A program made the position numbers and the translations under genes. The notes beneath the pieces were generated by a model. That model had not been told where the DNA came from, searched no databases, and was given only the letters and a program-made list of their open reading frames with translations. A DNA stretch of 42,478 nt. It comes from Candidatus Saccharimonadota bacterium (GTDB lineage Bacteria; Patescibacteriota; Saccharimonadia; Saccharimonadales; Saccharimonadaceae). Shown piece after piece: positions 1 through 42,478 of this stretch. The stretch spans positions 1-42,478 of the forward strand of contig JAFWIY010000007.1 in assembly GCA_017514675.1 (NCBI GenBank), read 5' to 3'. How positions within the stretch are numbered: position 1 is the stretch's first letter; each line of letters starts with the position of its first letter.

Positions 1-25
1 GCGGGCTGCCCCCATTTCAGCCCGC
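1..25. other. hairpin at window edge
   Basis: Perfect 8-bp inverted repeat GCGGGCTG / CAGCCCGC with a 9-base loop. It could be the last stem of an RNA or mRNA whose body lies left of the window. Nothing inside the window identifies it. Confidence 0.45.
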
Positions 26-42
26 TAAAAGCCCCCTTTATG

Positions 43-86
43 AAGATTTTTAAGGGCTTCTGGCGAAAAGCCCTTAAAAATCTTTT
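43..86 (+). terminator. strong hairpin terminator
   Basis: A 17-bp perfect stem (43-59 paired with 68-84) with an 8-base loop, followed by TT. On the plus strand it would end whatever transcript enters from the left. The stem begins with A/T-rich pairs, so it could work in both directions and also end leftward transcription from the gene at 306-1280. Confidence 0.65.
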
Positions 87-305
87 AATTATTGATCTTT
101 TGTGCTAAAATAGGTTCTAGCGACATCATAAAGTCGCACCAAACGGTTTATAATTTTTACTATTACGTAATCTATAAATATCTGTTAAATCCCTCGTTGG
201 TATAGAGGGCTATTTTCATGCCATTTTTGCGACAAAAACCTGCTAAAAATCGTAATTTACCTCTATAATTTCGACTGTTAAATCCCCAATCTTTTTGGTG
301 TTATA
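87..305. other. AT-rich intergenic region with two degenerate direct repeats
   Basis: No ORF is supported. The region holds a hairpin GCGAC/GTCGC (120-137), a hairpin CCCTC/GAGGG (191-209) and two related blocks starting CGTAAT and ending in the exact 12-mer CTGTTAAATCCC (182-193 and 275-286). A possible extended -10 (TGCTAAAAT, 103-111) precedes the first hairpin. Together these could mark a small structured RNA on the plus strand, but no known RNA family was recognised. Confidence 0.3.
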
Positions 306-1280
306 TTAGTCATCGCGTGTAGTCAAATCTGTTCCACCCCACTCCACGACAGTGAATCCATTGCGTTCTGATGCGGGTGTGAGTGTCTGTTCCTTCACTT
401 CTTTATATTCATCCAACCCCTCAAAGATCATCCTTACTCTAATTAAGGTATCTGGCTCTACCGAAAATTCAAGAGGCATTTCAGCTTCAATTTCTTCTTC
501 TGTAGCAAAATAGATATAATTGTATTCGTGCAACTCTAGCTTTGGCAACCAGTAAACTATAAATTCTTCAGCTTCTCTATAGTTTAACCCTAAAACCTCC
601 AGCTTTTCTTCTAAAAACTCTGCCGATTCTTCGCCTTTTACAATAAACCCAGTTGTCATATCTAGATTATTGACTTCTCGTTGCCCCTCCCAGTATAGTG
701 CATATAATTTTTTGCCACTATTTTTATCAATCAAATCGCCGTTTGGATAAGCTACTATATTCCACCCATCTACATATTTTGGGTATGAAGAAGTTAATAA
801 CTCTGGGCTCCCCAATGAAACATTTAAATCTAGTGTCGATTCTGGGTATAAATAAATCATTGGCTTATCAACTGGGAAGAATTCATGGCCATTAACATAA
901 GTCCGTTTTTCGCAGGAGCACCAACTGTATGGATCTGCTGTTACACTACAGTGCAAACGCATATCATCGCCGCCACAACTGGATGGTCCAAAAAACAGCC
1001 GACCGTTTTCAAACCAGAATGGCTCTCCAAAGCGGCTCAATGACCCAGTTATCGATATTAACATAATTATATATCCAATAAACAATACCCCTATAATGGC
1101 AGAAACTATAATGATAGCGAGCTTCAACGCTTTATGTTTTTTGTTTTTTTCTTTAGTTACTTTTTGAGAATCACCATTTGAGACAGGAATATTGTCTAAA
1201 TCATGCTCTTCATTTGGTTGTTGAGTACTATCACCGATCATCCCATTACTTTTTAGTTGCTGTTCATTGTCGCTTTCCAT
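306..1280 (-). CDS. membrane-anchored protein of unknown function
   Basis: About 324 aa. The ORF is open further upstream, but I chose the ATG at 1280 because a TGCTATAAT box ends 6 bp before it, giving a leaderless start; the longer version would place the promoter inside the gene. An acidic, hydrophilic N-terminus (residues 1-50) precedes one membrane helix (about 51-77). Then comes an extracellular part with four cysteines (about 102, 111, 121, 123) and a segment KPMIYLYPE at about 139-147. A positively charged patch KEKNKKHK before the helix fits an N-in topology. KP-x-IYLYPE segments occur in uncharacterised secreted proteins of Gram-positive and candidate-phylum bacteria as I recall them; no catalytic function can be assigned. 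It may be a surface or periplasm-like-space protein. Confidence 0.75.
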   Translation of the reverse strand: MESDNEQQLKSNGMIGDSTQQPNEEHDLDNIPVSNGDSQKVTKEKNKKHKALKLAIIIVSAIIGVLFIGYIIMLISITGSLSRFGEPFWFENGRLFFGPSSCGGDDMRLHCSVTADPYSWCSCEKRTYVNGHEFFPVDKPMIYLYPESTLDLNVSLGSPELLTSSYPKYVDGWNIVAYPNGDLIDKNSGKKLYALYWEGQREVNNLDMTTGFIVKGEESAEFLEEKLEVLGLNYREAEEFIVYWLPKLELHEYNYIYFATEEEIEAEMPLEFSVEPDTLIRVRMIFEGLDEYKEVKEQTLTPASERNGFTVVEWGGTDLTTRDD

Positions 1281-1286
1281 ATTTTC

Positions 1287-1292
1287 ATTATA
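1287..1292 (-). promoter_or_regulatory. -10 box, leaderless promoter of 306-1280 gene
   Basis: TATAAT with upstream TGC (extended -10), 6 bp before the ATG at 1280. No convincing -35. Transcription would begin at or next to the start codon. Confidence 0.6.
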
Positions 1293-1430
1293 GCATGACA
1301 ACAAATATATTATCTGACTTTGCATGTTTCAGACATTATAATTCTGCAATTTTTCCTGTACGTCCTCCTTGTGCGCTGTTAAAACTTGGCGAATTGAGCC
1401 CCACCAATAGAGGTCAATGAGACATAAACA

Positions 1431-1459
1431 TTGACTTTTTTAGTGAAGTGTGGTATAAT
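1431..1459 (+). promoter_or_regulatory. sigma70-type promoter of the amidase gene
   Basis: TTGACT (1431-1436), 17-bp spacer, TATAAT (1454-1459), plus a TGG extended -10. The predicted leader of about 50 nt carries a small hairpin (TTGCC/GGCAA, about 1478-1494) and a strong ribosome-binding site, AAAGGAGG (1504-1511). Confidence 0.8.
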
Positions 1460-1520
1460 TAAAAAAGAGGGGGTATTTTGCCTAAAAAGGCAACGTAACT
1501 TAAAAAGGAGGTGAAATGAG

Positions 1521-1656
1521 TTGCGGGTCGATGATTTATTGGATTTAAAGGAAAGAACAAAATCAAAGGATAATGGAGTATACGAAAAAGCCCAGTTTGA
1601 GCTTAACGTAGTATTCCAAAAAAATCTCAAACGGGCAATTTGGCGTTCGCATTGCG
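1521..1656 (+). pseudogene. 5' part of the amidase gene in a different frame
   Basis: A TTG start lies 9 nt after AAAGGAGG and opens a frame encoding a charged segment (MRVDDLLDLKERTKSKDNG and onward). The downstream amidase is in the +1 frame relative to this one. The frames can be joined at the A7 run (1618-1624): with one A fewer, the product continues through FGVRIAVIFCFLFPQYVPALAES, a good membrane or signal segment, into the amidase. Either the gene is frameshifted (mutation or sequencing error) or slippage at A7 makes the full protein. The frame itself runs on to 1745 but overlaps the real amidase frame there. Confidence 0.5.
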
Positions 1657-2727
1657 GTGATATTCTGTTTTTTGTTCCCGCAATACGTACCGGCTCTCGC
1701 AGAGTCAATACTCGACCCTGTCGCCCATCTGGAGGCCGACCTTGATGACAAGGAATGGTTCCAGTATCTACCGATGTTCCTGCGCTTATTTAGCGCTCAA
1801 TTGGAGCCGCGATATGTGTCGCGTGCGCTGGACCGCATAGCCTATGGCAACCCAGCCACACTCTACCTAGCTTTTGCCACTCTAGACCCGGCCAATCAGC
1901 TGGCCAACGCCACCAAAGTGGCAAGGTATTTGTTTAACATGAAAAACGAATACTACCTTGCCAAATTCTTCTTCTATTGGAGGAGGATTTTAGGGTATAC
2001 CGACCATGCAGAGATGAACAGGATGTTCTTCTATCAGTTCAACCTGACAGAAGAATGGCTGGATGAATGGCTGGAAGGTATGCGGTGTGAAGGTCGCGAA
2101 AGAATCGCAAAGTACAAGGCTATGGCAGATACTGCCGGAAAGCCATTGCTCAGTCCCGACTCGGCCATTATCAGGGACCGACCGGGTACTACTTCCCCGA
2201 AGTTTATCGTGCTCCACTCAGCTGGAGCTGGTAGTCCGGTAGAGCGCATCTGTGCGAACTTCTTAGCGCCAGATAGTACGGTAACGGCACACTTCGTGGT
2301 GTCGGTCGATGGCCGCATCTTCCAACTCGTGGATTTAAAAGATGCAGCCAAGACCAACCGGACCGATAACAATCCAGATATGAATACTTATTATCGGTTT
2401 GCTAGCCACGATTTCTTTCGGCAGTGCGAAAACAACGCCAACAACTTCACAATCACTATCGAATGTGAAGAGTTTGGTGCGCACGGGGCTTTAAGTCCGA
2501 GCCAGCACTACAAGGTGCTGTATCTATTGAAGAAGCTCAACGAGGAGTATGACATCCCGATCGATGAATACCACGTCATCGGCCACAGGGACATCGCTCC
2601 TCTCACCAGAAGCTTCTGCCCCGGTAGCAGCTTCCCGTTAAGGCAGTTTATCCAGGAATTTCCTACCTGGAGAAAAGAAGTAGAATTATTGTCCGCCAGG
2701 ATTTTAAGCCCGGCGGAACTCATCTAG
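1657..2727 (+). CDS. N-acetylmuramoyl-L-alanine amidase (Amidase_2/PGRP type)
   Basis: A peptidoglycan hydrolase expected to cut the bond between N-acetylmuramic acid and L-alanine. The C-terminal half (residues about 170-345 from this start) is an Amidase_2/T7-lysozyme-like fold with the expected zinc ligands: His in KFIVLHSAGAG, His in YHVIGHRDIAP and Cys in SFCPGSSF. The N-terminal 160 residues are helical and aromatic-rich and I do not recognise them; they may target the enzyme. The GTG at 1657 lies inside a hydrophobic stretch ending PALAES, which looks like the end of a signal peptide whose positive N-region is upstream in the same frame without a start codon. The true start is therefore probably 1521, joined by a frameshift. 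The gene has its own promoter and a terminator follows. It could serve wall remodelling or attack on a host cell wall. Confidence 0.85.
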   Translation: MIFCFLFPQYVPALAESILDPVAHLEADLDDKEWFQYLPMFLRLFSAQLEPRYVSRALDRIAYGNPATLYLAFATLDPANQLANATKVARYLFNMKNEYYLAKFFFYWRRILGYTDHAEMNRMFFYQFNLTEEWLDEWLEGMRCEGRERIAKYKAMADTAGKPLLSPDSAIIRDRPGTTSPKFIVLHSAGAGSPVERICANFLAPDSTVTAHFVVSVDGRIFQLVDLKDAAKTNRTDNNPDMNTYYRFASHDFFRQCENNANNFTITIECEEFGAHGALSPSQHYKVLYLLKKLNEEYDIPIDEYHVIGHRDIAPLTRSFCPGSSFPLRQFIQEFPTWRKEVELLSARILSPAELI

Positions 2728-2772
2728 CCATCCCCCTCCAAAAAGTCTAGCCGAGACTTAAAAAACCGACAA

Positions 2773-2800
2773 AGCCTAGCTTCTATAAGCTAGGCTTTTT
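2773..2800. terminator. bidirectional terminator between amidase gene and metK
   Basis: Stem AGCCTAGCTT / AAGCTAGGCT with a 4-base loop, followed on the plus strand by TTTTTT. A weaker T-rich stretch follows on the minus strand. It separates two convergent genes, and the metK stop codon begins at its T-run. Confidence 0.85.
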
Positions 2801-3765
2801 TACTTGTCCCAATCAAACCCTTCGCCGTAGTGCCCATACTCGGCGGTTTTTTCATAAATCGGCCGTCTTAAATTCAAGAACTTAATGATGCCGCGCGGGG
2901 TGAGATCATAGCCTTCAATTTCCTCTGGTTTGCCATCAATAATTACGGTCTTCTCTAGTGGCTCAGCCTTGCCAATTGCATAAGCTAAGCGCACCAAGAC
3001 TTCGTGCGCATTGCGCTTACGGAGATAATCCACCGCGATCTTGCGTGCCATATATGCTGCCGAACGGTCTACTTTGGACGGATCCTTGCCGGAGTAGCAG
3101 CCGCCACCAATCGCAACGCGTGGGCCGTAGTTATCTACGATCAACTTGCGCCCAGTGAGGCCAGTATCGGCATCAAACCCGCCTTGGCTCCAATCCCCAG
3201 CTGGGTTTAGATGTAGCTCTAGTTTACCAATTAACTTATGCTCGGCGATAAATTTCTTCACCAACTCTCTTAGCTCTTTTTTGCTAACATTTTGGAAGCT
3301 TGCTACGATCGAATCTACCGACCCATCTGGCGCCAAAGTTACCTGAGTCTTGCCATCGTACGGATGACGGTAGAAAATATACTGATTTAGCCGGCGTGAT
3401 AATACGACTTCTAGTGGTAACATCTCTTCGGTTTCATCGCAAGCGTAACCAATCATGATTCCCTGGTCGCCAGCGCCACCAGTATCTACGCCCTGCGCAA
3501 TTTCTGGCGATTGCTTGACAATTTTGGTATGTACTTCGTTTTCGTTTCCAGCAATTCGTTGTACGATTTCTGGGATATCGACGCAGTCAACCTTTGAAGT
3601 GATTTCACCGGTTACAAATACCACGCCATGTCCGCCGCAAGCTTCGGCTGCAACTCTAGCTTCAGGGTCTCTTTCTAAATAGGCGTCCAAAATTGCATCA
3701 GAAATTCTGTCGCATAGTTTGTCTGGGTGTTTTGGAGATACACTCTCCGCTGTTCTATAGAACAT
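2800..3765 (-). CDS. metK: S-adenosylmethionine synthetase
   Basis: Makes SAM from methionine and ATP. All main family signatures are present in order: HPDKLCDRISDAILD near the N-terminus (the usual G of GHPDK is K here), DTGGAGDQGIMIGYACDET in the middle, and GGGCYSGKDPSKVDRSAAY towards the C-terminus. At 321 aa it is about 60-70 residues shorter than typical bacterial MetK (about 385-400 aa). The signature motifs are intact, so I read it as a compact active form, not a fragment. The ATG at 3765 follows AAAGGAAAG, and a SAM riboswitch occupies the whole leader, so synthesis is expected to be shut down by its own product. Confidence 0.95.
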   Translation of the reverse strand: MFYRTAESVSPKHPDKLCDRISDAILDAYLERDPEARVAAEACGGHGVVFVTGEITSKVDCVDIPEIVQRIAGNENEVHTKIVKQSPEIAQGVDTGGAGDQGIMIGYACDETEEMLPLEVVLSRRLNQYIFYRHPYDGKTQVTLAPDGSVDSIVASFQNVSKKELRELVKKFIAEHKLIGKLELHLNPAGDWSQGGFDADTGLTGRKLIVDNYGPRVAIGGGCYSGKDPSKVDRSAAYMARKIAVDYLRKRNAHEVLVRLAYAIGKAEPLEKTVIIDGKPEEIEGYDLTPRGIIKFLNLRRPIYEKTAEYGHYGEGFDWDK

Positions 3766-3852
3766 ATCTTTCCTTTCTTGGTCGGAATTACCACCTTGCT
3801 TTTGTAGGTTGGTAGAGGTTCAACGGGCCGCTCCCTCACCTCTTCTTGATAT
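3764..3852 (-). promoter_or_regulatory. SAM riboswitch (SAM-I/IV clan) of metK
   Basis: Read on the minus strand the leader contains, in order, the hallmarks of the SAM-I type aptamer: ATCAAGA, GAGGTGAGGGA, CGGCCCGTTGA, ACCTCT, ACCAACCT, AAGGTGGTAATTCC. Pairings visible by eye are P1 ATATC (3848-3852) with GATAT (3764-3768), P2 AGAGGT with ACCTCT, P3 ACCAACCT with AGGTGGT (one bulge), and P4 TTCC with GGAA. P1 includes the first two bases of the metK start codon, and P4 includes the Shine-Dalgarno GGAAA. No terminator stem is present, so control is inferred to act on translation: SAM binding closes the ribosome site. The exact subclass (SAM-I or SAM-I/IV) is not certain. Confidence 0.88.
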
Positions 3853-3868
3853 TAAATTAACAATACCA

Positions 3869-3874
3869 ATTATA
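3869..3874 (-). promoter_or_regulatory. metK promoter -10
   Basis: TGCTATAAT extended -10 box. The transcript should start at about 3862, only about ten bases ahead of the riboswitch P1. It is divergent from the plus-strand -10 at 3894-3899. Confidence 0.7.
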
Positions 3875-3893
3875 GCATATTAAACAAAAGTGG

Positions 3894-3899
3894 TACAAT
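3894..3899 (+). promoter_or_regulatory. leaderless promoter of the glycosyltransferase
   Basis: TACAAT with TGG extended -10, 6 bp before the ATG at 3906. No Shine-Dalgarno sequence fits between. Confidence 0.65.
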
Positions 3900-3905
3900 A
3901 AAGTT

Positions 3906-5138
3906 ATGAAGATTGCGTTTTTCTCCGACTGTTACTTAGATTTAACCGGCGGCATTGTTTCTTCAATCAACGCTCAAAAAACCGCCCTAGAAAATCTCGG
4001 CCACGAGGTTTATATTTTCAGTACCGGCTTTCCGCGTAAAAAGCCAGAACTGGAGAAACTGGCCATTAACAATATTTTTCAAGTGCCGAGCTGTAAACTG
4101 TTCTTCCGCGGCCTCACACCGGTGTCCCGCCGCCCTAAAATCATCGAAAAGTGGCTAGAAAAAACTCATCCCGAACTAAAAGATTTTGATATTTTCTACA
4201 TTCATTACGAAGGCGGCTGTTCAATTGCCGGGCTAAAATTAGCAAAAAAATATCAAATTCCCAGTATCCAAGTCATGCATGGGCGCGAAGATATGGGCGA
4301 GACTCATATTATCCCGTTTGGTTTTCGCACGGTCGTAGCAACGGCGCTAAATTGGCTGCATTCTTGGTATTTGCCACACCCAACTAAAGTTAGACGCGAT
4401 GATTACCTTGCAAACTCCCTAGCCAAAGTCAAAATGTGGGAGCTAATGGTAAACCATGCCAACTGCGCAGACCTAGTTTTAACACCATCTGAACACTTCC
4501 GCCAAAAACTCATCCATTACGGGGTAAAAAAGACAATCAAAGTTTTTCCCAACGGCTATCCTGATAATGAATTCCCCAAAAACCCACCCTTAAAAGATTT
4601 AAAAAAAGATGAAGAACTTTGCATTATTTGGCATTCGAGAGTTTCGGCCGAAAAACGCATGATGCCGTTTCTGCACGCGCTTAATATGGTACGAGGGAAA
4701 TTTAGGTTAGATGTTTATGGTGGCGGCGGTGACCATTTTCGCGCTCGTCGTTACGCAAAGCGCCATCATTTGAATGTCTATTTTCACGGTAATGCAGATT
4801 TTACCAAGATTCAAAAAGCCATTTCAAAAGCTCATCTAGATGTCTTGGTCTCATATAATTTTGACACTTTTGGTATGACCCTGATTGAAGCTGAAGCTGC
4901 CGGGGTGCCAGTATTCTTTTGTGATCCAGACATGAAGGAGGTAGTACCACAGGGTAGCTATATTCTCTCTTCTAATGAGACACCTGCTGCAATGGCTGAG
5001 TCGCTTAACTATTTAATTACTCACCCGGAGAATATTTGCAAGATGAGCAAAGTGATGTTGGGACACCGAGAGGAAGTTAAAATTTCAAATCGTATCCAAA
5101 TCTTACTGGGTATTTTTAATGATATAATGAAAAAATGA
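3906..5138 (+). CDS. glycosyltransferase family 4 (GT-B), probable glycolipid synthase
   Basis: 410 aa with the two-domain GT-B layout. The N-terminal Rossmann part starts MKIAFFSDCYLDLTGGIVSSI, with the glycine loop that faces the acceptor. The C-terminal sugar-nucleotide domain has IIWHSRVSAEKRMMPFLHAL and FDTFGMTLIEAEAAGVPVFF. In the usual E-x7-E motif the first Glu is replaced by Asp (D-T-F-G-M-T-L-I-E). Sequence style and the neighbouring phosphatidyltransferase suggest a diacylglycerol or phosphatidylinositol glycosyltransferase, but the acceptor cannot be read from sequence. The stop overlaps the next gene (ATGA), so the two are probably co-transcribed. Confidence 0.85.
   Translation: MKIAFFSDCYLDLTGGIVSSINAQKTALENLGHEVYIFSTGFPRKKPELEKLAINNIFQVPSCKLFFRGLTPVSRRPKIIEKWLEKTHPELKDFDIFYIHYEGGCSIAGLKLAKKYQIPSIQVMHGREDMGETHIIPFGFRTVVATALNWLHSWYLPHPTKVRRDDYLANSLAKVKMWELMVNHANCADLVLTPSEHFRQKLIHYGVKKTIKVFPNGYPDNEFPKNPPLKDLKKDEELCIIWHSRVSAEKRMMPFLHALNMVRGKFRLDVYGGGGDHFRARRYAKRHHLNVYFHGNADFTKIQKAISKAHLDVLVSYNFDTFGMTLIEAEAAGVPVFFCDPDMKEVVPQGSYILSSNETPAAMAESLNYLITHPENICKMSKVMLGHREEVKISNRIQILLGIFNDIMKK
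5123..5128 (+). promoter_or_regulatory. internal leaderless promoter before the phosphatidyltransferase
   Basis: TATAAT lies in the last codons of the glycosyltransferase gene, exactly 6 bp before the ATG at 5135, the same geometry as the other leaderless starts. It may give separate expression in addition to read-through. Confidence 0.5.
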
Positions 5139-5773
5139 AATATTTAGCCGACCTACTAACATTAACAAGATTCATTTTAGGAATCCTACTATTTTATCTT
5201 GCAATCTTTGGCGGTCTACCCGAAACAGCTTTCATTGTCTTTTTGGTAGCAGTGCTAACCGATGCCTTTGACGGTACTTGCGCGCGCAAGTGGCCATTCC
5301 CCAAGAATAAGATCCCAAAATATCGCAAGTATGCCGCTAAATATGATATGGTTTCGGATGCTCTGCTAGCGGCAGCACAAGTTTTATTTTTGACGCTCAG
5401 AGTTAATTTAGTTGCTGGCGTTGCCATTATTTTCTATTATTTTGTTTCCGCGGTGATTTGCGAAGTACTTATTTACGGTAAGGTCTTTGGCCACCCGGAT
5501 GATTGCGCCGATTGGTCGTTAGCCAAGCGTAATTTTCCTCTCGCGAAAAAGATCGTCCTAGCCCGCCGCTACATCTATACTATTTGCCTCGGCGTCACTA
5601 ACACCCTCATCCTATTTGCTACATCCTGGTCTGAGCCAGTAAAATATAGTTTATTCGCTTTCGGCTGCCTAATTTTTATTTTTCTATGGTTCTTTCTCCG
5701 CCAACGCCGCGAAAACATCTCCCGCGATGCCGTAGATATCGAAAATAAATTATCTAAAAAATCGCAAAACTAG
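5135..5773 (+). CDS. CDP-alcohol phosphatidyltransferase family protein
   Basis: 212 aa integral membrane enzyme that transfers a phosphatidyl or similar group from a CDP-alcohol to an acceptor alcohol in phospholipid synthesis. The family motif is visible as D43-x2-D46-G47-x2-A50-R51, followed by D71-x3-D75. Two oddities: the stretch between the AR and the last two Asp is longer than usual, and the Gly that normally stands four residues before the first of these is Ala67. The acidic residues that bind metal are all kept. Several hydrophobic helices follow (about 10-40, 75-120, 145-195). Substrate unknown; the partner glycosyltransferase suggests glycolipid or phosphatidylinositol-type lipids. 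Its 3' end overlaps the convergent gene by 20 bp. Confidence 0.82.
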   Translation: MKYLADLLTLTRFILGILLFYLAIFGGLPETAFIVFLVAVLTDAFDGTCARKWPFPKNKIPKYRKYAAKYDMVSDALLAAAQVLFLTLRVNLVAGVAIIFYYFVSAVICEVLIYGKVFGHPDDCADWSLAKRNFPLAKKIVLARRYIYTICLGVTNTLILFATSWSEPVKYSLFAFGCLIFIFLWFFLRQRRENISRDAVDIENKLSKKSQN

Positions 5774-6530
5774 TGGCTTTGATAAAATTGTCCGGATTGT
5801 AGAGATTCATTGCTACGATTTTGGCTGCGAGTTCGCCTTGCCAGACCGAAAGCGGCGTGTAGTTGGTCTTCTCTAGCGGCACGGCGACAACTTCGCCGTT
5901 TTTGGCTAGCAAAATTTGTCCGCTATGTAGCGTAATAATGCTCACTGGGTAGCTTAGAGTGAATTTATGTAACGCCTCGGCCACCTGCACCAGTGATTGT
6001 GAAAGCAGAATCATTTTGGGATAATACACTGCGCGGAAAATTTTGATTAGTTGCGGCATCGTGGCTAGAAAGATTAAGTTTTCGTTCATTAGGGCGCGCT
6101 CGGGCTGATTTTCGGCCAGGCAGTCCACGCCGTCGCGTGTAATTAACAGGGGTTTTTCGGCAAAACCACAGGCGCTTGCTACAGCTTTTCTGGTCACTGA
6201 ATTTTTTGAAAAATCGCCGAGGATTAGATTAAAATCAGCCGCGTTTAATGCCGTTTTCAATTCTTCTGCCTCAGCAAACGAACCGCTATCGGTGGATTTT
6301 AAGAATATAAAATTCGGTAGCGGCGGCAGCTTATTTTTTAGAGCATCTGGCAGTACTAGATTTAATTTTTCAATCGGGTATTTTTCACCTAGAAACTCGG
6401 CGATTTTTATTTCTGCGCGAAAGGATTGGCTATTTCCGCCAATAATATTTACCTTGCCTTGTTTTTTTTCTGGAATATTCCAGGTTAAATCTTCTGCGGG
6501 CTTTTCACTAAGTTTCTTAAAATAATCCAC
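5754..6530 (-). CDS. divergent YjeF C-terminal-like (NAD(P)HX dehydratase-like) protein
   Basis: 258 aa from a GTG start; the exoA stop and this start share a G (TAGTG), with GGAGG just upstream, so translation is coupled. The start of the fold, GKVNIIGGNSQSF, and the later LLITRDGVDCL resemble the ribokinase-like ADP/ATP-dependent NAD(P)H-hydrate dehydratase (YjeF_C), which repairs damaged NAD(P)H. The family's glycine-rich GxGD catalytic loop is not recognisable, so it may be inactive or have another role. The family call is tentative. Confidence 0.5.
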   Translation of the reverse strand: MDYFKKLSEKPAEDLTWNIPEKKQGKVNIIGGNSQSFRAEIKIAEFLGEKYPIEKLNLVLPDALKNKLPPLPNFIFLKSTDSGSFAEAEELKTALNAADFNLILGDFSKNSVTRKAVASACGFAEKPLLITRDGVDCLAENQPERALMNENLIFLATMPQLIKIFRAVYYPKMILLSQSLVQVAEALHKFTLSYPVSIITLHSGQILLAKNGEVVAVPLEKTNYTPLSVWQGELAAKIVAMNLYNPDNFIKATSFAIF

Positions 6531-7315
6531 TAGGCCTCCAGTTCAATTGAAATTGGGCAGTGGTCCGAGCCCATCACGCCTTCATAAATTTCCGCCGATT
6601 TTAGTTTTGACTTTAGACTTTTTGAAATAAAGAAATAATCAATCCGCCAGCCCACATTGTTCGCCCGGGCGTTGCCCCAGTGGCTCCACCAGGTGTAGCG
6701 CACGGCGTTTGGGTGTAGGCTTCGGAAGGTATCAACAAACCCTGCGGAAATTAAATTCGTAATTCCCTTTCTTTCTTCATCGGTAAAGCCGGCGCTGTGG
6801 TGATTAGTCTTAGGCCGCGCGATGTCAATTTCTTCGTGCGCCGCATTAAAATCGCCGCACACCACTACTGGTTTTTCTTTTTCAAGTTCTTTCAAGTATT
6901 TCAAAAATTCCACATCCCACAACTTCTCACGCAACTTTAATCGCTCAAGCGAGCGTTTTGAGTTCGGTGTGTAAACATTTACCAAATAAAACTTCTCAAA
7001 CTCCGCCGTAAGAACCCGACCTTCTTTTAATGGGTCTCCAAATTCATCAGAAAAATCTTTATCAGTAGGTAATATATTTCTAATTGAAACTGGTTTAATT
7101 TTTGTAAAAATCGCCGTTCCTGAATATCCTGCCCGCTCCGCCGAATTCCAAATCTCCTCATATTCTGGCAAATCAATCTCGGTCTGACCTTGCTTGGCTT
7201 TTGTTTCTTGTAAACATAAAATATCTGGGTTATACTCTTTGATAAATTTTTGTAGAGCTCCTTTATTGATAGTGGCACGAATACCGTTGACATTCCAGGA
7301 GAAAATCTTAAGCAT
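6530..7315 (-). CDS. exoA: exodeoxyribonuclease III (AP endonuclease)
   Basis: 261 aa Exo III family enzyme that nicks abasic sites and removes 3' blocking groups in base-excision repair. Signatures: KIFSWNVNGIRA at the N-terminus, LCLQETKAK with the metal-binding Glu, VVCGDFNAAHEEIDIARP in the middle and GSDHCPI at the C-terminus with the catalytic Asp-His. Start: an in-frame TTG exists at 7330, but ATG 7315 has AGAGG at the right distance and gives the normal N-terminus. It overlaps the end of smpB by 8 nt and is coupled to the next gene through TAGTG. Confidence 0.93.
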   Translation of the reverse strand: MLKIFSWNVNGIRATINKGALQKFIKEYNPDILCLQETKAKQGQTEIDLPEYEEIWNSAERAGYSGTAIFTKIKPVSIRNILPTDKDFSDEFGDPLKEGRVLTAEFEKFYLVNVYTPNSKRSLERLKLREKLWDVEFLKYLKELEKEKPVVVCGDFNAAHEEIDIARPKTNHHSAGFTDEERKGITNLISAGFVDTFRSLHPNAVRYTWWSHWGNARANNVGWRIDYFFISKSLKSKLKSAEIYEGVMGSDHCPISIELEA

Positions 7316-7724
7316 ATCTGCCTCTCTCAATATCGCGTTTTTTAATGGTTTCGCGCTTGTCGTATTTTTTCTTACCTTTACCTACCGCAATCACTAATTT
7401 GATATGCCGCGACCCGCCTAGTAGCTTCACTGGCACAATGGTTGAGCCGGCGACCTTTTCACGCATCAGCGCCGCGATTTGTTTTCGCGTAGCCAGCAGT
7501 TTGATATTCCGCGCCGTTTCCGCGCCAAGTGTCAGATTATTTAACCAAAGTTCCCCCTCGCGAATTGTCACAAAAGCCCCCTTTAGTTGCACATGGTGGT
7601 CGCGAATCGAGCGTACTTCTGGGCCCGACAAAACCATTCCCACGGTCAATTCGTCACCGAGAGTATAATCAAACCGCGCCTTGCGGTTTACGGTCACCAT
7701 ATCTGGAACTTTCGCCTTCTTCAT
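7308..7724 (-). CDS. smpB: SsrA-binding protein
   Basis: 138 aa. Binds tmRNA and brings it to stalled ribosomes for trans-translation. Recognised by NRKARFDYTLGDELTVGMVLSGPEVRSIR, the internal WLNNLTL...ARNIKLLA segment and the basic tail KGKKKYDKRETIKKRDIERGRYA, which follows the mRNA channel. Normal length is about 150 aa. It is the first gene of the smpB-exoA-YjeF_C-like operon and is predicted to be leaderless. Confidence 0.95.
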   Translation of the reverse strand: MKKAKVPDMVTVNRKARFDYTLGDELTVGMVLSGPEVRSIRDHHVQLKGAFVTIREGELWLNNLTLGAETARNIKLLATRKQIAALMREKVAGSTIVPVKLLGGSRHIKLVIAVGKGKKKYDKRETIKKRDIERGRYA

Positions 7725-7730
7725 ATCTAA

Positions 7731-7736
7731 ATTATA
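7731..7736 (-). promoter_or_regulatory. leaderless promoter of smpB
   Basis: TGCTATAAT, 6 bp before the smpB ATG. Confidence 0.7.
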
Positions 7737-7754
7737 GCATACCTTGGTATAGTG

Positions 7755-10700
7755 CTATTTCACCTTCACCCTATCCTCTCCCACTAGTTCCCGGAGTTTC
7801 AATAGCAGCTCTTCGCAGGCTTCTACTTTGAACGGCATCCTCAGCGGGCGCTTTTCTTCGCCCTCTTGTAGCACCAGCACCACCTCTTGAACCCCCAGAT
7901 AAATATCCGCCAGCCGCCGAATAGCAGTTAAGACCTCCACATCATCCGGTTTTTCAATCAAGATATAAACCCTTTCTTTGCGCCTGTCTTTGGGCGGCTC
8001 TTTCAGCACAAACTTCTCCTCTGTTTTCGGCAAATTACTAGGCGCTCCGTTCGTTGCTACTCGCTCTGCTGATACTCGCCCCCGCCGCCGCCCATTATCG
8101 GCAGCTAGAACTGGCGCCGCCAGCTTGGTGCCGGTAGATTTGTATCCCTCTAACATTTCATCTGATACCACTTCCACGGTTTCGGCCAGCAGTTTTACAT
8201 CCGAAGTCACATTTCCGCTTTTGTCGCGCGCGTTTACTCGGCCGCGTACTTTCACTACATTGTCTACCACTAATTTCCCGCCAAACTCCTCAAATACGCT
8301 CGGGAATACAATAAACTCCGCCTCATCGGTTTTGTTTTCTATCTTCACAAACGCCATTTTGTCGCCTTTTTTGGTGAGAATTGTCCGTACTGCCGTGATA
8401 ATCCCGCCAATTGTCACCATTTTATTGTCATGTTCCGCCGCAATATAAGACATCGGGTGGGTTTGCTCCTCAAAATACACATCATATTTGTCTAGCGGGT
8501 GCGCTGAGAGATAAAGCCCCATCAAATCCCGCTCCCACAACAATAATTCTTTTTCTGGGTGCTGAATTGGCGCCGGCTTGATTTCTACTTCTGGCACCGC
8601 ACCCGCCTCGCCCATCATCCCAAAGAGATCAGTCTGCCCCGACCCGACATCCTTCTGAATCTTGGCCCCATAGGCCTGCACCGCTTCCAAATTAAATAGT
8701 AAATCCGACCTTGAAAACCCGAAACCATCAAACGCCCCGGTCTTAATCGCCGCCTCCCACGCTTTTTTATTAAACTTCGTAGAGTTCACCCGTTTGGCAA
8801 AATCGCATACCGATTTAAACGGTCCATTTTTGTCGCGCTCCGGGATTACGATATCCTCAACCAAAGCCTTACCCATACTTTTGATGCCAGACAACCCAAA
8901 CCGGATAGTTTTCTCTCCGCCCACAATCGCAAAATCGCCATAAGACTGGTTGATGTCCGGCCCTAGGACCTTTAGCCCCATTTTTTTACATTCGGCTATT
9001 TCAATCGCTAGCCGATCGGTCCAGCGCATATCTGATGTCATTAGCGCTGCCATAAAGGCATCCGGATAGTGCGCCTTTAAGTATGCTGTCCAGTAAGCAA
9101 TCAGAGCATAACACGCCGCGTGCGACTTATTAAAGCAATAATTGGCAAATTCTAGAAGCTGATTCCAAAAAGTCTCCGCAATCTCTTTCGTAGCGCCACC
9201 GACTTTTATCGCTCCCTCAATAAACTCTGGTTTCACCTTTTCCATCAAATCAACTTTCTTTTTCCCTACCGCTTTACGCAAAGTATCCGCCTGACCACCC
9301 GTAAAACCACACCAAGTTCTAGAGATCTGCATGAACTGCTCTTGGTAGATCAAAATCCCGTAGGTATTTTTTAGCGCCGGCTCTAGTCCCGGGTGCAGGT
9401 AAGTAATTTCCTCTTCGCCGTGCTTGCGCCGAATAAACGAATCAATAAACTGCATCGGCCCCGGGCGATAAAGCGCCACCATAGCGATAATGTCTTCAAA
9501 GGTAGAGGCCTTAAGGTCGCGAAGATACCGCTTCATCCCGGCAGATTCCAGCTGGAACACGCCGGTCGTTTCGGCTCGCTGTAGCAAGGCGTAAGTCTTA
9601 GCATCATCAAGTGGCAAATTAGATAAATCAATATCGTTTTTATAGACTTTCCGAATCATCCTTAGCGCATTGTTGATCACAGACAAGTTAGATAGCCCCA
9701 GAAAGTCCATTTTAAGAAGCCCGAGTTCCTCTACCTGCCCCATCGGGAATTGTGCCGCAATCGGCCCCTTCGCCGAAACTTCTAGCGGCAAAAACTTTAC
9801 CAAATCATCCGGCGCAATAATCACGCCACAAGCGTGCACGCCGTGGTTTCTAATCGTACCCTCTAGCCGCGAGGCAAAATCAATCACCTCTTTTGAAGTA
9901 GGGTTAGTTTCGTATTCTTGCTTTAAGTCTGGCACATCTTTAATGGCATTGGCTAGCTTCACATGATGGCCCTGTACAGGGTCTGGCACTAGTTTGGCCA
10001 GTCTATCGGCTTCGGCATACGGTACTTCTAGCACCCGCGCCACGTCGCGCACGGCGTTTTTAGCCATCATCTTGCCAAAAGTCACGATATTAGACACCCG
10101 TTCCTCGCCGTATTTATTTGTACAGTACTCAATTACCTCATCGCGCCGCGTGTCCTGAATATCCGTATCGATATCCGGCATTGAGATCCGGTCCGGGTTC
10201 AAAAATCTCTCAAACAGCAAGTCGTACTTTAACGGGTCTAGCTCTGTAATACGTAGCGCATAGGCCAAAATTGACCCCGCCGCCGAGCCGCGCCCCGGGC
10301 CATAAACAATGCGTTGCGACTTCCCCCAGTTAATAAAATCCTGCACGATCAAGAAGTAGCCATTATACCCCATTTTATCTACCACAGATAATTCGTAATC
10401 AATCCGCGGCAACACCTTATGCTCATCATCGCGGTCTTTATCTACTTTTTCCAAAATCTTTTTGCAAGCCTCCACACTTAAGTCGCCCACCTCATCCAAT
10501 TTCTTGCCGCCATAACGATAAACCAAACCCTGGAACACTAATTTATCTAGATACGATTTCTCATCTTCGCCATCCGGCACTGGAAATTTCGGAATCAAAA
10601 TTCGCCCTAGGTCTAGATCTACATTACACCGGTCGGCGATTTTTTTAGTGTTTAATACTGCCTCGGGGCAAGTATCTTGCCAGTGCGCGATAATTTCCTC

Positions 10701-11483
10701 CGCTGAAATCACGTGCAGATCGTAATCTTTTAAAGTCATCCGGTCTTTGTCGGACAAGTAGGCCGCCGTACCAATACAAAGTAGCACCTCGTGCGCATCT
10801 TGGTCCTCGTGGCTTAGGTAATGCGCATCGCAGGTTACCACTAGTGGCACACCAAGTTCTTTGGCATGGCTTAAGTGCCAATCATTTACCTTTTCCTGCT
10901 CTTTAGAATAAGTTGTGGACTTTGGATGCCCATGATCCTGCATTTCTAGATAGAATCGGTCTTTAAAGACTTTTTTGTACCACTGCACTAATTCTTTTGC
11001 GCGTTTGTCATCCCCCGCCCGGATCGCCTCGGAAATCTCCGAGCCCATACAGCCAGACAGACAAATAATTCCCTCGTTATACTTTTCTAAATCATCGTGG
11101 TCGGTGCGTGGCTTGTAGTACTTACCATACTCTTCCGCCCGACTCATAATCCGGCAGAGGTTTTCAAACCCAACATTATTCATCGCGAGCAGCGTAATAT
11201 GGAACCTCTGCTTGTCGTGCGCGGGGTCCTTGTCGGTCATCTTGCGCGCTGCCACATAAGACTCTAGTCCCAGGATCGGCTTGATTCCCTTGTCGTTACA
11301 TTCTTTATAGAGCTCTACTAGCCCAGACATCGTGCCGTGGTCGGTCACCGCCACGGCTTCCATACCATCTTTTTTGACAAAATCAACCAACTCTGGGACT
11401 TTTGTCAGCCCATCTAGCAGCGAATAATGCGTATGATTATGCAAGTGTACATAATCACTTGGTTTTAATTCCGTTTTAGGCAT
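7755..11483 (-). CDS. dnaE: DNA polymerase III alpha subunit
   Basis: 1242 aa replicative polymerase of the C family. N-terminal PHP domain (HLHNHTHYSLLDGL at about 13-26). Palm domain with GPGRGSAAGSILAYALR (about 390) and the catalytic PDIDTDIQD (about 433-441). Finger region with LYRPGPMQFIDSFIRRKHG, then helix-hairpin-helix and an OB fold around 1000-1080 (MVTIGGIITAVRTILTKKG). A low-complexity basic linker (GRRRGRVSAERV) comes before the C-terminal domain. It overlaps the upstream small gene by 8 nt and is the last gene of the galU operon, so it is not grouped with dnaA or dnaN here. Confidence 0.97.
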   Translation of the reverse strand: MPKTELKPSDYVHLHNHTHYSLLDGLTKVPELVDFVKKDGMEAVAVTDHGTMSGLVELYKECNDKGIKPILGLESYVAARKMTDKDPAHDKQRFHITLLAMNNVGFENLCRIMSRAEEYGKYYKPRTDHDDLEKYNEGIICLSGCMGSEISEAIRAGDDKRAKELVQWYKKVFKDRFYLEMQDHGHPKSTTYSKEQEKVNDWHLSHAKELGVPLVVTCDAHYLSHEDQDAHEVLLCIGTAAYLSDKDRMTLKDYDLHVISAEEIIAHWQDTCPEAVLNTKKIADRCNVDLDLGRILIPKFPVPDGEDEKSYLDKLVFQGLVYRYGGKKLDEVGDLSVEACKKILEKVDKDRDDEHKVLPRIDYELSVVDKMGYNGYFLIVQDFINWGKSQRIVYGPGRGSAAGSILAYALRITELDPLKYDLLFERFLNPDRISMPDIDTDIQDTRRDEVIEYCTNKYGEERVSNIVTFGKMMAKNAVRDVARVLEVPYAEADRLAKLVPDPVQGHHVKLANAIKDVPDLKQEYETNPTSKEVIDFASRLEGTIRNHGVHACGVIIAPDDLVKFLPLEVSAKGPIAAQFPMGQVEELGLLKMDFLGLSNLSVINNALRMIRKVYKNDIDLSNLPLDDAKTYALLQRAETTGVFQLESAGMKRYLRDLKASTFEDIIAMVALYRPGPMQFIDSFIRRKHGEEEITYLHPGLEPALKNTYGILIYQEQFMQISRTWCGFTGGQADTLRKAVGKKKVDLMEKVKPEFIEGAIKVGGATKEIAETFWNQLLEFANYCFNKSHAACYALIAYWTAYLKAHYPDAFMAALMTSDMRWTDRLAIEIAECKKMGLKVLGPDINQSYGDFAIVGGEKTIRFGLSGIKSMGKALVEDIVIPERDKNGPFKSVCDFAKRVNSTKFNKKAWEAAIKTGAFDGFGFSRSDLLFNLEAVQAYGAKIQKDVGSGQTDLFGMMGEAGAVPEVEIKPAPIQHPEKELLLWERDLMGLYLSAHPLDKYDVYFEEQTHPMSYIAAEHDNKMVTIGGIITAVRTILTKKGDKMAFVKIENKTDEAEFIVFPSVFEEFGGKLVVDNVVKVRGRVNARDKSGNVTSDVKLLAETVEVVSDEMLEGYKSTGTKLAAPVLAADNGRRRGRVSAERVATNGAPSNLPKTEEKFVLKEPPKDRRKERVYILIEKPDDVEVLTAIRRLADIYLGVQEVVLVLQEGEEKRPLRMPFKVEACEELLLKLRELVGEDRVKVK

Positions 11484-11805
11484 TCTTGGCGGTCTTTTTT
11501 ACTCTTTCTGCGCCCGCCCGAACAGCTTTCCCTACTTTTTTGGCTTCTACCTTGGCGACCTTTTCAACCTTTTCGGCTTTATCTTTCTTTTCTTCCAATT
11601 CCTCCTTAGTCTCCTCGGCCTTCTCCTCGGCATTTCTCTTGAAGGTGTTGAACTTGTCGGTCAAGTCATCGATCTTATCATCCATGGCTTGCTTAATCTC
11701 ATCTTTATTTTTCTGGAAAAACTTTCCAGCGATTGCGCCGACCGCCCCACCGATCAATGCGCCGATCACGAATTTTTTACCACCATTTTTACTTTTTTCT
11801 GCCAT
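11476..11805 (-). CDS. YtxH-like envelope protein
   Basis: 109 aa. A glycine-zipper-type hydrophobic segment (FVIGALIGGAVGAIAGKFF, about 12-30) is followed by a long charged Glu/Lys coiled coil (about 33-95) and a basic Ala/Lys tail. This layout matches YtxH/general-stress-like proteins, which sit in the membrane and extend a helix into the cytoplasm or outwards. AAGGAG precedes the start, which overlaps the previous gene by 17 nt. Function unknown. Confidence 0.7.
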   Translation of the reverse strand: MAEKSKNGGKKFVIGALIGGAVGAIAGKFFQKNKDEIKQAMDDKIDDLTDKFNTFKRNAEEKAEETKEELEEKKDKAEKVEKVAKVEAKKVGKAVRAGAERVKKTAKNA

Positions 11806-12079
11806 CTTTTTTCTCCTTATCTTCCTTAAGCTTTTCTTTTAGTTTTGGGGTGACATACTTGTCTACAAACATCTCTACGGTGCCACCGATCGAAGTCATC
11901 CCTTTGACATTATTTACGATACCGTTGGCATTTTCAGCGATATCCTGGCCTTTTTCTACTACTTTTTTGGCTTCTTTAGTTAGGCCAATCAGGGCAATAA
12001 CCAAGATTATCCCAACGATCAAGAATATAAGTAGGGTGACACTTAAAATCGCTACCAATATCCATTCTGCTGTATTCAT
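11789..12079 (-). CDS. small membrane protein, DUF948-like
   Basis: 96 aa. One N-terminal membrane helix (about 5-33), then an amphipathic helix with K/E/V repeats and a strongly charged C-terminus (KLKEKLKEDKEKKDGRKK). It resembles DUF948-type single-pass proteins and is followed directly by the YtxH-like gene, so the two helical proteins may act together in the envelope. An AGGAGG site precedes the ATG. Confidence 0.65.
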   Translation of the reverse strand: MNTAEWILVAILSVTLLIFLIVGIILVIALIGLTKEAKKVVEKGQDIAENANGIVNNVKGMTSIGGTVEMFVDKYVTPKLKEKLKEDKEKKDGRKK

Positions 12080-12090
12080 TTTACCTCCTT

Positions 12091-12969
12091 TTATTTAATT
12101 GTAGCACAAAGTTTACGCACGTCGTCAGCGTAATCAGCTTCAGATAACACGTATTCTAGGTGAGCTAGGAAATAATTTTTCGGGTCACCAGTAGTAATCC
12201 ACTTACCTTCGCTTTTTGCTACCACCACATCGCCATGTTTGGCAAGTTTAGTAATGGCATCTACGGTCCAGAGCTCATTGTCTAGGCCGGTATTTTCTGG
12301 GATGAGGTAATCAAACACTTCTGGGGTCAAAAGATAACGCCCATAAGAAGTTAAATTACTCGGGCTCATGTCAGGGGTTTTTGGCTTCTCTACAATATGC
12401 GAGAGTGTGCCATTGGCTTTGAGCGCGATCATGCCAAACTTACTCCAGGTTTCCTCTGGCATTTCTTGTGCAGCGATTACTGCTTTGGCCTCTGGATGCT
12501 GTTCATAAGTTTCTAGCAAGGTTTCCACATCGCCTTTGCCAAGAATTAGATCATCACTGTAAAGCACCACAAAGGCTTCCTCGCCCTTTACGTGATCCTT
12601 AGCGGATACGATCGGCGAGCCGTTACCGTAAGGCAAAGTTGGGTCTTGTTCTATTACGGTGATTTTCGGAAAGTTCAAAACTTCTTCTACCGGCTCAAAC
12701 CTGTCCATCTTGCCCTGCTTCTCTAGTAGCGCCTTTACGTTCTCAGATTTGTTATGGAAATAATCATCGTAGATTTCCTTTGATTTGGTATTTGGCGTGG
12801 CTACGATAATGATTTCTTCAATTCCAGCCTTTGCGCATTCCTCCACGCAGAGTTGCATCACTGGTTTGGCGCCAATTGGAATCATGGCTTTAGGTATAGT
12901 TTTAGTGATCGGTAAATACCGACTCGCAAACCCCGCATCGGTAATTATCGCTTTTTTTACTTTAGACAT
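12091..12969 (-). CDS. galU: UTP-glucose-1-phosphate uridylyltransferase
   Basis: 292 aa. Makes UDP-glucose from glucose-1-phosphate and UTP, feeding glycolipid or surface-sugar synthesis. The nucleotide-binding N-terminus is KAIITDAGFASRYLPITKTIPKAMIPIGAKPV; the usual AGLGTRFLP is AGFASRYLP here. Further motifs are VVLYSDDLI, IVEKPKTP and the C-terminal WITTGDPKNYFLAHLEY. AGGAGG lies just ahead of the ATG. It heads an operon with the two small membrane proteins and dnaE. Confidence 0.93.
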   Translation of the reverse strand: MSKVKKAIITDAGFASRYLPITKTIPKAMIPIGAKPVMQLCVEECAKAGIEEIIIVATPNTKSKEIYDDYFHNKSENVKALLEKQGKMDRFEPVEEVLNFPKITVIEQDPTLPYGNGSPIVSAKDHVKGEEAFVVLYSDDLILGKGDVETLLETYEQHPEAKAVIAAQEMPEETWSKFGMIALKANGTLSHIVEKPKTPDMSPSNLTSYGRYLLTPEVFDYLIPENTGLDNELWTVDAITKLAKHGDVVVAKSEGKWITTGDPKNYFLAHLEYVLSEADYADDVRKLCATIK

Positions 12970-12988
12970 AAGTCCTCCTTGAGATTTT

Positions 12989-12994
12989 ATTATA
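12989..12994 (-). promoter_or_regulatory. galU operon promoter -10
   Basis: TGCTATAAT extended -10, about 20 bp before the ATG, with AGGAGG between. This gene has a normal leader, unlike the leaderless ones. Confidence 0.6.
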
Positions 12995-13020
12995 GCACAT
13001 TTCTCTATGGTACGAATAAA

Positions 13021-13045
13021 AAAACGCGCTCTCCAAGCGCGCTTT
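13021..13045 (-). terminator. terminator after the DUF308 gene
   Basis: Minus-strand stem AAAGCGCGCT / AGCGCGTTTT (one G-U pair) with a 5-base loop, running into T7. Confidence 0.8.
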
Positions 13046-13054
13046 TAGATACAG

Positions 13055-13678
13055 TTATTTCTTTCTCTTAGTGGTGGTGCGCTTATTTTTCAGCAAAACC
13101 TTACGCGCTTCCTTGCGGGCGACTTTGTCTTCAATTTTCTGCGCGCGGTTGTGCACGCCGTAAATCATACTGGTTACACCTACGATTAGCATATAAGCGC
13201 CAAAGAAGCGAACAAAAGTCATAATTTCAAAACTACCAGCGTTAATAATTACCGCGCCCATCACGCAGCCACATACGCCAGCTAATACCCGGATGAAACG
13301 GTCGGTCGGGTCCACGGTAGACAAAAATCCGTGGAAAATATCAATCACGCCAGACAGCACTGTATAAACCGAAATAATAATCAGGCTTCCCACGATGTCG
13401 TTACGTGCAATAAATAGTAGCCCTAGCGCCGCCGCTACATCTATTACCGCGTCAATGATGGAGTTAATCCAGCCGCGCTTTCTCGTAGAGGCATAGAGCG
13501 CGCCAAGCGAATCCACGATACCCATACAAAGTAAAAACAAACTCACCATTGAGATTACCGACCCAAGATCGCTTGAACCACTAAATAGCAAAACAAAACC
13601 AAAAATCCCAGCCATTAGGCCGCGGATTACAAACACAAACCAGTGCTTGTCAATAAATCTTCTATTAATATGTGCCAT
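13055..13678 (-). CDS. HdeD/DUF308 family membrane protein
   Basis: 207 aa with six hydrophobic helices in the paired pattern of the DUF308 (HdeD) family. Short charged loops and a very basic C-terminal tail (KVARKEARKVLLKNKRTTTKRKK) point to the cytoplasm. Role unknown; in enterobacteria HdeD is linked to acid resistance, which should not be assumed here. It has its own promoter (TATAAT at 13705-13710) and AAAGGAA before the ATG, although it lies directly downstream of the FemAB operon. Confidence 0.8.
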   Translation of the reverse strand: MAHINRRFIDKHWFVFVIRGLMAGIFGFVLLFSGSSDLGSVISMVSLFLLCMGIVDSLGALYASTRKRGWINSIIDAVIDVAAALGLLFIARNDIVGSLIIISVYTVLSGVIDIFHGFLSTVDPTDRFIRVLAGVCGCVMGAVIINAGSFEIMTFVRFFGAYMLIVGVTSMIYGVHNRAQKIEDKVARKEARKVLLKNKRTTTKRKK

Positions 13679-13704
13679 AATATTCCTTTAAATTACTTAT
13701 GCTT

Positions 13705-13710
13705 ATTATA
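13705..13710 (-). promoter_or_regulatory. promoter -10 of DUF308 gene
   Basis: TGATATAAT extended -10 squeezed between the FemAB stop codon and this gene, giving a leader of about 20 nt with a ribosome-binding site. Confidence 0.55.
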
Positions 13711-14730
13711 TCACACATGGCGCACTTTTTTGCGCACAACTTCTACGATTTTGTTTTTTTGATAAGCCAGCGGTTTCAAAATCAAATCATGCGCCGGCGT
13801 ATATTTCAGCTCTTCGCAACCAAACGATCGCTTAAACTCACTCACGCCATAGAATCTATGCTCTTTTTCATCCACGCCCACAATCCCCCACAAATTATAG
13901 CGCTCCATTCCCCGCTTCCTAGCCTCTTCCATTGCCTTAATATGTAGAAGTGGCGCCGCAGAATACTTAGTGCCAAGATCCGAAGACACCCCATAATGAT
14001 AGCTTGCCTCTGGCCCGTAAAAAATCATAAAGTTTTGCGCCAAAATCTCGCCATCTTTTTTGGCGGTATACATTAAAACCTCACCGTTCTTGGCAAAAGC
14101 CGCAAATTGCTTGGTTAGAAAATCTTCCGTAAACGCTACAAACCCCTGCCGCTTGGCGTGCTTTACTTCTAACTCGTAAAAAGTCTTTACTATCTCGGGG
14201 TCGCTAGAAGTCTCTACGATGATATCGGCTTTTTCGGCTTTGCGGAGTTTTCGCCGAAAGCCCTGCGAAGCTCCCGCCAAAACCTCGGCTTCGGATTTAT
14301 GTAAATCTATAATTCCGGCATATTCTACCGACAAATACATCGGCGCTTTTTTAAGCCCCAGTTCTCGCATTAGCTTTAAGGACTTATCGGATAGCTCTAG
14401 CTGCGGCCGCACTCGCACAAACACACATTTGTTCGCTTCGCCCATCTCACGGATATCGGCAAAAATTCTCTTGACAACGGTTTTGTCTTTCCAGTCCATA
14501 ATCGGTCCACCCGCAATCGCAAGATACCATCCGCGTTTGGCGGTCTCCACTACCCCGGCATAGGCCGCGCTGATTTTACCCTTTTCATCCACCAAAATTC
14601 GCCGCACAATTTTTTTGCCCCGCGTCAAGTGGAATTCATAAAAATCCCACGACTGCAAAAAATTTGCTTCCTTGTGGCTAGTGACAAATTTGTCCCACTG
14701 CTCTCGGTTATCCGCCGTAATAATTTTCAT
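13711..14730 (-). CDS. FemAB/FemX-like aminoacyltransferase (second copy)
   Basis: 339 aa GNAT-fold protein of the FemABX group, which moves amino acids from charged tRNA to the side chain of lipid II to build peptidoglycan cross-bridges. Two GNAT halves are visible: NFLQSWDFYEFH with VFVRVRPQLELSDKSL, and FRRKLRKAEKADIIVE with YHYGVSSDLGTKYSAAPLLHIKAMEEARKRGMERYNLWGIVG. It resembles the preceding gene throughout, so the pair arose by duplication and the two probably add successive residues. Start overlaps that gene by 4 nt. Confidence 0.88.
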   Translation of the reverse strand: MKIITADNREQWDKFVTSHKEANFLQSWDFYEFHLTRGKKIVRRILVDEKGKISAAYAGVVETAKRGWYLAIAGGPIMDWKDKTVVKRIFADIREMGEANKCVFVRVRPQLELSDKSLKLMRELGLKKAPMYLSVEYAGIIDLHKSEAEVLAGASQGFRRKLRKAEKADIIVETSSDPEIVKTFYELEVKHAKRQGFVAFTEDFLTKQFAAFAKNGEVLMYTAKKDGEILAQNFMIFYGPEASYHYGVSSDLGTKYSAAPLLHIKAMEEARKRGMERYNLWGIVGVDEKEHRFYGVSEFKRSFGCEELKYTPAHDLILKPLAYQKNKIVEVVRKKVRHV

Positions 14731-15701
14731 AGGTGCCTCTTTTTCTTGCGAGTGGTTTCCACCACCCAGTTTTTTAAGTATTTAATCTTAGAAATAATCA
14801 AATCGTGCGCCGGCACATATTCAACAATTTCGCCGCCAAATCCAGTCTTAAAAGTAGTTACCCCAGCGTAGCGGTGATTGGGCTGCCCAGCCGGTGCAAT
14901 CCCCCACAAATTAAAGCGCTTAAAACCATCCGCCTTCAAGTCTTTCATCGCTTGCCAGAGTAAAGCATGCGCGCCGGGTAACTTACGGTTGAGCTCGGTA
15001 GAGGCCGCCTCGTAATAATCGCCCTCTTTGCCGGTTTTAATCACTAGCCCATAAGCAATTTTTTCGCCCTCGCTAGTTTCTGCCGTATAAATCACGATAT
15101 CATCGCCAAAAGCTTCTCTCTCGGCCAGTAAAACCTTCAGACTGGGCGGAATAAAGTTCTGCCGCCTAGCGGTCTTGGCTTGCTCGTTTCTAAACTCTCG
15201 GAAAATTTCCTCCGAATTACTTTTTTCTACTTTAATTCCCAGCTTTTCGGCTCGCCGTACATCATAGCGGGTTTGTCGCCGCATCTCGGCTAGTAGCTCC
15301 TCTTCCGATTTAGACAGGTCAATTATTACAGTATGTTCTGCCGCAAGGTGCATCGGTGATTTTTTTAGTCCCAAGCTTTCTAAAATCTTCAAATTTTCAG
15401 CGCTCGCTAGAAGCTGCGGGCGCACCCTTACGAACACACACTTTTCTTTTTCGGCAATCTTGCGGATTTTTTCAAATACCTCGCGCGCTAGCTTTTTGTC
15501 TTTCCAGTCAATTAGCGGCCCGCACGGGATTTCTAGATACCTGCCACGCTTGGCATCGCGCACGATCATTAGGGCTCTACCTCTGCCACCAAAATCTTCC
15601 TCAATCACCTTGTCGCCAAGCAGTTCGTTCATCTTGGCATAGGCCGGCGATTGTAAAAAGTTCGCTTCCGGATATTTTTTAATAATCTCACTCCACTTCA
15701 T
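14727..15701 (-). CDS. FemAB/FemX-like aminoacyltransferase (first copy)
   Basis: 324 aa, same family as the next gene: NFLQSPAYAKMNELLG, CVFVRVRPQLLASAENLK, TRYDVRRAEKLGIKVE, DYYEAASTELNRKLPGAHALLWQAMKDLKADGFKRFNLWGIAPAG. Expected to work in the cytoplasm on membrane-bound lipid II. It overlaps the aminotransferase gene by 14 nt, so translation is probably coupled. The amino acid it adds cannot be told from sequence. Confidence 0.88.
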   Translation of the reverse strand: MKWSEIIKKYPEANFLQSPAYAKMNELLGDKVIEEDFGGRGRALMIVRDAKRGRYLEIPCGPLIDWKDKKLAREVFEKIRKIAEKEKCVFVRVRPQLLASAENLKILESLGLKKSPMHLAAEHTVIIDLSKSEEELLAEMRRQTRYDVRRAEKLGIKVEKSNSEEIFREFRNEQAKTARRQNFIPPSLKVLLAEREAFGDDIVIYTAETSEGEKIAYGLVIKTGKEGDYYEAASTELNRKLPGAHALLWQAMKDLKADGFKRFNLWGIAPAGQPNHRYAGVTTFKTGFGGEIVEYVPAHDLIISKIKYLKNWVVETTRKKKRHL

Positions 15702-16860
15702 TTTTCGCCTCGCTATATTTTTTAATGATTTCCCGCGCTTTTTCTAGCTGCTTCTCGCTATAATATGTTGGCAAATTGATAATTTTTTCTGATACCTCCA
15801 CCGCCACTGGGCAGTCTTTTTCTGGGAAGTGGGTCTTTTTGTAATATCTTTCCGGCGAAACTGGCCTTTCATACCAAAATCCATCAAAATAATACCCGGC
15901 TTCTTTTAGTTCTTTTAATACTGTATTGCGATTTTTTACCAGACAAAATTCGCGTAGCGGTGTATCTTTAAGGCTCTTAAATTGCTCCGCTGCTAGTTTG
16001 GCTTCAAACTTGCTGATTTTGCGCTTGATATCTAGCTTATTATCGGCGGATTTTTCCACGAAATGAATTTTGATAAGACCGCGCATCAGCGGCCCGCCGA
16101 GATGGACATAAGACAGCGTTCTGACTAGCGCGCCAAACATAGGGTAAAACCTAGCCCGGAGATGGTCAGAAATTTTCGGCATTTTGCTAGGCGCTTCAAT
16201 TGGGTTTTTATAGGGGTGGCGTAGTATCAGTGCGCCGCCGGATACCGTATCTATTGACTTGTCTTTACCAAACGACAAAATCGTAGCCGCGCCCACTGTG
16301 CCCATTTCGCGCCCATCCTTATACTTTCTCCCAGCGCAGTGCGCTAAGTCCTCAATGATTTTAATATTATACTCTGCCGCGAATTTTTCGATTGCTTCTA
16401 TATCGGTTGGATTGCCTAAGGTATTTTGGACTATTATGCCTTTGGGTGCAGATTCAGAGTCGGGGTGTTCTGCGGAACATAAAGACTTGGCCAGAGCGGC
16501 CCGGAGCGTGTCCGAAGGACACGCTGACTCTGAATCTGCACCCAGACACCCGAAGTTCAAATCTTCCTTATTGATATCCGCAAACACTGGTTCTAGCCCA
16601 GCAGCCTTAATGGCTTCGTAAACCGCATAGCAAGTAAACGCATTCACGATAATCTTGTCGCCCTTGTCAAAATTTGCCATCAAAGCCAAAGTCAGCGCCG
16701 AACGGCCGTTTTTGGTCAAAATCACCTTCTCGCCTTGATAGCGTTTAGTTAAAATTCGCGTTAGTCTATCGCAATCTACCTTGCGGCCAATCGCAAAAGT
16801 GTGTTTTAATCTCTGCCTCCTAGAATAATTTGCCGCTAACCCTAAATAATAATGCCTCAT
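15688..16860 (-). CDS. DegT/DnrJ/EryC1/StrS-type PLP aminotransferase with an inserted element
   Basis: 390 aa. PLP-dependent fold: GRSALTLALMAN near the N-terminus, IIEDLAHCAGRKY (Asp that binds the pyridine N) and ATILSFGKDKSIDTVSGGALIL (Lys that forms the Schiff base). Family members usually aminate nucleotide-linked sugars. Here the cell-wall operon suggests a sugar or amino-acid donor for the wall, but the substrate is unknown. Residues about 106-139 are encoded by a palindromic DNA element and do not look like the family; without them DINKEDLNFG would join smoothly to KGIIVQNTLGNPTDI. The start overlaps the hydrolase stop (ATGA). Confidence 0.82.
   Translation of the reverse strand: MRHYYLGLAANYSRRQRLKHTFAIGRKVDCDRLTRILTKRYQGEKVILTKNGRSALTLALMANFDKGDKIIVNAFTCYAVYEAIKAAGLEPVFADINKEDLNFGCLGADSESACPSDTLRAALAKSLCSAEHPDSESAPKGIIVQNTLGNPTDIEAIEKFAAEYNIKIIEDLAHCAGRKYKDGREMGTVGAATILSFGKDKSIDTVSGGALILRHPYKNPIEAPSKMPKISDHLRARFYPMFGALVRTLSYVHLGGPLMRGLIKIHFVEKSADNKLDIKRKISKFEAKLAAEQFKSLKDTPLREFCLVKNRNTVLKELKEAGYYFDGFWYERPVSPERYYKKTHFPEKDCPVAVEVSEKIINLPTYYSEKQLEKAREIIKKYSEAKNEVE
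16443..16544. repeat. in-frame palindromic insertion element in the DegT aminotransferase
   Basis: 102 bp (34 codons). The ends are a perfect 19-bp inverted repeat (16443-16461 with 16526-16544). Inside are a 9-bp hairpin AGCGTGTCC / GGACACGCT with a 3-base loop (16505-16525), a 5-bp hairpin TGTTC / GAACA (about 16466-16479) and GGCC / GGCC. In the gene's frame the two ends encode GADSES and DSESAP, the same peptide core from both strands. No stop codon interrupts the frame. Confidence 0.85.
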
Positions 16861-17537
16861 TTTCTTAATCTCTCCACCAACGTTCCAATCGCCCGCGCTA
16901 GCTCATCTGGATTAGAAATATATGGCGCGTGGGTCCAGTTTGCGTAAAACTTTAGCTCGGCGTTTGGCAGTTTCTCGTACATCGCCGTAGCCTGCCGAGG
17001 CGGCGTAGTGGTATCTTTTTTGCCCCAAAGGATAAAAGTCTTGGTTGTGACATCCTCAATCTTCAAATCTTTGTCGGATTCTAGCATATTCGCCAGAGTC
17101 TTTTTCATATTTTCTGGCGCGCGTGAGTAGTCAGTCGTGCCGGTAATTTTATGAAAGGCTTTATCTATAACCTTAATTTTCTTCAGAGGTTTGCCGATTT
17201 TAGCCAGCTTTTCTATCGCTCGCTTTTTCATGGTTGGCTCGTAAATCCCGGCCGCATCTAGTAAAATCAAATACTTCAGCTTATTAGGCTTGTTTGCGCA
17301 GAGGTTTAACAAAATCCGCCCACCGTTAGAATGCCCTAGTGCAATCGCGCCATCTGGGATGTTTTCGTTCGCCCACTTTACGTAGTCCGCGATGGTGTAA
17401 GTCTTTTTTGATGGCTCGGTTAGGCCCGGCACATGGAGCATTTTTACTTTAATACCACGCTCGGCGAGCATCTTCAGAGTGTGTTTCCACGGCTCTACCG
17501 TATATGTCCAGCCATGAATAATGTATAAATCCGCCAT
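16857..17537 (-). CDS. alpha/beta hydrolase
   Basis: 227 aa from ATG 17537, chosen because the upstream gene stops in TAATG (one base shared) and the protein then begins MADLYIIHGWTY as usual for this fold. The nucleophile elbow is GHSNGG (Ser), the acid is probably the Asp in ILWGKKDTTTPP, and the base His is in ANWTHAPYISNP. HGW near the N-terminus supplies the oxyanion hole. Cytoplasmic, with no signal peptide. Substrate unknown; its position between a Mur-type ligase and an aminotransferase suggests a role in envelope precursor metabolism. Confidence 0.85.
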   Translation of the reverse strand: MADLYIIHGWTYTVEPWKHTLKMLAERGIKVKMLHVPGLTEPSKKTYTIADYVKWANENIPDGAIALGHSNGGRILLNLCANKPNKLKYLILLDAAGIYEPTMKKRAIEKLAKIGKPLKKIKVIDKAFHKITGTTDYSRAPENMKKTLANMLESDKDLKIEDVTTKTFILWGKKDTTTPPRQATAMYEKLPNAELKFYANWTHAPYISNPDELARAIGTLVERLRK

Positions 17538-18811
17538 TACGAGTCTAGCCCCCAACTTTTACGCCGTGCCACCGCTGCTCTTTCGCGCCGGCAAAGCTTC
17601 TTAGCATCTTTTGGGTTGGCGAGCAGTTTTTCAATAATCCATTCTAGATACTGACTCCCTTTAAAAATCAAAGTTTCCTTGCCGGTGATATTTTTCTCAA
17701 GATATTCTAGGGCCTTTTTCGGGTCGGTTGTAGCCACGGCTGAAACCCCTAGTTTCTTAAGCTCTGGTGCGGTGTATTTTTTAGTGCGGCGGCCCACTAG
17801 TACTACTTTTTCTGGCTTTACGCCAGCGATTAGTTTTGCAAGTTTCTTGTGTTCGTCACCTTCGATTGAGCCTTGATCTACGATATCGCCAATCACTAGC
17901 CACTTGTGGTCGGCGTGCATCCTTTTTACCATATCAAGAATTGAGGCTACCGATATCAAGTGTGCATTGTAGCTGCTATCAATAATCTCAATTCCCTTTT
18001 TGCCCTTAAAATACGAACTTCTTCCTGGCGCCATTTTAATCTCCGAAAAGTCTGGATTAAACGGTAGCTTGAGATATTTCATTAAATCTTGCAAAACCAA
18101 CAGATGAAAAGCGATGTCCTTTGGCTCGGGATGATTGAAATGAAAAGTCGTATCACCGTAGGTAAAATCCGTAGAATCCGGATAAACCACGTACTTCTTC
18201 ATCTCGGTCTTCTTAATCGGCACCACCTTGGCCTCAATGTTTTTGGTAGCGGATTTCATTGTGGCGGAATCCGCATCTATATAAACTAGCTTAGAGGTGT
18301 TTTCCGGTAAAGTCGCAAATTCTGCCGCAATTGCCGCATCAAGATCCTTAAACCGTCCTTCTTCCACCTCTTTCTCAAACTGCACCGCGTGCGATCTGCC
18401 AATAGAAACCCAGATAGTCACCTCTGGTTTTAGCCATTTAGCCAAAAACTCAGCCTCGTGTGGGCGCTCGCCATCGATCTCTACCACATAAAACTTCTCT
18501 TTGTGGCGATAGAACAGTGAGCGAAACGGCGCCGCAATTAAAAGATAAATCCATTTTAGTTTAGAGCCTTTAATTCCTTTTAATCCTAAGAGATCAAACG
18601 ATACCCCAAAGGCCGAATTGGCATCGTGGGAATAATGGGCTTTTTTGCCCATTTCGTGCTCTAATAGATGCAACATCGTGGTCTTGCCGGCCGAGCCGGT
18701 AATCGCAATCACGCGTGGCTTCCAACGCCTCAGGGCTCTATCTGCAAAATGCCGAAAATACTTCGCAACCACGAAATAAAAACGCTTTTTAAACTTATTA
18801 GCGAAACTCAT
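17537..18811 (-). CDS. Mur ligase family protein (MurF-like)
   Basis: About 424 aa from ATG 18811, where a TATAAT lies 6 bp upstream; the longer reading upstream would cross that promoter. ATP-dependent amide ligase fold: P-loop ITGSAGKTTMLHLLEHE, central region VEIDGERPHEAEFLAKWLKPEVTIWVSIGRSHAVQFE, and C-terminal domain APGRSSYFKGKKGIEIIDSSYNAHLIS, which matches the DSYNA motif of MurF. A hydrophobic patch (KWIYLLIAAPFRSLFY) suggests membrane contact. MurF adds D-Ala-D-Ala to UDP-MurNAc-tripeptide; this relative may add something else, so no symbol is given. First gene of the cell-wall operon. Confidence 0.85.
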   Translation of the reverse strand: MSFANKFKKRFYFVVAKYFRHFADRALRRWKPRVIAITGSAGKTTMLHLLEHEMGKKAHYSHDANSAFGVSFDLLGLKGIKGSKLKWIYLLIAAPFRSLFYRHKEKFYVVEIDGERPHEAEFLAKWLKPEVTIWVSIGRSHAVQFEKEVEEGRFKDLDAAIAAEFATLPENTSKLVYIDADSATMKSATKNIEAKVVPIKKTEMKKYVVYPDSTDFTYGDTTFHFNHPEPKDIAFHLLVLQDLMKYLKLPFNPDFSEIKMAPGRSSYFKGKKGIEIIDSSYNAHLISVASILDMVKRMHADHKWLVIGDIVDQGSIEGDEHKKLAKLIAGVKPEKVVLVGRRTKKYTAPELKKLGVSAVATTDPKKALEYLEKNITGKETLIFKGSQYLEWIIEKLLANPKDAKKLCRRERAAVARRKSWGLDS

Positions 18812-18817
18812 ACAGAT

Positions 18818-18823
18818 ATTATA
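18818..18823 (-). promoter_or_regulatory. leaderless promoter of the cell-wall operon
   Basis: TGCTATAAT, 6 bp before ATG 18811. It should drive the five overlapping genes down to 13711. Confidence 0.7.
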
Positions 18824-18843
18824 GCACATGGAATAACAAAAAA

Positions 18844-18872
18844 ACATACCGCTAAGGCGGTATGTTTTTTTG
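18844..18872. terminator. terminator after rpsJ
   Basis: Perfect stem ACATACCGC / GCGGTATGT with a 4-base loop, flanked by A7 and T7. It works as terminator on either strand; on the minus strand it ends rpsJ. Confidence 0.88.
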
Positions 18873-18880
18873 TTATTTTA

Positions 18881-19225
18881 TTACATCTTTATCTCGGCAT
18901 CAACACCGGCTGGCAAAGAGAGATTTTGCAAGCTCTCAATAGTCTTTGGGTTGGCATTAGAGATGTCAATCAGGCGCTTGTGGACCTTCATCTCAAAAGC
19001 TTCACCGCCAGTTTTGTAAACGTGTGGCGACTTTACCACAGTAAAGGTGCTGCGCTTGGTTGGTAGAGGGATTGGCCCGGATACGCTTGCGCCGGTGCGA
19101 ATCGCGGTATCCACGATTTGTTTGGCACTCTGATCAATCACGCGGTGATCGTAAGCTTTGAGGCGGATGCGAATCTTTAGGCCCTCATCCTTGGCCTTAG
19201 GTGTAGTTTTCTTGGCTTCTGCCAT
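18881..19225 (-). CDS. rpsJ: 30S ribosomal protein S10
   Basis: 114 aa, with [44 protein letters not shown] and [23 protein letters not shown], both diagnostic. A short Lys-rich N-terminal extension (about 14 aa) is unusual but common in small genomes. Part of the small ribosomal subunit head. Here it stands alone with its own promoter and terminator; the usual next genes of the S10 operon (rplC, rplD) are not in the window. Confidence 0.96.
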
Positions 19226-19303
19226 ATTTTACCTTTCTTTATCTGATAACCTCTTAAGACACGAGTTTTTCAGATTTGATGATTATTATTGATAATGTTC
19301 CCC

Positions 19304-19331
19304 ATTATAACACACTCCCAGCAAAAATCAA
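19304..19331 (-). promoter_or_regulatory. rpsJ promoter
   Basis: TTGATT, 16-bp spacer, TATAAT (minus strand). Leader of about 75 nt with AAAGG before the ATG. Its -35 lies only 3 bp from the -35 of the divergent surface-protein promoter. Confidence 0.7.
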
Positions 19332-19334
19332 GTA

Positions 19335-19362
19335 TTGACAGCCCCACGGGGGGGGGTATAAT
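19335..19362 (+). promoter_or_regulatory. promoter with G9 spacer tract, surface protein gene 19419
   Basis: TTGACA (19335-19340), 16-bp spacer, TATAAT (19357-19362). The last nine spacer bases are G9 (19348-19356). One more G would give the optimal 17-bp spacing. Confidence 0.85.
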
Positions 19363-19402
19363 CATAAGCAGAGTGTAGGATAAACAAAAAATATCAATCT
19401 AA

Positions 19403-19414
19403 AAAGGTCATACA
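19403..19414 (+). promoter_or_regulatory. shared surface-gene leader motif
   Basis: AAAGGTCATACA ending 4 nt before the ATG. The 10-mer AGGTCATACA recurs before the other two surface-protein genes (31871-31880, 40557-40566). AAAGG may be the ribosome-binding site. Confidence 0.7.
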
Positions 19415-19418
19415 CAAA

Positions 19419-21506
19419 ATGAAACTACAGAAACGTAGCGCTATATTTAATCTTGGCGCAATTATCAAAATCGGAGCATTGTCTACTATAGCCTTTTTGA
19501 TGCTTAGTAACTTTTGGTCGCTAGGCGCACAGGCTATGGATCCAGTTAATGGTACTAGCGGTGATTGTACTTGGGAGATAGACACTGAAGGTAATATGGT
19601 AATAAAACCTACATCTGGTGAAGAATGTACTCTAGCTAACTCTACCTCAGCGGCTTCTATGAGCTATCACCCATATCGTAGCAGTATCACCACAATTAAA
19701 TTTGAAGACAAAGTATATGCCAATACTGGAGCAGCTGCTTTGTTTCGTGATATGACAAACTTAACAGATATTGACCTTACAAACTTTAATACTAGTAATG
19801 CTACTAATATGGCACACATGTTCCGCAACGCTAGTAGTTTGACGGAGATTAATGTATCCAGTTTTGATACCAGCAGCGTAACTGATATGCAATATATGTT
19901 CAACGGTACTAGCCTGACAAGTTTGGACCTATCTAATTTTAACACTAGCCAGGTGACTAATATGAGCATGATGTTTGGCGGATTAGATAAATACATTGTC
20001 TATTTAAATATAGGTAACTTCAATACCGCAAATGTTGTTAATATGTTTTTCGTGCCTGCGCGACTTCAGGAAATAGTGTTGGGCCCAGAGACCGATCTAA
20101 AGGACAGTGTTATCGGCAGAGGCTTATGGCGAAATAAGGATGACGGCGTCTTGTATAGGGGCATAGAAATAAAACAAGGCCCAGGCGATTTTGTAAAAGT
20201 CAGTAATGTTGCCGATGACATGAGTATTCCATACACGGTGGACTATCGGATCAATTCAATTCCAAAAATAGACGAATTTTCCACTACTAACCCAGAAATC
20301 TTTACTATGAGCCGTGAAGATACGCAAATTACAGCTACACTTCCGCTAGAGAAAGTATCTGAATACTCCGTTCCCGGTTCGGTAGAATTATTATTTAAAG
20401 GTGTCGTAAGTGACAAATATGGTAACTACTATGACTTAAAAATGACGATAGAAAACATTAAGTTTTATGATTTAGATCGGATAAATGGCGACTACAGCAC
20501 GATTTGTGCATTGATTGTTAACTTGCAGCCGTATAACGAATTGAGAGTAATCCGTCTTAACGGATTCCTCTGTTCCACTTACGACTGCTCGGCCGCCGTA
20601 AATAGACGAGGACGAACGTCTAGGAGTGAAGATGTTACCTTTAGTATTCTAAAAGATGGTTTACCAGTAGAAGGTAGTTACCTATTCTCGGCCTTTGATC
20701 TAGATAACCCATCTTCCCGCGACCAAGGCTCACCTTATGATACTTCTGACAGAGGGTACGGTAATTATAGTGAAGGCATTAACTTGAACGAAGGCTTTGA
20801 TCTAGATACTGTAGTTTTAAGTCAAAATACTATGCTGCAAAAAATTGGCGAGAATAGATATACGGGTACAGGCAGCGATAATGAAACGGAGAGGTCAGAG
20901 CTTGTTGTCAAGGCCGATGCCAAAGAGGCGAAATTTACCTGGACTACTCCTGGCGATGCGAACACTACGCTGTTTGCTAACTACCAGCCAAACATCGTAG
21001 AAATCGCCAAAAAAGACCAATACGGTGATCTTGTAGCAGGTGCTACACTTACAGCTTCTCAAGACGGTGAGATTAGGCAAACTTGGACTAGTTCGCTTAA
21101 GCCAGAACGCCTATGGCTTAATCCCGGCGTATATTATCTCAAAGAAGTTTCTGCTCCAGAAGGCTATGAAAAGACTGATGAAGAGATAGAGTTTATCGTA
21201 GATGGCGACAATCTTCTATTAAACGATGAAATTGTATCCAATATCACTCTAACCAACCAGAAAAAGCCTACCCCACCAAAGCCAGATGAGCCAGACACTC
21301 CATATACTCCAGAAACCCCAGACACCCCGGGTGAAGAAACCGAACCAGAAGACTCCGACCCTGCGGTTCCAGATACCGGCCACAATACCAGTACTTACAA
21401 CCAAAGTAACCTTACTATTATCGGCTCAATTATGGGCGGCATTCTACTTTCCCTTTCTGGCCTAGTTATCTACAAAGCCAAATCAACCGCCCGCAAGTTT
21501 GACTAG
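19419..21506 (+). CDS. LPXTG-like anchored surface protein with BspA (DUF285) and Cna-B domains
   Basis: 695 aa. Signal peptide about residues 1-40 ending GAQA. Repeats of about 25 aa typical of BspA-like/DUF285 proteins (FRNASSLTEINVSSFDTSSVTDM; LDLSNFNTSQVTNMSMMFGG) at about 105-210. A central region without recognised domain has four cysteines (about 365-390). A Cna-B/SpaA prealbumin-like domain (GATLTASQDGEIRQ; YYLKEVSAPEGYEKTDEEI) lies at about 525-610, then a Pro/Glu/Thr-rich stalk, the sortase-type signal VPDTG (about 651), a membrane helix and a basic tail. Expected to be attached to the cell wall and exposed for adhesion, possibly to the host bacterium. Transcription is probably switchable through the G9 tract. 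Confidence 0.88.
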   Translation: MKLQKRSAIFNLGAIIKIGALSTIAFLMLSNFWSLGAQAMDPVNGTSGDCTWEIDTEGNMVIKPTSGEECTLANSTSAASMSYHPYRSSITTIKFEDKVYANTGAAALFRDMTNLTDIDLTNFNTSNATNMAHMFRNASSLTEINVSSFDTSSVTDMQYMFNGTSLTSLDLSNFNTSQVTNMSMMFGGLDKYIVYLNIGNFNTANVVNMFFVPARLQEIVLGPETDLKDSVIGRGLWRNKDDGVLYRGIEIKQGPGDFVKVSNVADDMSIPYTVDYRINSIPKIDEFSTTNPEIFTMSREDTQITATLPLEKVSEYSVPGSVELLFKGVVSDKYGNYYDLKMTIENIKFYDLDRINGDYSTICALIVNLQPYNELRVIRLNGFLCSTYDCSAAVNRRGRTSRSEDVTFSILKDGLPVEGSYLFSAFDLDNPSSRDQGSPYDTSDRGYGNYSEGINLNEGFDLDTVVLSQNTMLQKIGENRYTGTGSDNETERSELVVKADAKEAKFTWTTPGDANTTLFANYQPNIVEIAKKDQYGDLVAGATLTASQDGEIRQTWTSSLKPERLWLNPGVYYLKEVSAPEGYEKTDEEIEFIVDGDNLLLNDEIVSNITLTNQKKPTPPKPDEPDTPYTPETPDTPGEETEPEDSDPAVPDTGHNTSTYNQSNLTIIGSIMGGILLSLSGLVIYKAKSTARKFD

Positions 21507-21525
21507 CACCGCTTTGCCACAAAAA

Positions 21526-21556
21526 AATCTCCCTTTTAAAAGAGGGAGATTTTTTA
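21526..21556. terminator. bidirectional terminator, surface gene and tuf
   Basis: Stem AATCTCCCT / AGGGAGATT with A and T runs on either side, between convergent genes. Confidence 0.88.
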
Positions 21557-21568
21557 TTAAAGTATCAA

Positions 21569-22753
21569 TTACTTGATAACCTTGGTAATTACACCAGAAC
21601 CAACAGTCTTGCCACCTTCGCGGATAGCAAAGCGGTCTTGATCGTTCATAGCGACAGGTGCGAGCAACTTAACCTTGAAGGTTACTTGGTCGCCTGGCAT
21701 GACGATTTCCTTGTCGGCTGGAAGTTCAACTTCACCAGTCACATCGGTGGTGCGGAAGTAGAACTGTGGCTTGTAACCCTTGGAGAATGGAGTGTGGCGG
21801 CCGCCTTCCTCTTTCTTCAAGATGTAAACCTCAGCTTCAAACTCGGTGTGTGGGGTAATGGTGCCAGGGGCAGCGATTACCTGACCGCGTTCAATTTGAT
21901 CGCGCTCAATACCACGGAGAAGTAGACCAGCGTTGTCGCCAGCTTGACCTTGATCAAGAGTCTTGTGGAAAGCCTCAATACCAGTCACAACCGACTTTTG
22001 AGTGTCTTTAAGACCAACGATTTCAACTTCATCGTTTACGTGGATAGTACCCTGCTCAATACGGCCGGTAGCTACAGTACCACGACCCTTGATTGAGAAG
22101 ACATCCTCAATTGGCATTAGGAATGGCTTGTCAAGATCGTGCTCTGGAATATCAAAGTAGTCATCCATCGCCTTTACGAGTTCCATGATAGCATCTTCGT
22201 TGGCAGCATCGCCCTCAAGAGCCTTGGTAGCAGAACCCTTGATGATTGGCGCGTTGTCGCCATCAAAGCCGTACTTGTTGAGAAGATCACGTACATCCAT
22301 CTCTACGAGCTCAACGAGTTCTGGATCAGCAAGGTCCATCTTGTTGAGGAAGACGATAATCTTTGGTACGTTTACCTGGTGGGCAAGCAGCACGTGCTCA
22401 CGAGTCTGTGGGAGTGGACCATCGTTCGCAGCAACTACGAGGATAGCACCATCAACCTGTGCAGCACCGGTAATCATGTTCTTAATGTAGTCAGCGTGAC
22501 CTGGCATATCTACGTGCGCATAGTGACGCTTGTCTGATTCATACTCCTGGTGAGAAGTCGCGATGGTAATACCGCGGGCCTTTTCTTCAGGCGCATTATC
22601 GATTTGATCATAAGCGACTGCTTTGTTCACTTCAGAAGGAAGCTTCTTTGCGAGAACGTTGGTAATCGCAGCAGTCAAAGTAGTTTTACCATGGTCTACG
22701 TGACCCATGGTACCCACATTGATATGTGGCTTGGAACGGTCAAAATTTGCCAT
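21569..22753 (-). CDS. tuf: elongation factor Tu
   Basis: 394 aa GTPase that brings aminoacyl-tRNA to the ribosome. G1 [13 protein letters not shown]3 DMPGHADY and G4 NKMD (in [13 protein letters not shown]) are all present, and the C-terminal barrels are complete ([30 protein letters not shown]). Good AGGAG site before the ATG. Own promoter and a hairpin in the leader. Confidence 0.98.
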
Positions 22754-22778
22754 TCTTTCTCCTTATTATTTATTAATG

Positions 22779-22808
22779 TTTGGGGCGCTAATAAAAACCA
22801 GCCCCAAA
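22779..22808 (-). promoter_or_regulatory. hairpin in the tuf leader
   Basis: Perfect 8-bp inverted repeat TTTGGGGC / GCCCCAAA with a 14-base loop, about 15 bp before the tuf Shine-Dalgarno sequence. It has no T-run, so it is more likely to stabilise or regulate the mRNA than to end it. Confidence 0.55.
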
Positions 22809-22821
22809 TCTCTACCCTACT

Positions 22822-22850
22822 ATTTTAGACTATTTTCGCAAACTTGTAAA
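22822..22850 (-). promoter_or_regulatory. tuf promoter
   Basis: TTTACA, 17-bp spacer, TAAAAT on the minus strand. Confidence 0.75.
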
Positions 22851-22878
22851 GAGCTTTTTCAATTTTTCGCCCCTAATC

Positions 22879-22907
22879 TTGACAAAACTTAAGTTTATTG
22901 TTATAAT
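22879..22907 (+). promoter_or_regulatory. promoter of the 22948 membrane protein gene
   Basis: TTGACA, 17-bp spacer, TATAAT: a near-consensus promoter, followed by AAGGAGG ahead of the ATG. Confidence 0.85.
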
Positions 22908-22947
22908 AGAGAGATACGGGGGAGTACTTTTATAAGGAGGTGTTAAA

Positions 22948-23415
22948 ATGATATACCTGGTCACTGGATGTACTTTCTTCCTAATATTCTTTTCATTAGG
23001 GGGATTCGTTTACGGTCTTGCCGTGCGCGCGATCACTGGAAACATCACGATGGTTGTAGTGACTGGAGTTATGGCGGCCGTTGCACTAGTAGTGCACATT
23101 TTGGCTACTAGGCTAGAAAAAAAGCTGTCAGGCCAGCATAAGATCGTCTACGACGAAGGCTACAACGCGAAGGGTGAATTTATATTCTTCGCCTTGCTGG
23201 TAAGCTCGGCAATTATGCTGGGCGCTACCGTGATGGCGTTTTCTAGCTGGATCGCGAAAGAAATTGATTGGCGTTTGCCAATCGCATTCTTGGCGATTGA
23301 CGTCGTACTAAACGCGGCATTCCTGTATCACAATTTAAAGAACTCCGTTCACTACGACGGTAACGGCGTTCCAATCAAAAAGTCAGACTCGTCCGACGAG
23401 TCTGAAGGCAGTTAA
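22948..23415 (+). CDS. four-helix membrane protein of unknown function
   Basis: 155 aa. Hydrophobic helices at about 3-30, 34-54, 75-98 and 103-126, a charged loop (RLEKKLSGQHKIVYDEGYNAKGE) and a Ser/Asp/Glu-rich C-terminal tail (SDSSDESEGS). No family recognised. It sits alone between fusA and tuf on the opposite strand, with its own near-consensus promoter, strong AAGGAGG site and terminator. The codon mix is rich in GCG/GCC and lacks the many TCT/CTA codons of its neighbours, hinting at a separate history. Confidence 0.78.
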   Translation: MIYLVTGCTFFLIFFSLGGFVYGLAVRAITGNITMVVVTGVMAAVALVVHILATRLEKKLSGQHKIVYDEGYNAKGEFIFFALLVSSAIMLGATVMAFSSWIAKEIDWRLPIAFLAIDVVLNAAFLYHNLKNSVHYDGNGVPIKKSDSSDESEGS

Positions 23416-23429
23416 CCCCCCCCAAAAAA

Positions 23430-23460
23430 AAGGCGCTCCCATTTAAGGAGCGCCTTATTT
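23430..23460. terminator. bidirectional terminator, 22948 gene and fusA
   Basis: Stem AAGGCGCTCC / GGAGCGCCTT with a 7-base loop. On the minus strand it runs into T8 and ends fusA; on the plus strand it is followed by ATTTTATT. Confidence 0.9.
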
Positions 23461-23475
23461 TATTATCGGATGAAA

Positions 23476-25572
23476 TTACTTAGAGTTTCTAGACTCAATA
23501 ATTTCCTGTGCCACGTTGGGTGGAACTTCCTCGTAAGCAAACAGCTCCATAGAAGAAGCCGCACGCCCTTGAGTCATACCGCGGAGGTCGCCAGTATAAC
23601 CAAAGAGGTTTGCCAAAGGACAAAACGCTTTGATTAGCTTGGCGCCGCCGTTCAAATCTTCCATTTCGTCAATGCGACCACGGCGAGAGTTGATATCGCC
23701 AATCACATCACCCATGAAATCTTCCGGAGTGGTAATTTCCATCTTCATTACTGGCTCTAAGAGTACCGGGTTGGCCTTCTTGATACCTTCGCGGGTAGCA
23801 AGCGCACCAGCTAGGGTAAAGGCGAGCTCGGATGAGTCCACATCGTGATACGAACCATCATAAAGGGTCGCCTTGATGTCTACTACTGGGTAGCCAGCGA
23901 TTACGCCGCCAGCGAGAGTATCCTCAACACCCTTTTGCACCGGCTTGCGGTATTCTTGAGGCACTACGCCACCCTTAATCTGATCAATAAACTCAAAGCC
24001 CTTCCCTGGCTCATTCGGCTCAAACTTAATCCAAACATCACCGTACTGACCGCGACCACCAGACTGCTTAATGTGCTTACCTTGAGCCTCGGCCACTCCG
24101 CGGATAGTCTCACGATATGCCACTTGTGGCGCACCGGTGTTGGCTTCTACGCCATGCTCACGCTTCAAGCGGTCAATGATAATCTCTAGATGCAATTCAC
24201 CCATACCAGAAATAATAGTCTGGCCGGTTTCTTCATCAGTGTGTACGCGGAAGGTTGGATCTTCTTCAGCCATCTTAGAAAGTCCGATACCCATTTTCTC
24301 TTGGTCGGCCTTGGTTTTTGGCTCCACCGCGATAGATACCGGTGGATCTGGGAATTCAATTGATTCGAGCAAAATCGGTGCATTTGGCGCACAAATTGTA
24401 GTACCAGTGGTACAGTTCTTTAGCCCTACCACTGCAGCAATGTCGCCAGCGCCGATTTCCGAAATATCCTTGCGATCATTCGCGTGCATCCGTACCAAGC
24501 GGCCGATACGTTCCTTGTCACCGGTAGAGGCATTCAAAACAGTATCACCAGACTTGAGCTTACCAGCATACACGCGGATAAAGATGAGCTTACCCACAAA
24601 TGGGTCGGTTGCAATCTTGAACGCGAGCGCGGTGAGAGGCTCGCTATCATCGGCTTTTCGTACAATTTGGTCGCCAGTCTTCGGATCGGTGCCAACGGTT
24701 TGGCCCTGATCGCGATCGAGCGGGCTTGGTAAGTAATCAGTCATGAGGTCTAGCACCTTTTCTACGATTACGCCACGGCCATCGCCACCGGTTACCAAGA
24801 AGAAGTCGCCATCAAGCACACGCTTGCGGAGTGCAGCCTTTAGTTCAATTTCCGTAATCGCCTCTTCGCCTTGGCTAAAGTACTTATCCATCAAAGCCTC
24901 ATCTGCCTGAACTGCTTCTTCTACTAGCATTGAACGAGCATTTTTGGCTTTCTCTAGCATATCGGCTGGGATTTCGCCCACAGTAAGTTCCTTGTCGGCG
25001 TAATCTTTGTAGGTGTAAGCCTTCATATCAATCAGGTCTACCACGCCGCAGATATCTTTTTCAAAACCAATAGGAAGATGAATCGCCACGGCGTTTTTAG
25101 ACAAGCGCTTGTGGATGCTGTCTAGCGATTTGTAAAAATCGCCACCGATTTGGTTAATCTTGTTCACAAAACAGATGCGTGGCACACCGTATTTGGTCGC
25201 CTGGCGCCATACAGTCTCAGATTGCGCTTCCACGCCCATCTTACCATCAAACACCACCACCGCGCCATCAAGTACGCGAAGTGAGCGCTCTACCTCGGCG
25301 GTAAAGTCAATGTGCCCCGGGGTATCAATAATGTTGATTTGGTGATTTTTCCAATAAACTGTCACGGCTGCAGAAGTAATCGTGATACCACGTTCCTTTT
25401 CCTGCTCCATCCAGTCGGTTTCAGCACCACCGGTGCCGCCTTTTACTAGGTCAATTTTGTGTTTCAAACCAGTGCGATACAAAATCGCCTCGCTGGTCGT
25501 AGTTTTGCCGGCATCAATATGGGCGATAATACCAATATTGCGCAGCTTGCTTAAATCTTTGATTTCAGCCAT
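23476..25572 (-). CDS. fusA: elongation factor G
   Basis: 698 aa translocase GTPase. G1 IAHIDAGKTTTSEAIL, G3 DTPGHIDFTAEVERSLR, G4 FVNKINQIGGDFY; then domain II, the EF-G-specific GRGQYGDVWIKFEP segment in domain IV and a complete C-terminus (GDLRGMTQGRAASSMELFAYEEVP). G4 has NKIN where most have NKMD. Shine-Dalgarno AAAGGAG. The leader is about 95 nt if the TGCTAGAAT box at 25663-25668 is the -10. Confidence 0.98.
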   Translation of the reverse strand: MAEIKDLSKLRNIGIIAHIDAGKTTTSEAILYRTGLKHKIDLVKGGTGGAETDWMEQEKERGITITSAAVTVYWKNHQINIIDTPGHIDFTAEVERSLRVLDGAVVVFDGKMGVEAQSETVWRQATKYGVPRICFVNKINQIGGDFYKSLDSIHKRLSKNAVAIHLPIGFEKDICGVVDLIDMKAYTYKDYADKELTVGEIPADMLEKAKNARSMLVEEAVQADEALMDKYFSQGEEAITEIELKAALRKRVLDGDFFLVTGGDGRGVIVEKVLDLMTDYLPSPLDRDQGQTVGTDPKTGDQIVRKADDSEPLTALAFKIATDPFVGKLIFIRVYAGKLKSGDTVLNASTGDKERIGRLVRMHANDRKDISEIGAGDIAAVVGLKNCTTGTTICAPNAPILLESIEFPDPPVSIAVEPKTKADQEKMGIGLSKMAEEDPTFRVHTDEETGQTIISGMGELHLEIIIDRLKREHGVEANTGAPQVAYRETIRGVAEAQGKHIKQSGGRGQYGDVWIKFEPNEPGKGFEFIDQIKGGVVPQEYRKPVQKGVEDTLAGGVIAGYPVVDIKATLYDGSYHDVDSSELAFTLAGALATREGIKKANPVLLEPVMKMEITTPEDFMGDVIGDINSRRGRIDEMEDLNGGAKLIKAFCPLANLFGYTGDLRGMTQGRAASSMELFAYEEVPPNVAQEIIESRNSK

Positions 25573-25690
25573 ATGCTCCTTTATTAATTTATTATTTGCT
25601 CGTAGTCAACTTTCTTCCAAGCTACCACGAGCTTTAGACAAGAAAAATAAGACTTTGGGTTTATTCTAGCATATTTTTAGACAAAAGAAA

Positions 25691-25710
25691 AGCCCTAGTT
25701 AACTAGGGCT
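25691..25710 (-). terminator. palindromic terminator overlapping the end of a gene
   Basis: Perfect 20-bp palindrome AGCCCTAGTTAACTAGGGCT followed on the minus strand by TTTTCTTTT. The stop codon of the 25699-26331 gene lies in its centre, so the last codons form half of the stem. Confidence 0.75.
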
Positions 25711-26331
25711 ATTATTGGGGTAGTTCTCTGCTCGGCAACGTGCTCTGTGCCTTAATTCGTATTTTATTTCATTTCGGAAAAATACGAGGAGCGCAGAATA
25801 CACTTGCCTTATTTTTGAATGGGGGATACCACTCCACTCCGGAACAATGCCGGGATGAATATTAGTGGTACCTCTATACCAGAGCAGAAACTCCTTCAGC
25901 GGCATCCCGACTTCGGGCACCAGAAAGGCAAATCCGCCATGCAGGATAAAGGATTCTTCCGGCAGTACGCCCTCAAACCCTTCTTCGGCATAGACTACGC
26001 CGTAGTCACCATAGATAGAGATAAGATCGGCGATGTCATTGCCATATATAGCAGCCGATTCATCGTTGTGCATCATCTCGTCCATGATATGCCTGGGATG
26101 CATGGTTGGCTCATAGATGTCGTTAAACATATTATTCGCCAACCTGATAGAACGGAACCCGTTTATATGTCCATACAGGCGTACGACCGGCTCCGTCAAT
26201 GCCTTGTTGATAGGAGTCTCTGGTTCAGACAGGACTCTTCTGCTATTGTACACCTCCTTTGCGGGCGCGCTCCAAGCTTCATAGTCCCTCCAGTTCCCAC
26301 CAATTTTTAACGTACTTTCTCTCTTTTTCAT
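25699..26331 (-). CDS. conserved-looking protein of unknown function
   Basis: 210 aa from ATG 26331, chosen for the AGGGAGG site just upstream; an in-frame ATG at 26358 has none. No signal peptide or membrane helix. Repeated aromatic and acidic segments (NNMFNDIYEPTMHPRHIMDEMMHNDESAAIYGND; DYGVVYAEEGFEGVLPEESFILHGGFAFLVPEVG) give it the look of a soluble globular protein. No motif was recognised. Like the 22948 gene it has a strong separate promoter and its own terminator, and its codon use is GC-richer than that of neighbours. Confidence 0.72.
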   Translation of the reverse strand: MKKRESTLKIGGNWRDYEAWSAPAKEVYNSRRVLSEPETPINKALTEPVVRLYGHINGFRSIRLANNMFNDIYEPTMHPRHIMDEMMHNDESAAIYGNDIADLISIYGDYGVVYAEEGFEGVLPEESFILHGGFAFLVPEVGMPLKEFLLWYRGTTNIHPGIVPEWSGIPHSKIRQVYSALLVFFRNEIKYELRHRARCRAENYPNNSPS

Positions 26332-26376
26332 ACAAACCTCCCTTATATGCAAAATCAAAAACTACCCTCTACCCTA

Positions 26377-26405
26377 ATAATATCATACTAATGCTTAAAT
26401 GTCAA
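26377..26405 (-). promoter_or_regulatory. promoter of the 25699-26331 gene
   Basis: TTGACA, 17-bp spacer, TATTAT on the minus strand, placed just after the gatB stop codon. Confidence 0.8.
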
Positions 26406-26419
26406 GTTTTAATAAGCGG

Positions 26420-27931
26420 TTAGGCTAATTTCTGGCGCAGGATTTCCTGTACAGCGGAAGGGTTGGCCTTGCCTTTAGACTCTTTCATCACCTGACCGAC
26501 TAGGAAGCCAATTACCTTTTCTTCCCCGGCCCGATAATCATCTTGGGCTTTCTGAGTTTCCGGCTTTTTTAGCACCGCATCTACTATTGCTTCCAAAGCA
26601 CCGAGGTCATTTTCCTGAATTAAACCAAGCTCTTTTGCAATAGCCTTGGCTCCCCGCCCCTTCATTTGCGGGTCAAATAGCTTGAGGAATACTTCCTTAG
26701 TCGCAGTAGAGCTCAGCTCTTTTTTCTCGTTCATTTCCGCCAATTCGCTCAAATCTTCCGCGCTCGGCAAATCATTCAAATACTCCGCCGACTTTTGTTC
26801 GGCTAGCAGCACGGATGTGAATAAGTTAGAGATAAGCGCCAAAACGACCTTCCTCGACCCCGCTCGCTCGGGCCCGTCGTCACGGGCCTCGCTCGCTTCG
26901 CTCGCCTCGTGAGGCTCGCGGGGCACGGTCTCGGAAGGTTCATTTTCGGCGCTTAACTCGTTTAATTTTTCCATCAGCGTTGGATAGTCCAGCAAAATTT
27001 CCAAAATCTCTGGCTTAATCATGCCGCCGAATTTCACGCGGTAATCGGCTGGCATTAGTGGCAGCTTGGCTGCTTCCGTTTCAATAAACTCATCCGACAA
27101 ATTCAGCGGCGGCAAATCCGGCTCTGGCATATAGCGGTAATCCTTGGCTTCCTCTTTTGAGCGCTGCGAGGTAGATTTGCCCGCATCGTCGCTCCAGCCG
27201 CGAGTTTCCTGCACAATCTTTTCTCCCGCATCTAAAAGCTTGATTTGCCGCGCAATCTCGTACTCCACCGCTCGCTCTACCGATCTAAACGAATTCAAAT
27301 TTTTCGTTTCGGTTCGTGTGCCAAGCTTCTTGCTGCCCTCCGGCGCTAGCGACACGTTGATATCAAATCTCATATTACCATTGTAAAGATCACCATACGA
27401 CACGCCCGAAAAAGTCATCAGTCGCCAGAGCTCCTTGCAATAATCATGCGCATCTTTCGCGCTATGAATATCCGGTTGCGACACTATCTCAATTAGTGGC
27501 GTATCTACGCGGTTTAAATCTACCAAAGAATAATCCGCAAAATGGGTCAGTTTCCCAGCATCACCTTCTAGATGTGCATGCTCAATCCGCACCCTAGAAC
27601 CATTTGGCAATTCCACGTACCCCTCGCCGATAATCGGCTGATAAAACTGCGTAATCTGATACCCCTTCGGCGAATCTGGATAAAAATAATGTTTGCGGTC
27701 AAAGCGCGAAAAATTATTAATCTTGCAATTCATCGCTCGCCCTGCCCGAATAGCTAGCTTTACCGCCTCGCCGTTTAGCCGCGGTAGCATCCCCGGCAAC
27801 GCATAATCTACCGGCGACACGCAAGCGTTTGGCTCTTTGCCGCGCGCGTCATTATCTACTTCGGAAAATAGCTTAGTCTTGGTGGCTAGCTGTACGTGGC
27901 ACTCAATACCAATAGTCGGAATATATTTCAT
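26420..27931 (-). CDS. gatB: Asp-tRNA(Asn)/Glu-tRNA(Gln) amidotransferase subunit B
   Basis: 503 aa. Binds mischarged tRNA and activates its carboxyl group so that the GatA ammonia can amidate it. Family motifs: IGIECHVQLATKTKLFSE, DYALPGMLPRLN, RKHYFYPDSPKGYQITQ, HLEGDAGKL, NRVDTPLIEIVS, and the YqeY-like C-terminal tail ending KGKANPSAVQEILRQKL. Residues about 333-359 (ETVPREPHEASEASEAR and onward) are encoded by the GC-rich palindromic element and are foreign to the family; they lie between the cradle domain and the helical domain. Start overlaps the previous gene by 4 nt. Confidence 0.95.
   Translation of the reverse strand: MKYIPTIGIECHVQLATKTKLFSEVDNDARGKEPNACVSPVDYALPGMLPRLNGEAVKLAIRAGRAMNCKINNFSRFDRKHYFYPDSPKGYQITQFYQPIIGEGYVELPNGSRVRIEHAHLEGDAGKLTHFADYSLVDLNRVDTPLIEIVSQPDIHSAKDAHDYCKELWRLMTFSGVSYGDLYNGNMRFDINVSLAPEGSKKLGTRTETKNLNSFRSVERAVEYEIARQIKLLDAGEKIVQETRGWSDDAGKSTSQRSKEEAKDYRYMPEPDLPPLNLSDEFIETEAAKLPLMPADYRVKFGGMIKPEILEILLDYPTLMEKLNELSAENEPSETVPREPHEASEASEARDDGPERAGSRKVVLALISNLFTSVLLAEQKSAEYLNDLPSAEDLSELAEMNEKKELSSTATKEVFLKLFDPQMKGRGAKAIAKELGLIQENDLGALEAIVDAVLKKPETQKAQDDYRAGEEKVIGFLVGQVMKESKGKANPSAVQEILRQKLA
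26854..26933. repeat. in-frame GC-rich palindromic element, copy in gatB
   Basis: 80-bp core, 77/80 identical to the copy in gatA (29009-29088), same orientation and same reading frame. Internal stems on the minus strand: CCCCGC/GCGGGG (outer), GCCTC/GAGGC and GGCCCGT/ACGGGCC with a 4-base loop. Flanking ACCTTCC / GGAAGGT extends the inverted ends. Confidence 0.88.
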
Positions 27932-28347
27932 ATCGCCCCCAAATCTTTCAGCGCCTGCCGGTAAATTGCCAGCGCATTAGATGCTTGTTTGTAACTAATC
28001 TCAAAATCCGCTTCGTGCGCGATGGCGTTGCGAAGTTTATGTGCGCGCCATACGCCGTTAATATCGCTAAATCTTCCGCCAGACTTTTTTAGTCTTTCGC
28101 CCATAGTTTTGCCGGGTAGCCCCATCTCGTTCATGGCTTTATCTAGTAGCTTATCTGCATTGATTATAGCTACCGTATAAGTCGCCGGAGTTTCTTTCTT
28201 TAAGCGATTTTCAATCTCTAAAAACCTAGTTTGATAAGCCTCCACATTAAAATGATAGCCGCGCTTGCCAGTGAGAAGTATCGCTACAAATACTAATACT
28301 GCGACAATCAAAATTGCCAAAATAAAAGTTACTACACCGCCATCCAT
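27928..28347 (-). CDS. membrane-anchored protein with HEPN-like R-x4-H motif, in the gat operon
   Basis: 139 aa. N-terminal membrane helix (about 5-27), then a cytosolic helical domain of about 105 aa. Near the end is KLRNAIAHEADFEISYKQASNALAIYRQAL: an R-N-x3-H pattern inside a helix, as in HEPN domains, where R and H form the RNase site. The whole C-terminal domain is helical and of HEPN size. Function unknown. It is translationally coupled on both sides: TAATG with gatA upstream and ATGA with gatB downstream, so it is made together with the amidotransferase. Confidence 0.72.
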   Translation of the reverse strand: MDGGVVTFILAILIVAVLVFVAILLTGKRGYHFNVEAYQTRFLEIENRLKKETPATYTVAIINADKLLDKAMNEMGLPGKTMGERLKKSGGRFSDINGVWRAHKLRNAIAHEADFEISYKQASNALAIYRQALKDLGAI

Positions 28348-29804
28348 TAATTAAGCTCCTTTGCAAAGTTTATTAAGTTTTTGTCGCTGCGGCGTGGACC
28401 AACTAGCTGCAGGCCAATCGGTAGTCCGCTCTTAGTCTCACCGACCGGTATCGCAAGACCAGGTAGTCCAGCCAGATTCACTGATACACTCATCAAATCC
28501 TCTAAATACATCGCCACCGGGTCGTTCACCTTCTCGCCCAGCTTAAAAGCCGGGCTTGGCGAAACCGGGGTCAAAATAAAGTCAACCTGCTCAAACGCTT
28601 TATTATATTCCTCAATAATGAGAGTTCTTGCCTTCGCTGCCTTCAAGAAATACGCATCATAAAACCCGCTAGACAGCACGAAGTTCCCGATCATAATCCG
28701 GCGCTTATTCTCGGGCATAAAGCCTTCACTCCGAGTATTATTATATAAATCATCCAAACTGCTAGATTTTTCCGAACGAAAACCATAGCGCACGCCATCG
28801 TGTCGCGAAAGGTTGGAAGCTACTTCGGCCGGCTGCAAGATATAATATGCCGCGAGCGCCGATTTTAGTACTGGCATCTCCAGCTCTACAATCTCGTGGC
28901 CCTTCTCTTTCAGTGTTTCGCACTTCTTTTTCAGCGCCTCGCGAATTTCCGCATCCACGACCTCATTGTCGAAGTCTTTGATGATGCCAATACGACAATT
29001 CTTCCCTCTCGACCTCGCTCGCTCGGGCCCGTCGTTACGGGCCTCGCTCGCTTCGCTCGCCTCGTGAGGCTCGCGGGACACGGTCTCGAATGAAGAATTG
29101 CTCGTATTATAAAAATCATCCAAAGTCGTCATATCTTTCGGATCTTTACCCGAAGCAATAGACATGATGAGATCCATATCTTCTGGAGTTTTAGTAAAGA
29201 ATCCTACACAATCTAGTGAGGAAGCCATCGCCACTACACCGTAGCGCGACACCGTGCCGTAAGTGGGCTTAAAACCATACACGCCATTAAACGATGCTGG
29301 CTGGCGAATTGATCCACCAGTGTCTGAGCCGGTCGCGAATTCCACGATATCTAGCGCCACCGCCACCGCCGAGCCACCAGAGGATCCACCGGCCACCCGC
29401 TCGCGATCAAATGCATTCAAAGTCGGCCCATAGTAAGAGTTTTCGGTAGAAGACCCATGTGCAAAAGCATCTAGGTTGGTCCGCCCAATCATAATCGCGC
29501 CCTCGGCCTCCAAAAGCTCTACCGATGTCGCTGTGACTGGCGATTTAAATCCTTCCAAAATATGTGCCGAAGCCGTGGTCTCGCCGCACGGACTCAAAAA
29601 ATTATCCTTCAGAGCATACGGCACGCCGGCCAGTCGCCCGACCTTCTCGCCGCGCGCTATTTTAGCATCAATTTCCCGCGCCCGCGCCAGAGCCCCTTCC
29701 TCGTTCAAAAAAGTAAATATATTATAATCAGCAAAATGTTTGGTCTTAGCCAAAGCATCTTTTACCAATCTCTCCGCCGTGACTTTAGAATTTGCAATTT
29801 TCAT
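28347..29804 (-). CDS. gatA: Asp-tRNA(Asn)/Glu-tRNA(Gln) amidotransferase subunit A
   Basis: 485 aa amidase-signature enzyme that frees ammonia from glutamine. The Ser-cisSer-Lys triad is visible: Lys in VPYALKDNF, Ser in GGSSGGSAVAVA, Ser in FATGSDTGGSIRQPASF. C-terminal FILTPVSPSPAFKLGEK and GLPIGLQLVGP are present. Residues about 239-265 come from the GC-rich palindromic element; they sit in the surface loop that normally joins the DST-type segment to RIGI, a place where insertion should be tolerated. Start overlaps gatC by 4 nt. Confidence 0.96.
   Translation of the reverse strand: MKIANSKVTAERLVKDALAKTKHFADYNIFTFLNEEGALARAREIDAKIARGEKVGRLAGVPYALKDNFLSPCGETTASAHILEGFKSPVTATSVELLEAEGAIMIGRTNLDAFAHGSSTENSYYGPTLNAFDRERVAGGSSGGSAVAVALDIVEFATGSDTGGSIRQPASFNGVYGFKPTYGTVSRYGVVAMASSLDCVGFFTKTPEDMDLIMSIASGKDPKDMTTLDDFYNTSNSSFETVSREPHEASEASEARNDGPERARSRGKNCRIGIIKDFDNEVVDAEIREALKKKCETLKEKGHEIVELEMPVLKSALAAYYILQPAEVASNLSRHDGVRYGFRSEKSSSLDDLYNNTRSEGFMPENKRRIMIGNFVLSSGFYDAYFLKAAKARTLIIEEYNKAFEQVDFILTPVSPSPAFKLGEKVNDPVAMYLEDLMSVSVNLAGLPGLAIPVGETKSGLPIGLQLVGPRRSDKNLINFAKELN
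29009..29088. repeat. in-frame GC-rich palindromic element, copy in gatA
   Basis: Second copy of the 80-bp element. The three differences from the gatB copy are all transitions and all change the encoded amino acid (P to S, D to N, G to R). Peptide in the gene frame: ETVSREPHEASEASEARNDG, then PERARSR. No stop codon. Confidence 0.88.
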
Positions 29805-30088
29805 AGGACTTTCGGCACCTTTATTTGATTATCTTTTTCTTCTTTCGTGAGAGCCAGTAACTCATCTCTTCCAGCCTCCTGTTCTTTAATCTCATCATCG
29901 CGCCAGACATTTTCCATCTCAAACACTTGATAAGTTGGCTCTACGCCTTCAACATCCAGCTCATCAAGTTGCGAAATATACTTCACGATATTACCAAGAT
30001 CCTTCTGAAGTGCCGTAATCTCCGCCTCGCTCAGCGAAAAATCCGACAACTCAGCCAAATGCAAAATATCCTCGCGTTTTATTTCCAT
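29801..30088 (-). CDS. gatC: Asp-tRNA(Asn)/Glu-tRNA(Gln) amidotransferase subunit C
   Basis: 95 aa. Wraps GatA and GatB and stabilises the complex. Recognised by MEIKREDILHLAELSDFSLSEAEITALQKDLGNIVKYISQLDELDVEGVEPTYQVFEMENVWRDDEI, the standard GatC pattern. First gene of the operon, leaderless. Confidence 0.93.
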   Translation of the reverse strand: MEIKREDILHLAELSDFSLSEAEITALQKDLGNIVKYISQLDELDVEGVEPTYQVFEMENVWRDDEIKEQEAGRDELLALTKEEKDNQIKVPKVL

Positions 30089-30094
30089 ATTATA

Positions 30095-30100
30095 ATTATA
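30095..30100 (-). promoter_or_regulatory. leaderless promoter of the gat operon
   Basis: TATAAT 6 bp before the gatC ATG. A second TATAAT directly abuts the ATG (30089-30094). Confidence 0.65.
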
Positions 30101-30103
30101 TCA

Positions 30104-31744
30104 CTATTTTACGTTTCTAAAGAGAATTTTCTTGATAAATCTTAGCACCGGCCCAGCTTCTTTGATTTCCAAAAAATAACTCGCCAGAAGATATGAAACA
30201 ACTGTCACACTTGTAATTAAAAGAAACTTCGGTACTGTATGTACTAATGAAACATCTGTCACTCTTAGCGGCACGAATTTAGTCATAGAAAACGCCACGC
30301 ATCCGGCCACCGCAGTCGCAATCGCCATCCTTGCCATCCCCCGCCAAAACGATTTGTCTAGAATCTGCCCACGCGAGCGTCGTTGCAAAATCAAAAGTAG
30401 CACAATAATCTCTACCACCGCGCCAATTGATTGCGCTAGACCCAGCCCATCCACGCCCCAGCCTAGCAGATAAAATCCTACGGACAGCCCAATCGTTAGC
30501 CCCACCGCCAGGATAGACACCAGAAACGGCGTCTTGGTGTCTTGATAAGCATAAAACCCGCGCGAAGCAATATGGAAAATAGACCGCGCAAAAATCGCAA
30601 TCGTGAGCGCCGCTAGAATTGACACAATTGTCTTATTGCTATCGTTATTACCAATGTTAGAAATAAAACTCACCACATACCCGCGCGCAAAAAACGTAAG
30701 CACCGTCACCGGCAGCGCAATCCAAATAATAGACCTTAGCGCCTGCCGGAAAGTTTCGTAAAACTCTCGTTTGTTGTCGCTACCAATCTGCTCAGTCATC
30801 TTTGGGAAGAAGGCAGTGGAAATCGCCACCCCGATTAAGTTAATTGGCATCTGGTGCAAAGCCGTAGCTTGGTTGAATGTCCTCACTGCGCCAGCGCCCA
30901 TTCTAGAAGACAAGTTTGTATTCACGATACCGTTTATGTAGTCAATTCCCTGATCCATAGACCTCGCCGGTAAAAGCTTCAAAATTGAACGAAACCCTTG
31001 ATTGCGCCAATAAATCTTAAACTCATAATCCATCCCTAACCCAAACAACCCAATTAGCGCCACAATCAGCTGCATTACCGCACCCAGTATCACGCCGAGC
31101 GCCACGCCCATAATCCCGCCCTCAAACAGCTGCACGCCAAACAAATTAATCCCCCCAGTAAACCAAGTAATCCCAATAATAATCCCCACATTATAAATCG
31201 CCGGCGCAAACGAATAGAAAATAAACCGCCCCACCGCCTGCTGAATAGAAGTCAGCACCGTGGCAATACTAAATAGAAACGGATTAATCGCGATTACGCG
31301 GGTCATATTAATCGCCAGTACCATCCCGGACTCATCTAGGCCGGGGCTGACAATATAGCGAATCAAAGGGTCCGCAAAAATCATAATCAGCACGCTAGTC
31401 ACCAAAGTCACGACCGCAAGTAAGTTTATCAGACTAGAAGATAGTTCCCACGCCGACTTCTTATTCCCGGTTGCTAGCCGCTGATTAAATACTGGAATAA
31501 ACGACACGGCGAGAGCCCCAGATGTCAAAATAAAAAACATAAAATCCGGAATCGTAAACGCTGCCGTATAAGCATCAATCCCAGTCGGGTAAGTGCCAAG
31601 ATAATAAGAGTTTAAGAGCCGGTCACGAAACAGCCCAAGCAGCGCCGATATCAGCGTGGAACTCGCCAGTACAATCGCCGCCGACTTCACCGACAGCTTC
31701 ATATTAGCCAACTGCACTACCGACTTAAACCTAAACTTTCGCAT
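30104..31744 (-). CDS. murJ: lipid II flippase MurJ (MviN family)
   Basis: 546 aa polytopic membrane protein that turns the peptidoglycan precursor lipid II to the outside. Many hydrophobic helices cover the whole length; conserved parts include STLISALLGLFRDRLL near the N-terminus, AYTAAFTIPDFMFFILTSGALAVSFIPVF, and GRFIFYSFAPAIYNVGIIIG. A basic N-terminus points inwards. Own leaderless promoter, divergent from the surface gene at 31885. Confidence 0.93.
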   Translation of the reverse strand: MRKFRFKSVVQLANMKLSVKSAAIVLASSTLISALLGLFRDRLLNSYYLGTYPTGIDAYTAAFTIPDFMFFILTSGALAVSFIPVFNQRLATGNKKSAWELSSSLINLLAVVTLVTSVLIMIFADPLIRYIVSPGLDESGMVLAINMTRVIAINPFLFSIATVLTSIQQAVGRFIFYSFAPAIYNVGIIIGITWFTGGINLFGVQLFEGGIMGVALGVILGAVMQLIVALIGLFGLGMDYEFKIYWRNQGFRSILKLLPARSMDQGIDYINGIVNTNLSSRMGAGAVRTFNQATALHQMPINLIGVAISTAFFPKMTEQIGSDNKREFYETFRQALRSIIWIALPVTVLTFFARGYVVSFISNIGNNDSNKTIVSILAALTIAIFARSIFHIASRGFYAYQDTKTPFLVSILAVGLTIGLSVGFYLLGWGVDGLGLAQSIGAVVEIIVLLLILQRRSRGQILDKSFWRGMARMAIATAVAGCVAFSMTKFVPLRVTDVSLVHTVPKFLLITSVTVVSYLLASYFLEIKEAGPVLRFIKKILFRNVK

Positions 31745-31751
31745 ATATTAT

Positions 31752-31757
31752 ATTATA
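31752..31757 (-). promoter_or_regulatory. leaderless promoter of murJ
   Basis: TATAAT, 7 bp before the ATG. An overlapping second TATAAT (31747-31752) is closer. Confidence 0.55.
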
Positions 31758-31781
31758 CACAAAAATCATCGAAAAAACATA

Positions 31782-31810
31782 TTGACTTTTTAAAACACAA
31801 GCATTATAAT
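31782..31810 (+). promoter_or_regulatory. promoter of surface protein gene 31885
   Basis: TTGACT, 17-bp spacer, TATAAT. No homopolymer in the spacer, unlike the other two surface genes. The leader of about 70 nt ends in the shared AAAGGTCATACA motif (31869-31880). Confidence 0.8.
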
Positions 31811-31868
31811 AGGTGTAGAGTAAGAGTTATACAAACACAAAACACCAATATCAATACTTTAAACATAT

Positions 31869-31880
31869 AAAGGTCATACA
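31869..31880 (+). promoter_or_regulatory. shared surface-gene leader motif, second copy
   Basis: AAAGGTCATACA, ending 4 nt before the ATG at 31885, exactly the spacing seen at 19419. An ATATCAAT sequence also precedes it in both leaders. Confidence 0.7.
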
Positions 31881-31884
31881 AAAA

Positions 31885-33933
31885 ATGTTCTCACACAAAC
31901 ATTATTTACGTTTTGCAAGATTTGTCTGTACTATAACTCTTCTTTTTGCAATTTCTTCTATCGCTAATATATTTAATACAGCTAATACCTCAGCTGCTAC
32001 TTATGAGGCTTCTATCTCTACTTCTGGTAGTGTTACTCTTGATGTATCTCCAGCTGGTAACGGTGCTAGTGTGACCACCGATACTCTAAACATTATCTCC
32101 ACCTGCCCAGAAGGCTATGAAGTATTGATCCAAGGCCCAGCCGATACTACACTCTACAAAGATGGTAACAAATCTAATACAGCCGCCACCAAGAAGATTA
32201 ACGCTTCTGCTGGCACTAAAGACACTCCTAGAGGCATTATGGGTATAGACACTACTTCTGGTACTTCTAACATCAATACATGGGGCTATAGTATTGGTGA
32301 CCCAGCTACTGGAAACACCTTCACTCCCGCTACCATTCACTCTACTTCCTTTATTGGTCTAAATAACAGTCTTACTTCACTTTATACCAAAAACTCTGGT
32401 ACTACAGCTACTGGCGACAATCTCCCAGTCTACTACGGCGTAAGTGTAGATACTAGCATAGAAACTGGCTCTTATACCATGGCAGAAACTACTGCCGGAG
32501 CAAACGACAACAAGATCGTCTATTCTCTAGTCACTAATCCTAATTGTATGACCTACCAAGTCGCCTTTAATCCTACTTCTACGGCTGGTGGTACTACCGT
32601 TTCTGGTACTGGCACCATGGCCAACCAACGTATCACAGAGGGTATTGCTACACCACTTACTACCAACGCTTTCACTGCTCCAGAGGGTTATACTTTTGTT
32701 GGCTGGAATACCAAACAAGATGGTACTGGTACTTCCTATACTAATACTCAGAGCGTAACTAATCTTACTACAGCTGGTAACACTATTACACTTTATGCAC
32801 AATGGAAGCCAGATTGTCCTGCTAATACGATTTGCTATAATGACAACGGCGCTAACTCACCCACCACTATGAGTAATCAGACTGTAGATCCAGGTGCTAC
32901 TGAAGTTACCCTTTGGGCTTCTAACTTTAAGAGGCCTGATTATGGCTTTGCAGGCTGGAGCACTATCAGTGATCTCTCCTGGGTGGGATCGTGTTCTGGT
33001 GATGCTCTCCACGGCATAGACTGCCTACTCCCACAAGGTGGCTTGTATGGTCCAAATGAGACAGTGGTATTGGCGAACGATGAGTTTGGCGATATGAGTG
33101 GCGGAGTTACCTTATACGCAATTTGGGTGCCGGTAGTAAAAGGTAGTAATAATAACGAACTAACCTTTCAAACTGCTAATCTACTAACTACCACCCTAAA
33201 TAATGGCTACACCTTATCAGCAATGCCCACCAACTATATTACTGCCCTAAGAGACGAGCGCGATAATCAGGTTTATGCCATAGCTAAACTTGCCGATGGT
33301 AAATATTGGATGATAGAAAACTTGAGGCTTGGTGGGGGCATTACACTAAATGCTGCCAATACTCATAATCCGGTTATTACGACCCTTACCGAAAGCACGA
33401 ACTGGTGTATTGATGTCGATGCGAACTGTATCAACCGGCCTTATGTGAGCAACTCTACTTTTAGTACCGATGAGGGAGCCTACTTGCACGGAGCTTATTA
33501 TAATTGGTATTCTGCTACCGCGGGCAATGGTACTTATGAAACAGAAAATTTATATGATGACGTAGTAGCTGGAGACATTTGTCCGTATGCCTGGCACCTC
33601 CCGACGGCTGAAGGCTCCGCTATTAATGAATTTGGAGCACTCGATATAGTCCTAGGCGGAACAGGAGATTATCAGACTACGGCAGAGGCCTCTAACCGGT
33701 GGCGTAGATTCCCGGTCAACTTTGTGTATTCTGGACATTGGTACTATGACGACGCTCACGATATTAATTTCTTCGGGGAGTATTGGTCTTCATCGCCGGC
33801 CAATAATGAAGTAGCCTCATCATTCTTCATTGGCAGTTACCATGGTGATTATGATGATGAGCAGGGTACAATCGTGATGGAAGCCGCCCCCAAAGAATTG
33901 GGATTATCGGTTCGATGCATTCTGGGCGTTTAG
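31885..33933 (+). CDS. secreted surface protein with InlB-like repeats and FISUMP domain
   Basis: 682 aa. Signal peptide about 1-38 (ends NTSAA). A Thr/Ser-rich region is followed by Listeria-Bacteroides (InlB B) repeats at about 215-310 and 320-420: GYTFVGWNTKQDGTGTSYTN ... ITLYAQW, and YGFAGWSTISD ... VTLYAIW. The C-terminal 230 aa form a Fibrobacter succinogenes major paralogous (FISUMP) domain: AIAKLADGKYWMIENLRLGG, CPYAWHLPTAEG, GEYWSSSPANN, GLSVRCILGV. No sorting signal is present, so attachment must be by another route. The first 420 residues use many ACT/GCT/TCT codons, the C-terminal part a more even mix, suggesting a mosaic gene. Confidence 0.87.
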   Translation: MFSHKHYLRFARFVCTITLLFAISSIANIFNTANTSAATYEASISTSGSVTLDVSPAGNGASVTTDTLNIISTCPEGYEVLIQGPADTTLYKDGNKSNTAATKKINASAGTKDTPRGIMGIDTTSGTSNINTWGYSIGDPATGNTFTPATIHSTSFIGLNNSLTSLYTKNSGTTATGDNLPVYYGVSVDTSIETGSYTMAETTAGANDNKIVYSLVTNPNCMTYQVAFNPTSTAGGTTVSGTGTMANQRITEGIATPLTTNAFTAPEGYTFVGWNTKQDGTGTSYTNTQSVTNLTTAGNTITLYAQWKPDCPANTICYNDNGANSPTTMSNQTVDPGATEVTLWASNFKRPDYGFAGWSTISDLSWVGSCSGDALHGIDCLLPQGGLYGPNETVVLANDEFGDMSGGVTLYAIWVPVVKGSNNNELTFQTANLLTTTLNNGYTLSAMPTNYITALRDERDNQVYAIAKLADGKYWMIENLRLGGGITLNAANTHNPVITTLTESTNWCIDVDANCINRPYVSNSTFSTDEGAYLHGAYYNWYSATAGNGTYETENLYDDVVAGDICPYAWHLPTAEGSAINEFGALDIVLGGTGDYQTTAEASNRWRRFPVNFVYSGHWYYDDAHDINFFGEYWSSSPANNEVASSFFIGSYHGDYDDEQGTIVMEAAPKELGLSVRCILGV

Positions 33934-33951
33934 GCTCGAATTTATTGAAAA

Positions 33952-34122
33952 GACTCCGTAGACCACAATCAGGGTAGTCGCGGTTACTACTGGTCTAGTT
34001 CGGTGAACAATAGCAGCAGCTACTTTCTGTACTTCCTCAGTGGCAGCGTCAACCCGGGTGACAACCTCAGCTACTACAACAAGTACGCCGGCTTTAGCGT
34101 TCGGTGTTTAGTGGGTAGTTAG
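33952..34122 (+). pseudogene. orphan FISUMP C-terminus directly behind the surface gene
   Basis: 57 codons including the stop, in the same frame as the upstream gene but after its stop and a second stop (TGA at 33946). It encodes the last part of a FISUMP domain: GYYWSSSVNNSSSYFLYFLS and then KYAGFSVRCLVGS, matching YWSSSPANN...GLSVRCILGV of the intact gene in pattern but not in the segment between. No start codon or ribosome site. It looks like a leftover or silent alternative 3' end. Confidence 0.75.
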
Positions 34123-34292
34123 GTTAGTTTTCTTCAGAGCCCTGTTGCCACCTTTGGGATCGCTTAAGTGAATTCAAGGGGAAAAATTTCACGGATGCAG
34201 TTGACAATCCCGCCTATCCCGCCACAAAAAGAAACTCCGGAGTAGAAGACTAGCAACTTTCGGGAGTTTCTATTGAGCATGATTATACTACT
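34123..34292. other. intergenic stretch with one terminator-like hairpin
   Basis: No ORF is supported. It contains an inverted repeat at 34230-34271 (described separately). Nothing else was recognised. Confidence 0.5.
34230..34271 (-). terminator. terminator of the CdiA-like nuclease gene
   Basis: Minus-strand stem AGAAACTCC / GGAGTTTCT with a 24-base loop, followed by TTTT. The large loop makes it a weaker call. Confidence 0.5.
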
Positions 34293-34712
34293 TTATGGTT
34301 TTATGTCAACAAGTTTACCATCTTTCGTGATATACCTTAGGCGCCTAATTTCTGGAACTTGTTTAAGGCTTGCGACTACCTCTCTCAATATCGCCGTGTT
34401 TGGGATACCCTTCATCCGCCGCGAATCTAGCACAACAAAATCTGCTTGCCACCTTGATTCTTTTAAATTCTTAAGGATTGTTTTGGTGTACTTAGCGGTA
34501 GGAGATTTGAACTCCCATTTTATACCATTTACATACGCATCCGCCGAATGTTCCCGTTCGCGATTACTTTTTCTAATGAATTCCACGCTATAACCATAAA
34601 GTGACAGTATTTTGGCGGTAGCCTCCTCATGCGGCCATGGACTAACATCGCCAGTCTTGATAATTTTGCCGATTTTATTTTTCGGCACACGCCTCAACTC
34701 TATAATTTTCAT
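34293..34712 (-). CDS. CdiA C-terminal-type tRNA nuclease domain protein
   Basis: 139 aa, cytoplasmic-looking. PWPHEEATAKILSLYGYSVEFI, then SADAYVNGIKWEFKSPTAKY, matches the PD-(D/E)xK core of the CdiA C-terminal tRNase family: Glu in the first helix, Asp in AD, and E-x-K in WEFKS. In contact-dependent inhibition this domain is the toxic end of a large exoprotein. Here it is a free-standing small protein without delivery domain, signal peptide or visible immunity partner. It may instead be a housekeeping-like nuclease found on mobile DNA. The family call is by motif only. Confidence 0.68.
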   Translation of the reverse strand: MKIIELRRVPKNKIGKIIKTGDVSPWPHEEATAKILSLYGYSVEFIRKSNREREHSADAYVNGIKWEFKSPTAKYTKTILKNLKESRWQADFVVLDSRRMKGIPNTAILREVVASLKQVPEIRRLRYITKDGKLVDIKP

Positions 34713-34889
34713 AGCTTCTACACTACCACGGGCAAAACCAAATTACAACCCCACCTAATATAAAAATCCGTCAAGCCTAATTTTACCTCTGTAAAACAAC
34801 CAACTCGCTTGCGCTTAGCCCAAGCCCTAAGCAACTTGATTTTTGCAAAAGACAACTTATTTCACTTGCCCAAATTAAAATAATAATGC
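34713..34889. other. intergenic region between divergent genes
   Basis: AT-rich; no ORF is supported. It holds the upstream region of the nuclease gene (no clear promoter seen) and, at its right end, the promoter of the penicillin-binding protein gene. Confidence 0.4.
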
Positions 34890-34895
34890 TATAAT
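34890..34895 (+). promoter_or_regulatory. leaderless promoter of the penicillin-binding protein gene
   Basis: TGCTATAAT, 7 bp before ATG 34903. Confidence 0.65.
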
Positions 34896-34902
34896 CGTAT
34901 GT

Positions 34903-37641
34903 ATGAAGAAGAAAAAAAGCGAGGTGATTTTGCCATCTAAAGAAAAAAAGATGAAAAAATCAACCAAAAAAACTGCGAAAAAATCTAATATGAGCCTCTA
35001 TTCTAGCCTTAGTTATAAACATAAGGCCAAGAAAGAAGCCAACGCTCGCCGTCGCGCCGAGGAACTAGCCAAGCTCCCGAAAGAGCCAGTCAAGCGTTTC
35101 TTTGCGCGCCTGCACCCCAAGCGCGTGTTCAAGTGGTGGTTCTCTTGGCGTGGCCAAAAAGCCATTCTCAAATTTTTCGCCGCCTGTATATTATTATTTA
35201 TTATTTTCATCGGCGGTCTGTTCCTCTACTACAAAAAAGACCTTGATGCTATCAAACTAGACGAAATGACCATTTCCGAAACCGTTAATACCTACCTAGA
35301 CCGCAACGGCGTAGTACTCTGGCGCGATACCGGCAACGAAGATTATCGCCTCGTGGTAGACGGAGATGATATTTCAGACTATATGTACAAAGCCACCATC
35401 GCGATTGAGGACCGCAATTTTTACGACCATCATGGCGTAGATTTTGGCGCCCTAATTCGCGCGACTCTTTCTACTATTTCTGGTAAGGGCGTCCAGGGTG
35501 GCTCTACGCTTACTCAACAGCTGATTAAGCAGGTCTATTTCTCTGACGAGGCCGCCACCGAAAACCGCGGTGGTCTTACCCGTAAAATCAAAGAACTTAT
35601 TCTCGCCATTCAGCTCGAGCGTATGTACTCCAAAGACCAAATCCTCACTATGTACCTCAACCAATCTCCTTACGGTGGTCGCCGTAATGGTGTAGAATCT
35701 GCCGCCAAGACTTATTTTGGCAAGTCGGCTAAAGATTTAACCCTTGCCGAATCTGCCCTACTCGCTGCTATCCCAAATAACCCGGGCATCTATAATCCAT
35801 ACAACACTTATGGCAACGAAGCTTTAATTGAGCGCCAACACAAAGTTCTTGACGATATGGTATCAGTTGGTTATATCACCGAAGAAGAAGCTACCGCAGC
35901 AAAAAAAATCGCTATCCTAGACACCATTCAACCCGAGTCCGGCCAATACGCTGGTATATTGGCACCACATTTTGTGCTTGAAGTACGTTCTCAGCTAGAA
36001 GAAAAATACGGTATCCAGACTATGCGTGCTGGTGGTTGGACTATTAAGACCACCCTAGATTACCGCGCTCAGCAGATAGCTGAAGATGCGGTTGCTGCCG
36101 GTTCTGAGCTCTTCTACATCAACAGATCAGATAACGCCGCACTTGTTTCGCTTGATGTCGAAACCTCGCAGGTCATTGCTATGGTCGGCTCGGTCGATTT
36201 CAGCAATCCAACTTACGGTTCATACAACGCGGCAAATGCTTTACTAGAGCCGGGTTCTACGATTAAGCCGGTCTTAGACTACACGCCGTTACTGGCTCAA
36301 CGTCAAGGGATTAATTATGGACCAGGCACTATATTGAAGGACGAGAATATCGATAGAGTATATTGTGCTGGCAGTACTGGCTCGTGTAAATTGCTCAACT
36401 ATACCGGTAGATTCTATGGCAATGTTACTATCCGCCAGGCGCTTTCAAACTCCCTAAATATTCCAGCAGTTAAGGCTCTCTACATTAACGGTATCGATAA
36501 TTCCCTTGAAACCGTTCGCGCACTTGGTGAAAAATCGTATTGCGAGGGTCGCGAGAATTACGGCCTCTCAATTGCGATTGGTTCTGGTTGTAATGTACGG
36601 TTGGCTGAACACGCCAATACTTACGCTTCGCTTGCGCGCGGAGGTTCATTTAAGGATATAACCTATGTCCTAGAAATGAAAAATAGCGCCGGAGAAGTGG
36701 TCGAACAGTGGTCAGATAGTGCTGGTGAGCAGGTCGTTGACCAGCAGGTAGCTTACCTTATTTGGGATATTCTGCACGATCCAGTCGCTCGCGCTTCGCT
36801 AGTTTGGGGTTCGCAGTCATACTCTTACGGCTTCATTGTTCCCGGAGTTGAAACTGCTTCAAAAACCGGTACGACTACAACCACCAATTCAAATGAAGCC
36901 AAAGACTCTTTGATGATCAGTTATTCCTCCGCGATTTCTACCGTGGTTTGGAACGGCAACCATGATGGTTCTGGCCTCCGTAGTTCCGATAACGCTATTG
37001 TGCGCCGCATAGTCAATAATTATATGGAGGGAGTACACAAAGATGTTTATGCCGAAGAAGGCAAATGGGCCCCCGGCGATACTCCTACTCGCCCAGCCGG
37101 TCTCCAGACATTAACCGTCAACGGCAAGACCGATATTTGGCCCAGCTGGTACAATGCTTCCAAAAACTCTGGCGTTGCCAAAGAGACCCTCACATTCAAC
37201 CGCTACAATCATCTCCTCGCCGCCTCATGTACCGACGAATCCTACAAAATTCAAGTGGAAGTGACCAAAGTTACCGACCCAATGACCGGCAACGACATTT
37301 ACAATGTCCCAGAACCATACGATCGCGAAACTACCGACCCATGCACCTACACGCCACCCAGACTATCCATCTCCACCAGAGGAAATACTATTATTGCTAC
37401 CATCAAGAAAGGCACCAATGACCTCGCCGGATACACGTTATACGTAGACGGCAAAGAGTATAATAATATCTCGGTAGGAGAAAACGGCGTAGTCAGCGGG
37501 TATACACTAAACGGCAAAGAAAAGCAAATCAAGCTCATGATTACCGACTCCGCCGGCTACATAGTGACCAGCGAAGTAAATCTTTCGCCTACTACCATAG
37601 ACGACAAAACCAAAGATACTACAAAAGAAAAGAAGGATTAA
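34903..37641 (+). CDS. class A penicillin-binding protein (PBP1A type)
   Basis: 912 aa bifunctional peptidoglycan synthase. A long Lys/Arg-rich cytoplasmic tail (1-85) and one membrane helix (about 88-110) are followed by a GT51 glycosyltransferase domain with the catalytic Glu in IAIEDRNFYDHHGVD (about 168) and GGSTLTQQLIKQVYF. The transpeptidase domain has all three motifs: S-x-x-K in EPGSTIKP (about 451), S-x-N in SNSLNIP (about 514) and KTG in ASKTGTTT (about 653). A C-terminal 200-aa part includes a beta-rich segment (about 825-895). The stop overlaps the convergent PIN gene by 4 bp. Confidence 0.95.
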   Translation: MKKKKSEVILPSKEKKMKKSTKKTAKKSNMSLYSSLSYKHKAKKEANARRRAEELAKLPKEPVKRFFARLHPKRVFKWWFSWRGQKAILKFFAACILLFIIFIGGLFLYYKKDLDAIKLDEMTISETVNTYLDRNGVVLWRDTGNEDYRLVVDGDDISDYMYKATIAIEDRNFYDHHGVDFGALIRATLSTISGKGVQGGSTLTQQLIKQVYFSDEAATENRGGLTRKIKELILAIQLERMYSKDQILTMYLNQSPYGGRRNGVESAAKTYFGKSAKDLTLAESALLAAIPNNPGIYNPYNTYGNEALIERQHKVLDDMVSVGYITEEEATAAKKIAILDTIQPESGQYAGILAPHFVLEVRSQLEEKYGIQTMRAGGWTIKTTLDYRAQQIAEDAVAAGSELFYINRSDNAALVSLDVETSQVIAMVGSVDFSNPTYGSYNAANALLEPGSTIKPVLDYTPLLAQRQGINYGPGTILKDENIDRVYCAGSTGSCKLLNYTGRFYGNVTIRQALSNSLNIPAVKALYINGIDNSLETVRALGEKSYCEGRENYGLSIAIGSGCNVRLAEHANTYASLARGGSFKDITYVLEMKNSAGEVVEQWSDSAGEQVVDQQVAYLIWDILHDPVARASLVWGSQSYSYGFIVPGVETASKTGTTTTTNSNEAKDSLMISYSSAISTVVWNGNHDGSGLRSSDNAIVRRIVNNYMEGVHKDVYAEEGKWAPGDTPTRPAGLQTLTVNGKTDIWPSWYNASKNSGVAKETLTFNRYNHLLAASCTDESYKIQVEVTKVTDPMTGNDIYNVPEPYDRETTDPCTYTPPRLSISTRGNTIIATIKKGTNDLAGYTLYVDGKEYNNISVGENGVVSGYTLNGKEKQIKLMITDSAGYIVTSEVNLSPTTIDDKTKDTTKEKKD

Positions 37642-38345
37642 TTGCTTCGGCGGCGCGCTACTTTGCCATTTGAGAGTTTGGCAAAAATAATTCTGCCCGC
37701 CGAAGTTTCGTGAAATCTCACAAACTCTACAGTTACATCTTTGCCAATTTTGTTGGCGGCATTATCTACCACCACCATTGCGCCATTCGCGAGATGTCCC
37801 ACGCCTTGCCCACGCCCCGAGCCTTTTTCGGTAATTTTTAGTTGCATTTTGGCACCTGGCAAAAACTCAGTTCGGACTGCTAGCGCCAAATCATTTAGGT
37901 TTAAAGTCTCAATTTTCTCCGCCTCGGCTACTTTGATTAAATTAAAATCTAGTGTCAATACCGCGCCCTTGTTCTCTTTGGCGTATTTTAGTAGTTGCTC
38001 ATCTACTTTTACATATTCGTTGCCATCATCTACGATTTCAGTGTTTACGTTTACTACTCGCTCTAGTTCCGATACCGCTTCTAGCCCCGCCCTAGCTCGC
38101 GTGCGTTTCTCGGAATCCTTGCCATCCGCCAGCAGCTGTAATTCCCTTAGCACGCTTTTTAATACGATCAAATCCCCATCTATAAATCCAGTTCGTGCCA
38201 CATTCAAAATCCGCCCATCAATTAGTACTGAAGTATCTACGTAAATCTTCCGCGCACCACTTCTAGAGGGCTTGTATTTTTTTACTGCAATATATGTTGT
38301 TTCCGCTAGAATTGCTAGCGTAATAATTAAAATCAATAAATCCAT
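37638..38345 (-). CDS. PIN-TRAM domain membrane-anchored ribonuclease (YacL-like)
   Basis: 235 aa. One N-terminal membrane helix (about 2-22), a PIN nuclease domain from KIYVDTSVLIDGRIL (first catalytic Asp) through LRELQLLAD and VLTLDFNLIKVA (later Asp), and a C-terminal TRAM RNA-binding domain (VVVDNAANKIGKDVTVEFVRFHETSAGRIIFAKL). In YacL-like proteins of Gram-positive bacteria the two domains go together. Probably an RNase at the membrane; target unknown. Its promoter lies inside the end of the phosphoketolase gene. Confidence 0.88.
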   Translation of the reverse strand: MDLLILIITLAILAETTYIAVKKYKPSRSGARKIYVDTSVLIDGRILNVARTGFIDGDLIVLKSVLRELQLLADGKDSEKRTRARAGLEAVSELERVVNVNTEIVDDGNEYVKVDEQLLKYAKENKGAVLTLDFNLIKVAEAEKIETLNLNDLALAVRTEFLPGAKMQLKITEKGSGRGQGVGHLANGAMVVVDNAANKIGKDVTVEFVRFHETSAGRIIFAKLSNGKVARRRSN

Positions 38346-38348
38346 GCT

Positions 38349-39515
38349 TTATATTATATCATTTCCGTACTCTACGGCGTGCAAATGATTTTGAGCTAAG
38401 AACGCTTGATATTTTGAAATTAGCTCATTTTTGCCTAGTACTCTGGCAATATCCAGCGCCAAATCATAGCGCGAAGCCCCATTTCGGCGTAGCATTTCAA
38501 ATGGGGTGGTAGTAGAGCCTTCCTCGTTAAACCCATGTACGCGTAGGCGCCACTTGCCAGTATAATTTTCCAGAATATTCTCTAAAGTTTCTGGATAGCC
38601 GTGGAAGTTTGCTAGTATCGGCTTGTCTTTTGTAAAGAGTTCATCAAACTTTTTTTGCGATAGTTTGTGGTTGTGCGTGCCAATTGCGCGATAAGTTAGC
38701 GCATTTATGCCCACAAAGCGGATTTTAATTTCAGGAATATCGGCTTTCAAAATCTTAATCGCCTCAATTGTTTCGTGTGTAACGATATCACCTGCCGCAG
38801 TCAATACAAAATCGGGTTCTTCATCCGAAATAAAGCCATAAACTGAGGCGCCGCCGTTTTCATATTGAAACCTCGCATGATGCGTATCAATATATCTCGG
38901 CAAATCGTTTTTATTAAAGGTGGTCAGGTTTACCACATCGCGCGAATCTAGCATATAATTAAACGCTACTTCCGCCGCTACGTCATCTACTGGAAAAATA
39001 CAGTTCGCCAGCCCCGAAGGTACGGATAGTAGTGTAGAAATCAGCGCTGGTGACTGATGCGTAAAACCATTATGGTCCTGCCGCCAACAAGTAGAGGTAG
39101 AAAGTAGGTTTACTGCCGGCATCGGCTCACGCCACTCTACCTGCTTGGACTGCTTGATAAACTTCATCTGCTGCAAAATCTGCGCCGTAATAATCGGGAA
39201 AAACGCTTCGTAGCTCCCCATCATTGCCTGCTCGCCGTTGTTTAGATGCCCGGTCATTACTGAAAACAGTACATTTTCTGATAGCATCTCTACGATGCGG
39301 CCATTTTTGCCCTCTGGTAAGTCCCAGGGTTCAGTCTCTAGCCCCCACGCTCGCTTTTCCACTTCAAACACCTGATCAAATTTGTTCGAAGTGGTCTCAT
39401 CCGGCGAAAAGAAATAAAAATGCGGATCGTGCAGCATCTCGTTTTTGAGCAATTCCCCGATTCTCTTTGCCGGTGAATATAGCTCCGCCCCAGGATTATC
39501 TACTCTATCAATCAT
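38349..39515 (-). CDS. phosphoketolase, C-terminal part (split gene)
   Basis: 388 aa from ATG 39515, which has GGAGG just upstream and overlaps the end of the N-terminal gene by 8 nt (ATGATTGA). It carries the second and third parts of a xylulose-5-phosphate/fructose-6-phosphate phosphoketolase: DETTSNKFDQVFEV, GHLNNGEQAMMGSYEAFFPII, STSTCWRQDHNGFTHQSPALIS, KIRFVGINAL and GKWRLRVHGFNEEGSTTTPFEML. Without the first ORF it lacks the thiamine diphosphate pyrophosphate-binding domain, so both products must assemble. A longer in-frame reading to 39548 has no ribosome site. Confidence 0.9.
   Translation of the reverse strand: MIDRVDNPGAELYSPAKRIGELLKNEMLHDPHFYFFSPDETTSNKFDQVFEVEKRAWGLETEPWDLPEGKNGRIVEMLSENVLFSVMTGHLNNGEQAMMGSYEAFFPIITAQILQQMKFIKQSKQVEWREPMPAVNLLSTSTCWRQDHNGFTHQSPALISTLLSVPSGLANCIFPVDDVAAEVAFNYMLDSRDVVNLTTFNKNDLPRYIDTHHARFQYENGGASVYGFISDEEPDFVLTAAGDIVTHETIEAIKILKADIPEIKIRFVGINALTYRAIGTHNHKLSQKKFDELFTKDKPILANFHGYPETLENILENYTGKWRLRVHGFNEEGSTTTPFEMLRRNGASRYDLALDIARVLGKNELISKYQAFLAQNHLHAVEYGNDII
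38353..38358 (-). promoter_or_regulatory. leaderless promoter of the PIN-TRAM gene
   Basis: TATAAT 7 bp before ATG 38345, inside the last codons of the phosphoketolase gene. Confidence 0.55.
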
Positions 39516-40440
39516 CAAAACCTCCTTCCTCTGAAAATAGCTCTCCAAAATTGTACGACTTTAGCCAGTTTTCCAGCTCTTTTAATTCCTCGCTGCTTTC
39601 GTGTGGCTCCTTTAGCGGTATTTGGTGAGCATCGTGGTGTCGGTTCGGCCCAGTCGCGCCCTTTTCGGTTTTTAGTATGTAAAACGGCGCTTCCACCTGC
39701 TTTTCCAAAGCCATCTGGAACACCTCCGGGTCATCCCCATCAATCCAAACTGGCGTAAACCCAAATCCGCGAATTAGTTCGTTTAGCTCTCGCTCGGATT
39801 TTCGCGCATAGATGCTAGGTGCCGAAATCTTATAGCCATTGAGATGTAAAATCGGCAAAATCTTGCCGTTTTTGTCTCCGGCCAATAGGTCGTTTAGGTG
39901 TAGCGATGCAATTGCCGTGGCGGTTTCTAATTCGCCATCACCAATCAACACTGCGATAGTCTTTTCTGGATGCCCCAGCGCCACGCCATAGGCATTCGCT
40001 AGCGCGTAGCCTAACTCACCACCTTCGGTGATGATGCCCGGTGTATACGGGCTAGCGTGGCTCGGAAATCCATCCGGCCACGAAAAATTCTTACAAATAT
40101 AAGCAATGCCGCTTTTATCCCTTGTCGCGCGCGGGTCTATTTTTGAAAGTTCGCCATCTAGGAATAAATTTGCCTGCAGCGCCGGAAACCCATGCCCGGG
40201 CCCCAGCACAAAACTAAAATTCGGATCATCTTTGTAGTAGCTTTTGAGATTGGCATAAGCCACATTGATGCCGTGGCAAGTTCCCCAGTGGCCGAGCAAC
40301 CGCGGCTTGATATCACCCGGTTCCAAAGCTCTTTCCAGCAAAAAATTATCTTTAAGGTATAGTTGCGCCACCGATAAATAATCACATATCCGTATGCGCT
40401 TCGCAATTTTTTCCAAGTTAGCAATTCCCAACCCGCTCAT
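39508..40440 (-). CDS. phosphoketolase, N-terminal part (split gene)
   Basis: 310 aa. Holds the thiamine diphosphate-binding motif AVLIGDGELETATAIASLHLND (about 161-182) and the paired LPILHLNGYKISAPS, plus LLGHWGTCHGINVAYANL and PGHGFPALQANLFLDG. The enzyme cleaves xylulose-5-phosphate to acetyl-phosphate and glyceraldehyde-3-phosphate. The two ORFs together (about 700 aa) are shorter than the usual single chain of about 790 aa. The break falls after KTEKGATGPNRHHDAHQIPL, at the boundary between the first and second domains, which suggests a working split. Confidence 0.9.
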   Translation of the reverse strand: MSGLGIANLEKIAKRIRICDYLSVAQLYLKDNFLLERALEPGDIKPRLLGHWGTCHGINVAYANLKSYYKDDPNFSFVLGPGHGFPALQANLFLDGELSKIDPRATRDKSGIAYICKNFSWPDGFPSHASPYTPGIITEGGELGYALANAYGVALGHPEKTIAVLIGDGELETATAIASLHLNDLLAGDKNGKILPILHLNGYKISAPSIYARKSERELNELIRGFGFTPVWIDGDDPEVFQMALEKQVEAPFYILKTEKGATGPNRHHDAHQIPLKEPHESSEELKELENWLKSYNFGELFSEEGGFDD

Positions 40441-40446
40441 GGCTAT

Positions 40447-40452
40447 ATTATA
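40447..40452 (-). promoter_or_regulatory. leaderless promoter of the phosphoketolase genes
   Basis: TGATATAAT, 6 bp before ATG 40440; divergent from the surface gene promoter at 40487. Confidence 0.65.
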
Positions 40453-40486
40453 TCACACTTTTTTGTTAAATTTTTCGCAAAAACTC

Positions 40487-40514
40487 TTGACGGTCGGGGG
40501 GGGGGTGCTATTAT
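40487..40514 (+). promoter_or_regulatory. promoter with G10 spacer tract, surface protein gene 40569
   Basis: TTGACG (40487-40492), 16-bp spacer, TGCTATTAT (-10 at 40509-40514). Ten consecutive G (40496-40505) fill most of the spacer. The layout repeats that of the promoter at 19335-19362. Confidence 0.82.
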
Positions 40515-40556
40515 AAGCATAAGAGTGTTGAGTAAATAAAAATTACTAAACTAAAC

Positions 40557-40566
40557 AGGTCATACA
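40557..40566 (+). promoter_or_regulatory. shared surface-gene leader motif, third copy
   Basis: AGGTCATACA, ending 2 nt before ATG 40569. Confidence 0.65.
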
Positions 40567-40568
40567 AC

Positions 40569-41720
40569 ATGAAACATACATTTATCAAGAAACTTTTTTC
40601 TATTACCATGATAGCTACTCTCGCCTGCCTTTCTATTTTTTCCCCCCACCTCCACCCAGCCAATGCCGAAGATGCCACAACGCATAACCTCACTATCACA
40701 AACACCACAGTCGATAACAAAAACCTAGAAGCTGCATACAAAATAAAGGCGTGGAAACATAGTATTAATGAAGAGGTAATTCCGTTAGGTGGTTTTCAAT
40801 ATTGTGCCGTTAATGAAGAAGCAGGACCATTGTTTTATGTCATCACAAATTTTAGTTATAATAATTATAGTTATAGCGCAAATGAATGGGTAACAAATTT
40901 TCCTTATTATTCTAGCTATATATATGATGCCCCAAAGTATAACGAGATATCTTCTGCTTTAAAAAACACTACATACTCGCTATACTCGCTAAATGAAGAG
41001 GAACTATTATATGAAACAAATATGCAAATAATATATGATAACAAAAGTTATACAGTATATGCAAATTTTGACTACTTTGATGATTCGTTTGATTCCTATG
41101 GTGATGCCGAGGATTTTGCTAACCAAGAGTATGCATTATATATAATAGATAGAGATGAATCATTCAACAATTATGATTTATCATCCTCATTAGGAGAACC
41201 TGACGAAGAAGGTTATTATACATTTGCATTAGGAAAAAATGATAGTAAAACTATACCTATTCCTGAAGGGTATGAATTTGAATTAAAACAGATACTTCCT
41301 GATGATTCAGAACTAGTATCAATAAATGGTAGTGAAGAGCCAATACAACTATCTGGTACTATAGATAGTGATATAACATACACATTTCTGAATAGGAATC
41401 TCGCCAACGACGAAGAGCCCGAACCAGAAATCCCTGCTCCTACCGACCCTACCAATCCTACCAATCCCACTGACCCAACTAACCCAGGTCAGGATACTCC
41501 CACTACCCCAGGCACCAAACCTACTCCAGAAATAGACCCTACTCCAAGCCCCGCTAGCCCAGAACCAAAAACCAAAACCGAGCCTACCATCACTGTCCCA
41601 AACACTGGCGAAACTACCGCCACCACTTCCGCCGCAAAAATCGGCATCGTAGCCTTCACTATTCTAGCCACCACCACCCGCGTCATCTACCTCATCCGCC
41701 GCTACAAAAAGCGCGCCTAG
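40569..41720 (+). CDS. LPXTG-like anchored surface protein, variable middle
   Basis: 383 aa. Signal peptide 1-34 (ends PANA). The middle part (about 55-275) is very rich in Asn, Tyr, Ser and Asp, without a recognised domain except a Cna-B-like end (PIPEGYEFELKQILPDDSEL ... ITYTFLNRN). A Pro/Thr stalk with DPTNPTNPTDPTNPG repeats follows, then sortase signal VPNTGE (about 344-349), membrane helix and basic tail RRYKKRA. DNA for the middle is much more A/T-rich than DNA for the signal peptide and the stalk, as if the centre had been exchanged. Probably cell-wall attached; switchable through the G10 tract. Confidence 0.85.
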   Translation: MKHTFIKKLFSITMIATLACLSIFSPHLHPANAEDATTHNLTITNTTVDNKNLEAAYKIKAWKHSINEEVIPLGGFQYCAVNEEAGPLFYVITNFSYNNYSYSANEWVTNFPYYSSYIYDAPKYNEISSALKNTTYSLYSLNEEELLYETNMQIIYDNKSYTVYANFDYFDDSFDSYGDAEDFANQEYALYIIDRDESFNNYDLSSSLGEPDEEGYYTFALGKNDSKTIPIPEGYEFELKQILPDDSELVSINGSEEPIQLSGTIDSDITYTFLNRNLANDEEPEPEIPAPTDPTNPTNPTDPTNPGQDTPTTPGTKPTPEIDPTPSPASPEPKTKTEPTITVPNTGETTATTSAAKIGIVAFTILATTTRVIYLIRRYKKRA

Positions 41721-41788
41721 CTACCAAAAAACACCTTTTAATTCCCCGCCCATCCCGCTTTTGCTTTACCTATCCCTATTCAACGTGC

Positions 41789-41794
41789 TACAAT
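41789..41794 (+). promoter_or_regulatory. promoter -10 of the MazF-like gene
   Basis: TGCTACAAT extended -10, about 50 bp before the GTG start; no clear -35. Confidence 0.5.
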
Positions 41795-41845
41795 TAACTA
41801 GCGAAGGACGGATGACATAAATATTAAACTAAACGAAAGGTTTTT

Positions 41846-42253
41846 GTGTCAGAAATCAAAACTTACAAGCAATGGATGGGCGTAAAAGCATACATTAATA
41901 ATAGTAACGCTATTCGTTCAATTAAGGATGGCGATGTTTGGTGGGCGGCGGTCGGCGAAAATGTTGGCGTAGAAATAGATGGCAAAAATAGCAGATACTC
42001 TCGCCCGATAGTAATTCTAAAAAAACTGAATAACCTCATATCTATCGCCGTCCCTTTAACAACGAAGGAACACAACGGCACGTGGTATCAGAAATTTACA
42101 TTTCAAGGAAAAACCCAAACAGCCGTACTTTCCCAAACCAGACCTATTAGCACAGCTAGACTATACACTAGAATCGGCAGACTATCACGAGGTGATTTAC
42201 GAAACCTAAGATCGGCCTACATAAGACTATTCCAAGATAAAAATATGCCCTAA
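41846..42253 (+). CDS. PemK/MazF-family toxin (endoribonuclease)
   Basis: 135 aa from a GTG start preceded by AAAGG. The MazF/PemK beta-barrel pattern is visible: KDGDVWWAAVGENVGVEIDGK (loop before the barrel), SRPIVILKKLNN, AVPLTTKEHN and TAVLSQTRPISTARLYTRIGRLSRGDLRNLRSAY, including the conserved Arg and Thr/Ser of the active region. Members usually cut mRNA at short sites and are paired with a small antitoxin gene just upstream. No such ORF is present: the 125 bp between the surface gene and this start contain nothing supportable. A short RNA from the other strand might take the antitoxin role. Confidence 0.85.
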   Translation: MSEIKTYKQWMGVKAYINNSNAIRSIKDGDVWWAAVGENVGVEIDGKNSRYSRPIVILKKLNNLISIAVPLTTKEHNGTWYQKFTFQGKTQTAVLSQTRPISTARLYTRIGRLSRGDLRNLRSAYIRLFQDKNMP

Positions 42254-42287
42254 CCGAAGTTAGGGAGGGCGACTAGATGTCGAATAT
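42243..42287 (-). ncRNA. possible short antisense RNA at the end of the MazF-like gene
   Basis: A strong minus-strand promoter (42294-42322) is followed, only about 22 nt after its predicted start, by a perfect hairpin CCCTAAC-TTCG-GTTAGGG (42248-42265 on the plus coordinates) and T5. This predicts an RNA of about 45 nt whose 3' end covers the toxin stop codon and last codons. No ORF is visible in it. Confidence 0.45.
42248..42265 (-). terminator. UUCG-loop terminator on the minus strand
   Basis: 7-bp perfect stem with a TTCG tetraloop, followed by CATATTTTT on the minus strand only; the plus side has no T-run. Confidence 0.6.
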
Positions 42288-42293
42288 ACTTCC

Positions 42294-42322
42294 ATTATAG
42301 CACAGATTGTGAAATTTGTAAA
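42294..42322 (-). promoter_or_regulatory. minus-strand promoter facing the MazF-like gene
   Basis: TTTACA (42317-42322), 17-bp spacer, TATAAT (42294-42299) with TGC extended -10. Confidence 0.7.
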
Positions 42323-42339
42323 GTTTTTACCCAATAAAT

Positions 42340-42478
42340 GGCGTTGTTGAATAATTAGACAACTAAAAAGAGCAGTGATATTCTTATAATATGAAAACTA
42401 AAATAAAAACAAACACTGCTCATATTAATAATAACACTAAAAAGATTAAAAATTGGTCAGAATATAATAAATCACTTA
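42340..42478 (+). mobile_element. left end of an IS5-like insertion sequence (partial)
   Basis: GGCGTTGTTGAATAATT at 42340-42356 resembles the terminal inverted repeats of IS5-group elements, and a transposase-like ORF starts 51 bp further in. The rest of the element lies beyond the window, so the other end and target duplication cannot be checked. Confidence 0.65.
42391..42478 (+). CDS. IS5-family transposase, N-terminal fragment (cut by window end)
   Basis: 29 codons of an ORF that is still open at the edge. KKIKNWSEYNKSL matches the typical start of IS5-group DDE transposases (NW-x-EYN-x-L). A TATAAT directly abuts the ATG. The catalytic domain is outside the window. Confidence 0.7.
   Translation, partial: MKTKIKTNTAHINNNTKKIKNWSEYNKSL

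Follow-up and report, generated by a model that had tools for sequence, protein, structure and literature searches.

In Neisseria meningitidis, the length of a poly-G tract in the promoter spacer of porA sets transcription (van der Ende et al., 1995, as summarized in PMC7864442), and in Treponema pallidum the gene tp0126, which encodes an OmpW homologue, has a poly-G tract between its −35 and −10 elements and is transcribed best when the two are 17 bp apart (PMC7864442). Homopolymer length also controls surface-protein expression from opc of N. meningitidis, where a poly-C tract overlaps the −35 element (PMC7864442). Within the candidate phyla radiation, a hypervariable gene of a Gracilibacterium contains coding 9-mer repeats that alter the protein, and slipped-strand mispairing has been discussed for it (PMC6851277). 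A search of the open-access literature (subscription papers and preprints being outside its scope) found no report of promoter homopolymer phase variation in Saccharibacteria or Patescibacteria. The mechanism considered here is already known in other bacteria, and within the literature searched its apparent novelty lies in its occurrence in Saccharibacteria and Patescibacteria.

The promoter that we analyzed lies on the forward strand of a 42,478-nucleotide stretch of DNA, very probably from Saccharibacteria (hereafter, the window). Its −35 hexamer, TTGACA (19335–19340), and its −10 hexamer, TATAAT (19357–19362), are separated by a 16-bp spacer (19341–19356) that consists of GCCCCAC followed by nine Gs (19348–19356), confirming the original prediction of two perfect hexamers around a 16-bp spacer with a terminal G9 tract (19335–19362). 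As in promoters of the porA/tp0126 type, a homopolymer of at least eight nucleotides thus lies wholly inside the −35/−10 spacer of a gene for a predicted surface protein, and judged by this anatomy the promoter is of the same kind as those two. The proposed analogy with porA was right in this respect, although porA is a single locus and belongs to a host-associated, Gram-negative species unrelated to this one, whereas here several loci are seen, from sequence alone, in a reduced epibiont lineage in which MutS was not detected. T. pallidum likewise belongs to a different phylum, and the effect of spacing was measured for tp0126, whereas we infer it here. The accompanying comparison with opc was looser: opc too has a homopolymer in the promoter of a surface-protein gene, but its tract is a poly-C run overlapping the −35 element rather than poly-G in the spacer, and hence its mechanism differs. 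The Gracilibacterium gene shares repeat-based gene variation in the candidate phyla radiation but has coding repeats and no promoter switch.

The −10 hexamer is followed by a 5′ leader (19363–19418; CATAAGCAGAGT..., ending AAAGGTCATACACAAA), partly common, in alignments of leader copies, to other surface-gene promoters of the genome, and then by the ATG start codon at 19419 of a 695-amino-acid predicted surface protein (19419–21506, forward strand). Domain matches placed a DUF285 region at residues 107–210 and a SpaA/prealbumin-like domain at residues 527–598. The protein also has predicted features of an LPXTG-like anchored protein, namely a signal peptide and a C-terminal VPDTG motif, transmembrane helix and basic tail (...KAKSTARKFD), making the earlier description of an anchored, adhesin-like product a fair prediction. 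In a scan of named genomes with this protein, the matches were confined to DUF285 proteins from Firmicutes, Bacteroidota and other groups, with no near relatives, and a search of the genus found no full-length orthologues. Because the matches in the genus were limited to the DUF285 part, they yielded no orthologous promoter series for this gene.

Pfam matches identified rpsJ and tuf, each on the opposite strand, as the genes flanking the surface gene. The putative rpsJ promoter (19304–19331, reverse strand; TTGATT at 19331–19326, a 16-bp spacer and TATAAT at 19309–19304, as we pair the elements) stands back-to-back with the poly-G promoter, and the two −35 boxes are only 3 bp apart, so two polymerases probably exclude each other and could not bind both promoters simultaneously. 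Transcription of rpsJ might also respond to the state of the divergent poly-G promoter (19304–19340).

The tract is not an isolated feature of this genome. The 632-kb assembly contains nine tracts of at least eight Gs, and for five of them the position is between the −35 and −10 elements of a promoter (rough binomial estimate, ~4e-14): the G9 tract described above (C29:19335, forward strand, 16-bp spacer), a G10 tract also in the window (C29:40487, forward strand, 16 bp), and G9, G8 and G14 tracts on the reverse strands of three other contigs (C19:3006, 15 bp; C10:37442, 15 bp; C28:18984, 20 bp). Tracts of G8–G9 that lie elsewhere than in promoters include those at C9:1213 and C29:23416. All five promoters precede genes for predicted exported, mostly anchored, proteins. 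The leader CATAAGNAGAGT is common to three of them, and related leaders follow the other two. The second promoter in the window (40487–40514) comprises TTGACG, a 16-bp spacer of GTC, ten Gs and TGC, and TATTAT, and stands before a 383-amino-acid predicted surface protein (40569–41720, forward strand) with a predicted signal peptide and a VPNTG motif, transmembrane helix and basic tail, for which no Pfam match was found. Words of eight Gs occurred six times in the window, above all 100 dinucleotide shuffles (mean, 1.0), and the pattern TTGACA-N6..10-G8-TATAAT matched twice in the whole genome and its reversed control not at all. The tract together with its leader had no match in viral contigs.

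The window also supplied an internal control. A sibling promoter without a G run (31782–31810, forward strand; TTGACT, an ordinary 17-bp spacer and TATAAT, then leader AGAGTAAGAGTTATAC, which is related to the poly-G leaders) drives a 682-amino-acid surface protein with Fib_succ_major and Flg_new domains (31885–33933, forward strand). A second G-less sibling with the same type of leader, at C1:6779, has a 16-bp spacer.

Similar promoters recur among relatives. The pattern TTGAC-N-G7-N-TATAAT was found in 14 of 174 genomes of the genus and its reversed version in none, while the C7 counterpart gave only two matches, poly-C being about ten times rarer than poly-G at the same place. Across the class, 29 of 393 genomes had a G8 run no more than 6 bp from TATAAT, and 28 of these 29 belong to the window's family; the reversed pattern gave two matches. 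Presence was patchy among species, with sites clustering in individual genomes (about six at most), as contingency loci would predict. Of the 59 poly-G sites gathered across genomes, a few are probably due to chance (those with a weak −35 element). Contigs of relatives often end tens to a few hundred base pairs from a poly-G promoter (G162:C28, C8, C9 and C30; G116:C7 and C35; G028:C7 and C39), which would be predicted if the genes form repeated families or if the population is mixed in tract length. The genome bin that contains the window lacks a 16S gene; in five genomes of the same order, the TM7-specific 16S primer sequences TM7314F and TM7-910R (taken from PMC6073563) matched exactly in three and five genomes, respectively, which makes it very probable that the order, and with it the window, belongs to Saccharibacteria.

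The products encoded behind the family's poly-G promoters included LPXTG-like anchored, DUF285/BspA-type LRR, Fib_succ_major, RCC1/TIG, Flg_new, papain-like and pilin-like proteins. N-terminal hydrophobic segments were predicted for 33 of 54 proteins downstream of poly-G promoters versus 11 of 31 downstream of ordinary promoters, a modest difference (p = 0.026), and about one third of the poly-G promoters preceded genes not evidently exported (GNAT-like, ABC ATPase, unknown cytosolic). Across the family, the link with surface or export is thus an enrichment and not a rule.

Spacer length also distinguished the poly-G promoters. Among the matches listed from 14 family genomes, 110 of 144 ordinary promoters (TTGACA-N-TATAAT without a G6 run) had a 17-bp spacer, mostly with an extended TGn element, compared with 3 of the 38 poly-G promoters that matched TTGACA at five or more of six positions (Fisher p ~6e-15, which is only nominal because some sites of the same genome are paralogues, so that related promoters were in part counted repeatedly). 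The contrast is large despite this caveat; the remaining poly-G spacers scattered from 10 to 23 bp, mostly 15, 16 and 19 bp. Ordinary promoters of the family were unusually strict in form, as TTGACA-N17-TATAAT with GTGTGn before the −10 element, among the matches listed from the 14 genomes. The original prediction had called the 16-bp spacer one base below the optimum. With 17 bp the usual spacing among the matches listed, that part held, and one extra G in the run at 19348 would give the ordinary 17-bp optimum. The implied weakness of 16 bp does not necessarily follow: relatives in which the G run is interrupted, and so less slippery, also include several 16-bp spacers, among them orthologous promoters in two genomes (G055 and G060), and 16 bp therefore need not be a weak state.

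Homopolymer runs are prone to slippage that mismatch repair normally counters. A search for MutS (PF00488, MutS_V) found it in none of the 174 genomes of the genus but in 11 of 14 control genomes, so slippage in G runs of this lineage should escape the usual repair. Tract length did differ between closely related promoter copies inside single genomes of relatives. One genome (G028) contained near-identical promoters with G15 and G10 (L111/L112) that were identical at 57 of 60 bp upstream; two others contained copies with G14 and G10, near-identical in G073 (L134/L133) and alike downstream and around the −35 element in G204 (L103/L102); and a fourth (G116, L109/L106) contained near-identical copies with G9 and G10. 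These within-genome copies are paralogues or haplotypes rather than repeated reads of a single locus.

The composition of the ordinary promoters bears on why the runs consist of G. Among the matches listed, ordinary family promoters had G before TATAAT at −2 in 89%, at −4 in 63% and at −6 in 49% of cases. Because a G run keeps G at these positions whatever its length, slippage would shift only the spacing while the contact base is kept, which would not hold for a C run; this preference would explain why spacers contain poly-G rather than poly-C. The same preference, together with the excess of poly-G over poly-C, is what one would expect if the G run next to the −10 element were instead a fixed tuning element whose length is not a switch. 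The interrupted 16-bp runs in G055 and G060 point the same way, indicating that G-rich spacers can be maintained even where slippage does not occur, and the predominance of G8–G10 tracts with 15–16-bp spacers could reflect a preferred static length, although it could also reflect assembly bias against long runs, since assembled tract lengths may be biased towards short ones. A conserved static element would not, however, be predicted to include pure runs of up to G16 and spacers of 12 to 23 bp, nor to differ in length between near-identical copies or to be present in some species and not in others, with several loci in a single genome, and we consider this explanation unlikely.

It is more improbable still that the run is a regulator site or a structural element, such as an unusual poly-G duplex, for which length would be secondary. 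A set of surface genes with a common downstream leader does hint at shared control, but the sequences on either side of the run vary from locus to locus, and the run keeps no fixed register to the −35 element; moreover, the G-less siblings retain the leader and an ordinary spacer, so the tract is not required for membership of the set. Several contigs of relatives (as in G162) end 11–30 bp after a tract, as might happen if two-colour sequencing had produced spurious poly-G calls or if repeats had collapsed during assembly. Yet in the window and at most loci the run is internal, with promoter elements on both sides and in the orientation of the gene, in independent genomes, and the reversed and poly-C controls were near zero. 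We therefore give very little credence to an artefact as the source of the tracts, while noting that the exact number of Gs in an assembled run may be wrong by about one.

Multilocus phase variation of surface proteins through promoter spacers, similar to that of porA and tp0126, is in our judgment the probable explanation, with both the switching and its effect on transcription being predictions. The suggestion that the promoter is phase-variable is supported by five surface genes in one genome, recurrence in the family, the loss of spacer strictness, the length differences between copies and the apparent lack of MutS. By this account of phase variation, this Saccharibacteria genome would have five or more simple-sequence contingency loci, the G9 tract among them, at which replication slippage gains or loses Gs. 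With the tract wholly within the spacer, each event would alter nothing but the separation and helical phase of the −35 and −10 elements, both of which are otherwise good sigma-70-type hexamers, and RNA polymerase would start strongly, weakly or not at all depending on the spacing, such that single cells would show different combinations of surface proteins. We would expect slippage to proceed at a high rate in living populations and spacer length to set transcription at these promoters, and the benefit may lie in varying how the bacteria attach to host cells or in escaping phages or the defences of the host.

The same genome contains a diversity-generating retroelement (DGR; L216, C10:4500–12500), with a reverse transcriptase that ends near 4215 on the forward strand, a template repeat at 4192–4405 and a variable repeat at 4788–5001 that forms the 3′ end of a surface gene of 700-odd codons on the reverse strand. 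The repeats are 214 bp long and differ at 28 positions, 26 of which are at template A, and the target gene is a paralogue of the window gene at 31885–33933 (78% over 1 kb). Just past the stop codon of that window gene lies a second copy resembling the variable repeat (33965–34147; 76–78% to the DGR repeats), which has the appearance of a C-terminal variable region that has been duplicated or become detached. Directly before the reverse transcriptase, a coding stretch (L006:1176–1965, C10 near 7012) contains a run of 11 Cs, at which length the upstream 119-amino-acid and downstream 147-amino-acid frames are out of register, making the run a possible second, translational slippage switch. We tentatively raise the possibility, itself rather doubtful, that some Saccharibacteria diversify their surfaces genome-wide in two layers, in which poly-G switches select which surface proteins are made, the DGR rewrites the ends of others, the poly-C run possibly switches the DGR, and lack of MutS makes all tracts hypermutable. 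Such a two-layer programme, if true, would be the first contingency system of its kind to be described in Patescibacteria, and the choice of host cells for binding could depend on it.

If the poly-G tracts themselves act as we propose, promoter-spacer phase variation would extend to the candidate phyla radiation, and slippage-driven surface switches in a lineage that lacks MutS would account for differences in host binding among cells and among strains.
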